From positions 1-35,871 of IMG/VR virus record IMGVR_UViG_3300022227_000012: a DNA stretch of 35,871 bases; one strand, given 5' to 3'. Numbering within the stretch: position 1 is the first letter of the stretch; every line of letters starts with the position of its first letter. The position numbers were made by a program, and so were the translations under genes. Shown one piece after another: positions 1-35,871 of this stretch. This DNA comes from a virus. The notes beneath the pieces were generated by a model. It was not told the origin of the DNA and searched no databases. It worked only from the letters and a program-made list of their open reading frames with translations.

Positions 1-817
1 GTTAATTATATACGAAGCCCTTAAGAATTATCGTATTTCCCTTAACCGCCTTTCGGACCTAAACAAGTCGAACGAAGTAGGTACTTTAATAGCAAAAGTA
101 AAAGGGAAAAAATGGATAATATTCCAAAAAGAAAACCCCCGGACGGGTGTAAATGTAAAAAGCCCGTAGTACACTTACGGGGCCGTAATGGTTCCGGTAA
201 GATTCGGGTATCTTGCCGAAACTGTAACAAGTGGGGACTAATAGACGATATTACCCGGAAGGTAAAAAACAAGCTTACCCGGGTAAACGTAAGGACCAAC
301 CCTATAAGGTCCGAAACCGGGATATTGCAACGGGCCATAGTGTCGCCGGATAAACATTTCCCACTAGAAGACCGCCCGGCTATGAATTGTTTAAAAAGGA
401 TAATAGAAATAGCTAACGCGGATACTTATATAGACCTTGGCGATGTAGTAGAAGGCGATTCGGTTTCGCAATATAAGGCGAAGGTAAAAGGTAAAATACC
501 CTTGGACTATAAAATAGCCGAAATAGACGCGGAAGTAAAAAATATTAAAGCCCGTTGGGACGATATGGACGAAGCTTTAGATAAGTCTTCGATTACTACT
601 AAATATTTAACAGTAGGAAACCACGACGAACGCTTCGACCGGTTCGTAAAAAAATACGAAGTCTTAAAAGACCAATACGGCTTTATCCCGTTATTTAAAG
701 TAAAAGAACGCGGTTATAAACCTATACCTTACGGCGAAATGTTAAAAATAGGCCGTCTACACTTTTACCACGGCCACCACGCCGGGGGAATATTCCACGC
801 CCGGACCCATTTATTAA
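1..817. repeat. Left copy of imperfect terminal redundancy
   Basis: This segment recurs at 35028-35871, at the other end of the window. Up to about position 134 the offset is 35027; after that it is 35054, because the right copy carries 27 extra bases. About 20 single-base differences are scattered through the rest. It covers the end of a small gene and most of the metallophosphoesterase gene. I infer that the sequence closes to a circle of about 35.03 kb and that the two ends come from different strain variants. A true diverged duplication is less likely because both copies end at arbitrary points inside genes. Confidence 0.9.
2..169 (+). CDS. Small hypothetical protein, 3' part (left copy)
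   Basis: The frame is open from the first bases and stops at TAG 167-169. It is the C-terminal part of the 83-residue protein encoded whole at 34972-35223. It reads from LIIYEALKNY to NPRTGVNVKSP and lacks the nine residues ERGMGKENP present in the right copy. It overlaps the metallophosphoesterase start by 58 bases in another frame, so the indel changes both proteins at once. I recognise no domain. Confidence 0.7.
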   Translation, partial: LIIYEALKNYRISLNRLSDLNKSNEVGTLIAKVKGKKWIIFQKENPRTGVNVKSP

Positions 818-1089
818 GATTTGGGATAAATGTAATATACGGCCACCACCACAGTATACAACATTACGAACTAGGCCATATAGACGGTGTTAAGTCGGCC
901 ACTTCGTTAGGTTGTCTTAAAGACCTATCCGGGGACGCTAACGAATGGCTTAAAAACCTTTCCCACGGTTGGGGCCACGCCGTCGCGTCCGTCGATTGGT
1001 ACGACGACGGTAACTACGTTACTAATATCCACAGAATAATAGGCGGTAAGACCGTCTTTTATGGTGAATACATAGACGGGAATATTTAA
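112..1089 (+). CDS. Calcineurin-like metallophosphoesterase with N-terminal zinc knuckle
   Basis: This 325-residue protein has the metal-binding blocks of the calcineurin-like phosphoesterase fold in order: SPDKH (78-82), GDVVEGD (110-116), GNHDE (169-173), HGHH (220-223) and GHHHS (244-248). The family hydrolyses phosphoester bonds using two metal ions. The first 40 residues carry C13-x-C15 and C35-x2-C38 with basic residues around them, which I read as a small zinc knuckle that may bind nucleic acid. The start ATG lies inside the preceding small gene, after a GGGAAAAA stretch. The stop overlaps the next start (TAATG), so translation is probably coupled. Phages often carry such enzymes near DNA-metabolism genes; the substrate cannot be told. 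The right-hand copy at 35139 has a longer N terminus. Confidence 0.88.
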   Translation: MDNIPKRKPPDGCKCKKPVVHLRGRNGSGKIRVSCRNCNKWGLIDDITRKVKNKLTRVNVRTNPIRSETGILQRAIVSPDKHFPLEDRPAMNCLKRIIEIANADTYIDLGDVVEGDSVSQYKAKVKGKIPLDYKIAEIDAEVKNIKARWDDMDEALDKSSITTKYLTVGNHDERFDRFVKKYEVLKDQYGFIPLFKVKERGYKPIPYGEMLKIGRLHFYHGHHAGGIFHARTHLLRFGINVIYGHHHSIQHYELGHIDGVKSATSLGCLKDLSGDANEWLKNLSHGWGHAVASVDWYDDGNYVTNIHRIIGGKTVFYGEYIDGNI

Positions 1090-1652
1090 TGACTTATTCA
1101 ATTACAGACGACGTAAATAAGGCCAAAGCTTGGGAATGTTTCTTTATGGAAGAAATGGGTAGGTTATTGGACCTTAAACTATTATGGAATCCGGACCGGT
1201 TTATTATAGATTGGTCCGTCGTAGATAAAAGCTTAAATATAATAACCCTTATTGAAGCGAAGGTACGAAAGAACCATAGCGTCAACAAGTGGGACGACTT
1301 TATGGTAGGTTTAAGGAAATACCAATGGGGAGTAAACTATTACCTAACTACTGGAATACCCTTCGTACTCGCTTTTAGGTTTAGCGACGCTATAGTAACT
1401 TATAAACATAATCCGGAAAAGAAGCTTATGGTAAAATATACCGGTAGGTCCGTTAATAAACGATGGTCCCAAGATGTTACCCCTTGTGTCCACATCCTTA
1501 AAAGCGATTGTAAAATATATAACCTTCCTTATTCTATTCCGGTCAATATGGTAGAAGACCTTAATACGAGGGTATGGAAGGACATAAGCCAACCTATCGA
1601 ACTTTACTTAAACAAGATATACGAAGGTAAAAGCTTTGTAAACTATGAGTAA
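1089..1652 (+). CDS. PD-(D/E)XK nuclease-like protein
   Basis: This is a 187-residue protein. Residues around 37-60 read FIIDWSVVD, then a short linker, then TLIEAKVRK. That is the D...E-x-K arrangement of the PD-(D/E)XK nuclease superfamily, with the acid and lysine on adjacent strands. The family cuts DNA using divalent metal; many small phage members are resolvase- or recombination-type nucleases. The rest has no motif I can name. It overlaps the metallophosphoesterase by one base and the next gene by eight, so all three are probably translated together. The fold is inferred from one motif region only. Confidence 0.55.
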   Translation: MTYSITDDVNKAKAWECFFMEEMGRLLDLKLLWNPDRFIIDWSVVDKSLNIITLIEAKVRKNHSVNKWDDFMVGLRKYQWGVNYYLTTGIPFVLAFRFSDAIVTYKHNPEKKLMVKYTGRSVNKRWSQDVTPCVHILKSDCKIYNLPYSIPVNMVEDLNTRVWKDISQPIELYLNKIYEGKSFVNYE

Positions 1653-2148
1653 AAAACATATTAAGAAACGATTAGGTAGTATACGCTTCTTAAGGTTAGA
1701 CGACCCTCATTACGATTGGGAAGCGTTAGAAAAGTCTTTATACTATGAGGGTTACCAACCGGGTAAATACGGCTACATAGAAGTACATAACGAAACTTGC
1801 GTAAACGGTAACCACCGTATGGAAATACTAACAAGATGTAAAGAAAATTTAGACCGGTGTATATGGGTAGCAAAGGTTAATAATTGGTCATACTTTTCCG
1901 GAATAACTATTACTATAATCCTTTCCCCTTTATTTCTACCTTATTTCTTCTTGTTTAGTTTAGTGCGACGCCTACTTAAGGCTACCGGCCTATATAAACC
2001 AAAGGTAAGACATTGGACCGATAAGCGGGGGTGGCATAAAAACTATAGGATAAAAGAATGGAAGAAAGCCTACCAAAAAGAAAACGCGGACGAACGGGTA
2101 AAACTATGGAATAAACCATACAAGAAACAAGGGGGGAATAAATGCTAA
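1645..2148 (+). CDS. ParB/sulfiredoxin-fold protein with a membrane segment
   Basis: This is a 167-residue protein. Residues 13-70 follow the ParB/Srx pattern: a start strand (SIRFLRLDD), a helix (DWEALEKSL), a strand (YGYIEVHN) and the hallmark NGNHRMEIL, comparable to the DGNHR motif of ParB-like domains, which in characterised members bind or hydrolyse nucleotides. A long hydrophobic stretch follows (about residues 88-112, ITITIILSPLFLPYFFLF), then a very basic tail rich in Lys, Arg and Trp. This predicts a ParB-like domain joined to a membrane anchor and a basic C terminus, an unusual order. It overlaps both neighbours. Function unknown; it may tether DNA or act on the host at the membrane. 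Confidence 0.5.
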   Translation: MSKKHIKKRLGSIRFLRLDDPHYDWEALEKSLYYEGYQPGKYGYIEVHNETCVNGNHRMEILTRCKENLDRCIWVAKVNNWSYFSGITITIILSPLFLPYFFLFSLVRRLLKATGLYKPKVRHWTDKRGWHKNYRIKEWKKAYQKENADERVKLWNKPYKKQGGNKC

Positions 2149-2264
2149 TAGATGTTATATATTTCTTGTGGAATATGGCCGGAATAGTGTTTTTTGGTGG
2201 AATAGGGGCCTTTCTAATGTATTTAGTAGGCTTAACCTTGTACGACTTTATTAACCGGCATTAG
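2142..2264 (+). CDS. 40-residue small membrane protein
   Basis: A short frame with a strong site (AAGGGGGGAATAA) just before its ATG, overlapping the end of the ParB-like gene by seven bases. The product is almost all hydrophobic: a helix from about residue 4 to 34 with a glycine-rich centre (GIVFFGGIGAFLMY), ending in YDFINRH. It looks like a single-pass inner-membrane micropeptide. Phage proteins of this kind can be holin-like, superinfection-exclusion or host-takeover factors, but nothing here separates these. Confidence 0.6.
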   Translation: MLIDVIYFLWNMAGIVFFGGIGAFLMYLVGLTLYDFINRH

Positions 2265-2276
2265 GGGGGTTTTATA

Positions 2277-2477
2277 GTGATTAACATAAAAAGAAATTGG
2301 CAAGGTGTAGGGTTGGCACTCTACGGTAAGCCCCCCCTTTTTCCCTTATATTACAACGATATAAGGCGTATCCCTAGCGAGGGATGCGATTATTCAATTA
2401 TGGAATGTAACTCATTTTGCGGTCCCTTAAAAAAGACTGACGGGGGGCCCAAGTGCATAACCCGGACCATACACTAA
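2277..2477 (+). CDS. Hypothetical cysteine-containing small protein
   Basis: This is a 66-residue protein starting at GTG behind a GGGGGG run. The second half has four cysteines (GCDYSIMECNSFCGPLKK and PKC), which could bind a metal, though the spacing matches no family I know. One CATCCCTCG-type element lies inside the gene and encodes IPSEG. It sits in a chain of small early genes, 12 bases after the membrane micropeptide. I do not recognise a function. Confidence 0.45.
   Translation: MINIKRNWQGVGLALYGKPPLFPLYYNDIRRIPSEGCDYSIMECNSFCGPLKKTDGGPKCITRTIH
2378..2386 (-). repeat. CATCCCTCG element, copy 1
   Basis: CGAGGGATG on this strand, inside the small cysteine-containing gene. It is preceded by TATCCCTAG, which makes a loose inverted pair around TAGCGA. 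One of five copies of a nine-base core that share more bases outside it. Confidence 0.6.
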
Positions 2478-2493
2478 CTAAAGGGAGAATCAA

Positions 2494-2817
2494 ATGGCGT
2501 TAGAAATAGAACAGAGTAAGGGGGTACTATTCCCCAACGATTACAAGACAGAAGGCGACAACCAACCGGACTTTAGGGGTGAAGTAGAACTCCCCCCGGG
2601 GTATGGGTACACCGGACCAAAGGACGGCATACCGGAAGGGATAAGCCCCACCCGGCTAAGGATAGTCGTATGGGATAACACAAGTAAGGCCGGTAAGCCT
2701 TATAGGTCCATAGAAGTAAATACACCCAAGCCCCCTAAACAATCACATCCCTCGTCTGAGGATTCAACCTATAAGCCTACAAGTACAACAACAAGTAAGA
2801 CCGAACTACCCTTTTAA
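2494..2817 (+). CDS. Single-stranded DNA-binding-like protein
   Basis: This is a 107-residue protein with a good ribosome site (AGGGAGAATCAA). The segment from about residue 9 to 80 (GVLFPNDYKTEGDNQPDFRG, then LRIVVWDNTSKAGKPYRSIE) resembles small OB-fold proteins in which a strand, a PDYRG-type turn and a W-x-NTSKKG strand recur. The C terminus is a flexible Ser/Thr/Pro stretch ending in TELPF, like the conserved tip of SSB proteins (DDDIPF type), which recruits partners. Both points suggest a single-strand DNA-binding role in replication or recombination. A CATCCCTCG element lies in the flexible tail (HPSSED). The family is inferred from pattern only. Confidence 0.45.
   Translation: MALEIEQSKGVLFPNDYKTEGDNQPDFRGEVELPPGYGYTGPKDGIPEGISPTRLRIVVWDNTSKAGKPYRSIEVNTPKPPKQSHPSSEDSTYKPTSTTTSKTELPF
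2746..2754 (+). repeat. CATCCCTCG element, copy 2
   Basis: CACATCCCTCGTCTGAG in the + orientation, within the disordered tail of the SSB-like gene, where it is read as HPSSE. It matches copy 4 at 3337 over most of 17 bases, and the same HPSSE residues appear in that unrelated gene. Confidence 0.65.
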
Positions 2818-2847
2818 GGGGCTAACCTCTTCCGGTATGCCGATTGT

Positions 2848-2876
2848 TTACTGTAGCCATAGGGTAAGTATATAAT
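2848..2876 (+). promoter_or_regulatory. Possible sigma70-type promoter
   Basis: TTACTG at 2848-2853 and a perfect TATAAT at 2871-2876, 17 bases apart, in the 59-base gap before the coiled-coil gene. The ATG at 2877 touches the -10 box, so a transcript from here would start after that ATG and would serve downstream genes only. The TATAAT may simply be an AT-rich spacer. Confidence 0.3.
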
Positions 2877-3089
2877 ATGAACATAGAAAACCTTATAACG
2901 CTTAAGGCTAATGTAGAGCGAACCATAGACGGGGCTATCCATACCATTAGTAGGGTAAGGGAATTAGAGAAGGAAGTGGCCCGCCTACAAGAAGCTAACC
3001 GCTTATTAGAAGATGAGCGGGACACTATGGCCCGGCAACTAAACGACGCCAAGAATAAGGCACGACTAGAAGCCGGGTTAATATTGTAG
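2877..3089 (+). CDS. Small coiled-coil protein
   Basis: A 70-residue, strongly helical, charged protein. From about residue 25 to 65 it shows heptads (RVRELEKEVARLQEANRLLE) ending in basic residues, which is clear coiled-coil character. No cysteines, no membrane segment. It is probably a small oligomer or adaptor. The gene lies between CATCCCTCG copies 2 and 3, which point in opposite directions. There is no strong ribosome site (only a weak GGGTAAG), so the start is less certain. Function unknown. Confidence 0.5.
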   Translation: MNIENLITLKANVERTIDGAIHTISRVRELEKEVARLQEANRLLEDERDTMARQLNDAKNKARLEAGLIL

Positions 3090-3096
3090 GGCCGAC

Positions 3097-3115
3097 GCTC
3101 TGGCGAGGGATGTGG
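3097..3115 (-). repeat. CATCCCTCG element, copy 3 (19 bp, intergenic)
   Basis: The 19 bases from GCTCTGGCGAGG to TGTGG are the reverse complement of copy 4 at 3337-3355, with one mismatch. The pair encloses the 56-residue membrane protein gene at 3147. It is the only copy in a non-coding gap. Confidence 0.7.
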
Positions 3116-3154
3116 TTATGTTAGAACTCAAACGTGGGATGTGGTTATGTTAGA
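3107..3154 (+). repeat. 29-bp tandem duplication at a gene start
   Basis: The 19-base string GGGATGTGGTTATGTTAGA occurs at 3107-3125 and again at 3136-3154, a 29-base period. Each copy contains ATGTTAGA, so the start codon of the downstream membrane gene is duplicated. The upstream ATG at 3118 opens only an 11-codon frame. The first copy overlaps CATCCCTCG copy 3. Confidence 0.75.
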
Positions 3155-3317
3155 CGTGTTAAGCTTTCTGTTGGTCTTTATAGTGGGTATATATGCCGGG
3201 GCCTACCTTTCTTTTAAGGGTATGTCAAAGGCCATAGAGAAGCTACAGATAGTACACCGGAAGGAACTTAAAGAACTGTTTAATACACTAAAGGGAAACA
3301 ACTATGGCGAAGGATAA
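3147..3317 (+). CDS. 56-residue membrane protein with charged helix
   Basis: Begins at the second ATGTTAGA of a tandem duplication. Residues 2-22 form a hydrophobic helix (LDVLSFLLVFIVGIYAGAYL), followed by a charged amphipathic helix (KAIEKLQIVHRKELKELF). This is an N-anchored single-pass layout. The end overlaps the next start by 14 bases. The gene is bracketed by a 19-bp inverted repeat (3097-3115 and 3337-3355). No family recognised. Confidence 0.5.
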   Translation: MLDVLSFLLVFIVGIYAGAYLSFKGMSKAIEKLQIVHRKELKELFNTLKGNNYGEG

Positions 3318-3528
3318 GATAAGGATGAGGGATAAGCCACATCCCTCGTCAGAGCAACCGAAGATAAGGATAGGGGACAAGATACGGACCAGTGGCGGAA
3401 CGGGCCTTACAGTAATAGCAACGACCGGGACGGGGGCTTATTGTATGCACCTAACCCCACTACATAAACCCCATAAGGACGCGGTCTTTATACCTTACTC
3501 CGACCTAACACTACAGAAAGGAAAGTAG
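3304..3528 (+). CDS. Hypothetical small basic protein
   Basis: This is a 74-residue protein with a good ribosome site (AAAGGGAAACAACT). The N terminus is charged and carries HPSSE from CATCCCTCG copy 4. Residues 20-70 look like a small beta barrel (IRIGDKIRTSGGTGLTVIA, then AVFIPYSDLTL), SH3-like in rhythm. It ends one base before the VRR-NUC nuclease, so the two are probably co-translated. No function is assigned. Confidence 0.5.
   Translation: MAKDKIRMRDKPHPSSEQPKIRIGDKIRTSGGTGLTVIATTGTGAYCMHLTPLHKPHKDAVFIPYSDLTLQKGK
3337..3355 (+). repeat. CATCCCTCG element, copy 4 (19 bp)
   Basis: CCACATCCCTCGTCAGAGC in the + orientation, read in frame as HPSSE within the 74-residue gene. It is the inverted partner of copy 3, with 221 bases between the two. 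Confidence 0.7.
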
Positions 3529-3529
3529 T

Positions 3530-3898
3530 ATGGCATATAAAGAAAGGGATATACAACGCCACATAATAAGCCTACTCAAGCTAATGCCGGAACTTGTCCC
3601 GGTTATATTCCGGGTAAATGCCGGGGCGGTCCAAACAAAGCAAGACCGCTATGTTAGGTTAGCACCTAAAGGGGTAAGCGATATTATAGGAATGTTAAGG
3701 GGTGGATTCTTATTGGCCATAGAAGTAAAGACCCCGGAAAGAAAGAATAGGGTAACCATAGAACAACAAAACTTTTTAGACATAGTACGCTTATACGGGG
3801 GGTTAAGCTTTGTTTGTTGGGACCCGGAAGACGCGGTTAAACAAATAAACGACTACACTATCGAACGCGAATTAGAACGCAACGAACGGGCCGAATGA
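3530..3898 (+). CDS. VRR-NUC domain nuclease
   Basis: This 122-residue protein matches the VRR-NUC family, the PD-(D/E)XK variant found in phages and in FAN1. An N-terminal helix (ERDIQRHIISLL) is followed by GVSDIIGML, then AIEVKTPE with the E-x-K catalytic pair, and QQNFLDIVRLYGG. Family members cut branched or flapped DNA, and single-domain phage versions are thought to act as junction resolvases. Length is typical. It sits just upstream of the packaging genes, which fits trimming of replication or recombination intermediates before packaging. Start ATG follows GAAAGGAAAG. Confidence 0.82.
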   Translation: MAYKERDIQRHIISLLKLMPELVPVIFRVNAGAVQTKQDRYVRLAPKGVSDIIGMLRGGFLLAIEVKTPERKNRVTIEQQNFLDIVRLYGGLSFVCWDPEDAVKQINDYTIERELERNERAE

Positions 3899-4108
3899 AT
3901 GAATGGACGTTATAAGGGACTAAAAATTATAAACTTAAATGTTGTCCGGAATATAGAAATATGGGGGGAATGGCAAGGGCTAAGTAAGGGGGAGTGGACC
4001 TATAAACATAAAGTAGAATACTTGGCCCAGAAATATTTCTTAAGTGTTAAACGAGTGCAAAACTTAATAAGCGAAATGGCCGGTATGGTCGAAGGTCCCA
4101 TTAAATAG
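3899..4108 (+). CDS. Small HTH-like protein
   Basis: This is a 69-residue protein starting in an ATGAATGAATG run directly after the nuclease stop. Residues about 37-58 (HKVEYLAQKYFLSVKRVQNL) have the spacing of a helix-turn-helix: a helix, a short turn and a second recognition-type helix, as in sigma-like or Mor-like proteins. The first half is strand-rich. It lies immediately before the terminase genes, so a role in late-gene control or packaging initiation is possible but unproven. Confidence 0.45.
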   Translation: MNGRYKGLKIINLNVVRNIEIWGEWQGLSKGEWTYKHKVEYLAQKYFLSVKRVQNLISEMAGMVEGPIK

Positions 4109-4167
4109 GGGTATGTATTTGTTTTTATTAAGTGGTATACTGGTCCAAGCTAAAGGAAAATAAAGCT

Positions 4168-4575
4168 ATGACTATGGCAAGGACAAAGCCAAACAGTAAA
4201 GGCCCGGGAAGGCCGAAGATTAACATAGATTGGGACGACTTGGATAAGTTACTGGCCCTACAATGTACACTAGAAGAGGTAGCTTTCTTCTTTGACGTTA
4301 GCCCGGATACAATACAACGACGGGTAAAATCGGTTAAACGATGTACCTTTGGGGAATACTATAAACTTAAGTCGGCCGGTGGCCGGACTTCGATAAGGCG
4401 TAAACAGTTCGAAGAGGCTTTAGACGGTTCTATCCCTATGTTAATATGGTTAGGTAAACAGTATTTAGGACAAAAGGATAAGAAGGAAACCGAAATAACC
4501 GAACTTAAACCTATTAAAGTCTTGGACATTATGACCGAGGAAGACTTGGTAGCGAACTTATCCATTTCGAACTAA
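4168..4575 (+). CDS. terS: Terminase small subunit
   Basis: This is a 135-residue protein counted from the ATG at 4168, which has AAAGGAAA eight bases upstream; a GTG at 4132 is in frame but has no site. After a GRPK tail, the segment IDWDDLDKLLALQCTLEEVA leads into VSPDTIQRRVK, a DNA-binding helix-turn-helix. RRKQFEEALDGSIPMLIWLG plus KQYLGQKDK is the signature of phage TerS proteins of this type. The subunit recognises the packaging site and loads the large subunit. The 3' end overlaps the likely TerL start, and the large subunit frame follows immediately. Confidence 0.85.
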   Translation: MTMARTKPNSKGPGRPKINIDWDDLDKLLALQCTLEEVAFFFDVSPDTIQRRVKSVKRCTFGEYYKLKSAGGRTSIRRKQFEEALDGSIPMLIWLGKQYLGQKDKKETEITELKPIKVLDIMTEEDLVANLSISN

Positions 4576-5792
4576 AGACAAACCAAAAGAAGGTTTTACA
4601 AAGTACGAGCCGGTTTACAATTTTATCCGCCGGAAGACGCTTCGGAAAATCGACCATAGGATTACTATATCTTTTAAACGGGGACTTAATACCCGGTGGT
4701 CGCTATTGGTTTCTTGGACCCACCTACCGCCAGACCCGGTTAATAGCTTGGCACTTATTAAAGGGAATGTTTAGAAACCAACCGGTAAAGATGAACGAAA
4801 CGAACTTAAGCGTAACACTACCCAACGAGGCGGAAGTAAGATTAGTGGGGGCCGATAGGCCGGATAACTTACGCGGTAGTTTTCTTAACCGGGTAGTATT
4901 GGACGAAATAGCTTATATTAAACCGGGAACCTTCGAAGAGGTAATTTTCCCAATGTTAGGAACGACTAAACCCCCCGGCCGGGCCTTGTTTACCGGGACC
5001 CCTAACGGAATGGGACCTTTTAAAAAGTATTTTGATTACGGTAACGACCCAAATAATAAAGATTGGGGAAGCTTCCACTTTACCACTTTAGAAGGCGGTT
5101 ACGTCCCGGCCGACGAAGTAGCAAGGGCCAAGGAATATTTAGACCCCCGAACCTTTAGCCAAGAATATTTAGGGACTTTCGAAAATTACGGGGGGCAACT
5201 ATATTATACTTTTAAACAAACCCCCCATACGGCCGACTTAAAACATAACCCCAACCTACCTATATGGATAACCGCCGACTTTAATAAAGAACCTATGGTA
5301 TGGGAAATAGCCCAAATACACGACAAGCGGTTAAATATAATCGACGAAATCTATATACGCTATTCGGCCAAGACCCATATAGCCGTCGCGGAATTCTTGA
5401 AGCGTTACGGAAACGTTACAAATAAGTTAGTATATGTTACCGGGGACGCGTCTAATAACTACGAAAGCCATAGGGACTATACGACGGACTATATAATTAT
5501 CCGCGACGCTCTAATGGAAAAGGGTTTCCGGGTAGTGGTACAAGTACCGAAGCGGAATCCAAATATAAACAATCGTATAAATATAGTTTGTAGCCTACTA
5601 ACTAATGGCCGTTTAACTATTTCCCCCAAGTGTAAACAGTTAATAGACGACTTAAACCAAGTAGAAAGCGATAATAAAGGGGGCAAAAACAAAGAGGACC
5701 CGGCCCGTACTCACAGTAGCGACGCGTTAGATTATCTTGTGTGGCGACTATTTAGCCGGGAATTCTTTAAACAAACAATAAAACAAATTTAG
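4560..5792 (+). CDS. terL: Terminase large subunit (ATPase/nuclease), non-canonical start
   Basis: The packaging motor, about 410 residues. Walker A is SAGRRFGKST (residues 23-32), Walker B is VVLDE (D115, E116), and the coupling segment is TGTPNG. The nuclease domain shows ITADFN (D240), VTGDAS (D296) and HSSDALDY (D388). The frame is open back to a stop at 4515, but there is no ATG, GTG or TTG before 4767, and that ATG lies beyond Walker A. The most natural start is ATC at 4560, which gives the usual N terminus (HFELKTNQKKVLQS) and a 16-base overlap with TerS. Alternatives are a -1 frameshift from TerS or a sequence error. The product is certain; the 5' end is not. Confidence 0.85.
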   Translation: MHFELKTNQKKVLQSTSRFTILSAGRRFGKSTIGLLYLLNGDLIPGGRYWFLGPTYRQTRLIAWHLLKGMFRNQPVKMNETNLSVTLPNEAEVRLVGADRPDNLRGSFLNRVVLDEIAYIKPGTFEEVIFPMLGTTKPPGRALFTGTPNGMGPFKKYFDYGNDPNNKDWGSFHFTTLEGGYVPADEVARAKEYLDPRTFSQEYLGTFENYGGQLYYTFKQTPHTADLKHNPNLPIWITADFNKEPMVWEIAQIHDKRLNIIDEIYIRYSAKTHIAVAEFLKRYGNVTNKLVYVTGDASNNYESHRDYTTDYIIIRDALMEKGFRVVVQVPKRNPNINNRINIVCSLLTNGRLTISPKCKQLIDDLNQVESDNKGGKNKEDPARTHSSDALDYLVWRLFSREFFKQTIKQI

Positions 5793-5801
5793 GATAAGAT
5801 T

Positions 5802-7250
5802 ATGGCGACTCTAACAGAATTAACGAAAGCAATTACTACGAATACTATAGGTTCGGACGACAAAGGCCAAAGGGCTATAACCCGGGACCTATTCTATACC
5901 CAAGATAACAAGGGGGTACAAGGTCTTTTAACCGACGACCTAAAGAAGTACGTAGATACGGCGGATATTTCACGAATGAAGCTTATTACCTTAGACTTTT
6001 TTATCCCAGCGTTTTTAGAAAAGCTTTGTAGCGTCTACGATGTAGCCCCGGTTTTTAAGTACGAAGAGGGGGTAGGCGATAAAGACATAGAATTATTTAC
6101 CGCGTTAATTGAAGAAACCCGAATACATAGTATTTTCCAAGAAAGCTTCTTACGGTGTAGGCTACATAATACAATAATAGCAAACGTTAAATACGCTTCT
6201 AATTTAGACCGGGTTTTCATAGACAACTCTTACCACGCCGGTAATACAGAAGTACTAACCTATTCCGATGTACATACAGAGCCTAAAATTATATATTGGG
6301 AAGAGGTAAGGGGGGCTAATAGTATTTGGATAGTATGGGACCGGGAAAAGGGTTTCCATTACTGGACCCCCAAGAAGCCGGAATACGACGCGAAAATAAA
6401 CGACATAGTAGGGGCTAAACACCCTATAGGGGACAACCCCGACCTATTAGGCCCGGACTATTGGCCCTTCGTTGTTTATAGATACCGGGACCACTCTAAC
6501 AAGTTTTGGGGTTATGGTATGGACGCTATCGTAGAACTAATACGGTCTATAAATGTTTTATTAACAGTATGTAACGACGACACTATCCAAGAAACTATAA
6601 GGCTACTTATCTTAAACTTTAATCCTACCGGGACCGAAGGGGAACGGGGCCAACTAAAGACCGGTCTACGGCATCCTTTATTTATGGAATCCGCTATAGG
6701 CGACAGTAAACCGGAAGGGGAAATCCTTTCGGCCAACCTTTATAATAAAGATGTAGTAGAACTAATAGAAAAACTAACGGACTTCGTTAGTAAGCTACAT
6801 AATGTAGACAACATTTTAAGGGCGGAATTACAACAAAATTTAAGCGGGATAGCCTTAAGGCTTAAGAACGAACCGCAACTACGCCAATGGGCCAAGGATA
6901 TAAACATATTAAGGCCAATGGACCGCGACTTATTGCAAACATTGGTAGACGTTAATAACTACCACCGGGAACCGGGGCGACAAATTAGCGACGGCTTTTT
7001 AGAACGGGTAAGCGTAGACTACCAAGAACCGCGAATAGTTACGGACGAAAAAGAAGACTACGAATTAGAACGGGCGAAATGGGAAGACGGGACAAGTAGC
7101 CCTATCCGGTATATACTTAAGAAAAACCCGGAATTTAACGAAGAGGAAGCGGGGGAATACATACGCTTAAATTTGGCGGTCTTTAACGGAATAATGGGAA
7201 TAGGTGTCGGTATTCCGGTAGACGAAGAACAAGAAGGGGACATAGGTTAA
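5802..7250 (+). CDS. Portal protein
   Basis: This is a 482-residue protein with SPP1/HK97-like portal character. It has an N-terminal helical wing, a strand-rich stem (KIIYWEEVRGANSIWIVWDR), WPFVVYRYRDHSNKFWGYG, and the long helical segment from SINVLLTVCNDD to VELIEKLTDFVSKLHNV that forms the channel. It ends in an acidic tail. Twelve such subunits form the ring through which DNA enters and leaves the head. It begins 9 bases after TerL with AGGATAAG as the ribosome site, the expected order. The length is normal for the family. Confidence 0.82.
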   Translation: MATLTELTKAITTNTIGSDDKGQRAITRDLFYTQDNKGVQGLLTDDLKKYVDTADISRMKLITLDFFIPAFLEKLCSVYDVAPVFKYEEGVGDKDIELFTALIEETRIHSIFQESFLRCRLHNTIIANVKYASNLDRVFIDNSYHAGNTEVLTYSDVHTEPKIIYWEEVRGANSIWIVWDREKGFHYWTPKKPEYDAKINDIVGAKHPIGDNPDLLGPDYWPFVVYRYRDHSNKFWGYGMDAIVELIRSINVLLTVCNDDTIQETIRLLILNFNPTGTEGERGQLKTGLRHPLFMESAIGDSKPEGEILSANLYNKDVVELIEKLTDFVSKLHNVDNILRAELQQNLSGIALRLKNEPQLRQWAKDINILRPMDRDLLQTLVDVNNYHREPGRQISDGFLERVSVDYQEPRIVTDEKEDYELERAKWEDGTSSPIRYILKKNPEFNEEEAGEYIRLNLAVFNGIMGIGVGIPVDEEQEGDIG

Positions 7251-7253
7251 ATT

Positions 7254-7697
7254 ATGCCGAGATTTAGTAAAAGAAGTAAGAGCCGGTTAAAAACTTGCGA
7301 CAACGAATTACAAACTTTATTTAACGAAGTGGTTGTCCGCTACGATTGTACGATATTATGTGGCCACCGGGGTAAGACGGCCCAAAATAAAGCCTTTAAC
7401 GATGGATTTTCCAAGCTTAAATACCCGAATAGTAACCATAATAAAATTCCGAGTATGGCCGTAGATGTGGCCCCCTATGTAGGTAAGGCCCGGGGTAATA
7501 TAGATTGGAAAGATATAAACCAGTTTTACCACTTCGCCGGGTATGTCCGGGGGGTAGCGGAACGACTTTTAAACGAAGGCGTATTAACTTATACTTTACG
7601 TTGGGGGGGGGACTGGAGACGAACATACACCCAAACCAAAAAGAACAAGTTTCGGGACCTTGTACACTTCGAACTAGATAAAAAAGTAAGGAAATAA
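7254..7697 (+). CDS. M15 family peptidoglycan endopeptidase (endolysin)
   Basis: A 147-residue L-alanyl-D-glutamate peptidase of the VanY/M15 type. The core reads TILCGHRGKTAQNKAF, then NSNH (H62), AVDVAP (D71), LRWGGDW (117-121) and DLVHFEL (H138). H62, D71 and H138 are the expected zinc ligands. It cuts the peptide stem of peptidoglycan to lyse the cell or assist entry. No signal peptide is visible, so it needs a holin or virion delivery. The place is unusual: three bases after the portal gene, about 10 kb from the holin candidates. The family assignment is strong. Confidence 0.88.
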   Translation: MPRFSKRSKSRLKTCDNELQTLFNEVVVRYDCTILCGHRGKTAQNKAFNDGFSKLKYPNSNHNKIPSMAVDVAPYVGKARGNIDWKDINQFYHFAGYVRGVAERLLNEGVLTYTLRWGGDWRRTYTQTKKNKFRDLVHFELDKKVRK

Positions 7698-7698
7698 T

Positions 7699-8112
7699 AT
7701 GATATACGACCACTTTATAGACCGACTTAAAGATAAATGGGACGAAGATATGGCCGACGGTTGGGCTTCTAAAAAGAACTGTTGGGCTTTCTTCGAAAGG
7801 TATTACCGTGTTATAGCTAAATCCGTAGTAATAGCCGAAAGAAAATTAGAACACTTGGAAGTAAGTACGGGGGGCTTATCGGACGAAACAAAGAATAAAT
7901 TAAGGGAAATTAGAACCGACCTACGTAACGCGGTTTGGTTTTCGGCTTTTGACCGGCCCAAGCCTACTAAAAGATATTCGATAAAAAGCCTATTCGATGG
8001 TCTTATAAATTGGAAGCAAGTATACGAACACCACCACTTTTTCGACGACATAGAAGACGGACAAGGGAAACCAAAAGAACTAAACGAAAGCCGGCGACAA
8101 GTACAAGGATAA
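7699..8112 (+). CDS. Hypothetical head-module protein
   Basis: This is a 137-residue, mostly helical protein with no motif I recognise. It begins with a charged helix (HFIDRLKDKWDEDMADGW), has an aromatic segment (CWAFFERYYRVI), and ends in a polar tail. It sits between the endolysin and other head genes with one-base spacing, so it belongs to the head operon. It could be a chaperone, an endolysin regulator or a minor capsid part. Nothing in the sequence decides. Confidence 0.5.
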   Translation: MIYDHFIDRLKDKWDEDMADGWASKKNCWAFFERYYRVIAKSVVIAERKLEHLEVSTGGLSDETKNKLREIRTDLRNAVWFSAFDRPKPTKRYSIKSLFDGLINWKQVYEHHHFFDDIEDGQGKPKELNESRRQVQG

Positions 8113-8137
8113 ACCTTTTAAGAAACTGGAAAGACCA

Positions 8138-8347
8138 ATGAATATTAACGCCCTAACCGAAAAAGAAGCGAAATTAGTAAGGCTTACCCAACCGAAAATA
8201 AAAGAAGCTATAGGCGGATTAATTAGGGCCGGATTTAAACGCGACGAAGAAAAGATAATAGTAGCTAAAAAGAAGCTAAGGAAAGTAATAAGGCCTTCCG
8301 TTATTTCCGGCCTTACTTTGGGTGTTAAGTGGCTAAAATCAAATTAA
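8138..8347 (+). CDS. Hypothetical small basic protein
   Basis: This is a 69-residue, lysine- and arginine-rich helical protein (EKEAKLVRLTQPKIKEAI, then VAKKKLRKVIRPSVISGLTL). It has a good ribosome site (GGAAAGACC). The last 19 bases overlap the next gene. It is probably DNA- or capsid-associated because of charge and context; no family is recognised. Confidence 0.5.
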   Translation: MNINALTEKEAKLVRLTQPKIKEAIGGLIRAGFKRDEEKIIVAKKKLRKVIRPSVISGLTLGVKWLKSN

Positions 8348-8901
8348 ACCTACAACCATTTTTTCATAAGGAAGCTAGATTATTACGGGGCCAGTATAGG
8401 CGACTACTAACACTAAAGAAGGGAATACGAAACGACACGGCCCCACGTAATAAACCTTCTACAATATTAAGCAAGGGGGCCGACCACTGGTTAATAAATA
8501 CCGGGGAAACAAGGGACAAGGGAATAGGCTTTTCACGTACCCGAACTGGAATGTCGGTCTACGCGAAATACGCAAAGCACAGTGGAAACCGCGTTTATAT
8601 GGGGGTTAAAGGTGGACATAAGGGCCAAAAAAGGGGGGTACACCGGCCCCGGGACCAAAGGCGAATAGTAAACTCGTCAGCCCAAGCCACTCCGCCGTCA
8701 TACACCGACCTTTTTATTTGGCATAATAAGGGGGGGGACCGGACCGCAATGTATAACCGGACCGAAAGGTATTCCGGTATTTTCCAAAAGTGGCCCGTAG
8801 GTTCTAAATTTCCCGACCGGTTAGCAAACGCGGTACGGGGGCAAATAAAAGAACATATAATAAAAGAAATTTCCCGCGAAAATCTTATCGAGGGGTTTTA
8901 A
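8329..8901 (+). CDS. Virion morphogenesis/tail-completion-like protein
   Basis: This is a 190-residue protein that starts at GTG inside the previous gene. The central segment DHWLINTGETRDKGIGFSRT resembles the W-x-x-TG-x-x-x-S core of Mu gpG/HK97 gp10-type virion morphogenesis proteins, followed by a strand (MSVYAKYAKHSG), a basic loop, and YTDLFIWHNKG. Such proteins sit at the neck and complete head-tail joining. It directly precedes the MuF-like gene with a one-base overlap (TAATG), as in Mu-related neighbourhoods. Assignment is from motif rhythm and position only. Confidence 0.4.
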   Translation: MAKIKLNLQPFFHKEARLLRGQYRRLLTLKKGIRNDTAPRNKPSTILSKGADHWLINTGETRDKGIGFSRTRTGMSVYAKYAKHSGNRVYMGVKGGHKGQKRGVHRPRDQRRIVNSSAQATPPSYTDLFIWHNKGGDRTAMYNRTERYSGIFQKWPVGSKFPDRLANAVRGQIKEHIIKEISRENLIEGF

Positions 8902-10562
8902 TGTCTAACGCATTCAAGTTTAAATATAAAGGCACGAAGGTTCATACCTTGGTAGATTTGTATACAAAAGAAGCAGAAGATATGGCTGATATGGTAACAA
9001 AAAAGGCCCACGGGTGGGTGGTACGTCTAATAATGGAGGGCTATGGCAGAAAGCACGCCGAAAAAAGGACGTTAATGTTGGTAGATATGGGAATAGGTCC
9101 TTTTCAAGATATGGAATGGCAAATTAGGCGAATGACGGACGCACTATATAAAGAAGTAGTAGCGGAACCTATAAAAGAATATGCACGCCAAAACCCGGAG
9201 GAACTATTACTATGGAAATTAGGCCGGGTTAAGACGGACCACTGTTCGGACTGTATAACACTTTCCACGCTTAAGGCCAGAACTATAAAGGGTTGGAAGA
9301 ACGTAATGCTAAAGGAAGGGGGGCGTAGGACGGGCCTACCAAGGGAAGGAAAAACCAAATGTAGTTACGGGTGTAAGTGTATGTTAAAACCGACCGGTAA
9401 ACTCGAGCCACTTGCAGACACTCGAGAGAAAACATTAAGAGAAGAGAAAAAGAAGAAAGAAGAAACCGGGACTAAGGGGGTAGCAAAGTCGGAACTTCGG
9501 CCTAATATGTGTGGTAAACATTTGACTGTACGCGAGGCGGAAGCTTGGGCTACTCATAATTTTACAAGAGAAGACGGACGTCCGTTAGTGGTTGACTATT
9601 CACAGTTAAACGACCCGGATATGGCAAACGGATTTAACCTTCAACTTAAACAACTGTATGAAGACTTCCCCAATAACGACTTAGAGCAAGTAATGGCCGG
9701 AGAAATCAATAGTACGTGGATGGGATTATGTAGTGGCGGTAGCGAAATAACTATACAAACGAAGTTCGCAAACCAAACCCAAGAAAAGGCCGACGAACAT
9801 TACATTCATAATCAGATACGGCGGTTTCACCCGGAAACCATTAGGGGAGAGAAAAACCCACGGGGTTACCGTAAATCTGTACTTACCCACGAATTCGGAC
9901 ACGTTTTATCTTGGCGGTATGTTCGACAGTCTAATTCTTGGGCCTATCTGGAAACGAATGGCACTTGGGCCGAAGGTATGCCGAAAAAACTAAGAGAAGC
10001 ATATAATAGATATTTAAAAGATGTAAAAGCCTTTAACAAACGTTGGGGTGAGCCCCACATTTATAAGCCGTCCGAGACTAGGGCCATAGATGCTTCACTT
10101 GATTACTTGTATGCTGAAGGGGGGGACAATCGAGGGAACTGGAGAAAGTTACATCAAGAAATGGCCCCACCCGGAAAAGATAAGGGCGGTTATGTTTACG
10201 CCCCCTCAAATATGCAGTGGCACTCCAATAACCCAATACGTAAGCCGGCAACAGAGGGCGGAGTTCTTCCGTTTGTACGAGGACCTTACTATACACAATC
10301 CGAAGTTGACGCTTTTGTAGCGGAACGCGACGAATTCTATTTGTCGAAATATGCCGAAGACGATTTAGATGAGTTTGTAGCCGAAGCCGTATGCCAACAT
10401 TTTAACGGCGTACAGAAGTCCCCCTATGCCAGAGAAGTTTATGAGATATTAAAAGAGCATTACGCAAAGCGAACCGGAAAAGAGACAGAGCAAGAACAAG
10501 AACAAGAACGTATAATAAGTGAAGAACGTGACAGAGAAGAGTGGTTCGAAACGGGAAAGTAA
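8901..10562 (+). CDS. MuF-like minor head protein fused to a zinc metallopeptidase domain
   Basis: This is a 553-residue two-part protein. Residues 1-165 are a phage head-morphogenesis (MuF) domain: helical start, then DHCSDC (113-118) and CSYGCKC (154-160), the paired cysteine motifs of minor head proteins. A charged linker (165-195) leads to an unrelated domain with SVLTHEFGHVLSW, an HExxH zinc site (H330, E331, H334), and a later EFVAEAVCQHF whose E495 could be the third ligand, as in gluzincins. The tail is acidic and Gln-rich. Published MuF polymorphic toxins carry C-terminal effector domains injected with phage DNA, and I infer the same here. The codon choice of the C-terminal part looks looser than that of its neighbours, which suggests acquisition. 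Confidence 0.78.
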   Translation: MSNAFKFKYKGTKVHTLVDLYTKEAEDMADMVTKKAHGWVVRLIMEGYGRKHAEKRTLMLVDMGIGPFQDMEWQIRRMTDALYKEVVAEPIKEYARQNPEELLLWKLGRVKTDHCSDCITLSTLKARTIKGWKNVMLKEGGRRTGLPREGKTKCSYGCKCMLKPTGKLEPLADTREKTLREEKKKKEETGTKGVAKSELRPNMCGKHLTVREAEAWATHNFTREDGRPLVVDYSQLNDPDMANGFNLQLKQLYEDFPNNDLEQVMAGEINSTWMGLCSGGSEITIQTKFANQTQEKADEHYIHNQIRRFHPETIRGEKNPRGYRKSVLTHEFGHVLSWRYVRQSNSWAYLETNGTWAEGMPKKLREAYNRYLKDVKAFNKRWGEPHIYKPSETRAIDASLDYLYAEGGDNRGNWRKLHQEMAPPGKDKGGYVYAPSNMQWHSNNPIRKPATEGGVLPFVRGPYYTQSEVDAFVAERDEFYLSKYAEDDLDEFVAEAVCQHFNGVQKSPYAREVYEILKEHYAKRTGKETEQEQEQERIISEERDREEWFETGK

Positions 10563-10580
10563 CTTGGAGGATTTTTAATT

Positions 10581-10847
10581 ATGGAAACTAAAAAAAATAT
10601 TGCTATTGAAATGCCTTGTATGTCTTGCCGGTTTTTCGACCACAAAGTACTGGGCCCGGACCAAGACGGCTTTATATGTAAGGCCTTTCCGGAAGGAATA
10701 CCGAACGAAATTTTAATGGGGAACTTCGACCACCGGACCCCCTACCCCGGCGACAACGACATACAGTTTAAGCCTATAAGTGTCGCCTTTACTATTAGTC
10801 AGTTTTTGGAATACCAAGCTAAAAAAACCCCGAAAGATTCCCCCTAA
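10581..10847 (+). CDS. Cysteine-rich phage protein (AFPxGIPxEI motif)
   Basis: This is an 88-residue protein 18 bases after the MuF fusion, with a GGAGG ribosome site. It has CMSCRFFD, a third cysteine in [14 protein letters not shown], then [14 protein letters not shown]. From memory, I have met this pattern (C-x2-C, C-x-AFP-x-GIP, H-x2-PYPGD) as a small conserved phage protein or domain near minor head genes, with metal binding likely. Its position could also fit an immunity protein for the peptidase domain, but the motif is more like a structural accessory. Followed by a terminator. Confidence 0.55.
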
Positions 10848-10868
10848 ACCCCTATAATAAGGGGTTTA
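10845..10868 (+). terminator. Intrinsic terminator after the head-morphogenesis genes
   Basis: A perfect 9-bp stem, TAAACCCCT paired with AGGGGTTTA, with a six-base ATAATA loop. It begins on the stop codon of the cysteine-rich gene. The U-tract is weak (CGGTCTTT), so termination may be partial. It closes the packaging/head operon. Confidence 0.6.
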
Positions 10869-10893
10869 CGGTCTTTCCCCCCTTAAATAGTTC

Positions 10894-10922
10894 TTGCATA
10901 TTTCTATAGGTTGTTGTAATTT
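10894..10922 (+). promoter_or_regulatory. Sigma70-like promoter for the accessory island
   Basis: TTGCAT (10894-10899), 17 bases, TAATTT (10917-10922). It sits directly after the terminator. The start codon at 10929 falls where transcription should begin, so the mRNA may have little or no leader. Confidence 0.5.
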
Positions 10923-10928
10923 GTTATT

Positions 10929-11372
10929 ATGAATAACGTAAAACAACGACGCGGATTAACCCTTCTACGGGTAGGAAGTCTTAAGAAAGTCCTTCGGGAT
11001 TTAGGCTTACAATCTACCACGGAAGCATTGGTCCAGTTAGACCGCGAAGTAGCTTACCTTATAAAGAAGTATGGGAAGGACCAAGCCGAACAAGGAATAA
11101 AACGGCTAAATGGCGATACTTCTTTAATGTCAATAACCGGAACAAGTCGTAGCAAACCCCACCCCATAACCGAAACGGAAAAAGTCGATTCCGTTTTAGG
11201 TAAATCTTGCCAAAGGTGTAGCGGAATAAAAGACGCTTTCTTACAAAAGGCACGGTCAGAAATGCGGTGGTTCTACGATGAAATAAAAACCGGAATTATA
11301 CGGGCTAGTAATGGTAAAAAGTATAATCCGGATTGGGCGACTAAACAAGGACGTATAAATAACATAACCTAA
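10929..11372 (+). CDS. Hypothetical helical protein with a CxxC motif
   Basis: This is the first gene of the island, 147 residues. Residues 14-60 are two helices (GSLKKVLRDLG, then TTEALVQLDREVAYLIKKYG) whose spacing is faintly like the first two helices of a histone fold; a third helix is not evident. After a Ser/Pro linker come CQRC and a second helical part (FLQKARSEMRWFYDEIK) ending in a basic tail. No ribosome site is visible, in keeping with a very short leader from the promoter at 10894. I do not recognise a family; the histone comparison is weak. Confidence 0.5.
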   Translation: MNNVKQRRGLTLLRVGSLKKVLRDLGLQSTTEALVQLDREVAYLIKKYGKDQAEQGIKRLNGDTSLMSITGTSRSKPHPITETEKVDSVLGKSCQRCSGIKDAFLQKARSEMRWFYDEIKTGIIRASNGKKYNPDWATKQGRINNIT

Positions 11373-11460
11373 CCACCTAACCGGTCCGGCTCTACGGCGT
11401 CTTATGACAAAGTAAGAACAAACAGACCACCGGGGGCCGGGCCATAATTAAGGGGACACT

Positions 11461-11763
11461 ATGCAAATGGTAAAAACAATATGCGACCGCGAAGGTTGTA
11501 AAGGCGAAGTAAAGGATAGCCGTAAAGTTTCAGTTATGCGGTTTAACCCTTATAATAAATATGCGTCTTTCCACCTTTGTAGTTATTGCGAAAAACTGGT
11601 CTTTACTTTCCTACGGGGGTTTATGGAAGACAAGATAATACCCGGGCCGTCCGGTAACTACGAACTACACCCCGAAAGGGATTACGATAAAGAATATTGG
11701 GAAATATTAGGGACCGTAGTAGAACGGCTTAAAAAGTGTTTGCCTATTTGGGGGGAAGTATGA
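11461..11763 (+). CDS. Small zinc-binding-like protein
   Basis: This is a 100-residue protein with AAGGGGACACT before its ATG. CDREGCKG near the N terminus and HLCSYCEK at about residues 37-44 give two cysteine pairs and a histidine, a plausible single zinc site of the treble-clef or ribbon type. The rest is charged and helical. The stop overlaps the next start (ATGA type). It may bind nucleic acid or host protein. Family unknown. Confidence 0.5.
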   Translation: MQMVKTICDREGCKGEVKDSRKVSVMRFNPYNKYASFHLCSYCEKLVFTFLRGFMEDKIIPGPSGNYELHPERDYDKEYWEILGTVVERLKKCLPIWGEV

Positions 11764-12041
11764 AATACAACGGTTGGACAAATTGGGAAACTTGGAACTT
11801 CAAACTCTGGATTGAAACCGATGAAGGTTCTTATCATAAAGCGTTAAATATGGCAAACGGTAAGAATGGCTATCAACTCTCATTAGCGTTAGAAAATTGG
11901 GCATACGATATGTTTGACGAGTTAGGGGTGGAGTCTGGTTTTTTTGCTGACGTTTGTAAAACATCAATTAGTGAAATCAATTTCTACGAAATCGCGGAAT
12001 CTTATCTTTTAGAAACAGAGGAAGGGGAGGCCACTTCCTAA
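11760..12041 (+). CDS. YNGWTNxETW family small protein
   Basis: This is a 93-residue protein. I chose the ATG at 11760 (overlapping the previous stop, after GGGGGGAAGT) over an in-frame ATG at 11736, because MKYNGWTNWETWNFKLWI is exactly where homologues begin. Proteins with YNGWTNxETW are common in phages, plasmids and hosts; some databases label them DUF7249 (from memory). Function is unknown. Base usage (more CTC, CTG, GCG, TTT) differs from the flanking genes and suggests a separate origin. Confidence 0.7.
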   Translation: MKYNGWTNWETWNFKLWIETDEGSYHKALNMANGKNGYQLSLALENWAYDMFDELGVESGFFADVCKTSISEINFYEIAESYLLETEEGEATS

Positions 12042-12059
12042 CCCCGGGCCATTTTTTTT
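12020..12059 (+). terminator. Possible weak terminator
   Basis: GGAAG (12020-12024) can pair with CTTCC (12034-12038), and GGCC (12029-12032) with GGCC (12047-12050), followed by eight T residues at 12052-12059. The stems are short and mutually exclusive. The T-run at a gene end, just before a promoter, is the main support. Confidence 0.35.
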
Positions 12060-12086
12060 ACCCTATATTATTATTATAGATTTCTG

Positions 12087-12115
12087 TTGGTTTCTATAAG
12101 GATAGACCGTATATT
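12087..12115 (+). promoter_or_regulatory. Sigma70-like promoter
   Basis: TTGGTT (12087-12092), 17 bases, TATATT (12110-12115). It is followed by a leader of about 35 bases to the ATG at 12156. It follows a T-run and would drive the second half of the island. Confidence 0.5.
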
Positions 12116-12155
12116 TATCACCGTGACAAACACAAACGAAAGAAAGGAAAGTAAA

Positions 12156-12341
12156 ATGAAAAAGTTCGCACGAAATAAAACAGAAGCAAAAAAGCTATTC
12201 AAGGAAAGGACGCACTTTGAATGGAATTCAGAAGAACACCATAACCAAGGCAGATTCAATGTAACTATTTTTAAACTATCCAAACCAACGCCTAAAAGGA
12301 AATTCTTTGTTGGTACTCACTTTGAATGGATGGAATTATAA
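12156..12341 (+). CDS. Small basic hypothetical protein
   Basis: This is a 61-residue protein. The ATG at 12156 is chosen because GAAAGGAAAGTAAA precedes it and because an upstream ATG at 12087 would overlap the promoter. It is Lys- and Phe-rich, with the phrase THFEW present twice (residues 22-26 and 55-59), so it may be a small duplicated strand structure. No family recognised. Confidence 0.5.
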   Translation: MKKFARNKTEAKKLFKERTHFEWNSEEHHNQGRFNVTIFKLSKPTPKRKFFVGTHFEWMEL

Positions 12342-12347
12342 CCTAAC

Positions 12348-12365
12348 AGAAAGGATAGCGAAATG
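12348..12365 (+). promoter_or_regulatory. Conserved translation leader, copy 1
   Basis: GAAAGGATAGCGAAATG spans the ribosome site and start of the gene at 12363. The same string occurs at 13482-13498, and GAAAGGATAACGAAAT at 12885-12900. Conservation extends past the Shine-Dalgarno core into the spacer. Confidence 0.6.
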
Positions 12366-12902
12366 GACAACAAAACGACTACTTGGACGACAAAGCTAAA
12401 GGCTTTGTTTTCCCTTAACCTACCGGCCGTAACAATTTCCGGCCAACTTTCCGGCCTACCGACGGACGCCCGTTCCGGCCCGGACGCTGACAAAGAAATA
12501 GAACACAACGGCATACATCTCACCGCTTTAGCGAAAAGGTTTTACCCGGGTAAGAAAATCGAACGCCGTTTTAACAAGTCTTTAATAGGAACCGCTACCG
12601 ATTTGTTAGGCTATGTTTCGGAAGGCGTTTTCTATGAGATAGCTTGTTACGATTGTCGAGTAGGTTACGGTTCAATAGATAACCCACATTACAACCCTAA
12701 AGAATACGGTATAAGGAAGACCGATAATTACGGGGGTTGGGAACTAATACCGGACGCTTCCGGAACATTTGACCGGGAACCGTCAATAACAGAACAAGCC
12801 CGCCTAGACCACGCGGTAGCCTACATAGAAGGAACAGAAGGCTACGAAGATAAAGTAGAATGGTTTAACGGGTTAACCCAAAAAGAAAGGATAACGAAAT
12901 AG
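12363..12902 (+). CDS. Hypothetical island protein
   Basis: This is a 179-residue protein. The N-terminal 40 residues are low-complexity (TTTWTTKLKALFSLNLPAV, Gly/Pro/Ser). The body holds ACYDCRVGYGSIDNPHY, with two close cysteines, and an acidic end. The stop TAG shares a base with the GTG of the next gene. No family recognised. It is one of three consecutive genes with the same leader string, which suggests matched expression. Confidence 0.5.
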   Translation: MDNKTTTWTTKLKALFSLNLPAVTISGQLSGLPTDARSGPDADKEIEHNGIHLTALAKRFYPGKKIERRFNKSLIGTATDLLGYVSEGVFYEIACYDCRVGYGSIDNPHYNPKEYGIRKTDNYGGWELIPDASGTFDREPSITEQARLDHAVAYIEGTEGYEDKVEWFNGLTQKERITK

Positions 12903-12904
12903 TG
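12884..12904 (+). promoter_or_regulatory. Conserved translation leader, copy 2
   Basis: AGAAAGGATAACGAAAT followed by AGTG, serving the GTG start at 12902. It overlaps the last codons of the upstream gene, so the leader string is kept even where it must also encode protein (RITK). Confidence 0.55.
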
Positions 12905-13450
12905 AGTAAACATAAGGTAGTACATTACGACCTAACGAGTAAAAAAGAAACCGCCGATATGCTCTACGGTTCTTGTCCGGAAGCCCATAGGCTTTATTTG
13001 GCCGGAGAAGACAAAGAAGCCCACGCGGTACTAATGGCCAAAATAGACGAAGACAACCGAAAGAAGTGGAACGGCGAAAGTCTTAAAAGCCGTTTAGCCC
13101 GTTGTCTATTAAAAGGAAAGTTCTTCCTTCGGGACCTTATTTTTATCGGCGATAAGTTAGTCGTTAAAAATACCCCTAACTGTATTAGTAATTCGCTAAC
13201 AATAGAATACACGAATAACCAGTTAGGCGAAAGCGTACAAGTGTTAGGCCTTCCTAATGATATGGAAGCTTGGACCCTATTACAAGCCATAGACGACTAC
13301 CTAACAAACCCATACGACGAAACACGTTACGACGGATTAAAGGGCGTATATGTACAAGTATGGAATTTCGACGGTAGTAGTAACGCGACGGATTCTTACG
13401 AGTTAGGTTTTAAAGAATCCGCCCCATATAAACACCGTTTTAACCAATAA
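12902..13450 (+). CDS. Hypothetical island protein
   Basis: This is a 182-residue protein starting at GTG. It is mixed alpha/beta, with a helical N-terminal part (CPEAHRLYLAGEDKEAHAVL), a basic centre (SLKSRLARCLLKGKFFLRDL) and a strand-rich C-terminal half (TIEYTNNQLGESVQVLGL, then KGVYVQVWNF). No catalytic motif is seen. The following gap holds a strong GAAA-loop hairpin. Function unknown. Confidence 0.5.
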   Translation: MSKHKVVHYDLTSKKETADMLYGSCPEAHRLYLAGEDKEAHAVLMAKIDEDNRKKWNGESLKSRLARCLLKGKFFLRDLIFIGDKLVVKNTPNCISNSLTIEYTNNQLGESVQVLGLPNDMEAWTLLQAIDDYLTNPYDETRYDGLKGVYVQVWNFDGSSNATDSYELGFKESAPYKHRFNQ

Positions 13451-13462
13451 CAGAAAACAAGG

Positions 13463-13482
13463 CGGGGGCCGAAAGGCCCCCG
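13463..13482 (+). promoter_or_regulatory. GC-rich hairpin with GAAA tetraloop before a ribosome site
   Basis: CGGGGGCC paired with GGCCCCCG, closed by a GAAA loop: a perfect 8-bp stem with a GNRA tetraloop. There is no T-run after it, so it is not a classic terminator. It ends directly against the leader AAAGGATAGCGAAATG of the next gene. Likely roles are mRNA stabilisation, an end-point for processing, or control of ribosome access. Confidence 0.7.
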
Positions 13483-13498
13483 AAAGGATAGCGAAATG
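13482..13498 (+). promoter_or_regulatory. Conserved translation leader, copy 3
   Basis: GAAAGGATAGCGAAATG, identical to the copy at 12349-12365. Its first base is the last base of the GAAA-loop hairpin stem. Confidence 0.6.
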
Positions 13499-14797
13499 AT
13501 GAATATAATAAGGAAAATAAAAGACGGACTTTTCGAAGTAACCGTTAAGCAAATGGTTCCGGCCGGGCCACACTATAAGCGTATCCGTAGCGATAAGAGG
13601 CGTAACGGTATCTTAAGTAAGCTTATAGGCCTAATGCGGTCCTTTACGACGGATTCTATTTTAGAATACGACGACCGCTTTAAGCTAAAAAAAGACGGAG
13701 ACGTCCAATTTACCTACAAGGGCGAAACCGTAGACCTTACCTTAATCCCATACTATAGAAAGCCTTTCCGCTTTTATAAATATGTGGTTAGTGTAGCCGG
13801 GATAAAAAGGGTTGGTAAGGAAGTAAAAGACTACTTCCGCAACAAACACACGTTTAATTCGTATAGCTATACGAAACTCGACGAATTGGTCGGTAAAGGC
13901 GATAACCCGTTCCCTTGGAAGCCGAATATACAAACCGAACCTACGGCGAACGTGGTAGGGTGTAGCGATAAAATACCGTACCGGACAGAATACCGGGACC
14001 ACTTCCCTACAGTCGAAGTACGCTTTAGCGATAAGGTTAAAAGGTCCGCTAACATATTGGCCGAAATTCCCGGACGCGGTAACGTGTTTAACGACGATAC
14101 CTACGGGGTAAAATTGGTTCGTCGGCAAATGCAAACGGCCGACTTTAGAATGGTCCTTAATATCTGTCTTGTTGGCGTTTCGCACGACGATAAGTTTAGG
14201 ATAGAATCCCATTCTTCTGGTTTGGACGGTAATAACCACCGGGCCAAATGGGGGTATAATGGAAAAACTACTACCTTAAAACCCCATTTAAAAAGGTTGG
14301 TAGAAAAGATAGAAGGGACCATAGACCGGGCGGAAGACAATAAGAAATGGACCGACCGGAATAAGGCGGAACTAAACAAAAACGAAGCTATTTTCGGGGG
14401 CATTTATTCCGAGACCGGATTAAAGGCCGAAGAGGAAACGGTCCGCGATTTAGTGGCCCTTCCATTAGCTAACGGCGAATACGGAAACTACGGATATGTC
14501 GCCACGAAAGACGGGGCCAAATTTTGCATAGTAAACGGCGGAAGGGGTAAGGTGGGTGAATTTGCGTATACTTGTAAAGCTAGTTTCGTTAGCTTCCACG
14601 TTTCCTTCTCTTCGGCGACCGGATTCTATACTATGGACGAAATGGACAATACAATGGCCGGCTTTTCGACAATGACCCGGGAAGACCTAGTCGAAGTTAT
14701 TAAGATTATGGTAAAAGGCGTAGACCGTAACTTTACAAAGCGTATTTCCGTTTTTGTAAAGTGTGTTAAAGACGGTTTCTGTATGGATGAAAATTAA
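13496..14797 (+). CDS. Large hypothetical island protein
   Basis: This is a 433-residue protein, the largest in the island. It starts at ATGATG after the shared leader; either ATG could be used. The N-terminal third is basic (KRIRSDKRRNGILSKLIG, then FRFYKYVVSVAGIKRVG) and the centre carries PTVEVRFSDKVKRSANILAE. A later basic, charged segment (EGTIDRAEDNKKWTDRNKAE) and a Ser/Phe-rich strand region (ASFVSFHVSFSSATGFY) precede a cysteine-containing end (VKCVKDGFCMDEN). No known fold is recognised. It ends at a strong terminator, so it is the last gene of the island transcript. Confidence 0.55.
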   Translation: MMNIIRKIKDGLFEVTVKQMVPAGPHYKRIRSDKRRNGILSKLIGLMRSFTTDSILEYDDRFKLKKDGDVQFTYKGETVDLTLIPYYRKPFRFYKYVVSVAGIKRVGKEVKDYFRNKHTFNSYSYTKLDELVGKGDNPFPWKPNIQTEPTANVVGCSDKIPYRTEYRDHFPTVEVRFSDKVKRSANILAEIPGRGNVFNDDTYGVKLVRRQMQTADFRMVLNICLVGVSHDDKFRIESHSSGLDGNNHRAKWGYNGKTTTLKPHLKRLVEKIEGTIDRAEDNKKWTDRNKAELNKNEAIFGGIYSETGLKAEEETVRDLVALPLANGEYGNYGYVATKDGAKFCIVNGGRGKVGEFAYTCKASFVSFHVSFSSATGFYTMDEMDNTMAGFSTMTREDLVEVIKIMVKGVDRNFTKRISVFVKCVKDGFCMDEN

Positions 14798-14830
14798 AAT
14801 ATAACCCGAAGTAGTACGCCTAACAAAAAG

Positions 14831-14860
14831 AAAGGGACCCTAACCGGTCCCTTTTTTTTT
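14831..14860 (+). terminator. Strong intrinsic terminator closing the island
   Basis: AAAGGGACC paired with GGTCCCTTT around a six-base loop (CTAACC), running into an uninterrupted stretch of T. A textbook rho-independent terminator. Confidence 0.9.
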
Positions 14861-14879
14861 AATTCCCAAATTTTAGGGG

Positions 14880-14909
14880 TTGGTTTTTACTGTAGTCTAA
14901 ACATATAAT
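14880..14909 (+). promoter_or_regulatory. Sigma70-like promoter for scaffold and capsid genes
   Basis: TTGGTT (14880-14885), 18 bases, perfect TATAAT (14904-14909). It lies between the terminator and the scaffold gene. A leader of about 38 bases follows. This is probably the main promoter for the structural genes. Confidence 0.6.
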
Positions 14910-14953
14910 ACAACTATGATTGAACAAGCCACTTAATATAAAAGGATTAAACT

Positions 14954-15565
14954 ATGGATATAGTAAAGCTAACGGACCGGGTTAGGTCCGAAGTAGATAA
15001 GGACAAATTAGAAGCCTTAACGCCCATACTAAAAGAAATAGAAGTCGGGGTTGTTACGCTTATTGAAAACGTTAAAGACGCTTCGGCGGAATCAAAAGCC
15101 CGGAAGCTTAAAATTCGCGAAATGCAAGGCCAACTAAACGACAACGACGTAGATATAGACGAACTACGGAAAAAGGCCGATACAAGCGAATTAACGGCAG
15201 AATTGAAGGATTTAAAAGTCTTCAAAGCCGGTGTACAAGAAGAAACGCGGACCAGTTTTTTAAACCGTTATAATAAGGTTAAAAACGACCCCCGTTTCGA
15301 AAAAGCTTCTACGTTTTTGAAAATGCCGGAAGCCGGGGAAAATGGCGAAATGGACTTTACGGAAATAAGTAACGACGATATGGCCGGTAACTTAACAGAA
15401 CTTAAAAAACTGGACCAGTTAGATTATTTCTCTTCGCCGGAAAAACCAAAAGAAGCCCACGCGGACCAAGTGCCGAAGGGCCAACAAGACTTTGGGACCC
15501 GGGTAAAAGGTGCTACTTCAATAGCCGATTTAGAAAAGCTTAACGAAGAAATGGCCGGGGCGTAA
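14954..15565 (+). CDS. Capsid scaffolding-like protein
   Basis: This is a 203-residue acidic helical protein directly before the capsid gene. Residues 20-100 are coiled coil (RKLKIREMQGQLNDNDVD, then ELRKKADTSELTAELKDL). The C-terminal part has a proline/glycine linker and a short helix (SIADLEKLNEEMAG), the layout of phage scaffolds, which bind the capsid through their C terminus and leave before maturation. No protease motif is seen. The start follows AAAGGATTAAACT. Assigned from composition and position. Confidence 0.6.
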   Translation: MDIVKLTDRVRSEVDKDKLEALTPILKEIEVGVVTLIENVKDASAESKARKLKIREMQGQLNDNDVDIDELRKKADTSELTAELKDLKVFKAGVQEETRTSFLNRYNKVKNDPRFEKASTFLKMPEAGENGEMDFTEISNDDMAGNLTELKKLDQLDYFSSPEKPKEAHADQVPKGQQDFGTRVKGATSIADLEKLNEEMAGA

Positions 15566-15592
15566 AACACTTAATAGAATAGGAATATAAAA

Positions 15593-16462
15593 ATGGCAGA
15601 TGTAAAAACTACCGCTTCGGTATTAGGCGATTCACAAATAGCCTTAATGGACCAAGCTTTCCAAGTGGAAGCCGGGGACAGAATCGTAGCGGACCAATTC
15701 GCAAGTTACCGTCGAAGTATCGGGGCTAAATCTATAGACTTTGTAAAATATTCGAAGATGGATTACGCCGTAACCGAACTTACGGACGGCTCGGATGTAG
15801 ACGCCGTAGCAATGGCCGATAGTAAAGTAACCTTTACCCCGAAAGAATACGGTAACGTGGTTACTAAAACTTCTTTAGCGTCCCTACAAAGTGGCGGTAA
15901 AGCAGACCTTGGGGCTTCCCAAGTCGTCGCCCGGAATATGGCAGAATCTTTAAACCGTTTAGCTTGTTTAAGCTTACAAGGTTCCGCGAATAATAAGGAC
16001 GGTTCTTCGGCTAATATAACCGAAGCCCTTTTAGACGCGGTATTCTTTGAGTTAAACAACAAAAACGCTGAACGGTGGGACGGGGACGCTTACGTTTGTA
16101 TGTGTCACCCGGCCGTAGCCCAAGATATAGCCGGATTTTCGGCTTGGAAAGACGTACAAAAGTACGCCGACGCTATGCCTATCCTTCGTAACGAAGTAGG
16201 CTTCTATAAAGGATTCCGGTTTATTAGTTCGACCGGTATGCCTTTTACAGACGCGGACCCCGACGTACACGAATCGGCCTTTTTTGGTCGAAACGCTTTT
16301 GGAAAAGCCGAAAGCCAATCCGCCGAAATGCGAATTACTGGGCCCTTTGATAAATTGGGCCGTATGTTAAATATCGGTTGGTATTGGGTAGGCGATTACG
16401 GTATCGTAGACCAAGATAGTTTATGGTCCGTACAGTCCTTAAGTAGTTACGTCGCTTCGTAA
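15593..16462 (+). CDS. Major capsid protein, N4-gp56-like HK97 fold
   Basis: This is a 289-residue protein. The segment RRSIGAKSIDFVKYSKMDYA and DVDAVAMADSKVTFTPKEYG, then NVVTKTSLA, followed by LNRLACLSLQGSANNK, match the N4-gp56 family of major capsid proteins, which adopt the HK97 fold. The later AYVCMCHPAVAQDI and GFRFISSTGMPF are typical of the A domain. Hundreds of copies build the head. Length is at the short end for the family. The strong start (AGGAATATAAAA) and the hairpin after the stop fit a highly expressed gene. Confidence 0.82.
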   Translation: MADVKTTASVLGDSQIALMDQAFQVEAGDRIVADQFASYRRSIGAKSIDFVKYSKMDYAVTELTDGSDVDAVAMADSKVTFTPKEYGNVVTKTSLASLQSGGKADLGASQVVARNMAESLNRLACLSLQGSANNKDGSSANITEALLDAVFFELNNKNAERWDGDAYVCMCHPAVAQDIAGFSAWKDVQKYADAMPILRNEVGFYKGFRFISSTGMPFTDADPDVHESAFFGRNAFGKAESQSAEMRITGPFDKLGRMLNIGWYWVGDYGIVDQDSLWSVQSLSSYVAS

Positions 16463-16491
16463 TAGGTAGACGATAACCATATTATAGGTTT

Positions 16492-16517
16492 GGACCGGTC
16501 TTTTACCGGGCCGGTCC
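16492..16517 (+). other. Hairpin after the capsid gene
   Basis: GGACCGG (16492-16498) pairs with CCGGTCC (16511-16517) across a 12-base loop. No T-run follows. It lies in the 75-base gap after the capsid gene and could protect the capsid mRNA 3' end or weaken read-through. Confidence 0.5.
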
Positions 16518-16537
16518 CCTAACTTGGGATTAGAATA

Positions 16538-16954
16538 ATGCTAACGGAAATAATAGTAGTAGACGCGGACTTAGATAATATTGTCCCTAATATAGCGGAC
16601 TATAAATTTATCGGCCAAGCGGATTTTAGCGACCAAATCGCCGAAGCCCGTAAGGATGTTTACCGTATGGTTTACGCTGATATGGAAAACAATAACCCAA
16701 GCTATACCCACGCGAAAATAAAAGACGAAGTCGAAAAAGTACACGACTTTATAGAAACGCCAAACCTTAAAGATTGTATCGTAAGGTTAGCTATTTCGCG
16801 GATATTTAAGGGTAATAGCCTTTTGGAAATGGCCGGGGCCTACGAAATGGAAGCTTCTTTAATCCCTTTGCGTTATCACTACGACGTAAACGAAGACAAT
16901 GTAGTAGATACTGGCGAAATATCGGTAAGGTCTAAATATGTTTTCGGTAGGTAA
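16538..16954 (+). CDS. Head-tail connector-like protein
   Basis: This is a 138-residue protein in the place expected for the first connector (gp6-like). It is helical (DQIAEARKDVYRMVYADM, then LKDCIVRLAISRIF) with a strand-rich acidic end. Phage adaptor proteins of this size bind the portal ring. Stop and next start overlap (TAATGG). Assigned by position and secondary-structure pattern only. Confidence 0.5.
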   Translation: MLTEIIVVDADLDNIVPNIADYKFIGQADFSDQIAEARKDVYRMVYADMENNNPSYTHAKIKDEVEKVHDFIETPNLKDCIVRLAISRIFKGNSLLEMAGAYEMEASLIPLRYHYDVNEDNVVDTGEISVRSKYVFGR

Positions 16955-17376
16955 TGGCGGTAGTAAACTATTCCGGGATATTGGCGTCGTTAAAAACGGC
17001 CATATCCAACGATTCCGGGTTAAGCTTTCGCTACAAACCGGCGAACTTGTGGTTTAATATGGAATTAGGAATATTTCCAACTTCACAACTACAAAACGCT
17101 TTTACCATCCGGTTTAACGAGCAAGGCGGAAGTAGTTACGAAATGGACACCCTAACCGAATTAGGCGTAGAGTTAGAATTCGGACTAAATCCGCTTAACG
17201 ATATGTACTTAAATAAACTTGGCGATTGTAGTAAGGCCATAAGGAATTTAGAAGAAGTAGTACATAGCGACATAGATAGAATAGATACCGATACGGATTT
17301 TACCACAACATACGGCGACGACATAGTGGTCGTTACTTTTGATAATATTAACATACAAATAAGGAATACTAACTAA
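16954..17376 (+). CDS. Neck/tail-completion-like protein
   Basis: This is a 140-residue alpha/beta protein starting on the stop of the connector gene. ILASLKTAISNDSGLSFR opens the first helix, and DIVVVTFDNINIQIR closes with strands. That arrangement resembles tail-completion or tail-terminator proteins that cap the tail tube. It is followed directly by the tail-tube candidate. No decisive motif. Confidence 0.45.
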   Translation: MAVVNYSGILASLKTAISNDSGLSFRYKPANLWFNMELGIFPTSQLQNAFTIRFNEQGGSSYEMDTLTELGVELEFGLNPLNDMYLNKLGDCSKAIRNLEEVVHSDIDRIDTDTDFTTTYGDDIVVVTFDNINIQIRNTN

Positions 17377-17813
17377 TGGCAAGTAGAGAATTAAGCCACG
17401 CTAAAGTAATGTTAGGTAGGGTAGTTACGATTACCTTTAATAAAGCCAACGCAGAAGCTTTAAGCGTTAAAGGACTAAAAGACGGGGTCGTTTCTTTTGC
17501 AGAAGAAATTAAAGAAACGATAGCCGAACTCGAAGACGGTAACGAAATTATAGAAAGCTTCGGTAGAAAATACACTATCGAAATTACTATTTCGGAATTA
17601 GACACTTCCGATATGTCGGCGGTGGATGGTTCGGACGAACTTATTATAGCCACGGCTTCCGGCGGTGGGGGTGGTATTGGTAGAACGCTTACGGTTTCAA
17701 GTTTGGACGATTGTAAGACAAGCGTAGACGGTTTAAAAACTAAAATCGTTTGCCGTAAATCAATCCCCGAACACGATTCCCCGGGTTTTGTGGTTGCTGA
17801 TATCGCATCATAA
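17376..17813 (+). CDS. Major tail (tube)-like protein
   Basis: This is a 145-residue, strand-rich protein (VVTITFNKANAEALSVK, then RKYTIEITISELD) with a glycine-rich loop (ASGGGGGIG). The size and place, after the neck genes, suit a tail tube subunit, though tube proteins are often longer. There are 42 bases to the next gene. Alternative: a second neck protein, with the tube among the later genes. Confidence 0.45.
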   Translation: MASRELSHAKVMLGRVVTITFNKANAEALSVKGLKDGVVSFAEEIKETIAELEDGNEIIESFGRKYTIEITISELDTSDMSAVDGSDELIIATASGGGGGIGRTLTVSSLDDCKTSVDGLKTKIVCRKSIPEHDSPGFVVADIAS

Positions 17814-17854
17814 AGAATTAACTAAATACCTTTGGACTTGTTTAGGTGGTTAAG

Positions 17855-18100
17855 ATGAAAACACCGGCGGGCCGGTTAATTGAAATCGACCCGTCGGATG
17901 TTAAGACCCGGATAGGTTGGGGCTATACTTTGGTCCCCGACCCGGACCACGACGACGGCTACTTCGAAGACCCGGCCGAAAGTAAATCGGCTCACGACTT
18001 TGGCGTCGTGGATTATAACGGGGACTTAGATAAAAAGATAGAAAAAAACAAGGCCAAGAAAAAGGCCAAGAAAAAGAAGGCTAAAGGTGGAAATAGGTAG
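17855..18100 (+). CDS. Small protein with lysine-rich tail
   Basis: This is an 81-residue protein from the ATG at 17855, chosen for the TAGGTGG site ahead of it; an in-frame GTG at 17846 has none. The N-terminal half reads MKTPAGRLIEIDPSDVKTRI, then GWGYTLVP, a pattern found in small phage structural proteins. The last 25 residues are nearly all lysine and alanine (KKAKKKKAKGG), suited to binding DNA or acidic surfaces. Overlaps the next gene by 14 bases. Confidence 0.5.
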   Translation: MKTPAGRLIEIDPSDVKTRIGWGYTLVPDPDHDDGYFEDPAESKSAHDFGVVDYNGDLDKKIEKNKAKKKAKKKKAKGGNR

Positions 18101-18404
18101 CGTATGGAAAGTAGCTTTTATCGTTTTACAAATCGTTTTTACGGTAAGCCTCTCCGCTTTTATAACGCTTTTAAGGTCTTTATACCGGGATATGCGAACA
18201 CTAGAAACCAAAATCGAAACCGATATGGATATGTGGAATAGGCGATTAGGGCAAATAGAAAGAAAGCAAGACGTAATAGAAGCCGTTACTAATGAAAAAT
18301 TTAAAAGCTTAACCGACCAAGTAAGCCGGGGCTTTAGAAATGTCGAAAAGAATATAGACGAATTAAGCCACCGGTTCGGGAAATGGGAAACAAAACAAGG
18401 ATAA
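18087..18404 (+). CDS. Membrane-anchored coiled-coil protein, holin/spanin candidate
   Basis: This is a 105-residue protein starting at GTG inside the previous gene. Residues 6-27 form one transmembrane helix (WKVAFIVLQIVFTVSLSAFI), then a long coiled coil runs to the end (LYRDMRTLETKIETDMDMW, then LTDQVSRGFRNVEKNIDEL). This anchor-plus-coil layout occurs in haemolysin XhlA-type and i-spanin-type lysis proteins. The next gene is also small and hydrophobic, so this may be a two-part lysis cassette, although the endolysin lies 10 kb away. A tail-associated role is the alternative. Confidence 0.45.
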   Translation: MEIGSVWKVAFIVLQIVFTVSLSAFITLLRSLYRDMRTLETKIETDMDMWNRRLGQIERKQDVIEAVTNEKFKSLTDQVSRGFRNVEKNIDELSHRFGKWETKQG

Positions 18405-18410
18405 AACATT

Positions 18411-18569
18411 ATGATAGCCAAGGTATTAAGTTCAATAGCCACCGCGTTACTTACTGAAAAGGTTATTATAGCGGTACTAATTAAGATAGGCGACTATTTA
18501 GTCGATAGGTCTTCTAATAAATTAGATAACACCGTATGGAATGAAGTAAAAAAACAACTAAACAAATAA
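18411..18569 (+). CDS. 52-residue amphipathic protein, holin-like candidate
   Basis: A short frame six bases after the coiled-coil gene. Residues 2-30 are hydrophobic with a central charged break (VLSSIATALLTEKVIIAVLI), followed by DYLVDRSSNKLDNTVWNEVK and a basic end. Small phage proteins with LL-x-EKV and D-x-LV-x-R-x-x-NKLD look familiar from other phages but have no function I can cite. It could form a pore together with its upstream neighbour. The upstream site AAGGATAAAAC is good. Confidence 0.55.
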   Translation: MIAKVLSSIATALLTEKVIIAVLIKIGDYLVDRSSNKLDNTVWNEVKKQLNK

Positions 18570-18582
18570 GGAATAATATAAA

Positions 18583-19239
18583 ATGCCAGACACTAAAACA
18601 GTAGAACTTTTCGACGGAGGACAATCAGTAGGAACGGCTACCGTAGACGGTTCCGGAAACTGGTCTAAAGCGTTAACGCTTTCGGCCGGAAGCCACGCCC
18701 TTACCGGCAAGGCTACAGATTTGGCCGGGAATGAATCGGGGGCCTCTTCAACTGTAAATTTAAAATCGGGGGACTCTACTACACCAACATTACCAGACCT
18801 ATTAGACGATTCCGGTTCGTCATCTTCGGACAACGTAACCAACGATTCGACGCCTAGGATAAAGTCCGGTGTAACTTTAACCGGTCCGAATTCGGTAGTA
18901 CCACCGGACGCATCTTTGAATCGCTACGAAGTAGAACGTAAAACCGGGGCGGGGTCTTGGTCAAAGGTTGTCGATGTAGCAGACTCATCTATGACTATTG
19001 TTGTAAACGGCAGTACGAAAGAATGGTCATATACATTGCAAGAACCTTCGGCCTTAGTAAATGCTACCCATCAATACCGGGCAAGGTGGAGGGATAAATC
19101 CGGCGGTTATAGTGGTTATGGTAGTATCCTTTCGGTTATTATAGATACTACGGCCCCAAGTTCGCCGGCTATTACAAGCCACTCTAACGGCTACGTATTT
19201 ACCGGAACAAGTTTCACTATTACCGGTACGTCTTCATAA
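18583..19239 (+). CDS. Ig-like domain virion protein
   Basis: This is a 218-residue protein of bacterial Ig-like domains of the BapA/Big type. The first is partial (VELFDGGQSVGTATVDGSG, then LTGKATDLAGNES). The middle (80-180) is an Fn3/Ig-like sandwich (NRYEVERKTGAGSWSKVVDV). The last (SSPAITSHSNGYVFTGTSFT) stops after two strands. It looks like a slice of a longer repeat protein that begins and ends inside domains. Such domains on phage capsids or tails bind carbohydrates or host surfaces weakly. No signal peptide, as expected for a virion part. Confidence 0.65.
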   Translation: MPDTKTVELFDGGQSVGTATVDGSGNWSKALTLSAGSHALTGKATDLAGNESGASSTVNLKSGDSTTPTLPDLLDDSGSSSSDNVTNDSTPRIKSGVTLTGPNSVVPPDASLNRYEVERKTGAGSWSKVVDVADSSMTIVVNGSTKEWSYTLQEPSALVNATHQYRARWRDKSGGYSGYGSILSVIIDTTAPSSPAITSHSNGYVFTGTSFTITGTSS

Positions 19240-19266
19240 GAAGAAATAGACGAATCTACCTAACTA

Positions 19267-19322
19267 TTCGGGCTACTGAATTATGGCCATAGACTAACTA
19301 CACGTTAATTTAGTGGCCCGAA
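19267..19322 (+). ncRNA. Candidate structured intergenic RNA
   Basis: TTCGGGCTACTGAA (19267-19280) pairs with TTTAGTGGCCCGAA (19309-19322) over 14 positions, with only two G-U wobbles. The 28-base loop contains the palindrome TATGGCCATA. It fills the 109-base gap between two decoration genes. No T-run, so not a standard terminator. Confidence 0.45.
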
Positions 19323-19348
19323 ATTTAACCTTAAGGAAAACCGGATAA

Positions 19349-19861
19349 ATGGGCCAACAAACTATAAGCCTTGGAACCGCCGGGACTAATTCCGGCGACA
19401 CTATACGCGACGCTTTCGACAAGTGTAACGATAATTTTGGCGAAGTTTACAGTAAGAAAGCAGATGCGGGATACCTATTAGACCCGACCCAAATTATTGT
19501 AACCCCGGGAGATTTTTGCCCTAATGGCGACAACTCTTATTATAATGTCGCGTTAAATAATTACGGGGGCCACGCGATAGTAAAATCGTCGTCCTTGGAA
19601 ATGGTGGCCACTTTTGTAATACCTAGGGGGTTTACGGTTACCCACTTCCGTATAAACTGTTCCCATACTATAAATACTAAAATTTACGAATGTATGATTA
19701 CGAACGGACTTGCCGTTCAAAAGGGAAGCGGAAACACTAACGTAGAAATAAATTCCACCGACTTCGACTCTGATGGTGCTAAGTATATTTCTATTTATGT
19801 GGGTACTACTTCAACCGCCCACCAAATTTATGGGGGCTACATTAAAATAACTAAATCGTAA
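19349..19861 (+). CDS. Virion decoration or fibre-associated protein
   Basis: This is a 170-residue protein beginning [20 protein letters not shown], then [12 protein letters not shown]. The GT[20 protein letters not shown] pattern is a recurring N-terminal motif of phage structural and fibre proteins. The rest is a beta-rich domain ([18 protein letters not shown], then [20 protein letters not shown]) that could be a trimeric or receptor-facing head. AAGGAAAA precedes the start. Confidence 0.6.
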
Positions 19862-19872
19862 AAGGTGAAAAT

Positions 19873-21042
19873 ATGCCGTTCGACAATGACATAACTTTAA
19901 AAAACTCGCTTACTTCTAAAGACATAAGCGAAACTACTTTAATGGAAAAGGTTATGGAATACGCCGGTAGCCCTTTGGTTAGTGGGAATATACCGGACGA
20001 CGAAAGTATCTTAAAAAGTGTTAACGGTGCTATCCAAAATTTACGTAGCGAATTAGTAAAACTTCGTAGCGACGTTAACGAATTACACCAATATATAGGC
20101 CGGGCTTTTGGTCCGGCTTCGGTTAATGCGACTTCGCAAGGTCCAACCGGGGCCACCGGTCCCCAAGGCCCCCAAGGGGCTACCGGCCCGGCCGGTTCTA
20201 CTGGTCCTACTGGAAATACCGGACCTATCGGAAGTACTGGACCGGAAGGCTTGGTATGGAAAGGAACTTATAGTAGTAGCACGGCCTACGCCATAGACGA
20301 CGCGGTATTTTATAACGGTTCTTCTTATGTGGGTATAAAAGCCGGTACAAATAAAACCCCTTCCACTTCTACCACTTATTGGGCCAAGCTTTCCGCTAAA
20401 GGCGATACCGGGGACACCGGAAGCCAAGGAAATACCGGCTCTACCGGACCAACTGGCCCCCAAGGAACTAAAGGCGATACCGGGAATACTGGTAATACCG
20501 GCCCTACCGGACCCCAAGGAACTAAAGGCGATACCGGGACCCAAGGACCGGAAGGCGATAGGGGACCAACTGGCCCTCTTGGTCCAAGCGGACCAACCGG
20601 GGCTACTGGTTCTACTGGTCCTACTGGCCCCCAAGGGACCACCGGGACAACCGGGGCTAAAGGCGATACCGGAAACCCCGGGGCTACTGGTTCTACTGGA
20701 CCCCAAGGGACGACCGGGCTTAAGGGGGACAAGGGCGGAAAAGGAGATAAGGGCGAAAAGGGGGACGAAGGAAGCCAAGGAACTACCGGGGCTAAAGGCG
20801 ATACCGGAAACCAAGGAACTACCGGGGCTACTGGACCCCAAGGGACCAAAGGCGACGCCGGTAGCGATGGGGTTAAAGGAAATACCGGTCCGGCCGGTGC
20901 TACTGGTTCGCAAGGTGCGACCGGTCCTACCGGTGCTACTGGTAATAGCCACCTATCGGGCGTAAGTGCTATAATTATAGATAAGGGTAGGCTAAAAGTA
21001 ACTATAGGGGGGAACGTGTATTATTTCGTTCCGGCTAAATAA
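19873..21042 (+). CDS. Collagen-like virion protein with carbohydrate-binding insert
   Basis: This is a 389-residue protein. The N terminus is helical and partly coiled ([19 protein letters not shown]). A first Gly-X-Y block (about residues 95-132) is interrupted by a roughly 45-residue domain ([19 protein letters not shown], then TTYWAKL) that resembles CBM5/12 chitin-binding modules. A long second Gly-X-Y block runs from about 177 to 358, rich in GDTG, GPQGTK and a lysine-rich patch, followed by a short strand-rich cap ([18 protein letters not shown]). This predicts a trimeric collagen-type rod, probably a capsid or tail spike. The repetitive DNA creates long spurious frames on both strands. 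Confidence 0.85.
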
Positions 21043-21359
21043 TGGCCCAAGATACGACAAAAGTAACAATATATCGGACCTTATCGAGTACATTTAACCC
21101 AAATATAGACACGGTAATAGGGATTGATACAACAGTACAAGAAGGGGCCCCGAATTGGTCGGTAACTACTGAAAATTGGACGGCCGGCCGGTGGAATGTT
21201 TACCCAATAGCCGAAGATTTAGCCGGGAATTCCAACGCCGTACAAAACCAAGAAGTAATAGCCGGTATAATAACTTCCTCGCCTATGAAAGTATCGGATT
21301 TAGAAAACTGGTCTATAGGCGAAATGTCTTTGGTTTTATTGGGGCTTACTGAAGAATGA
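21042..21359 (+). CDS. Fn3/Ig-like decoration protein A
   Basis: This is a 105-residue beta-sandwich-like protein beginning on the stop of the collagen gene. KVTIYRTLSSTFNPNID and NVYPIAEDLAGNSNAVQN have the last-strand signature (AEDLAGNSN) also seen in the Ig-like gene at 18583 (ATDLAGNES). Probably a single Fn3/Ig-type module. The stop overlaps the next start (ATGA), so it may pair with its neighbour. Confidence 0.5.
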   Translation: MAQDTTKVTIYRTLSSTFNPNIDTVIGIDTTVQEGAPNWSVTTENWTAGRWNVYPIAEDLAGNSNAVQNQEVIAGIITSSPMKVSDLENWSIGEMSLVLLGLTEE

Positions 21360-21613
21360 TTTTTAGCATAAGATATTACGAGCAAACATATACTAACGAA
21401 CCGGACCCGGTAAACGACAACTTTTTAGGGGGCGGGTTTTCGTCCCCGTCCGGACCAAATATAATATTTTCGAAGGTTTGCACTTTGGCGGACTTTGACG
21501 GTTCCGGCAATCCGGAAGGTAGAAAAGTTTATGTAATTATCGCGGATATAAACGGAAACGAAAGCCTTATTTCTAATGTTCGACAGTTTACTATAACCCC
21601 GGGACAAAACTAA
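21356..21613 (+). CDS. Fn3/Ig-like decoration protein B
   Basis: This is an 85-residue protein of the same type as its upstream neighbour. It opens with FSIRYYEQTYTNEPDPVN and ends with VIIADINGNESLISNVRQ, again the A-D-x-x-GNES strand of Fn3/Ig modules. Overlaps the previous stop by four bases. It may be a diverged duplicate. A role in virion surface binding is inferred from neighbours. Confidence 0.5.
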   Translation: MIFSIRYYEQTYTNEPDPVNDNFLGGGFSSPSGPNIIFSKVCTLADFDGSGNPEGRKVYVIIADINGNESLISNVRQFTITPGQN

Positions 21614-21614
21614 T

Positions 21615-22454
21615 ATGGCCATAAAAATAACAAAAACCCCAACCCGGCTTAAATGGGAAATACTTTCCATAGAACAAATAGACGATAACCATATAATAAC
21701 TATTAAGGTAAAGGAACCGGATTCTATGCCGTGTAGTATTGGGGGGCTTCGGTTTTATTCCGAAGAGACTTCGGCTTGGGAAGACGCCACCTTACGGCCA
21801 ACGGTTGGCCAAGATTACGATAACATTAACCTCTCCCCCCGTTATAAAGAAATTCCCATACATTGGGATAGCCCTACCGACTTCCGCATACAACAAGAAT
21901 TTACAGACATCAATATCGAAGTAACTTTATACGATGAAGTAAGCCAAGGGGGGACCGCAGAAAGTAAAACGGTCTATACTAATGTGGACTTTACATTACC
22001 CGAAATTTCGGACAAAAGAATAATAAAGCCTAAATCCAATACCGAAGATATGGTCTTCCACTTTTTAACCCCGATAACAATAAGAGATGCCCGGCTACAG
22101 TTTTTACTAGAAATAGATACAGAAACTACCTTTAATTCCGGGCCAATGGGCCAACCGGAATATAGTTTTTTTACCGAAGACGATAGGACGGATTGGTCCC
22201 TATATAATAAAAGTTCGTTATCTTGGGTTCCCTTTCCGGAAGACGGCGTACCCGTAGACCCGTCCGGCCGGGGTGAAGAGGTAAAATTTAATAACGCGAC
22301 TATTTCCGGCTTAAATACGGGCGACTATTATTTTAGAATACAACCATTTCCGCGTCAATTTTTTGCTATAATAACCTTACCGGTAAACGGTGGAGTATAT
22401 ACTGGTAACATTATAACAATAAGCGGAAACATAACTACCCTTAACGCTTTTTAA
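21615..22454 (+). CDS. Beta-rich virion protein
   Basis: This is a 279-residue protein with at least two beta-sandwich-like parts. It opens with TPTRLKWEILSIEQIDDNH and IGGLRFYSEETSAWEDA, continues through NIEVTLYDEVS, and ends in GDYYFRIQPFPRQFFAIITL. It closes a cluster of four or five adhesion-type genes and precedes the tail chaperones. No enzyme motif. Probably a decoration or tail-surface protein. Confidence 0.5.
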   Translation: MAIKITKTPTRLKWEILSIEQIDDNHIITIKVKEPDSMPCSIGGLRFYSEETSAWEDATLRPTVGQDYDNINLSPRYKEIPIHWDSPTDFRIQQEFTDINIEVTLYDEVSQGGTAESKTVYTNVDFTLPEISDKRIIKPKSNTEDMVFHFLTPITIRDARLQFLLEIDTETTFNSGPMGQPEYSFFTEDDRTDWSLYNKSSLSWVPFPEDGVPVDPSGRGEEVKFNNATISGLNTGDYYFRIQPFPRQFFAIITLPVNGGVYTGNIITISGNITTLNAF

Positions 22455-22479
22455 CAATGGCAAAACAAAGGAAAACCAA

Positions 22480-22821
22480 ATGGCAAAAACCACCGGTAAA
22501 CAGACCTACACCATACAAGGGGTAAAAGTATGGCAAGGCGAATTAACAATAGGCCAAGATATAAAATTAGCCGAAATATTCTCGACTATGGACGGCGACA
22601 AGATGAACGATATACAAGGCCTAATAACAGAAATAACGAAGGAAGGGACTATTACAGACCTTTTTAGGGTTGTATTAAAGGGACCAATAGATGAAATAGA
22701 TATAATGGAAATTCCTAATAGTGTTTTCGAAAAAATCGTATCGGATTTTTTAGTATTAAACGACGGGCTTCTAATGAAATTAAAAGCTATATCGCCGGTC
22801 GTGAAAAAATCGACAAAGTAG
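22480..22821 (+). CDS. Tail assembly chaperone, short form (lambda G-like)
   Basis: This is a 113-residue protein upstream of the tape measure gene, in the place of the lambda G chaperone. It is helical and acidic, with a conserved-looking core (ELTIGQDIKLAEIFSTMD, then EIPNSVFEKIVSDFLVLNDG). A UUUUUUA slippery site lies at codons 90-91. Most ribosomes should read to TAG at 22819-22821 and make this form. A good ribosome site (AAAGGAAAACCAA) precedes the ATG. It binds the tape measure protein during tail assembly. Confidence 0.65.
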   Translation: MAKTTGKQTYTIQGVKVWQGELTIGQDIKLAEIFSTMDGDKMNDIQGLITEITKEGTITDLFRVVLKGPIDEIDIMEIPNSVFEKIVSDFLVLNDGLLMKLKAISPVVKKSTK

Positions 22822-23051
22822 ATAGCGAAAACACCGGCGAAAATGCCGTGGACTTCTTTAGGTCTTTAGAAGAGGAAGACGAGGAAGACCATAATGTTAT
22901 ACACTATTTGGAAGACTTAATTTTCTTTCTTGCGGATATGGACATAGTTAAAGCCCGGGAAATAAAGGAAAACATTACACAAATAGAAGCCTTAAAATGG
23001 ATAGACAAGAAACACAAATACACAAGACAACAAAACGAAGACTATAAATAA
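22480..23051 (+). CDS. Tail assembly chaperone, long form by -1 frameshift (lambda GT-like)
   Basis: A slip of -1 at T TTT TTA (22746-22752) would join the first 91 codons to an open frame that ends at TAA 23049-23051, giving about 190 residues. The added part begins SIKRRASNEIKSYIAGREK and includes DFFRSLEEEDEEDHNVIHYL and a basic end. It has no strong start of its own; the first ATG or GTG in that frame lies well inside it. This is the usual G/GT arrangement of long-tailed phages, where the extended form recruits tail tube subunits. Confidence 0.65.
22746..22752 (+). other. Programmed -1 frameshift site (T TTT TTA)
   Basis: In the chaperone reading frame the codons are GAT TTT TTA, so the heptamer has the exact X XXY YYZ form U UUU UUA. 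A second, weaker candidate is GAAAAAA near 22802. The two frames overlap from about 22720 to 22821, so a slip at either site would give an open product. Confidence 0.65.
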
Positions 23052-23054
23052 TAA

Positions 23055-26000
23055 ATGGCCCAAGATAAGTTAATATTCCAGATTAAAGCCGATACTACGG
23101 ACATAGTAAGGGGCGTACGTGGTGTAAATAAAGAAATAGGGAAGACAAATAAACAAGTAAAAAGCTTTACTACCGGCCTTACCGCCGGCTTCGCCAAGGT
23201 TGGGTTGGCTATGAACGGTATACAAGTGGGCTTACAAATGGTCGGCAGTATGTTAAAACCGTTTACAGATTTCCAAATTAAAATGGCGGAAGTAAATACC
23301 CTTTTAGGCGAATCCGGGCCACAAGTAGCCGAACTATCTAAAGAAGTATTAGAATTATCTAAACGTTTACCGGCGTCTACTACCGAATTAAGCGAAGGTC
23401 TTTACGAAGTTATTTCCGCGTCTATAGATTCGTCCGAAGCTATAGGCTTTTTAGAAACGGCTACCCGGTCCGCCACGGCCGGGGTAACCGATGTTAAAAC
23501 CGCCGTAGATGGTATTACTACAGTATTAAACGCTTATGGTCTTTCGGCGGATGAAGCGGGACAAGTATCCGACATTATGTTTACTACGGTCAAACGCGGG
23601 AAAACTACCTTCGGCGAAATGGCCCAAAATTTAGGCCAAGTTATACCGGTCGCTTCCAGTATGGGGGTAGAATTCGAAGAGGTAGCTTCGGCCTTCGCCA
23701 CTCTTACTAAAAACTCTATGAATACGGCAATGAGTTCCACGGCTTTAGCCGGTGCTATTACCGAATTATCCAACCCAGCTTCTAACGCTAATAAATTGTT
23801 AAAGCGATTAACCAATACAACCGGCGGGCAACTAATAAAGACCAAGGGGCTAATAGGAACTATTAAAGAATTAGGGGGGGCTTCAAAGGAAGAACTTGTA
23901 GAAAATTTCGGACGGCAAGGGGCAAGGGCTATCCTTATACTTACTAATAAGTTCCAAATGGCTACCGACGACTTGGACGCTATGCGGAATGCGTTAGGGG
24001 CCACCGATGAAGCTTTCCGGAAAATGGAAGCTACGGTTAACTTCCAATCTGCACTATTAAAGAATAATTTTAACGCAATCTTAATAGAATTAGGCAGTAT
24101 TACCCTACCGCTTCTAAACTCGGTTATGGGAGGCCTAATCGTAGTTATACAAAACTGGAAAAAGGCAATAATAGCACTTATAGGTTCCCTTATTACTTTT
24201 AAATTGGTAATGCTATCGGTAAACGGTTCGATATTCGCCGGTATAAAAACCGTAAGGGCTTATAGGATTGCTATGGTTTTGTTACGCCGGGGTATTAGGA
24301 CGACCACTTTAAGCCTAAAGACTTTAAAGGCTACGCTTATTTCTACCGGTATTGGGGCCGGTATCTTGCTTATCGGTTCGGCTATAGAATGGTTAGTAGG
24401 GAAAGCCGACGAATCGACCGACGCCGTAGATAGGTCCGCAGAAGCTATTTACGGTTATGAACAAGCGGTCCGCGACGCTTCCGGTTATACAGAACTTCAA
24501 TCCGCTTTAGACAGAATAGAAGTTTTAGACAAGGAAATTGGGGTCCGCGATAAATTAACCAAAAAGGTAGTAGAAGGTGGAGAAGTAGAGACGAGCCGGT
24601 GGAAAACCCAACTAAACCAAGGTGCAAGTTTACGGTCTATACAATATTCTTTGTATAATGATATAGCTTTCGCTTCTGTTAAAAAAGACTCCGACTTATT
24701 AAAGTGGTCCCTACAAGAACTACGGGTAGAACAAGAGAAGCTGAAAAAGGAAAAGCCCATACAAGCAAGTGATATATGGGACCCGGCCACCGAAAACGCT
24801 ATGGATAAAAGAGTTATGGACAAGTCTACCGAGATGGGTAGCTATAATAAGGCCTTGGCAAAAGCAATAGATACAATAGATAGACTTATTAAAAAGAAAA
24901 AAGAGCAAGGGCAAGCCGACGACGTCTCTTTAGAAGACCTACAAAACGAAAAAAAGGCACTAGAAGAACGGGTAGAAGCCTTAAAGGAAGTAACCAGTGC
25001 CATAGTTACCCTAACTACCGCCGAACAAAAACTACTAATGTTACAAGCGGAAAGAAAAGGCGATAAGGCGGTATATAATCTTTTAGTACAAAGAAGGAAC
25101 GCGTTAAAAAAGCTAACTAATCAAACAACGGAACAAAAAATAGAGCAAGAAAAATTACAAATTGTTATAAATCGTATGTGGCGGGGTTTTAAAGATAGCG
25201 AGAAAGCCGAAGCCAAGAGAGTGGCTAATATAAAAGACGAATTGGCGTTAATAAAGGCAAAACAACAAGGAATAGACGACGAAATAAAGTTTTACCAAGA
25301 TAAAATAGATATAATGGCCGAAGTTGTAAATATGACGGCTGAAGAAGAGTTAGCTTATGAAAATTTAAGGCTAAAAGTAATAGAATTAAATAACGAAAAG
25401 CAAGATAGCTACGAAGACGAAGTGGACCGCTTAAAAGACGCCGAAGACCGTAACTACGAATTAGGCTTAACAAGTTTTTCTAGGTATTTCAAAATTTTAC
25501 AAGACCGTAAGGAAGCGTTAGAAGGTTCAATAGAAGACGAACAAGAACTAAAAACCAAACAAGCCGAATACGACGACCAGTTAAGCCAGTTAGCGATGGA
25601 AAGGTTCGGGAAGCTACGCGGTGGGGTTAAAGAATTTTTAAAGGGCGAACTAATAGACAAAATTACTTCGGCTCAAATAGGAATGGCTATCGAATTAGCT
25701 AAAATTTTCGCTTCGGAAAGTCTAACCCTTGGCCTTACTTTGGTCCCGAAATTGGCGTATTATGGGGCCGGTATAGGGTTACTAGAAACCGCTAAAGGTA
25801 TGGTCCAAGCCTTCGCCCACGGTGGACTAGTAAACCAACCGACTATAGGCTTATTAGGGGAAGCCGGGCCGGAATTTGTGGCCCCGGTAGAAGGGTTTAA
25901 AGAATACGCTAAAAAAGAACTTACCCCTATGATAGCCCACGAAATAAGCTTGGGGAACATAGCTTTAACGGGCCACTTCCCGGGGATACAACAACAACGC

Positions 26001-26138
26001 CAAGGACCCGACATTACGGAAATGGAAAAAAGTTTAAAAGAACTTGTAAAGGTTGTTAAGGGTAGCCCGGCCCGGACCACCGTACGCGGTTCCGATATTA
26101 TAATAGCGGAAAACAGACTTAAACGGGGCCGTTTATAA
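23055..26138 (+). CDS. Tape measure protein
   Basis: This 1027-residue protein is the longest in the window. Residues about 75-300 are the PhageMin_Tail/TP901-type core (FQIKMAEVNTLLGESGPQV, SASIDSSEAIGFLETATRS, VFNAYG-like VLNAYGLSADEAGQVSD). Hydrophobic helices follow near 365-395 and 430-455 (ISTGIGAGILLIGSAIEWLV), then a long charged coiled coil to about 860. The end carries FAHGGLVNQPTIGLLGEAG, the GG-x-V-x-x-PT-x-x-x-x-GE-x-GPE motif typical of tape measures. It sets tail length and helps DNA cross the membrane; by the usual 0.15 nm per residue the tail would be about 150 nm. Confidence 0.9.
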   Translation: MAQDKLIFQIKADTTDIVRGVRGVNKEIGKTNKQVKSFTTGLTAGFAKVGLAMNGIQVGLQMVGSMLKPFTDFQIKMAEVNTLLGESGPQVAELSKEVLELSKRLPASTTELSEGLYEVISASIDSSEAIGFLETATRSATAGVTDVKTAVDGITTVLNAYGLSADEAGQVSDIMFTTVKRGKTTFGEMAQNLGQVIPVASSMGVEFEEVASAFATLTKNSMNTAMSSTALAGAITELSNPASNANKLLKRLTNTTGGQLIKTKGLIGTIKELGGASKEELVENFGRQGARAILILTNKFQMATDDLDAMRNALGATDEAFRKMEATVNFQSALLKNNFNAILIELGSITLPLLNSVMGGLIVVIQNWKKAIIALIGSLITFKLVMLSVNGSIFAGIKTVRAYRIAMVLLRRGIRTTTLSLKTLKATLISTGIGAGILLIGSAIEWLVGKADESTDAVDRSAEAIYGYEQAVRDASGYTELQSALDRIEVLDKEIGVRDKLTKKVVEGGEVETSRWKTQLNQGASLRSIQYSLYNDIAFASVKKDSDLLKWSLQELRVEQEKLKKEKPIQASDIWDPATENAMDKRVMDKSTEMGSYNKALAKAIDTIDRLIKKKKEQGQADDVSLEDLQNEKKALEERVEALKEVTSAIVTLTTAEQKLLMLQAERKGDKAVYNLLVQRRNALKKLTNQTTEQKIEQEKLQIVINRMWRGFKDSEKAEAKRVANIKDELALIKAKQQGIDDEIKFYQDKIDIMAEVVNMTAEEELAYENLRLKVIELNNEKQDSYEDEVDRLKDAEDRNYELGLTSFSRYFKILQDRKEALEGSIEDEQELKTKQAEYDDQLSQLAMERFGKLRGGVKEFLKGELIDKITSAQIGMAIELAKIFASESLTLGLTLVPKLAYYGAGIGLLETAKGMVQAFAHGGLVNQPTIGLLGEAGPEFVAPVEGFKEYAKKELTPMIAHEISLGNIALTGHFPGIQQQRQGPDITEMEKSLKELVKVVKGSPARTTVRGSDIIIAENRLKRGRL

Positions 26139-28204
26139 TGGCGACTAAAGTTAATATATTCCATAAACCGGCTAACCAAGATTGGGCAGATGTAACGCCG
26201 TTTGTAATGAAGGATGGATTCCCGGACGCCTTTACGGAAACCCTAAAGGGGGAAGGCTTAAACGAATACCGGGTTAAGGAATTTACTTTTAACCTACATA
26301 AAGCCAGTTTCGGGGACGCCTTTACGTGGCCGGAACGTTTAGACTTCGTTAAAATAGAAGAGGCCAATTCCGGGATTCCACTACTTAACGGATTTGTGGA
26401 CGAAATCCGCAAAGAATATTCGGATACCCCGGAATTTACCGTATTCCCTAACGCGTTATTACTTAAAGATACCTTGGTCGGCGAAGTAACCGAAGACGAA
26501 GGCGAAGAACCTATAACAGAATTTAAGTTAATGGATTCGCCTAAACCGTTACACGAAATAGTAGGGGAAGTCTGTACAAGTGTAAATAATAAAAGGGGTA
26601 CTAACTTTACGGCGGACGAAGATAGCGTACCGACTACGGAAAGCGATATAAAAAACTTCTTTGGTAATACTATTTTTAAAATGCGACAATTCGGGTTTAT
26701 TAACTTTCTATTCGAAGTTATTTTCGGCGAAGACAAGATAGAAATACGGAAACAATCCGCGTCAAATTACCCTTCCGGTTATAGGTATACCGCCCTACGG
26801 TACGATGTCGGTTTATTCATTAAGACGGTAATATCTTACGGGGCTTTTCTAAATTGGGCTTGGTCTCATTACTGGGGTTGGCCTTTTAACTGGACTATAT
26901 CAATATCGTTAGTAGTCCCTTGGTTTGATTTTAAACTGCCGACTATGGGGGCTTATATTTTCGCCTACGATTGTACCGGTGGGGGGGTAGGTGATATACA
27001 AGCTACCCACGAATTTTTCCCACTTGCCCCGTTTCACGATACTTGGCCTAGTCTTCACGGGTACGGTACGAAGGTAAATAACGGCGACTTTACCAATCTG
27101 GGCAATATAGGACAGAATAAAATCTGGTCTTACTTAAAACGCGAAGGGTGGGAAAATCCTATTATAAAATTAGCTTGGGATTATGATTCTACTAATACCT
27201 ATTGGGTGGCGGAAGCTAAAAACCCTACGGACCTTTTCGGCTACTGGTTAATCTTCGGCAGTATGGAAACGCCTTTCGATAACGAATATAGATTACACTA
27301 CCGAAATAAAAACGGGTCCGACATTTTAAAAGATTTGGCGATAGTGTCTAACCGGTGGTTTTATGTGGACCCGTTAGATAAAATACATTTATTACCGCGT
27401 AACGACGCCAACAATACCAAACAAGTAATTTCTAGTAATTTTTTAGAACGGGAAAGGGAAACGGAAAAAAATAAAGAATCGGAAGTATCGGTTTCACGTT
27501 ACGAAAAAGATTCCAGTAGCGGAAAAGTAAGTACCTATGGTTTAGTATTAAGGAAGAACGAATTAGACGCTATAGTCCAACAATACAGTTTATACGCTCA
27601 AAGTACAAGACAAGAATACAACATTAAATTATACGACCCCCCAACCGGGGACGACAGAATAGCCCTTATGGACGAAATAGTAGTTACGGCGGACGGGAAT
27701 ACCGCCGACTACAGTATAGGCCGGGTTATTGAATTAGAACAAAGCTTTTTAGATAATACCGTAAGTTTTAAGACCGAAGTATCCGACGATTTTACGTTAA
27801 TGGAATATACCGAAGAACAAGAAGAGGGCGAAGGGCCTAACCCGTCTGACCCTTCCGTTGAAATTTACTTACCCCAACCGAACACTCAACATACTTGGGC
27901 TTTTGGTGGTGAACTTTATATTACTTGGGAGTATTTTGGGGACGGTTGGCCGTCGTCCCAAAGTTCTGTTTGGGTGGAATTAAAACTACAACAAGAAATG
28001 GGGCCAACTTTTGTTACCGTGGCCATTATTGCATACGACCTACACCCCCCTACCAACGTTTATTCTAGTTCGCTTACCGATGAAGTTTACGACGGTGTAA
28101 ATAAAAATGCCGGTTACGAAGACTATAGGATAAAACTATCTGTATATTGGGCCGGCCAATCTCCCATAATCGCTTATAGAAATATAGTTATACTAGATAA
28201 CTAG
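26138..28204 (+). CDS. Tail tip / baseplate-type protein with C-terminal Ig-like domain
   Basis: This is a 688-residue protein starting on the tape measure stop. The N-terminal part (VNIFHKPANQDWADVTPFV, then TFNLHKASFGDAF, and LLNGFVDEIRKEY) has the pattern of distal-tail or tail-associated hub proteins. The middle is aromatic-rich with WSHYWGWPFNWTISISLVV. The C-terminal 115 residues (SVEIYLPQPNTQHTWAFGGE, then LYITWEY and the aromatic strands) resemble the Kre9/Knh1-type Ig-like domain found on secreted and virion proteins. Together this suggests a hub carrying a binding domain. No lytic motif seen. Confidence 0.65.
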   Translation: MATKVNIFHKPANQDWADVTPFVMKDGFPDAFTETLKGEGLNEYRVKEFTFNLHKASFGDAFTWPERLDFVKIEEANSGIPLLNGFVDEIRKEYSDTPEFTVFPNALLLKDTLVGEVTEDEGEEPITEFKLMDSPKPLHEIVGEVCTSVNNKRGTNFTADEDSVPTTESDIKNFFGNTIFKMRQFGFINFLFEVIFGEDKIEIRKQSASNYPSGYRYTALRYDVGLFIKTVISYGAFLNWAWSHYWGWPFNWTISISLVVPWFDFKLPTMGAYIFAYDCTGGGVGDIQATHEFFPLAPFHDTWPSLHGYGTKVNNGDFTNLGNIGQNKIWSYLKREGWENPIIKLAWDYDSTNTYWVAEAKNPTDLFGYWLIFGSMETPFDNEYRLHYRNKNGSDILKDLAIVSNRWFYVDPLDKIHLLPRNDANNTKQVISSNFLERERETEKNKESEVSVSRYEKDSSSGKVSTYGLVLRKNELDAIVQQYSLYAQSTRQEYNIKLYDPPTGDDRIALMDEIVVTADGNTADYSIGRVIELEQSFLDNTVSFKTEVSDDFTLMEYTEEQEEGEGPNPSDPSVEIYLPQPNTQHTWAFGGELYITWEYFGDGWPSSQSSVWVELKLQQEMGPTFVTVAIIAYDLHPPTNVYSSSLTDEVYDGVNKNAGYEDYRIKLSVYWAGQSPIIAYRNIVILDN

Positions 28205-28213
28205 GATAAGAAA

Positions 28214-28330
28214 ATGGAATTAAATAAAAATAGGGGGCGTTACGGTTTTGGGTTGCTAACGGAATTTTTTAATTCCGCCGGTTTTCCCCCGGGATACGAA
28301 CGCCCCTTTTATAATAAAGGAAGAAATTAA
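28214..28330 (+). CDS. 38-residue micropeptide
   Basis: A short frame in the gap between two tail genes, with AGGATAAGAAA just before the ATG and its TAA abutting the next ATG. The peptide is Gly-, Phe- and Asn-rich (NRGRYGFGLLTEFFNSAGF, then PPGYERPFYNKGRN). The same DNA folds into nested hairpins, so it is unclear whether the selected product is the peptide or the RNA. Confidence 0.4.
   Translation: MELNKNRGRYGFGLLTEFFNSAGFPPGYERPFYNKGRN
28234..28310 (+). other. Nested hairpins with T-run (RNA element or terminator)
   Basis: The outer stem is GGGGCGTT (28234-28241) with AACGCCCC (28299-28306), followed by TTTT. Inside lies a perfect stem CGGAATT with AATTCCG around a TTTT loop (28260-28277). 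The two stems are compatible. This could end or pause tail-gene transcription. Confidence 0.5.
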
Positions 28331-28807
28331 ATGGCTTACACTGGAAGCGGTGGACCAACCATTATTTACTATGACGACCCGGTGAATATGTCTAACCCCA
28401 TACGCGTAGATTTACCAGTAGCGAACAAGGGAAAAAGGGAAGACACTTATTCAGACGAAACGGACCGCTTCGAAAATATTGACGGTAAGTATATAAGTGG
28501 CCCCCCGAGGTGGCGGTTTACCGCTAAATATAATTTTGCTAGTGTAACCGGCGGACACATAGACAAGTTAATGGATATTTATAACCGGTCTAACTTTGTA
28601 AAACTAATACCCCATATAGACTTCCCAATGATTTGTTACGATTGTTTAATAGATTCTGTCGCCATAATACCCCAAGATGGGTATATAATGAAAGACGAAA
28701 TAGAAATGGAACTAACAAGCGTAAATTATATTTATACCCGGCCTTCAATAGATAACCTAATCGGGTGTATGTTTGCCTATAGGATAGGCGTAAGGGTGGA
28801 CGAATGA
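28331..28807 (+). CDS. Tail-associated hypothetical protein
   Basis: This is a 158-residue protein between the tail hub and the fibre. It is beta-rich with aromatic residues (TIIYYDDPVNMSNPIRVDL, then PPRWRFTAKYNFASVTGG, and FPMICYDCLIDSVAIIPQDG). The pattern of paired strands around a WRF-x-AKYNF core resembles tail tube or baseplate domains, but I cannot name a family. Co-transcribed with the fibre. Confidence 0.5.
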   Translation: MAYTGSGGPTIIYYDDPVNMSNPIRVDLPVANKGKREDTYSDETDRFENIDGKYISGPPRWRFTAKYNFASVTGGHIDKLMDIYNRSNFVKLIPHIDFPMICYDCLIDSVAIIPQDGYIMKDEIEMELTSVNYIYTRPSIDNLIGCMFAYRIGVRVDE

Positions 28808-28835
28808 CTAACAATAAAATAAGGAACTTAATAAA

Positions 28836-29963
28836 ATGAGTAGATTTTCTTTCGGAATATTTGGACAAAATAGCGACGAACTTATTTCCGGTTTAGATGT
28901 TAAAATCCGCGACGTTAACGATACGGTAATAGCGGACAAAAGCGGAAATTTAGCCCATACGATAGAGGACAACGGGGACGGAACCTATTACGTGGATAGC
29001 TTACCCCAAAGTCTTATAAATGTTTATGTGGGAGATTCGGCCCAAGATGAATTACAGAATATATTCTTTCCTACAGAAGCTACGGCGGACCATATAAGCG
29101 ACGATACCAAACACCGGGCTATAAACGACGTGGGTACGGGGACTACTGAAACTTTTTCTAACAGTAAGGTAAATACTCTGTTAGCCAGTAAATCCAATAC
29201 TTCCCACAACCACGCAACCGAATACGCTACCCTCGGACACGACCACGACACCGACTACGCGGATATAAGCCACTCTGGAGACAATAGTCTTCACAGAACG
29301 ATAAATGACTCTGGCACGGGTGAGTACAATTTGTTCAGTGCAAGTAAAATCAATACCGAGCTTGCTCTGAAAGCTGATGACGCTGACCTTACAAGCCACT
29401 CTGGAGACAATAGTGTTCACCGAGAAATAGACGACTCGGGCGTTAATAATACGGATTTATTTAGTGCCAGTAAAATCAATACCGAACTTGCTCTAAAAGC
29501 TGATGACGCCGACCTTACAAGCCACTCTGGAGACGCTGATAAGCACCGAGAAATAAACGATTTGGGGTCGGGGGTTACCGATGTGTGGAGTGGTAATCAT
29601 ATAATAACTTACATCAACAACAAGGCTACATTTAGTTCAGATGATTTTGCGGGAGGCTTAGGAAGTGACGTAACCATTAAGCAAGATTTTAACGACCAAA
29701 CTATTCTGGACAATAGCAAACGGCTGAACCAAAATCTCGAATCATTACAAACCGCAATAGGGGGCGGTCCCATACCTTATGAAGAACGTGCGAACCATTT
29801 GACGGCCAACTTAGCTAATAAGGGGAAATTATATTACTATAATTCCGGCCCGAGTATGCCGTCTGGTACATACGGTTTGTATTTCATAGCCCAAAGCGGA
29901 ACGAACTCGTACCACCGCCTTACTGTTGTAGAGGATTCTTGGGGTGGTGGTGGAGGAAACTAA
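28836..29963 (+). CDS. Receptor-binding tail fibre with internal repeats
   Basis: This is a 375-residue protein. The N-terminal 80 residues are a beta domain, probably the attachment part (FSFGIFGQNSDELISGLDV). Then come about three 42-residue repeats built on HR-x-I-x-DSG, LFSASKINTELALKADDADL and TSHSGDNS, preceded by SHNHATEYATLGHDHDTDY, a His-rich metal-binding type spacer found in trimeric fibres. The end (SGPSMPSGTYGLYFIAQSGT) is a small head closing in a run of glycines. Base usage in the repeats differs from the flanks. Most likely a trimeric host-recognition fibre. Confidence 0.7.
   Translation: MSRFSFGIFGQNSDELISGLDVKIRDVNDTVIADKSGNLAHTIEDNGDGTYYVDSLPQSLINVYVGDSAQDELQNIFFPTEATADHISDDTKHRAINDVGTGTTETFSNSKVNTLLASKSNTSHNHATEYATLGHDHDTDYADISHSGDNSLHRTINDSGTGEYNLFSASKINTELALKADDADLTSHSGDNSVHREIDDSGVNNTDLFSASKINTELALKADDADLTSHSGDADKHREINDLGSGVTDVWSGNHIITYINNKATFSSDDFAGGLGSDVTIKQDFNDQTILDNSKRLNQNLESLQTAIGGGPIPYEERANHLTANLANKGKLYYYNSGPSMPSGTYGLYFIAQSGTNSYHRLTVVEDSWGGGGGN
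29268..29560 (+). repeat. 126-bp tandem repeats within the fibre gene
   Basis: AGCCACTCTGGAGAC begins at 29268, 29394 and 29520, an exact 126-base period (42 codons). The 65 bases at 29344-29408 and 29470-29534 differ at only three positions. The repeats extend or shorten the fibre in frame. Confidence 0.85.
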
Positions 29964-30023
29964 TGATTAGAACGTAGAGCATAAGACAATACGCCTCCCC
30001 GGCCGTATTCCACCATTTTTAGG

Positions 30024-30052
30024 CCACTACCCCATAGTGGTTAGTACCACTA
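30024..30052 (+). promoter_or_regulatory. Alternative hairpins before the replication genes
   Basis: CCACTA (30024-30029) can pair with TAGTGG (30035-30040), or TAGTGGT (30035-30041) with ACCACTA (30046-30052, loop TAGT). The middle segment can pair with only one partner at a time. This is an attenuator-like layout in the 154-base gap between the fibre gene and the next start. The rest of the gap is AT-rich and holds a TATAAA (30071) without a clear -35 box. Confidence 0.45.
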
Positions 30053-30117
30053 CCCAATAGAATAAATACTTATAAAATCCTTTGGGAAATAATAGAAATG
30101 TATTATATTCCCCCCCT

Positions 30118-31089
30118 ATGTACAATACAAAAAGAATAGCGACTTACGACGCTTTCCGGGAAATAGCCGACGACCCCAATACCCGGGAAGGGTTAGTCTT
30201 TACTTCCACCGGTGAAGGCGTAAAGATGTTTACGGCTTGGGGCGTTTCTTCCCGTTGGGTTAATGACGGTTCCGGACATAAGGAAATAGTTACTAATTAT
30301 TTTATAAAGAATCTTACCAAGGATAAGGACCGCGTAGAAGAAAAGCTACTAGACCTATGCGAAAAACAGAACTATAAATATTACTATGTTTCCCCCGAAA
30401 CATTAGGTACGAAGTTAAACAAATTTAACGACCCTAACCGTTGGGCCAATTTACCCCAAAGCGAAAAGTATATTAACTTCGGTAAGTACCACGGTAAGCC
30501 GTTAAGCTACGTTACAAAAGACTTGGACTACTTCGTTTATATGGTATACGGTAGCGGATGGTTTCCAAGTGAACACAACGCTAAAAAATGTTTGGAATAT
30601 ATTGCGGAAATACCGGAAGTAAAAAAGGCCGTAGAAGACAAAAAGAAGGCCGACGCCAAGGCTAACCGGGAACGCGAAGAAAAGGACCGTAAGGTAGCCT
30701 TAAAACGGGCCAAAAGCCAACCCGTAGGGAAACCCGGGGAACGGATGAAGTTAGAACTTACTTTAGTGCGACTATTTGAGTTTAACAATTACTACGGCGA
30801 ACGCGACGGCGGATATATATTAGAAGACAAAAACGAAAACCAATTTATTTACTTTAATTCCTTCCATTTACCTTTAGGCGAAAAAGAAGACGTAGAAGGT
30901 TACCCGGAAATAGTAGACCGATATTTAGAAGTAGGCGAAACGGCTATAGTAAACGCTACTATAAAGAAACATAACAATAGCGTAAAGTATGGAATTACTA
31001 CCCAACTTTCCCGGATACACGCTTTACAAATTGGGGAAGACTTAAGAAACCAACTAAATAAAAAAGGGGCCAACCATAGCCAACGATAA
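30118..31089 (+). CDS. ExoX-C/OB-like replication-associated protein
   Basis: This is a 323-residue protein from the ATG at 30118; an in-frame TTG at 30082 would add twelve residues, and neither start has a clear ribosome site. Residues 121-132 (FGKYHGKPLSYV), followed by DLDYFVYMV, match the small domain found at the C terminus of ExoX-like exonucleases and as a stand-alone module. A basic coiled helix (165-205) leads to a C-terminal domain (KLELTLVRLFEFNNYYGERD, then GGYILEDKNENQFIYFNS) with OB-fold rhythm. A DNA-processing role is inferred. No DEDD exonuclease domain is present. Confidence 0.5.
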   Translation: MYNTKRIATYDAFREIADDPNTREGLVFTSTGEGVKMFTAWGVSSRWVNDGSGHKEIVTNYFIKNLTKDKDRVEEKLLDLCEKQNYKYYYVSPETLGTKLNKFNDPNRWANLPQSEKYINFGKYHGKPLSYVTKDLDYFVYMVYGSGWFPSEHNAKKCLEYIAEIPEVKKAVEDKKKADAKANREREEKDRKVALKRAKSQPVGKPGERMKLELTLVRLFEFNNYYGERDGGYILEDKNENQFIYFNSFHLPLGEKEDVEGYPEIVDRYLEVGETAIVNATIKKHNNSVKYGITTQLSRIHALQIGEDLRNQLNKKGANHSQR

Positions 31090-31726
31090 ACTCCAAATTA
31101 GCGATAACCTAGCTATACCGTCTTGGGACCGGGAGGCCGTAAGACCGGCGGAAGTTCCCCGGTCTTGCGGTTCTTGTTCGCTTTGTTGTGTCCTATTTAA
31201 TATAGACGATATAGAAAAAGTTAAAAATACTACTTGTAATAAATGTGTTTTAGGCCGGGTTGGTTCTTGTAGTGATTACGACAACCGGCCACAAGCTTGT
31301 ATAGATTTCCGTTGTTTGTGGCTACAAGCCGGGGACCAAGACGGGACCAACTGGAAGAAATATTATAGGGAGGACTTTAGGCCGGATAAAATCGGGGCCT
31401 TAATGGATGTAAACCCAACCGGGGAAATAGTCTTAATACGCGTTAAAAAGTTCCGCGAATGGGACGGCCTTAAAAAAGCCTTTAAGATTTTCGTAAGTGC
31501 CTTAAGTGATTCTATACCCGTGTTAATAGTAGACGGCGACGGGACCTATAGGGCTATCGGTAACGCTATCTTTATATGGTTCGAAAAGGCCGGTTACGAA
31601 GCTTCGGCCATTATTAACGGGGAATTCGGTAGGGATACTTTCGACGATACGGAAGAGGGAAGAAAGGGCCTTTATCAACATTTGGTCAACTCTAAAGTTA
31701 ATAAGATAGTAGTAAAAAAACAATAA
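31076..31726 (+). CDS. CxxCxxCC-type zinc/iron-chelating family protein, non-canonical start
   Basis: This is a 216-residue protein if read from ATA at 31076. Residues 31-38 are CGSCSLCC, followed by C54-x2-C57, C65, RPQAC (71-75) and FRCLW (78-82), the full cysteine pattern of the CxxCxxCC (YkgJ-type) family, which is thought to bind zinc or an iron-sulfur cluster. The frame is open only from 31058 and has no ATG, GTG or TTG before 31316, which lies after all these cysteines. AAAAAGGGG sits six bases before the ATA, an ideal ribosome site. It overlaps the previous gene by 14 bases. Function of phage members is unknown. Confidence 0.72.
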   Translation: MANDKLQISDNLAIPSWDREAVRPAEVPRSCGSCSLCCVLFNIDDIEKVKNTTCNKCVLGRVGSCSDYDNRPQACIDFRCLWLQAGDQDGTNWKKYYREDFRPDKIGALMDVNPTGEIVLIRVKKFREWDGLKKAFKIFVSALSDSIPVLIVDGDGTYRAIGNAIFIWFEKAGYEASAIINGEFGRDTFDDTEEGRKGLYQHLVNSKVNKIVVKKQ

Positions 31727-31741
31727 GGACGGGACGACGGT

Positions 31742-32014
31742 ATGGAAATACAAATGGACAAAACGGAACTATGGACCTTTTCGATTGGTAGCCGTAAGCT
31801 TATTTTTAACCAACTACCGGCGGACAACAAGGACGAAGACAAGGTTTACGAAGTTAAAGATAAAGAAGGGACCTTAATACTTCGGATAATAGAAAAGCCC
31901 AACCTTACAACCATTACACCGGCCGGGACCAGTTTAAGGCTAATTAAAGAAGATGTTTATATCCTTGCCGGTTTTTTACAACATAAAGACGAACAAGCTA
32001 AAAAAAGTATATAG
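31742..32014 (+). CDS. Small hypothetical protein
   Basis: This is a 90-residue, strand-rich protein (WTFSIGSRKLIFNQLPAD, then GTLILRIIEKPNLTTITPAG). It starts at ATG 31742 or 31754. Located in the replication block between the CxxCxxCC protein and a ribbon-helix-helix regulator. No family recognised. Confidence 0.5.
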   Translation: MEIQMDKTELWTFSIGSRKLIFNQLPADNKDEDKVYEVKDKEGTLILRIIEKPNLTTITPAGTSLRLIKEDVYILAGFLQHKDEQAKKSI

Positions 32015-32075
32015 ATAAAAGGGGAAAATTGCTTAACTTTACAACTGTTTATAAATTAAATAAGGAACCTATAAT

Positions 32076-32264
32076 ATGGGACTAAATAGTAATGTCCAAA
32101 TAAAACGTAGTACATTAGACCGACTAAAGCGTTATCGGGCCGTAAGCGGTACAACCGCTACCCATATAGCCGACGCGTCTATAAACGAATATTTGGACCG
32201 TAAGGGCTTCGAAAAGGACCGGGCTATACCTTCGCTTAATGGGACGCCCAAGACAAAAACTTAA
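32076..32264 (+). CDS. Ribbon-helix-helix DNA-binding protein
   Basis: This is a 62-residue protein with AAGGAACC before the ATG. VQIKRSTLDRLKRYRAVSG, then THIADASINEYLDRKG is a clear ribbon-helix-helix: one strand that enters the major groove, then two helices that dimerise, as in CopG and Arc. Such proteins repress or organise phage early genes. Its own downstream leader (32271-32385) contains structured RNA, and the protein may act on a nearby operator, but I see no certain binding site. Confidence 0.72.
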   Translation: MGLNSNVQIKRSTLDRLKRYRAVSGTTATHIADASINEYLDRKGFEKDRAIPSLNGTPKTKT

Positions 32265-32270
32265 TAACAA

Positions 32271-32385
32271 GGGGGCCGGTTTCGTTATCCGCGATTTACC
32301 GGGTTTACCGTGGTTCGTTTGTGTTTCTCACCTTCCTCTCGCCACGAAGACCGGGTTATTTTCCCGGCCCCCGTTTTTCGAAACC
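32271..32385 (+). promoter_or_regulatory. Structured leader with terminator-like hairpins
   Basis: This 140-base gap has no gene. GGGGGCCGG (32271-32279) pairs with CCGGCCCCC (32364-32372), which abuts a run of five T. Competing with it, CCGGG (32351-32355) pairs with CCCGG (32363-32367) around a seven-base loop. In addition GGTTTCG (32278-32284) matches CGAAACC (32379-32385) beyond the T-run. The mutually exclusive pairings look like an attenuator controlling the genes at 32405 and beyond. Confidence 0.5.
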
Positions 32386-32404
32386 AACAAAAAGGGAAAA
32401 GCAA

Positions 32405-32944
32405 ATGGAAGATGTTACAGTAGTAACCGGTAACGGTAGCAACCCGAGAGACCGGATAGTCGAAACTAACGGCGAACCGGCGGACCTCTTGGTAATTGTA
32501 AACCCACTTACCGGCGAAGAGGTAGAACTAACCGCTACGGCTTTGGTGGACCAATGGGCTTTATGTAAGGACCATATTAGGGCCTTATATAAGTTTAAAG
32601 ACGTTATCGAAAGGAACTTGGTAGAAATTACCGGGCCACCTTTAGACGGCGGAAGAACCGCTTACCTTAATACTGGCGTAGGTAAAGTTAAAATCCAACG
32701 GAAAGACTCTACTACGTGGGACCAACCCCTATTAAGTGAAGCCGTCTTTTTACTTGGACCGCAAGAAACCCGAAGGCTTGGAATCTCGACCTTATATAAG
32801 CCCCACTTGGGTAAAATTAGGTCGTTTCTAAATACCGAACAAGCGGACCCGGACTTAAGAAAGGCCAAGGAACTAATAATAGAAAGCAAGACGCTAAAAG
32901 AGTTAAAGCCTATTATAACCTTGGTAGAAACCCCCAACCCTTAA
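32405..32944 (+). CDS. Hypothetical recombination-operon protein
   Basis: This is a 179-residue protein from the ATG at 32405 (AAAAAGGGAAAAGCAA upstream); a longer frame from 32321 would run through the structured leader and lacks a site. LLVIVNPLTGEEVELTAT opens the folded part, followed by helices (DQWALCKDHIRALYKFKDVI) and a C-terminal helical half. It lies 25 bases before the annealing-protein candidate, where phages often encode a nuclease or helper. No catalytic motif is evident. Confidence 0.5.
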   Translation: MEDVTVVTGNGSNPRDRIVETNGEPADLLVIVNPLTGEEVELTATALVDQWALCKDHIRALYKFKDVIERNLVEITGPPLDGGRTAYLNTGVGKVKIQRKDSTTWDQPLLSEAVFLLGPQETRRLGISTLYKPHLGKIRSFLNTEQADPDLRKAKELIIESKTLKELKPIITLVETPNP

Positions 32945-32969
32945 CCCCTAACATAAGGACCCCTAAACT

Positions 32970-33977
32970 ATGGACAGACAAGAAAAACAAAAAGCGGTAA
33001 ACCGGACCCTTTCCGAGAAATACGGATTAGACCCGGCGGTCCACTTTTGGAAACAAAAACAAAGCGGTTTATTTATCGCTACCTATGACGCTATTATGAT
33101 TATAGCGGAAAACGAAGGTATTACCTTTACCCAACCTATCCAAAATTGGGACGCGTTACCGAATATTTGTATAATGATTTCGGCAATGCACCCGGACGGC
33201 CGGGAAGTGTGGACCTTTGGCGAATGTTCGGCGGATAATAACCGTAATGTTTACCCTTTCGCTATGGCGGAAAAACGGGCAAAATCGCGGGGCGTTTTGA
33301 TGTTAATAAACGCTTACCAGTATGGCGTAAAAAGTGAAGTAGAAGCGGACGACTTCAAACGCGTCGCTTCCAGTATGGAGGACGGCGGTAACACGGATTA
33401 CCACCAAGAACAAGAAGCTGAATTAACCGGAAAAGGAAAACCGGCGGAAAACACCCCTACCGACAAACCGGGAAACTCCCGTCTACCGGGAAAAAGAAAG
33501 GCTTACAACCTTTCGGCGACAACAAAACAACGCGAACTAGTTAATACGATACTAACAGAAGAACCGCGTTTATGGACCGACGTCGAAGTAAAAGAATGGT
33601 TGGCGAACTTCGAAGTGGCCGTTATTTGCCGACGAGAGTACGGTGATATGATAGACGACCTAAAGGCCCATCAAAACCAAAAGCGTTTCGAACGCCGGGA
33701 ATATGTAGTAGAATTCGCCCAAGTTCGGGACCACTTCGAAAGCAAGGGCCTTGGCGAAGCCTTCGAAACGAAGACGGTAGACGACTTCGGGACCAACGAC
33801 CCGGCGGAACTGGTAGACTTCCTTTTACATACCGGGGAAATACCAAGCGTACTTAAGGGTTTACGGACCCTATACGCCGAAAGGACGGAAGCAAGTAGTA
33901 AGGCTATATCGCCACCGACCCCCCCGGGGGACCGCTTCCCGGTTTCAAACGACCCCGAACTATTCCCAAATAGTTAG
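32970..33977 (+). CDS. Rad52-like single-strand annealing protein candidate
   Basis: This is a 335-residue protein. The N-terminal 130 residues (HFWKQKQSGLFIATYDAIMI, then FGECSADN and YPFAMAEKRAKSRGVLMLI, ending in SEVEADDF) follow the pattern of phage annealing and recombination proteins of the Sak/Rad52-like group, in which a GE-x-S strand is followed by an AMAEKRAKSR-type helix. The middle is a disordered linker and the C-terminal half a charged helical region. It would coat and anneal single strands during recombination-dependent replication. The start follows AAGGACCCC. The exact family needs a profile search. Confidence 0.5.
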   Translation: MDRQEKQKAVNRTLSEKYGLDPAVHFWKQKQSGLFIATYDAIMIIAENEGITFTQPIQNWDALPNICIMISAMHPDGREVWTFGECSADNNRNVYPFAMAEKRAKSRGVLMLINAYQYGVKSEVEADDFKRVASSMEDGGNTDYHQEQEAELTGKGKPAENTPTDKPGNSRLPGKRKAYNLSATTKQRELVNTILTEEPRLWTDVEVKEWLANFEVAVICRREYGDMIDDLKAHQNQKRFERREYVVEFAQVRDHFESKGLGEAFETKTVDDFGTNDPAELVDFLLHTGEIPSVLKGLRTLYAERTEASSKAISPPTPPGDRFPVSNDPELFPNS

Positions 33978-33985
33978 GGTAGTTT

Positions 33986-34972
33986 ATGGCCTTGCCGTGG
34001 TTTAGATTCTACGCGGAATTTGTACACGACCCTAAAGTATGTACGTTACCGGAAGTAGACCAAATACGTTTAGTTAAATTATTTTGTCTTCGTTGTTCTG
34101 AATCGTTGGACAAATTGGACGAAGCGGAAATAGCCTTCGCCCTACATATTCCAATAGAAGAACTACAGAAAACCAAGCGTAATTTAGTCGCGAAAGGTTT
34201 TCTTACCGAAGATTGGATTTTACGGAACTGGTCTAAACGCCAACTAAAAAGCGATTCCAGTACGGAAAGGGTTAGACGCTATCGTGCCAAGGAAACGGCC
34301 CGGAAACAAGCGGAAACGGATTCGAAACGGGAAAGTAACGGCGTAGATATAGAAGTAGATACAGATAAAGAAAGAAATACTAAACCAAATAACGGGGGGA
34401 AGACTACCCCCCGTTTAGGTAAGGTTATTATTTCCGAAATAATAGACCTTTACCATACGACTTTAAAAGACCTACCAACCGTACGCCTTCCTTTAGGACA
34501 AATAAGTAGTAGGCATCTACGAAAAAGGGTAAAAAGCTTTAAAGATGGGAAAGAAATAATAGAACACTTTAAGGAAGTCTTTAATATAGTAGCCGGGTCC
34601 GACTTCTTAACCGGTAAGACGACCGATTGGTCGGCTAATTTCCACTGGATTATAAGACCTACTAACCACGAAAAAATATTAAACGGGGAATATACTACCC
34701 TAAAAGAATATAAGAAAAAGAAGAGGCGGAAACTATATTGTACGGAGGTCGGGGAAGACTATAAACCCCTACACCCGGTAGTAGAAGTAGACCCCGAAAA
34801 TAAAGCTATGTTTATATATTGTAAAATTTGTAAAGCCCCACTAGTCGAAGGTTATATATTAGAATCGCATATAAATAATAAAAGAAAAAAAGCTTTACCA
34901 CTAACCCCCCCTACCGGCGAAAGCGGACCGGTAAGCCTTGGGGACATTCTCAACAAACCAAAGGCAAGATAA
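33986..34972 (+). CDS. DnaD-like replication initiation protein with zinc-finger-like end
   Basis: This is a 328-residue protein. The N terminus (WFRFYAEFVHDPKVCTLPE, then RLVKLFCLRCSESLDKLDE, and LVAKGFLTEDWILRNWSKRQ) is the winged-helix domain of phage replisome organisers related to DnaD/DnaB-type loaders. It is followed by SDSSTERVRRYRAK, typical of this family. A charged linker leads to a second helical part, and near the end YCKICKAPLVEGYILESHI offers a C-x2-C...H zinc site. It probably recognises the origin and recruits host helicase. Start is eight bases after the previous stop. Confidence 0.68.
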   Translation: MALPWFRFYAEFVHDPKVCTLPEVDQIRLVKLFCLRCSESLDKLDEAEIAFALHIPIEELQKTKRNLVAKGFLTEDWILRNWSKRQLKSDSSTERVRRYRAKETARKQAETDSKRESNGVDIEVDTDKERNTKPNNGGKTTPRLGKVIISEIIDLYHTTLKDLPTVRLPLGQISSRHLRKRVKSFKDGKEIIEHFKEVFNIVAGSDFLTGKTTDWSANFHWIIRPTNHEKILNGEYTTLKEYKKKKRRKLYCTEVGEDYKPLHPVVEVDPENKAMFIYCKICKAPLVEGYILESHINNKRKKALPLTPPTGESGPVSLGDILNKPKAR

Positions 34973-35223
34973 TGGCCGAAATACATATACCGAACAGTAA
35001 CATACAAAGCATAAGCTTGAGGGAATCGTTAATTATATACGAAGCCCTTAAGAATTATCGTATTTCCCTTAACCGCCTTTCGGACCTAAACAAGTCGAAC
35101 GAAGTAGGTACTTTAATAGCAAAAGTAAAAGGGAAAAAATGGATAATATTCCAGAAAGAAAACCCCGAACGAGGGATGGGAAAAGAAAACCCCCGGACGG
35201 GTGTAAATGTAAAAAGCCCGTAG
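34972..35223 (+). CDS. Small hypothetical protein (complete copy)
   Basis: This is an 83-residue protein starting on the stop of the DnaD-like gene. It is helical at the front (SLRESLIIYEALKNYRISL), then VGTLIAKVKGKKWIIFQ. The end is polar and contains a near-duplication: KENPERGMGKENPRTG, where the inserted nine residues come from the 27-bp indel. Its last 85 bases overlap the start of the metallophosphoesterase in a different frame. No family recognised. Confidence 0.55.
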   Translation: MAEIHIPNSNIQSISLRESLIIYEALKNYRISLNRLSDLNKSNEVGTLIAKVKGKKWIIFQKENPERGMGKENPRTGVNVKSP

Positions 35224-35871
35224 TACACTTACGGGGCCGTAATGGTTCCGGTAAGATTCGGGTATCTTGCCGGAATTGTAACAAGTGGGGACTAATAGAC
35301 GATATTTCCCGGAAGGTAAAAAACAAGCTTACCCGGGTAAACGTAAGAACCAACCCGATAAGGTCCGAATCTGGGATATTGCAACGGGCCATAGTGTCGC
35401 CGGATAAACATTTCCCACTAGAAGACCACCCGGCTATGAATTGTTTAAAAAGGATAATAGAAATAGCTAACGCGGATACTTATATAGACCTTGGCGATGT
35501 AGTAGAAGGCGATTCGGTTTCCCAATATAAGACGAAGGTAAAAGGTAAAATACCATTAGACTATAAAATAGCCGAAATAGACGCGGAGGTAAAAGATATT
35601 AAAGCCCGTTGGGACGACATAGACGAAGCTTTAGACAAGTCTTCGATTACTACTAAATATTTAACAGTAGGAAACCACGACGAACGCTTCGACCGGTTCG
35701 TAAAAAAATACGAAGTCTTAAAAGACCAATACGGCTTTATCCCATTATTTAAAGTAAAAGAACGCGGTTATAAACCTATACCTTACGGCGAAATGTTAAA
35801 AATAGGCCGTCTACACTTTTACCACGGCCACCACGCCGGGGGAATATTCCACGCCCGGACCCATTTATTAA
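35139..35871 (+). CDS. Metallophosphoesterase, second copy, cut by the window end
   Basis: Same gene as 112-1089, truncated after about 244 residues. The insertion adds nine residues, so the N terminus reads MDNIPERKPRTRDGKRKPPD before the zinc knuckle, instead of MDNIPKRKPPD. GDVVEGD, GNHDE and HGHH are intact. In a circular map this and the left copy are one gene; the two versions are strain variants. Confidence 0.8.
   Translation, partial: MDNIPERKPRTRDGKRKPPDGCKCKKPVVHLRGRNGSGKIRVSCRNCNKWGLIDDISRKVKNKLTRVNVRTNPIRSESGILQRAIVSPDKHFPLEDHPAMNCLKRIIEIANADTYIDLGDVVEGDSVSQYKTKVKGKIPLDYKIAEIDAEVKDIKARWDDIDEALDKSSITTKYLTVGNHDERFDRFVKKYEVLKDQYGFIPLFKVKERGYKPIPYGEMLKIGRLHFYHGHHAGGIFHARTHLL
35170..35178 (-). 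repeat. CATCCCTCG element, copy 5 (within the 27-bp indel)
   Basis: CGAGGGATG lies inside the 27 bases absent from the left terminal copy, so this element is demonstrably present in one variant and absent from the other. It changes two overlapping proteins in frame. Confidence 0.65.

What the first reader, a model, noticed from the sequence alone, without database searches (positions are those of the whole stretch)
8901..10562. Minor head protein fused to a zinc metallopeptidase: likely injected effector
Residues 1-165 carry the paired cysteine motifs of MuF/head-morphogenesis proteins. After a charged linker, residues 195-553 hold HEFGH plus a downstream E-F-V-A-E-A motif, a gluzincin-like active site. 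MuF proteins with C-terminal toxin or enzyme domains are known, but I do not know a characterised metallopeptidase version of this kind. The peptidase could be carried in the virion and enter the host with the DNA, or act during head maturation. The C-terminal half seems to have looser base usage, which suggests acquisition.
Basis: partly seen in the sequence, partly recalled or inferred. Interest (0 to 1): 0.75.

Follow-up and report, generated by a model that had tools for sequence, protein, structure and literature searches.

The report
Phage head protein carrying a protease
A phage gene joins a small head protein to an enzyme that probably cuts proteins inside the infected bacterium; related phages carry other enzymes, or none, at the same spot, so the head protein looks like a swappable cargo carrier of a kind already known elsewhere.

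Summary
ORF 8901-10562 (553 aa) is a MuF-like minor head protein (residues 1-164), a charged linker, and a zincin-type metallopeptidase (about 194-534) with HEFGH at 330-334 and E491-x3-E495. The best solved matches of its model are the anthrax lethal factor protease domain and a Pro-Pro endopeptidase. In related phages found through the portal, the MuF-like gene is a cargo slot. Of 12 distinct relatives whose gene is covered, five end right after the last Cys motif, one has a 42-residue tail, four carry a PI4-kinase-like domain, one an HNHP-motif domain and one another HExxH domain. Four of the bare ones have capsid proteins 48-51% identical to the window's, so head maturation should not need the peptidase. 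Best reading: a polymorphic MuF-like protein whose peptidase is packaged and acts in the host. Packaging, injection and activity are inferred. MuF toxins with metallopeptidase domains are in print (Jamet 2017). New here are the divergent MuF-like lineage, the absence of a recognised integrase and the kinase cassette.

The parts
8901..10562 (+). MuF-like minor head protein fused to a zincin metallopeptidase, 553 aa
8901..9392 (+). MuF-like N-terminal domain, residues 1-164
   Evidence: aligned to stand-alone 150-160 aa orthologues in L041, L047, L053, L057, L069; trend of fold matches to minor capsid / MuF / head morphogenesis proteins
9243..9380 (+). paired cysteine motifs C115-x2-C118 and C154-x3-C158-x-C160
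   Evidence: these five cysteines are invariant in the 12 rows of alignment A12
9393..9479 (+). charged linker, residues 165-193, near where orthologues end or turn into other cassettes
9480..10502 (+). zincin metallopeptidase domain, residues 194-534 (lethal-factor / Pro-Pro-endopeptidase-like)
   Evidence: AlphaFold model pLDDT 66.6, pTM 0.68; VIA-align top Z 10.9; homology to Papyrus gp12
9888..9902 (+). HEFGH zinc-binding and catalytic motif, residues 330-334
10053..10283 (+). insert of the peptidase, residues 385-461, low confidence in the model
   Evidence: pLDDT under 50 for model residues 192-268
10371..10385 (+). E491-x3-E495, likely third zinc ligand (E491 preferred) and second-shell acid
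   Evidence: both invariant in the 9 rows of A10
8329..8901 (+). conserved gene just before the MuF-like gene (weak neck-type profile match, E 0.016)
   Evidence: tblastn match in 18 of 20 relatives
5802..7250 (+). portal protein by position and conservation (used to find the related phages)
   Evidence: no PHROG match
4767..5792 (+). large terminase; the open frame with a Walker-A-like GRRFGKST continues upstream of this ATG
14954..15565 (+). scaffold-like protein by position
15593..16462 (+). major capsid protein
   Evidence: phrog_1357 E 4.7e-29
10563..14953 (+). extra block of small genes between MuF-like gene and scaffold
   Evidence: none of eight ORFs tested has a tblastn match in the DNA held for the 20 relatives, not all of which reach this far

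Best explanation
The gene encodes a MuF-like minor head protein whose N-terminal domain takes it into the head near the portal. Its C-terminal part is an interchangeable cargo: here a zinc metallopeptidase of the lethal-factor / Pro-Pro-endopeptidase type. The protein is probably carried in few copies in the virion, enters the cell with the DNA, and cuts one or more host proteins early in infection. Shown by computation: the two-part make-up, a zincin-like model with its active-site motif, and that the same slot holds other domains or nothing in relatives. Inferred: packaging, injection, proteolytic activity and a host target.
For: Zincin model and matches. Related zincin domains occur on MuF proteins of other phages. 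Papyrus gp12 is matched directly; Indlulamithi gp8 is matched through Papyrus; L017 and L029 have Phage_Mu_F matches above the curated cut-off. L019 and L022 share only the motif pair and have Phage_Mu_F matches below the cut-off. The zincin type also occurs on a 3,483-residue ORF (L014) and a protein annotated as DNA helicase. Polymorphic slot at a fixed junction. The HNHP cassette of L068 also ends a Dorea phage protein with a MuF-type Cys motif (by eye) in the gene after the putative portal. On the portal tree the window falls, with modest support (83/92), among four phages with a bare MuF-like protein. SPP1 gp7, a MuF protein, binds the portal at 1-2 copies per capsid, and MuF toxins are proposed to be delivered with the DNA (passages of PMC5576092). 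A MuF ADP-ribosyltransferase kills bacteria, and MuF alarmone synthetases inhibit growth (passages of PMC11699363).
Against: No virion or infection data, and no known host target. No Pfam match for either half. Foldseek alone gave no significant PDB match (best E 0.64). Comparison of this MuF-like family with five canonical MuF domains is weak (probability 25%). No clear immunity gene: a homologue of the next ORF that I looked at lies near a DNA ligase gene. The relative with the most similar capsid protein, L070 (57%), also has an HExxH domain in the slot. The kinase-bearing phages and L068 gave no match to the window's capsid protein, so they say nothing on head maturation here.
Confidence: 0.6

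Rival explanations
1. The peptidase is the head maturation protease: it cuts scaffold or capsid protein during head assembly, and is placed on the MuF-like protein to be inside the procapsid.
For: Papyrus gp12 and Indlulamithi gp8 are annotated as head maturation protease in the NC_ records; the PHROG match carries that name; no other prohead protease was recognised in the window ORFs scanned, which were not all. L070, with the most similar capsid protein (57%), also has an HExxH domain there.
Against: L041, L053, L057 and L069, with capsid proteins 48-51% identical, have a bare 153-160 aa protein. The same zincin type also occurs outside a MuF context.
Confidence: 0.14
2. The peptidase is mainly a self-processing device: it cuts the linker so that the MuF-like and C-terminal parts separate before packaging or after injection.
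For: Autoprocessing by zincin domains is proposed for phage polyvalent proteins, with P1 DdrB processed before packaging (passages of PMC5512222); here a charged linker lies between the domains.
Against: No further enzyme to release was recognised: after self-cleavage the product would be the peptidase itself. N4 virion RNA polymerase, with a zincin domain, is packaged unprocessed.
Confidence: 0.18
3. The domain is a decaying or inert insertion without enzymatic role.
For: Lowest codon adaptation of 18 genes; this cassette occurs in one of the 13 phages compared.
Against: Active-site residues are intact; two other viral contigs encode the protein at 100% identity and the MAG contig L067 holds a 553-aa ORF with the motif; homologues keep HExxH.
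Confidence: 0.08

Closest known systems
MuF polymorphic toxins of phages (Jamet et al. 2017, PMC5576092; Bxa, PMC11699363; passages seen)
   Same: MuF N-terminus next to portal and capsid genes, variable C-terminal enzyme, metallopeptidase domains included (20% of 191)
   Different: The N-terminal domain here is not recognised by Pfam; no integrase found, while the 2017 set was tied to temperate phages; no convincing immunity gene; a PI4-kinase-like cassette occurs in relatives
Mycobacterium phage Papyrus gp12, annotated head maturation protease / MuF-like minor capsid protein
   Same: Lies between portal and scaffold genes and ends in a homologous zincin (blastp E 4e-8 for the pair)
   Different: 856 aa; classical MuF (Pfam Phage_Mu_F, E 4.8e-5, below the curated cut-off); a further stretch between MuF and zincin. 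Other head genes were not compared by sequence
Anthrax lethal factor protease domain / Pro-Pro endopeptidases (M34-type zincins, label recalled)
   Same: Best structural matches, Z 10.9 and 8.6
   Different: 12-14% identity in those rows; here on a phage head protein with a bacterial host
Zincin-like MPTase domains of phage polyvalent proteins (Iyer et al. 2017, PMC5512222; passages seen)
   Same: HExxH plus a C-terminal glutamate helix; often on proteins thought to be delivered at infection
   Different: One recognised enzyme on a short MuF-like protein, not a giant multi-enzyme protein; clade membership not tested

Membership tests
MuF minor head proteins | gene lies with portal, scaffold and major capsid genes | tested here: met
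   order terminase, portal, conserved gene, MuF-like gene, scaffold-like gene, capsid in the window and L041; from the conserved gene on also in L057 and L070
MuF minor head proteins | match to Pfam PF04233 (one of several MuF profiles; the MuF3 and MuF4 profiles of Jamet 2017 were not at hand) | tested here: not met
   no match at E up to 1; profile comparison with five canonical domains weak, probability 25%, E 8e-4 for the pair. Hence 'MuF-like': works like a MuF protein, membership open
MuF minor head proteins | fold like MuF / minor capsid proteins | tested here: inconclusive
   of 28 named rows among the 50 listed BFVD matches (266 in all), 18 are minor capsid, MuF or head morphogenesis proteins, at E 0.016 or worse; PDB gave only helical look-alikes
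MuF polymorphic toxins | constant N-terminal part with interchangeable C-terminal domains | tested here: met
   12 distinct relatives: 5 bare, 1 with a 42-residue tail, 4 kinase-like, 1 HNHP, 1 other HExxH domain
MuF polymorphic toxins | small downstream immunity gene | tested here: inconclusive
   an 88-aa ORF follows (10581-10847); of 6 phage records with a homologue, the one looked at (Jenst) has it near a DNA ligase gene
MuF polymorphic toxins | toxicity in a bacterial cell | not testable with these tools
   no experiment
Zincin metallopeptidases (gluzincin / lethal-factor-like) | HExxH with a downstream glutamate | tested here: met
Zincin metallopeptidases (gluzincin / lethal-factor-like) | zincin fold | tested here: met
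   VIA-align best Z 10.9 over 174 residues; nearly all of the 50 listed rows are zincin peptidases by title. Model confidence is moderate and Foldseek alone was not significant
Zincin metallopeptidases (gluzincin / lethal-factor-like) | zinc binding and peptidase activity | not testable with these tools
   no experiment
Head maturation proteases | needed for capsid maturation, so kept with a similar capsid protein (comparative test only) | tested here: not met
   absent in four relatives with 48-51% identical capsid proteins; L070 (57%) has another HExxH domain

The most novel reading that the evidence does not exclude
A lineage of phages, three of them in contigs of Marinimicrobia genomes, uses one MuF-like head gene as a cargo slot for virion-delivered enzymes. 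The slot is loaded with unrelated activities (lethal-factor-like peptidase, another HExxH domain, PI4-kinase-like kinase, HNHP-motif domain) or left empty. If the phages are virulent, as the lack of a recognised integrase in the window suggests, the cargo serves takeover of the host or counter-defence rather than lysogeny or competition between lysogens.
Probability: 0.45. Interest if true: 0.7.

Novelty: new variant of a known kind. Interest (0 to 1): 0.48.

Why it matters
It gives a natural set of related phages that differ in what sits behind one head protein, so the question whether MuF cargo is a host-takeover effector or a head-assembly tool can be tested by comparison and by removal of one residue. 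It also extends MuF cargo to a divergent domain family and to a phage without a recognised integrase, which would loosen the proposed tie of MuF cargo to lysogeny.

Tried and rejected
Pfam at E up to 1 gave one chance-level match. PDB by sequence and plasmids by tblastn gave nothing for the protein or its peptidase part. Phages by tblastn gave nothing for the whole protein or the MuF half and only weak matches (best E 0.06, Papyrus-type) for the peptidase half. The AlleyCat scaffold and Erwinia phage matches were looked at and dropped as chance. A combined alignment of MuF and peptidase rows (A9) put the peptidase rows on the MuF part and was not used. Iterated profile searches were trusted for the first two rounds only; later rounds drew in proteins that look unrelated. 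The target set (1,770 ORFs) was enriched by a motif scan, so those E-values flatter. Rows L010-L030 were fetched by the pattern for THEFGHVL, so their HEFGH is kept by construction; the downstream ExxxE was not selected. Of the five homologues not chosen by that pattern, all five have HExxH and four the ExxAE form. MuF-like fold against PDB: best Z 6.9, helical look-alikes. The kinase label rests on a PI4K2 profile match, one TIGR03843 match far below its cut-off (L058, the only one of four submitted) and two PF00454 matches at E 0.04 below the cut-off. The HNHP and L070 HExxH labels rest on motifs read by eye. Of the 20 relatives, six whose contigs stop before or within the first bases of the MuF-like gene (L040, L054, L055, L056, L065, L066) were left out of the counts, and L059 and L061 were merged with L058 and L062.

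Full report
What is there. The window is a virus record of 35,871 bases. Its ends overlap and other contigs run across the junction, so I take it for a complete circularly permuted genome of about 35.0 kb. The ORF at 8901-10562 codes for 553 residues. It sits after the terminase (4767-5792, PHROG E 1.8e-29), the portal (5802-7250) and a conserved gene (8329-8901), and before a scaffold-like gene (14954-15565) and the major capsid protein (15593-16462, phrog_1357 E 4.7e-29).

N-terminal part. Residues 1-164 carry C115-x2-C118 and C154-x3-C158-x-C160. Pfam does not recognise it. It is a separate domain: in L041, whose capsid protein is 48%, portal 39% and terminase 38% identical, the orthologue is a 160-residue protein that aligns to residues 7-164 (E 6e-24) and ends there. 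L047, L053, L057 and L069 likewise have 150-158 residues. A model from 12 rows (pLDDT 81, pTM 0.55) was compared with BFVD: of 28 named rows among the 50 listed, 18 are minor capsid, MuF or head morphogenesis proteins, at E 0.016 or worse. Profile comparison with five canonical MuF domains is weak (probability 25%). So the MuF label rests on position, cysteine motif and a trend in the fold matches, and I write MuF-like.

C-terminal part. Residues 256-352 match phrog_17987 (E 3.5e-5), a profile of 856 positions named head maturation protease. Papyrus gp12 has 856 residues and that annotation; it was not itself scanned against PHROGs. P0001 and gp12 align at E 4e-8 for the pair. AlphaFold on nine rows gave pLDDT 66.6 and pTM 0.68, with residues 385-461 unsure. 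Foldseek against PDB had nothing significant (best E 0.64). VIA-align of its candidates put the anthrax lethal factor protease domain first (Z 10.9, rmsd 4.1, 174 residues, 13% identity) and Pro-Pro endopeptidase PPEP-3 next (Z 8.6, 159 residues), followed largely by aminopeptidases. A sequence profile ranks oligopeptidase A (0.0012) and lethal factor (0.0021) highest in the PDB, although any HExxH gains there. In BFVD the best match is the Indlulamithi protein (E 1.9e-5). E491 and E495 are both kept in the 9 rows of A10.

The slot. A portal profile found 21 loci in viral contigs, 4 of them the window's own phage or near-copies, and 4 in genome contigs. One of those 4 is nearly identical to the window (99.8%) and lies in a MAG titled Rhodospirillaceae; the other three lie in MAGs titled Marinimicrobia or Neomarinimicrobiota, so the host is unsure. 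That leaves 20 relatives; 14 reach the MuF-like gene, 12 of them distinct. Five have a bare protein (L041, L047, L053, L057, L069). L064 adds 42 residues with a hydrophobic end. L058, L060, L062 and L063 add about 520 residues with DRHxGNW and IALIDNG motifs that match PI4-kinase type 2 (profile E 7e-9). L068 adds about 200 residues with HNHPSSGSFSPDD; the same cassette ends a Dorea phage protein with a MuF-type Cys motif. L070 has another HExxH domain with no link to this one beyond the motif region (hhalign probability 32% over 38 columns, blastp E 0.13). Homology to the window's protein stops between residues 162 and 191 in nine of the 13 matched loci; in the other four (L058, L059, L061, L062, which are two phages) a weak match runs on to 231-237. 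On the portal tree the window groups with L053, L057, L041 and L069, support 83/92, below the strict mark.

What the capsid genes say. The window's capsid protein is 57% identical to that of L070, 51% to L053, 49% to L069, 48% to L041 and L057, and 34% to L064; L058-L063 and L068 gave no match. So the case against head maturation rests on four relatives with a bare protein and a similar capsid protein.

Elsewhere. Related zincins are joined to MuF in other phages: L017 (Phage_Mu_F E 1.2e-7), L029 (1.9e-13), Indlulamithi (0.0018) and Papyrus (4.8e-5), the last two below the curated cut-off; in L015 the zincin comes first. L019 and L022 pair a Phage_Mu_F match below the cut-off with the zinc motifs alone. 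The type also occurs in a 3,483-residue ORF in L014, in tandem in L021, on a protein annotated as helicase in Racecar, and on a 352-aa protein in Alma. It behaves as a mobile module.

How it works, most likely. [quoted passage not shown] The fused peptidase would be packaged and enter with the DNA, then cut host proteins. Self-processing may occur as well (passages of PMC5512222). No integrase was recognised among the 17 plus-strand ORFs of 200 residues or more, each scanned against PHROGs or Pfam; smaller ORFs were scanned in part, so a repressor cannot be ruled out. The phage looks virulent. Jamet et al. tied MuF toxins to temperate phages, but a Microbacterium cluster (EJ) with MuF-VIP2 fusions shows no features of temperate phages (passage of PMC7302621).

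Novelty. MuF toxins with metallopeptidase domains are in print (20% of 191, passage), and zincin domains are the commonest in phage polyvalent proteins (passage). A search for 'MuF toxin' with metallopeptidase returned only that one paper. A search with MuF, kinase, phage head, polymorphic and phosphatidylinositol held 5,561 papers at three terms; by title and abstract start none of the eight listed reports a MuF-PI4-kinase fusion. MuF pyrophosphokinase toxins are known (PMC12226406, listing only). The library is open-access only. The finding is a new variant of a known kind; its added value is the clean polymorphic slot in one phage lineage.

Noticed in passing
L058, L060, L062, L063 MuF-like genes (e.g. 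L063:4829-6817): MuF-like protein fused to a PI4-kinase-type-2-like domain (profile E 7e-9 to solved PI4K2) in four distinct related phages; the L063 cassette has no tblastn match in the phage collection.
   Followed up: partly
window 4530-4767: The terminase reading frame is open upstream of its first ATG/GTG/TTG and holds a Walker-A-like GRRFGKST: an unusual start codon, a frameshift or a sequence error.
   Followed up: partly
window 10563-14953: About 4.4 kb with at least eight small ORFs between MuF-like gene and scaffold, without a match in the DNA held for 20 relatives; no Pfam match for the five tested.
   Followed up: partly
window 7254-7697: Endolysin-like gene (phrog_465, E 1e-31) placed between portal and MuF-like gene, an odd place for a lysis gene (recalled).
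   Followed up: no
window 19873-21042: Tail fibre gene with collagen-type repeats and 49 PHROG matches.
   Followed up: no
L068:3457-4506 and L072:2415-3923: The same HNHP-motif cassette ends two otherwise unlike head-gene proteins, one in a Neomarinimicrobiota MAG contig and one in a Dorea phage.
   Followed up: partly
L058-L063 and L068: These relatives share portal, neck and MuF-like genes with the window but gave no tblastn match to its capsid protein, which suggests a different or very diverged capsid gene, or DNA that stops short of it.
   Followed up: no
L064:12757-13305: MuF-like orthologue with a 42-residue tail after the Cys motif that ends in a hydrophobic, possibly membrane-seeking stretch.
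   Followed up: no
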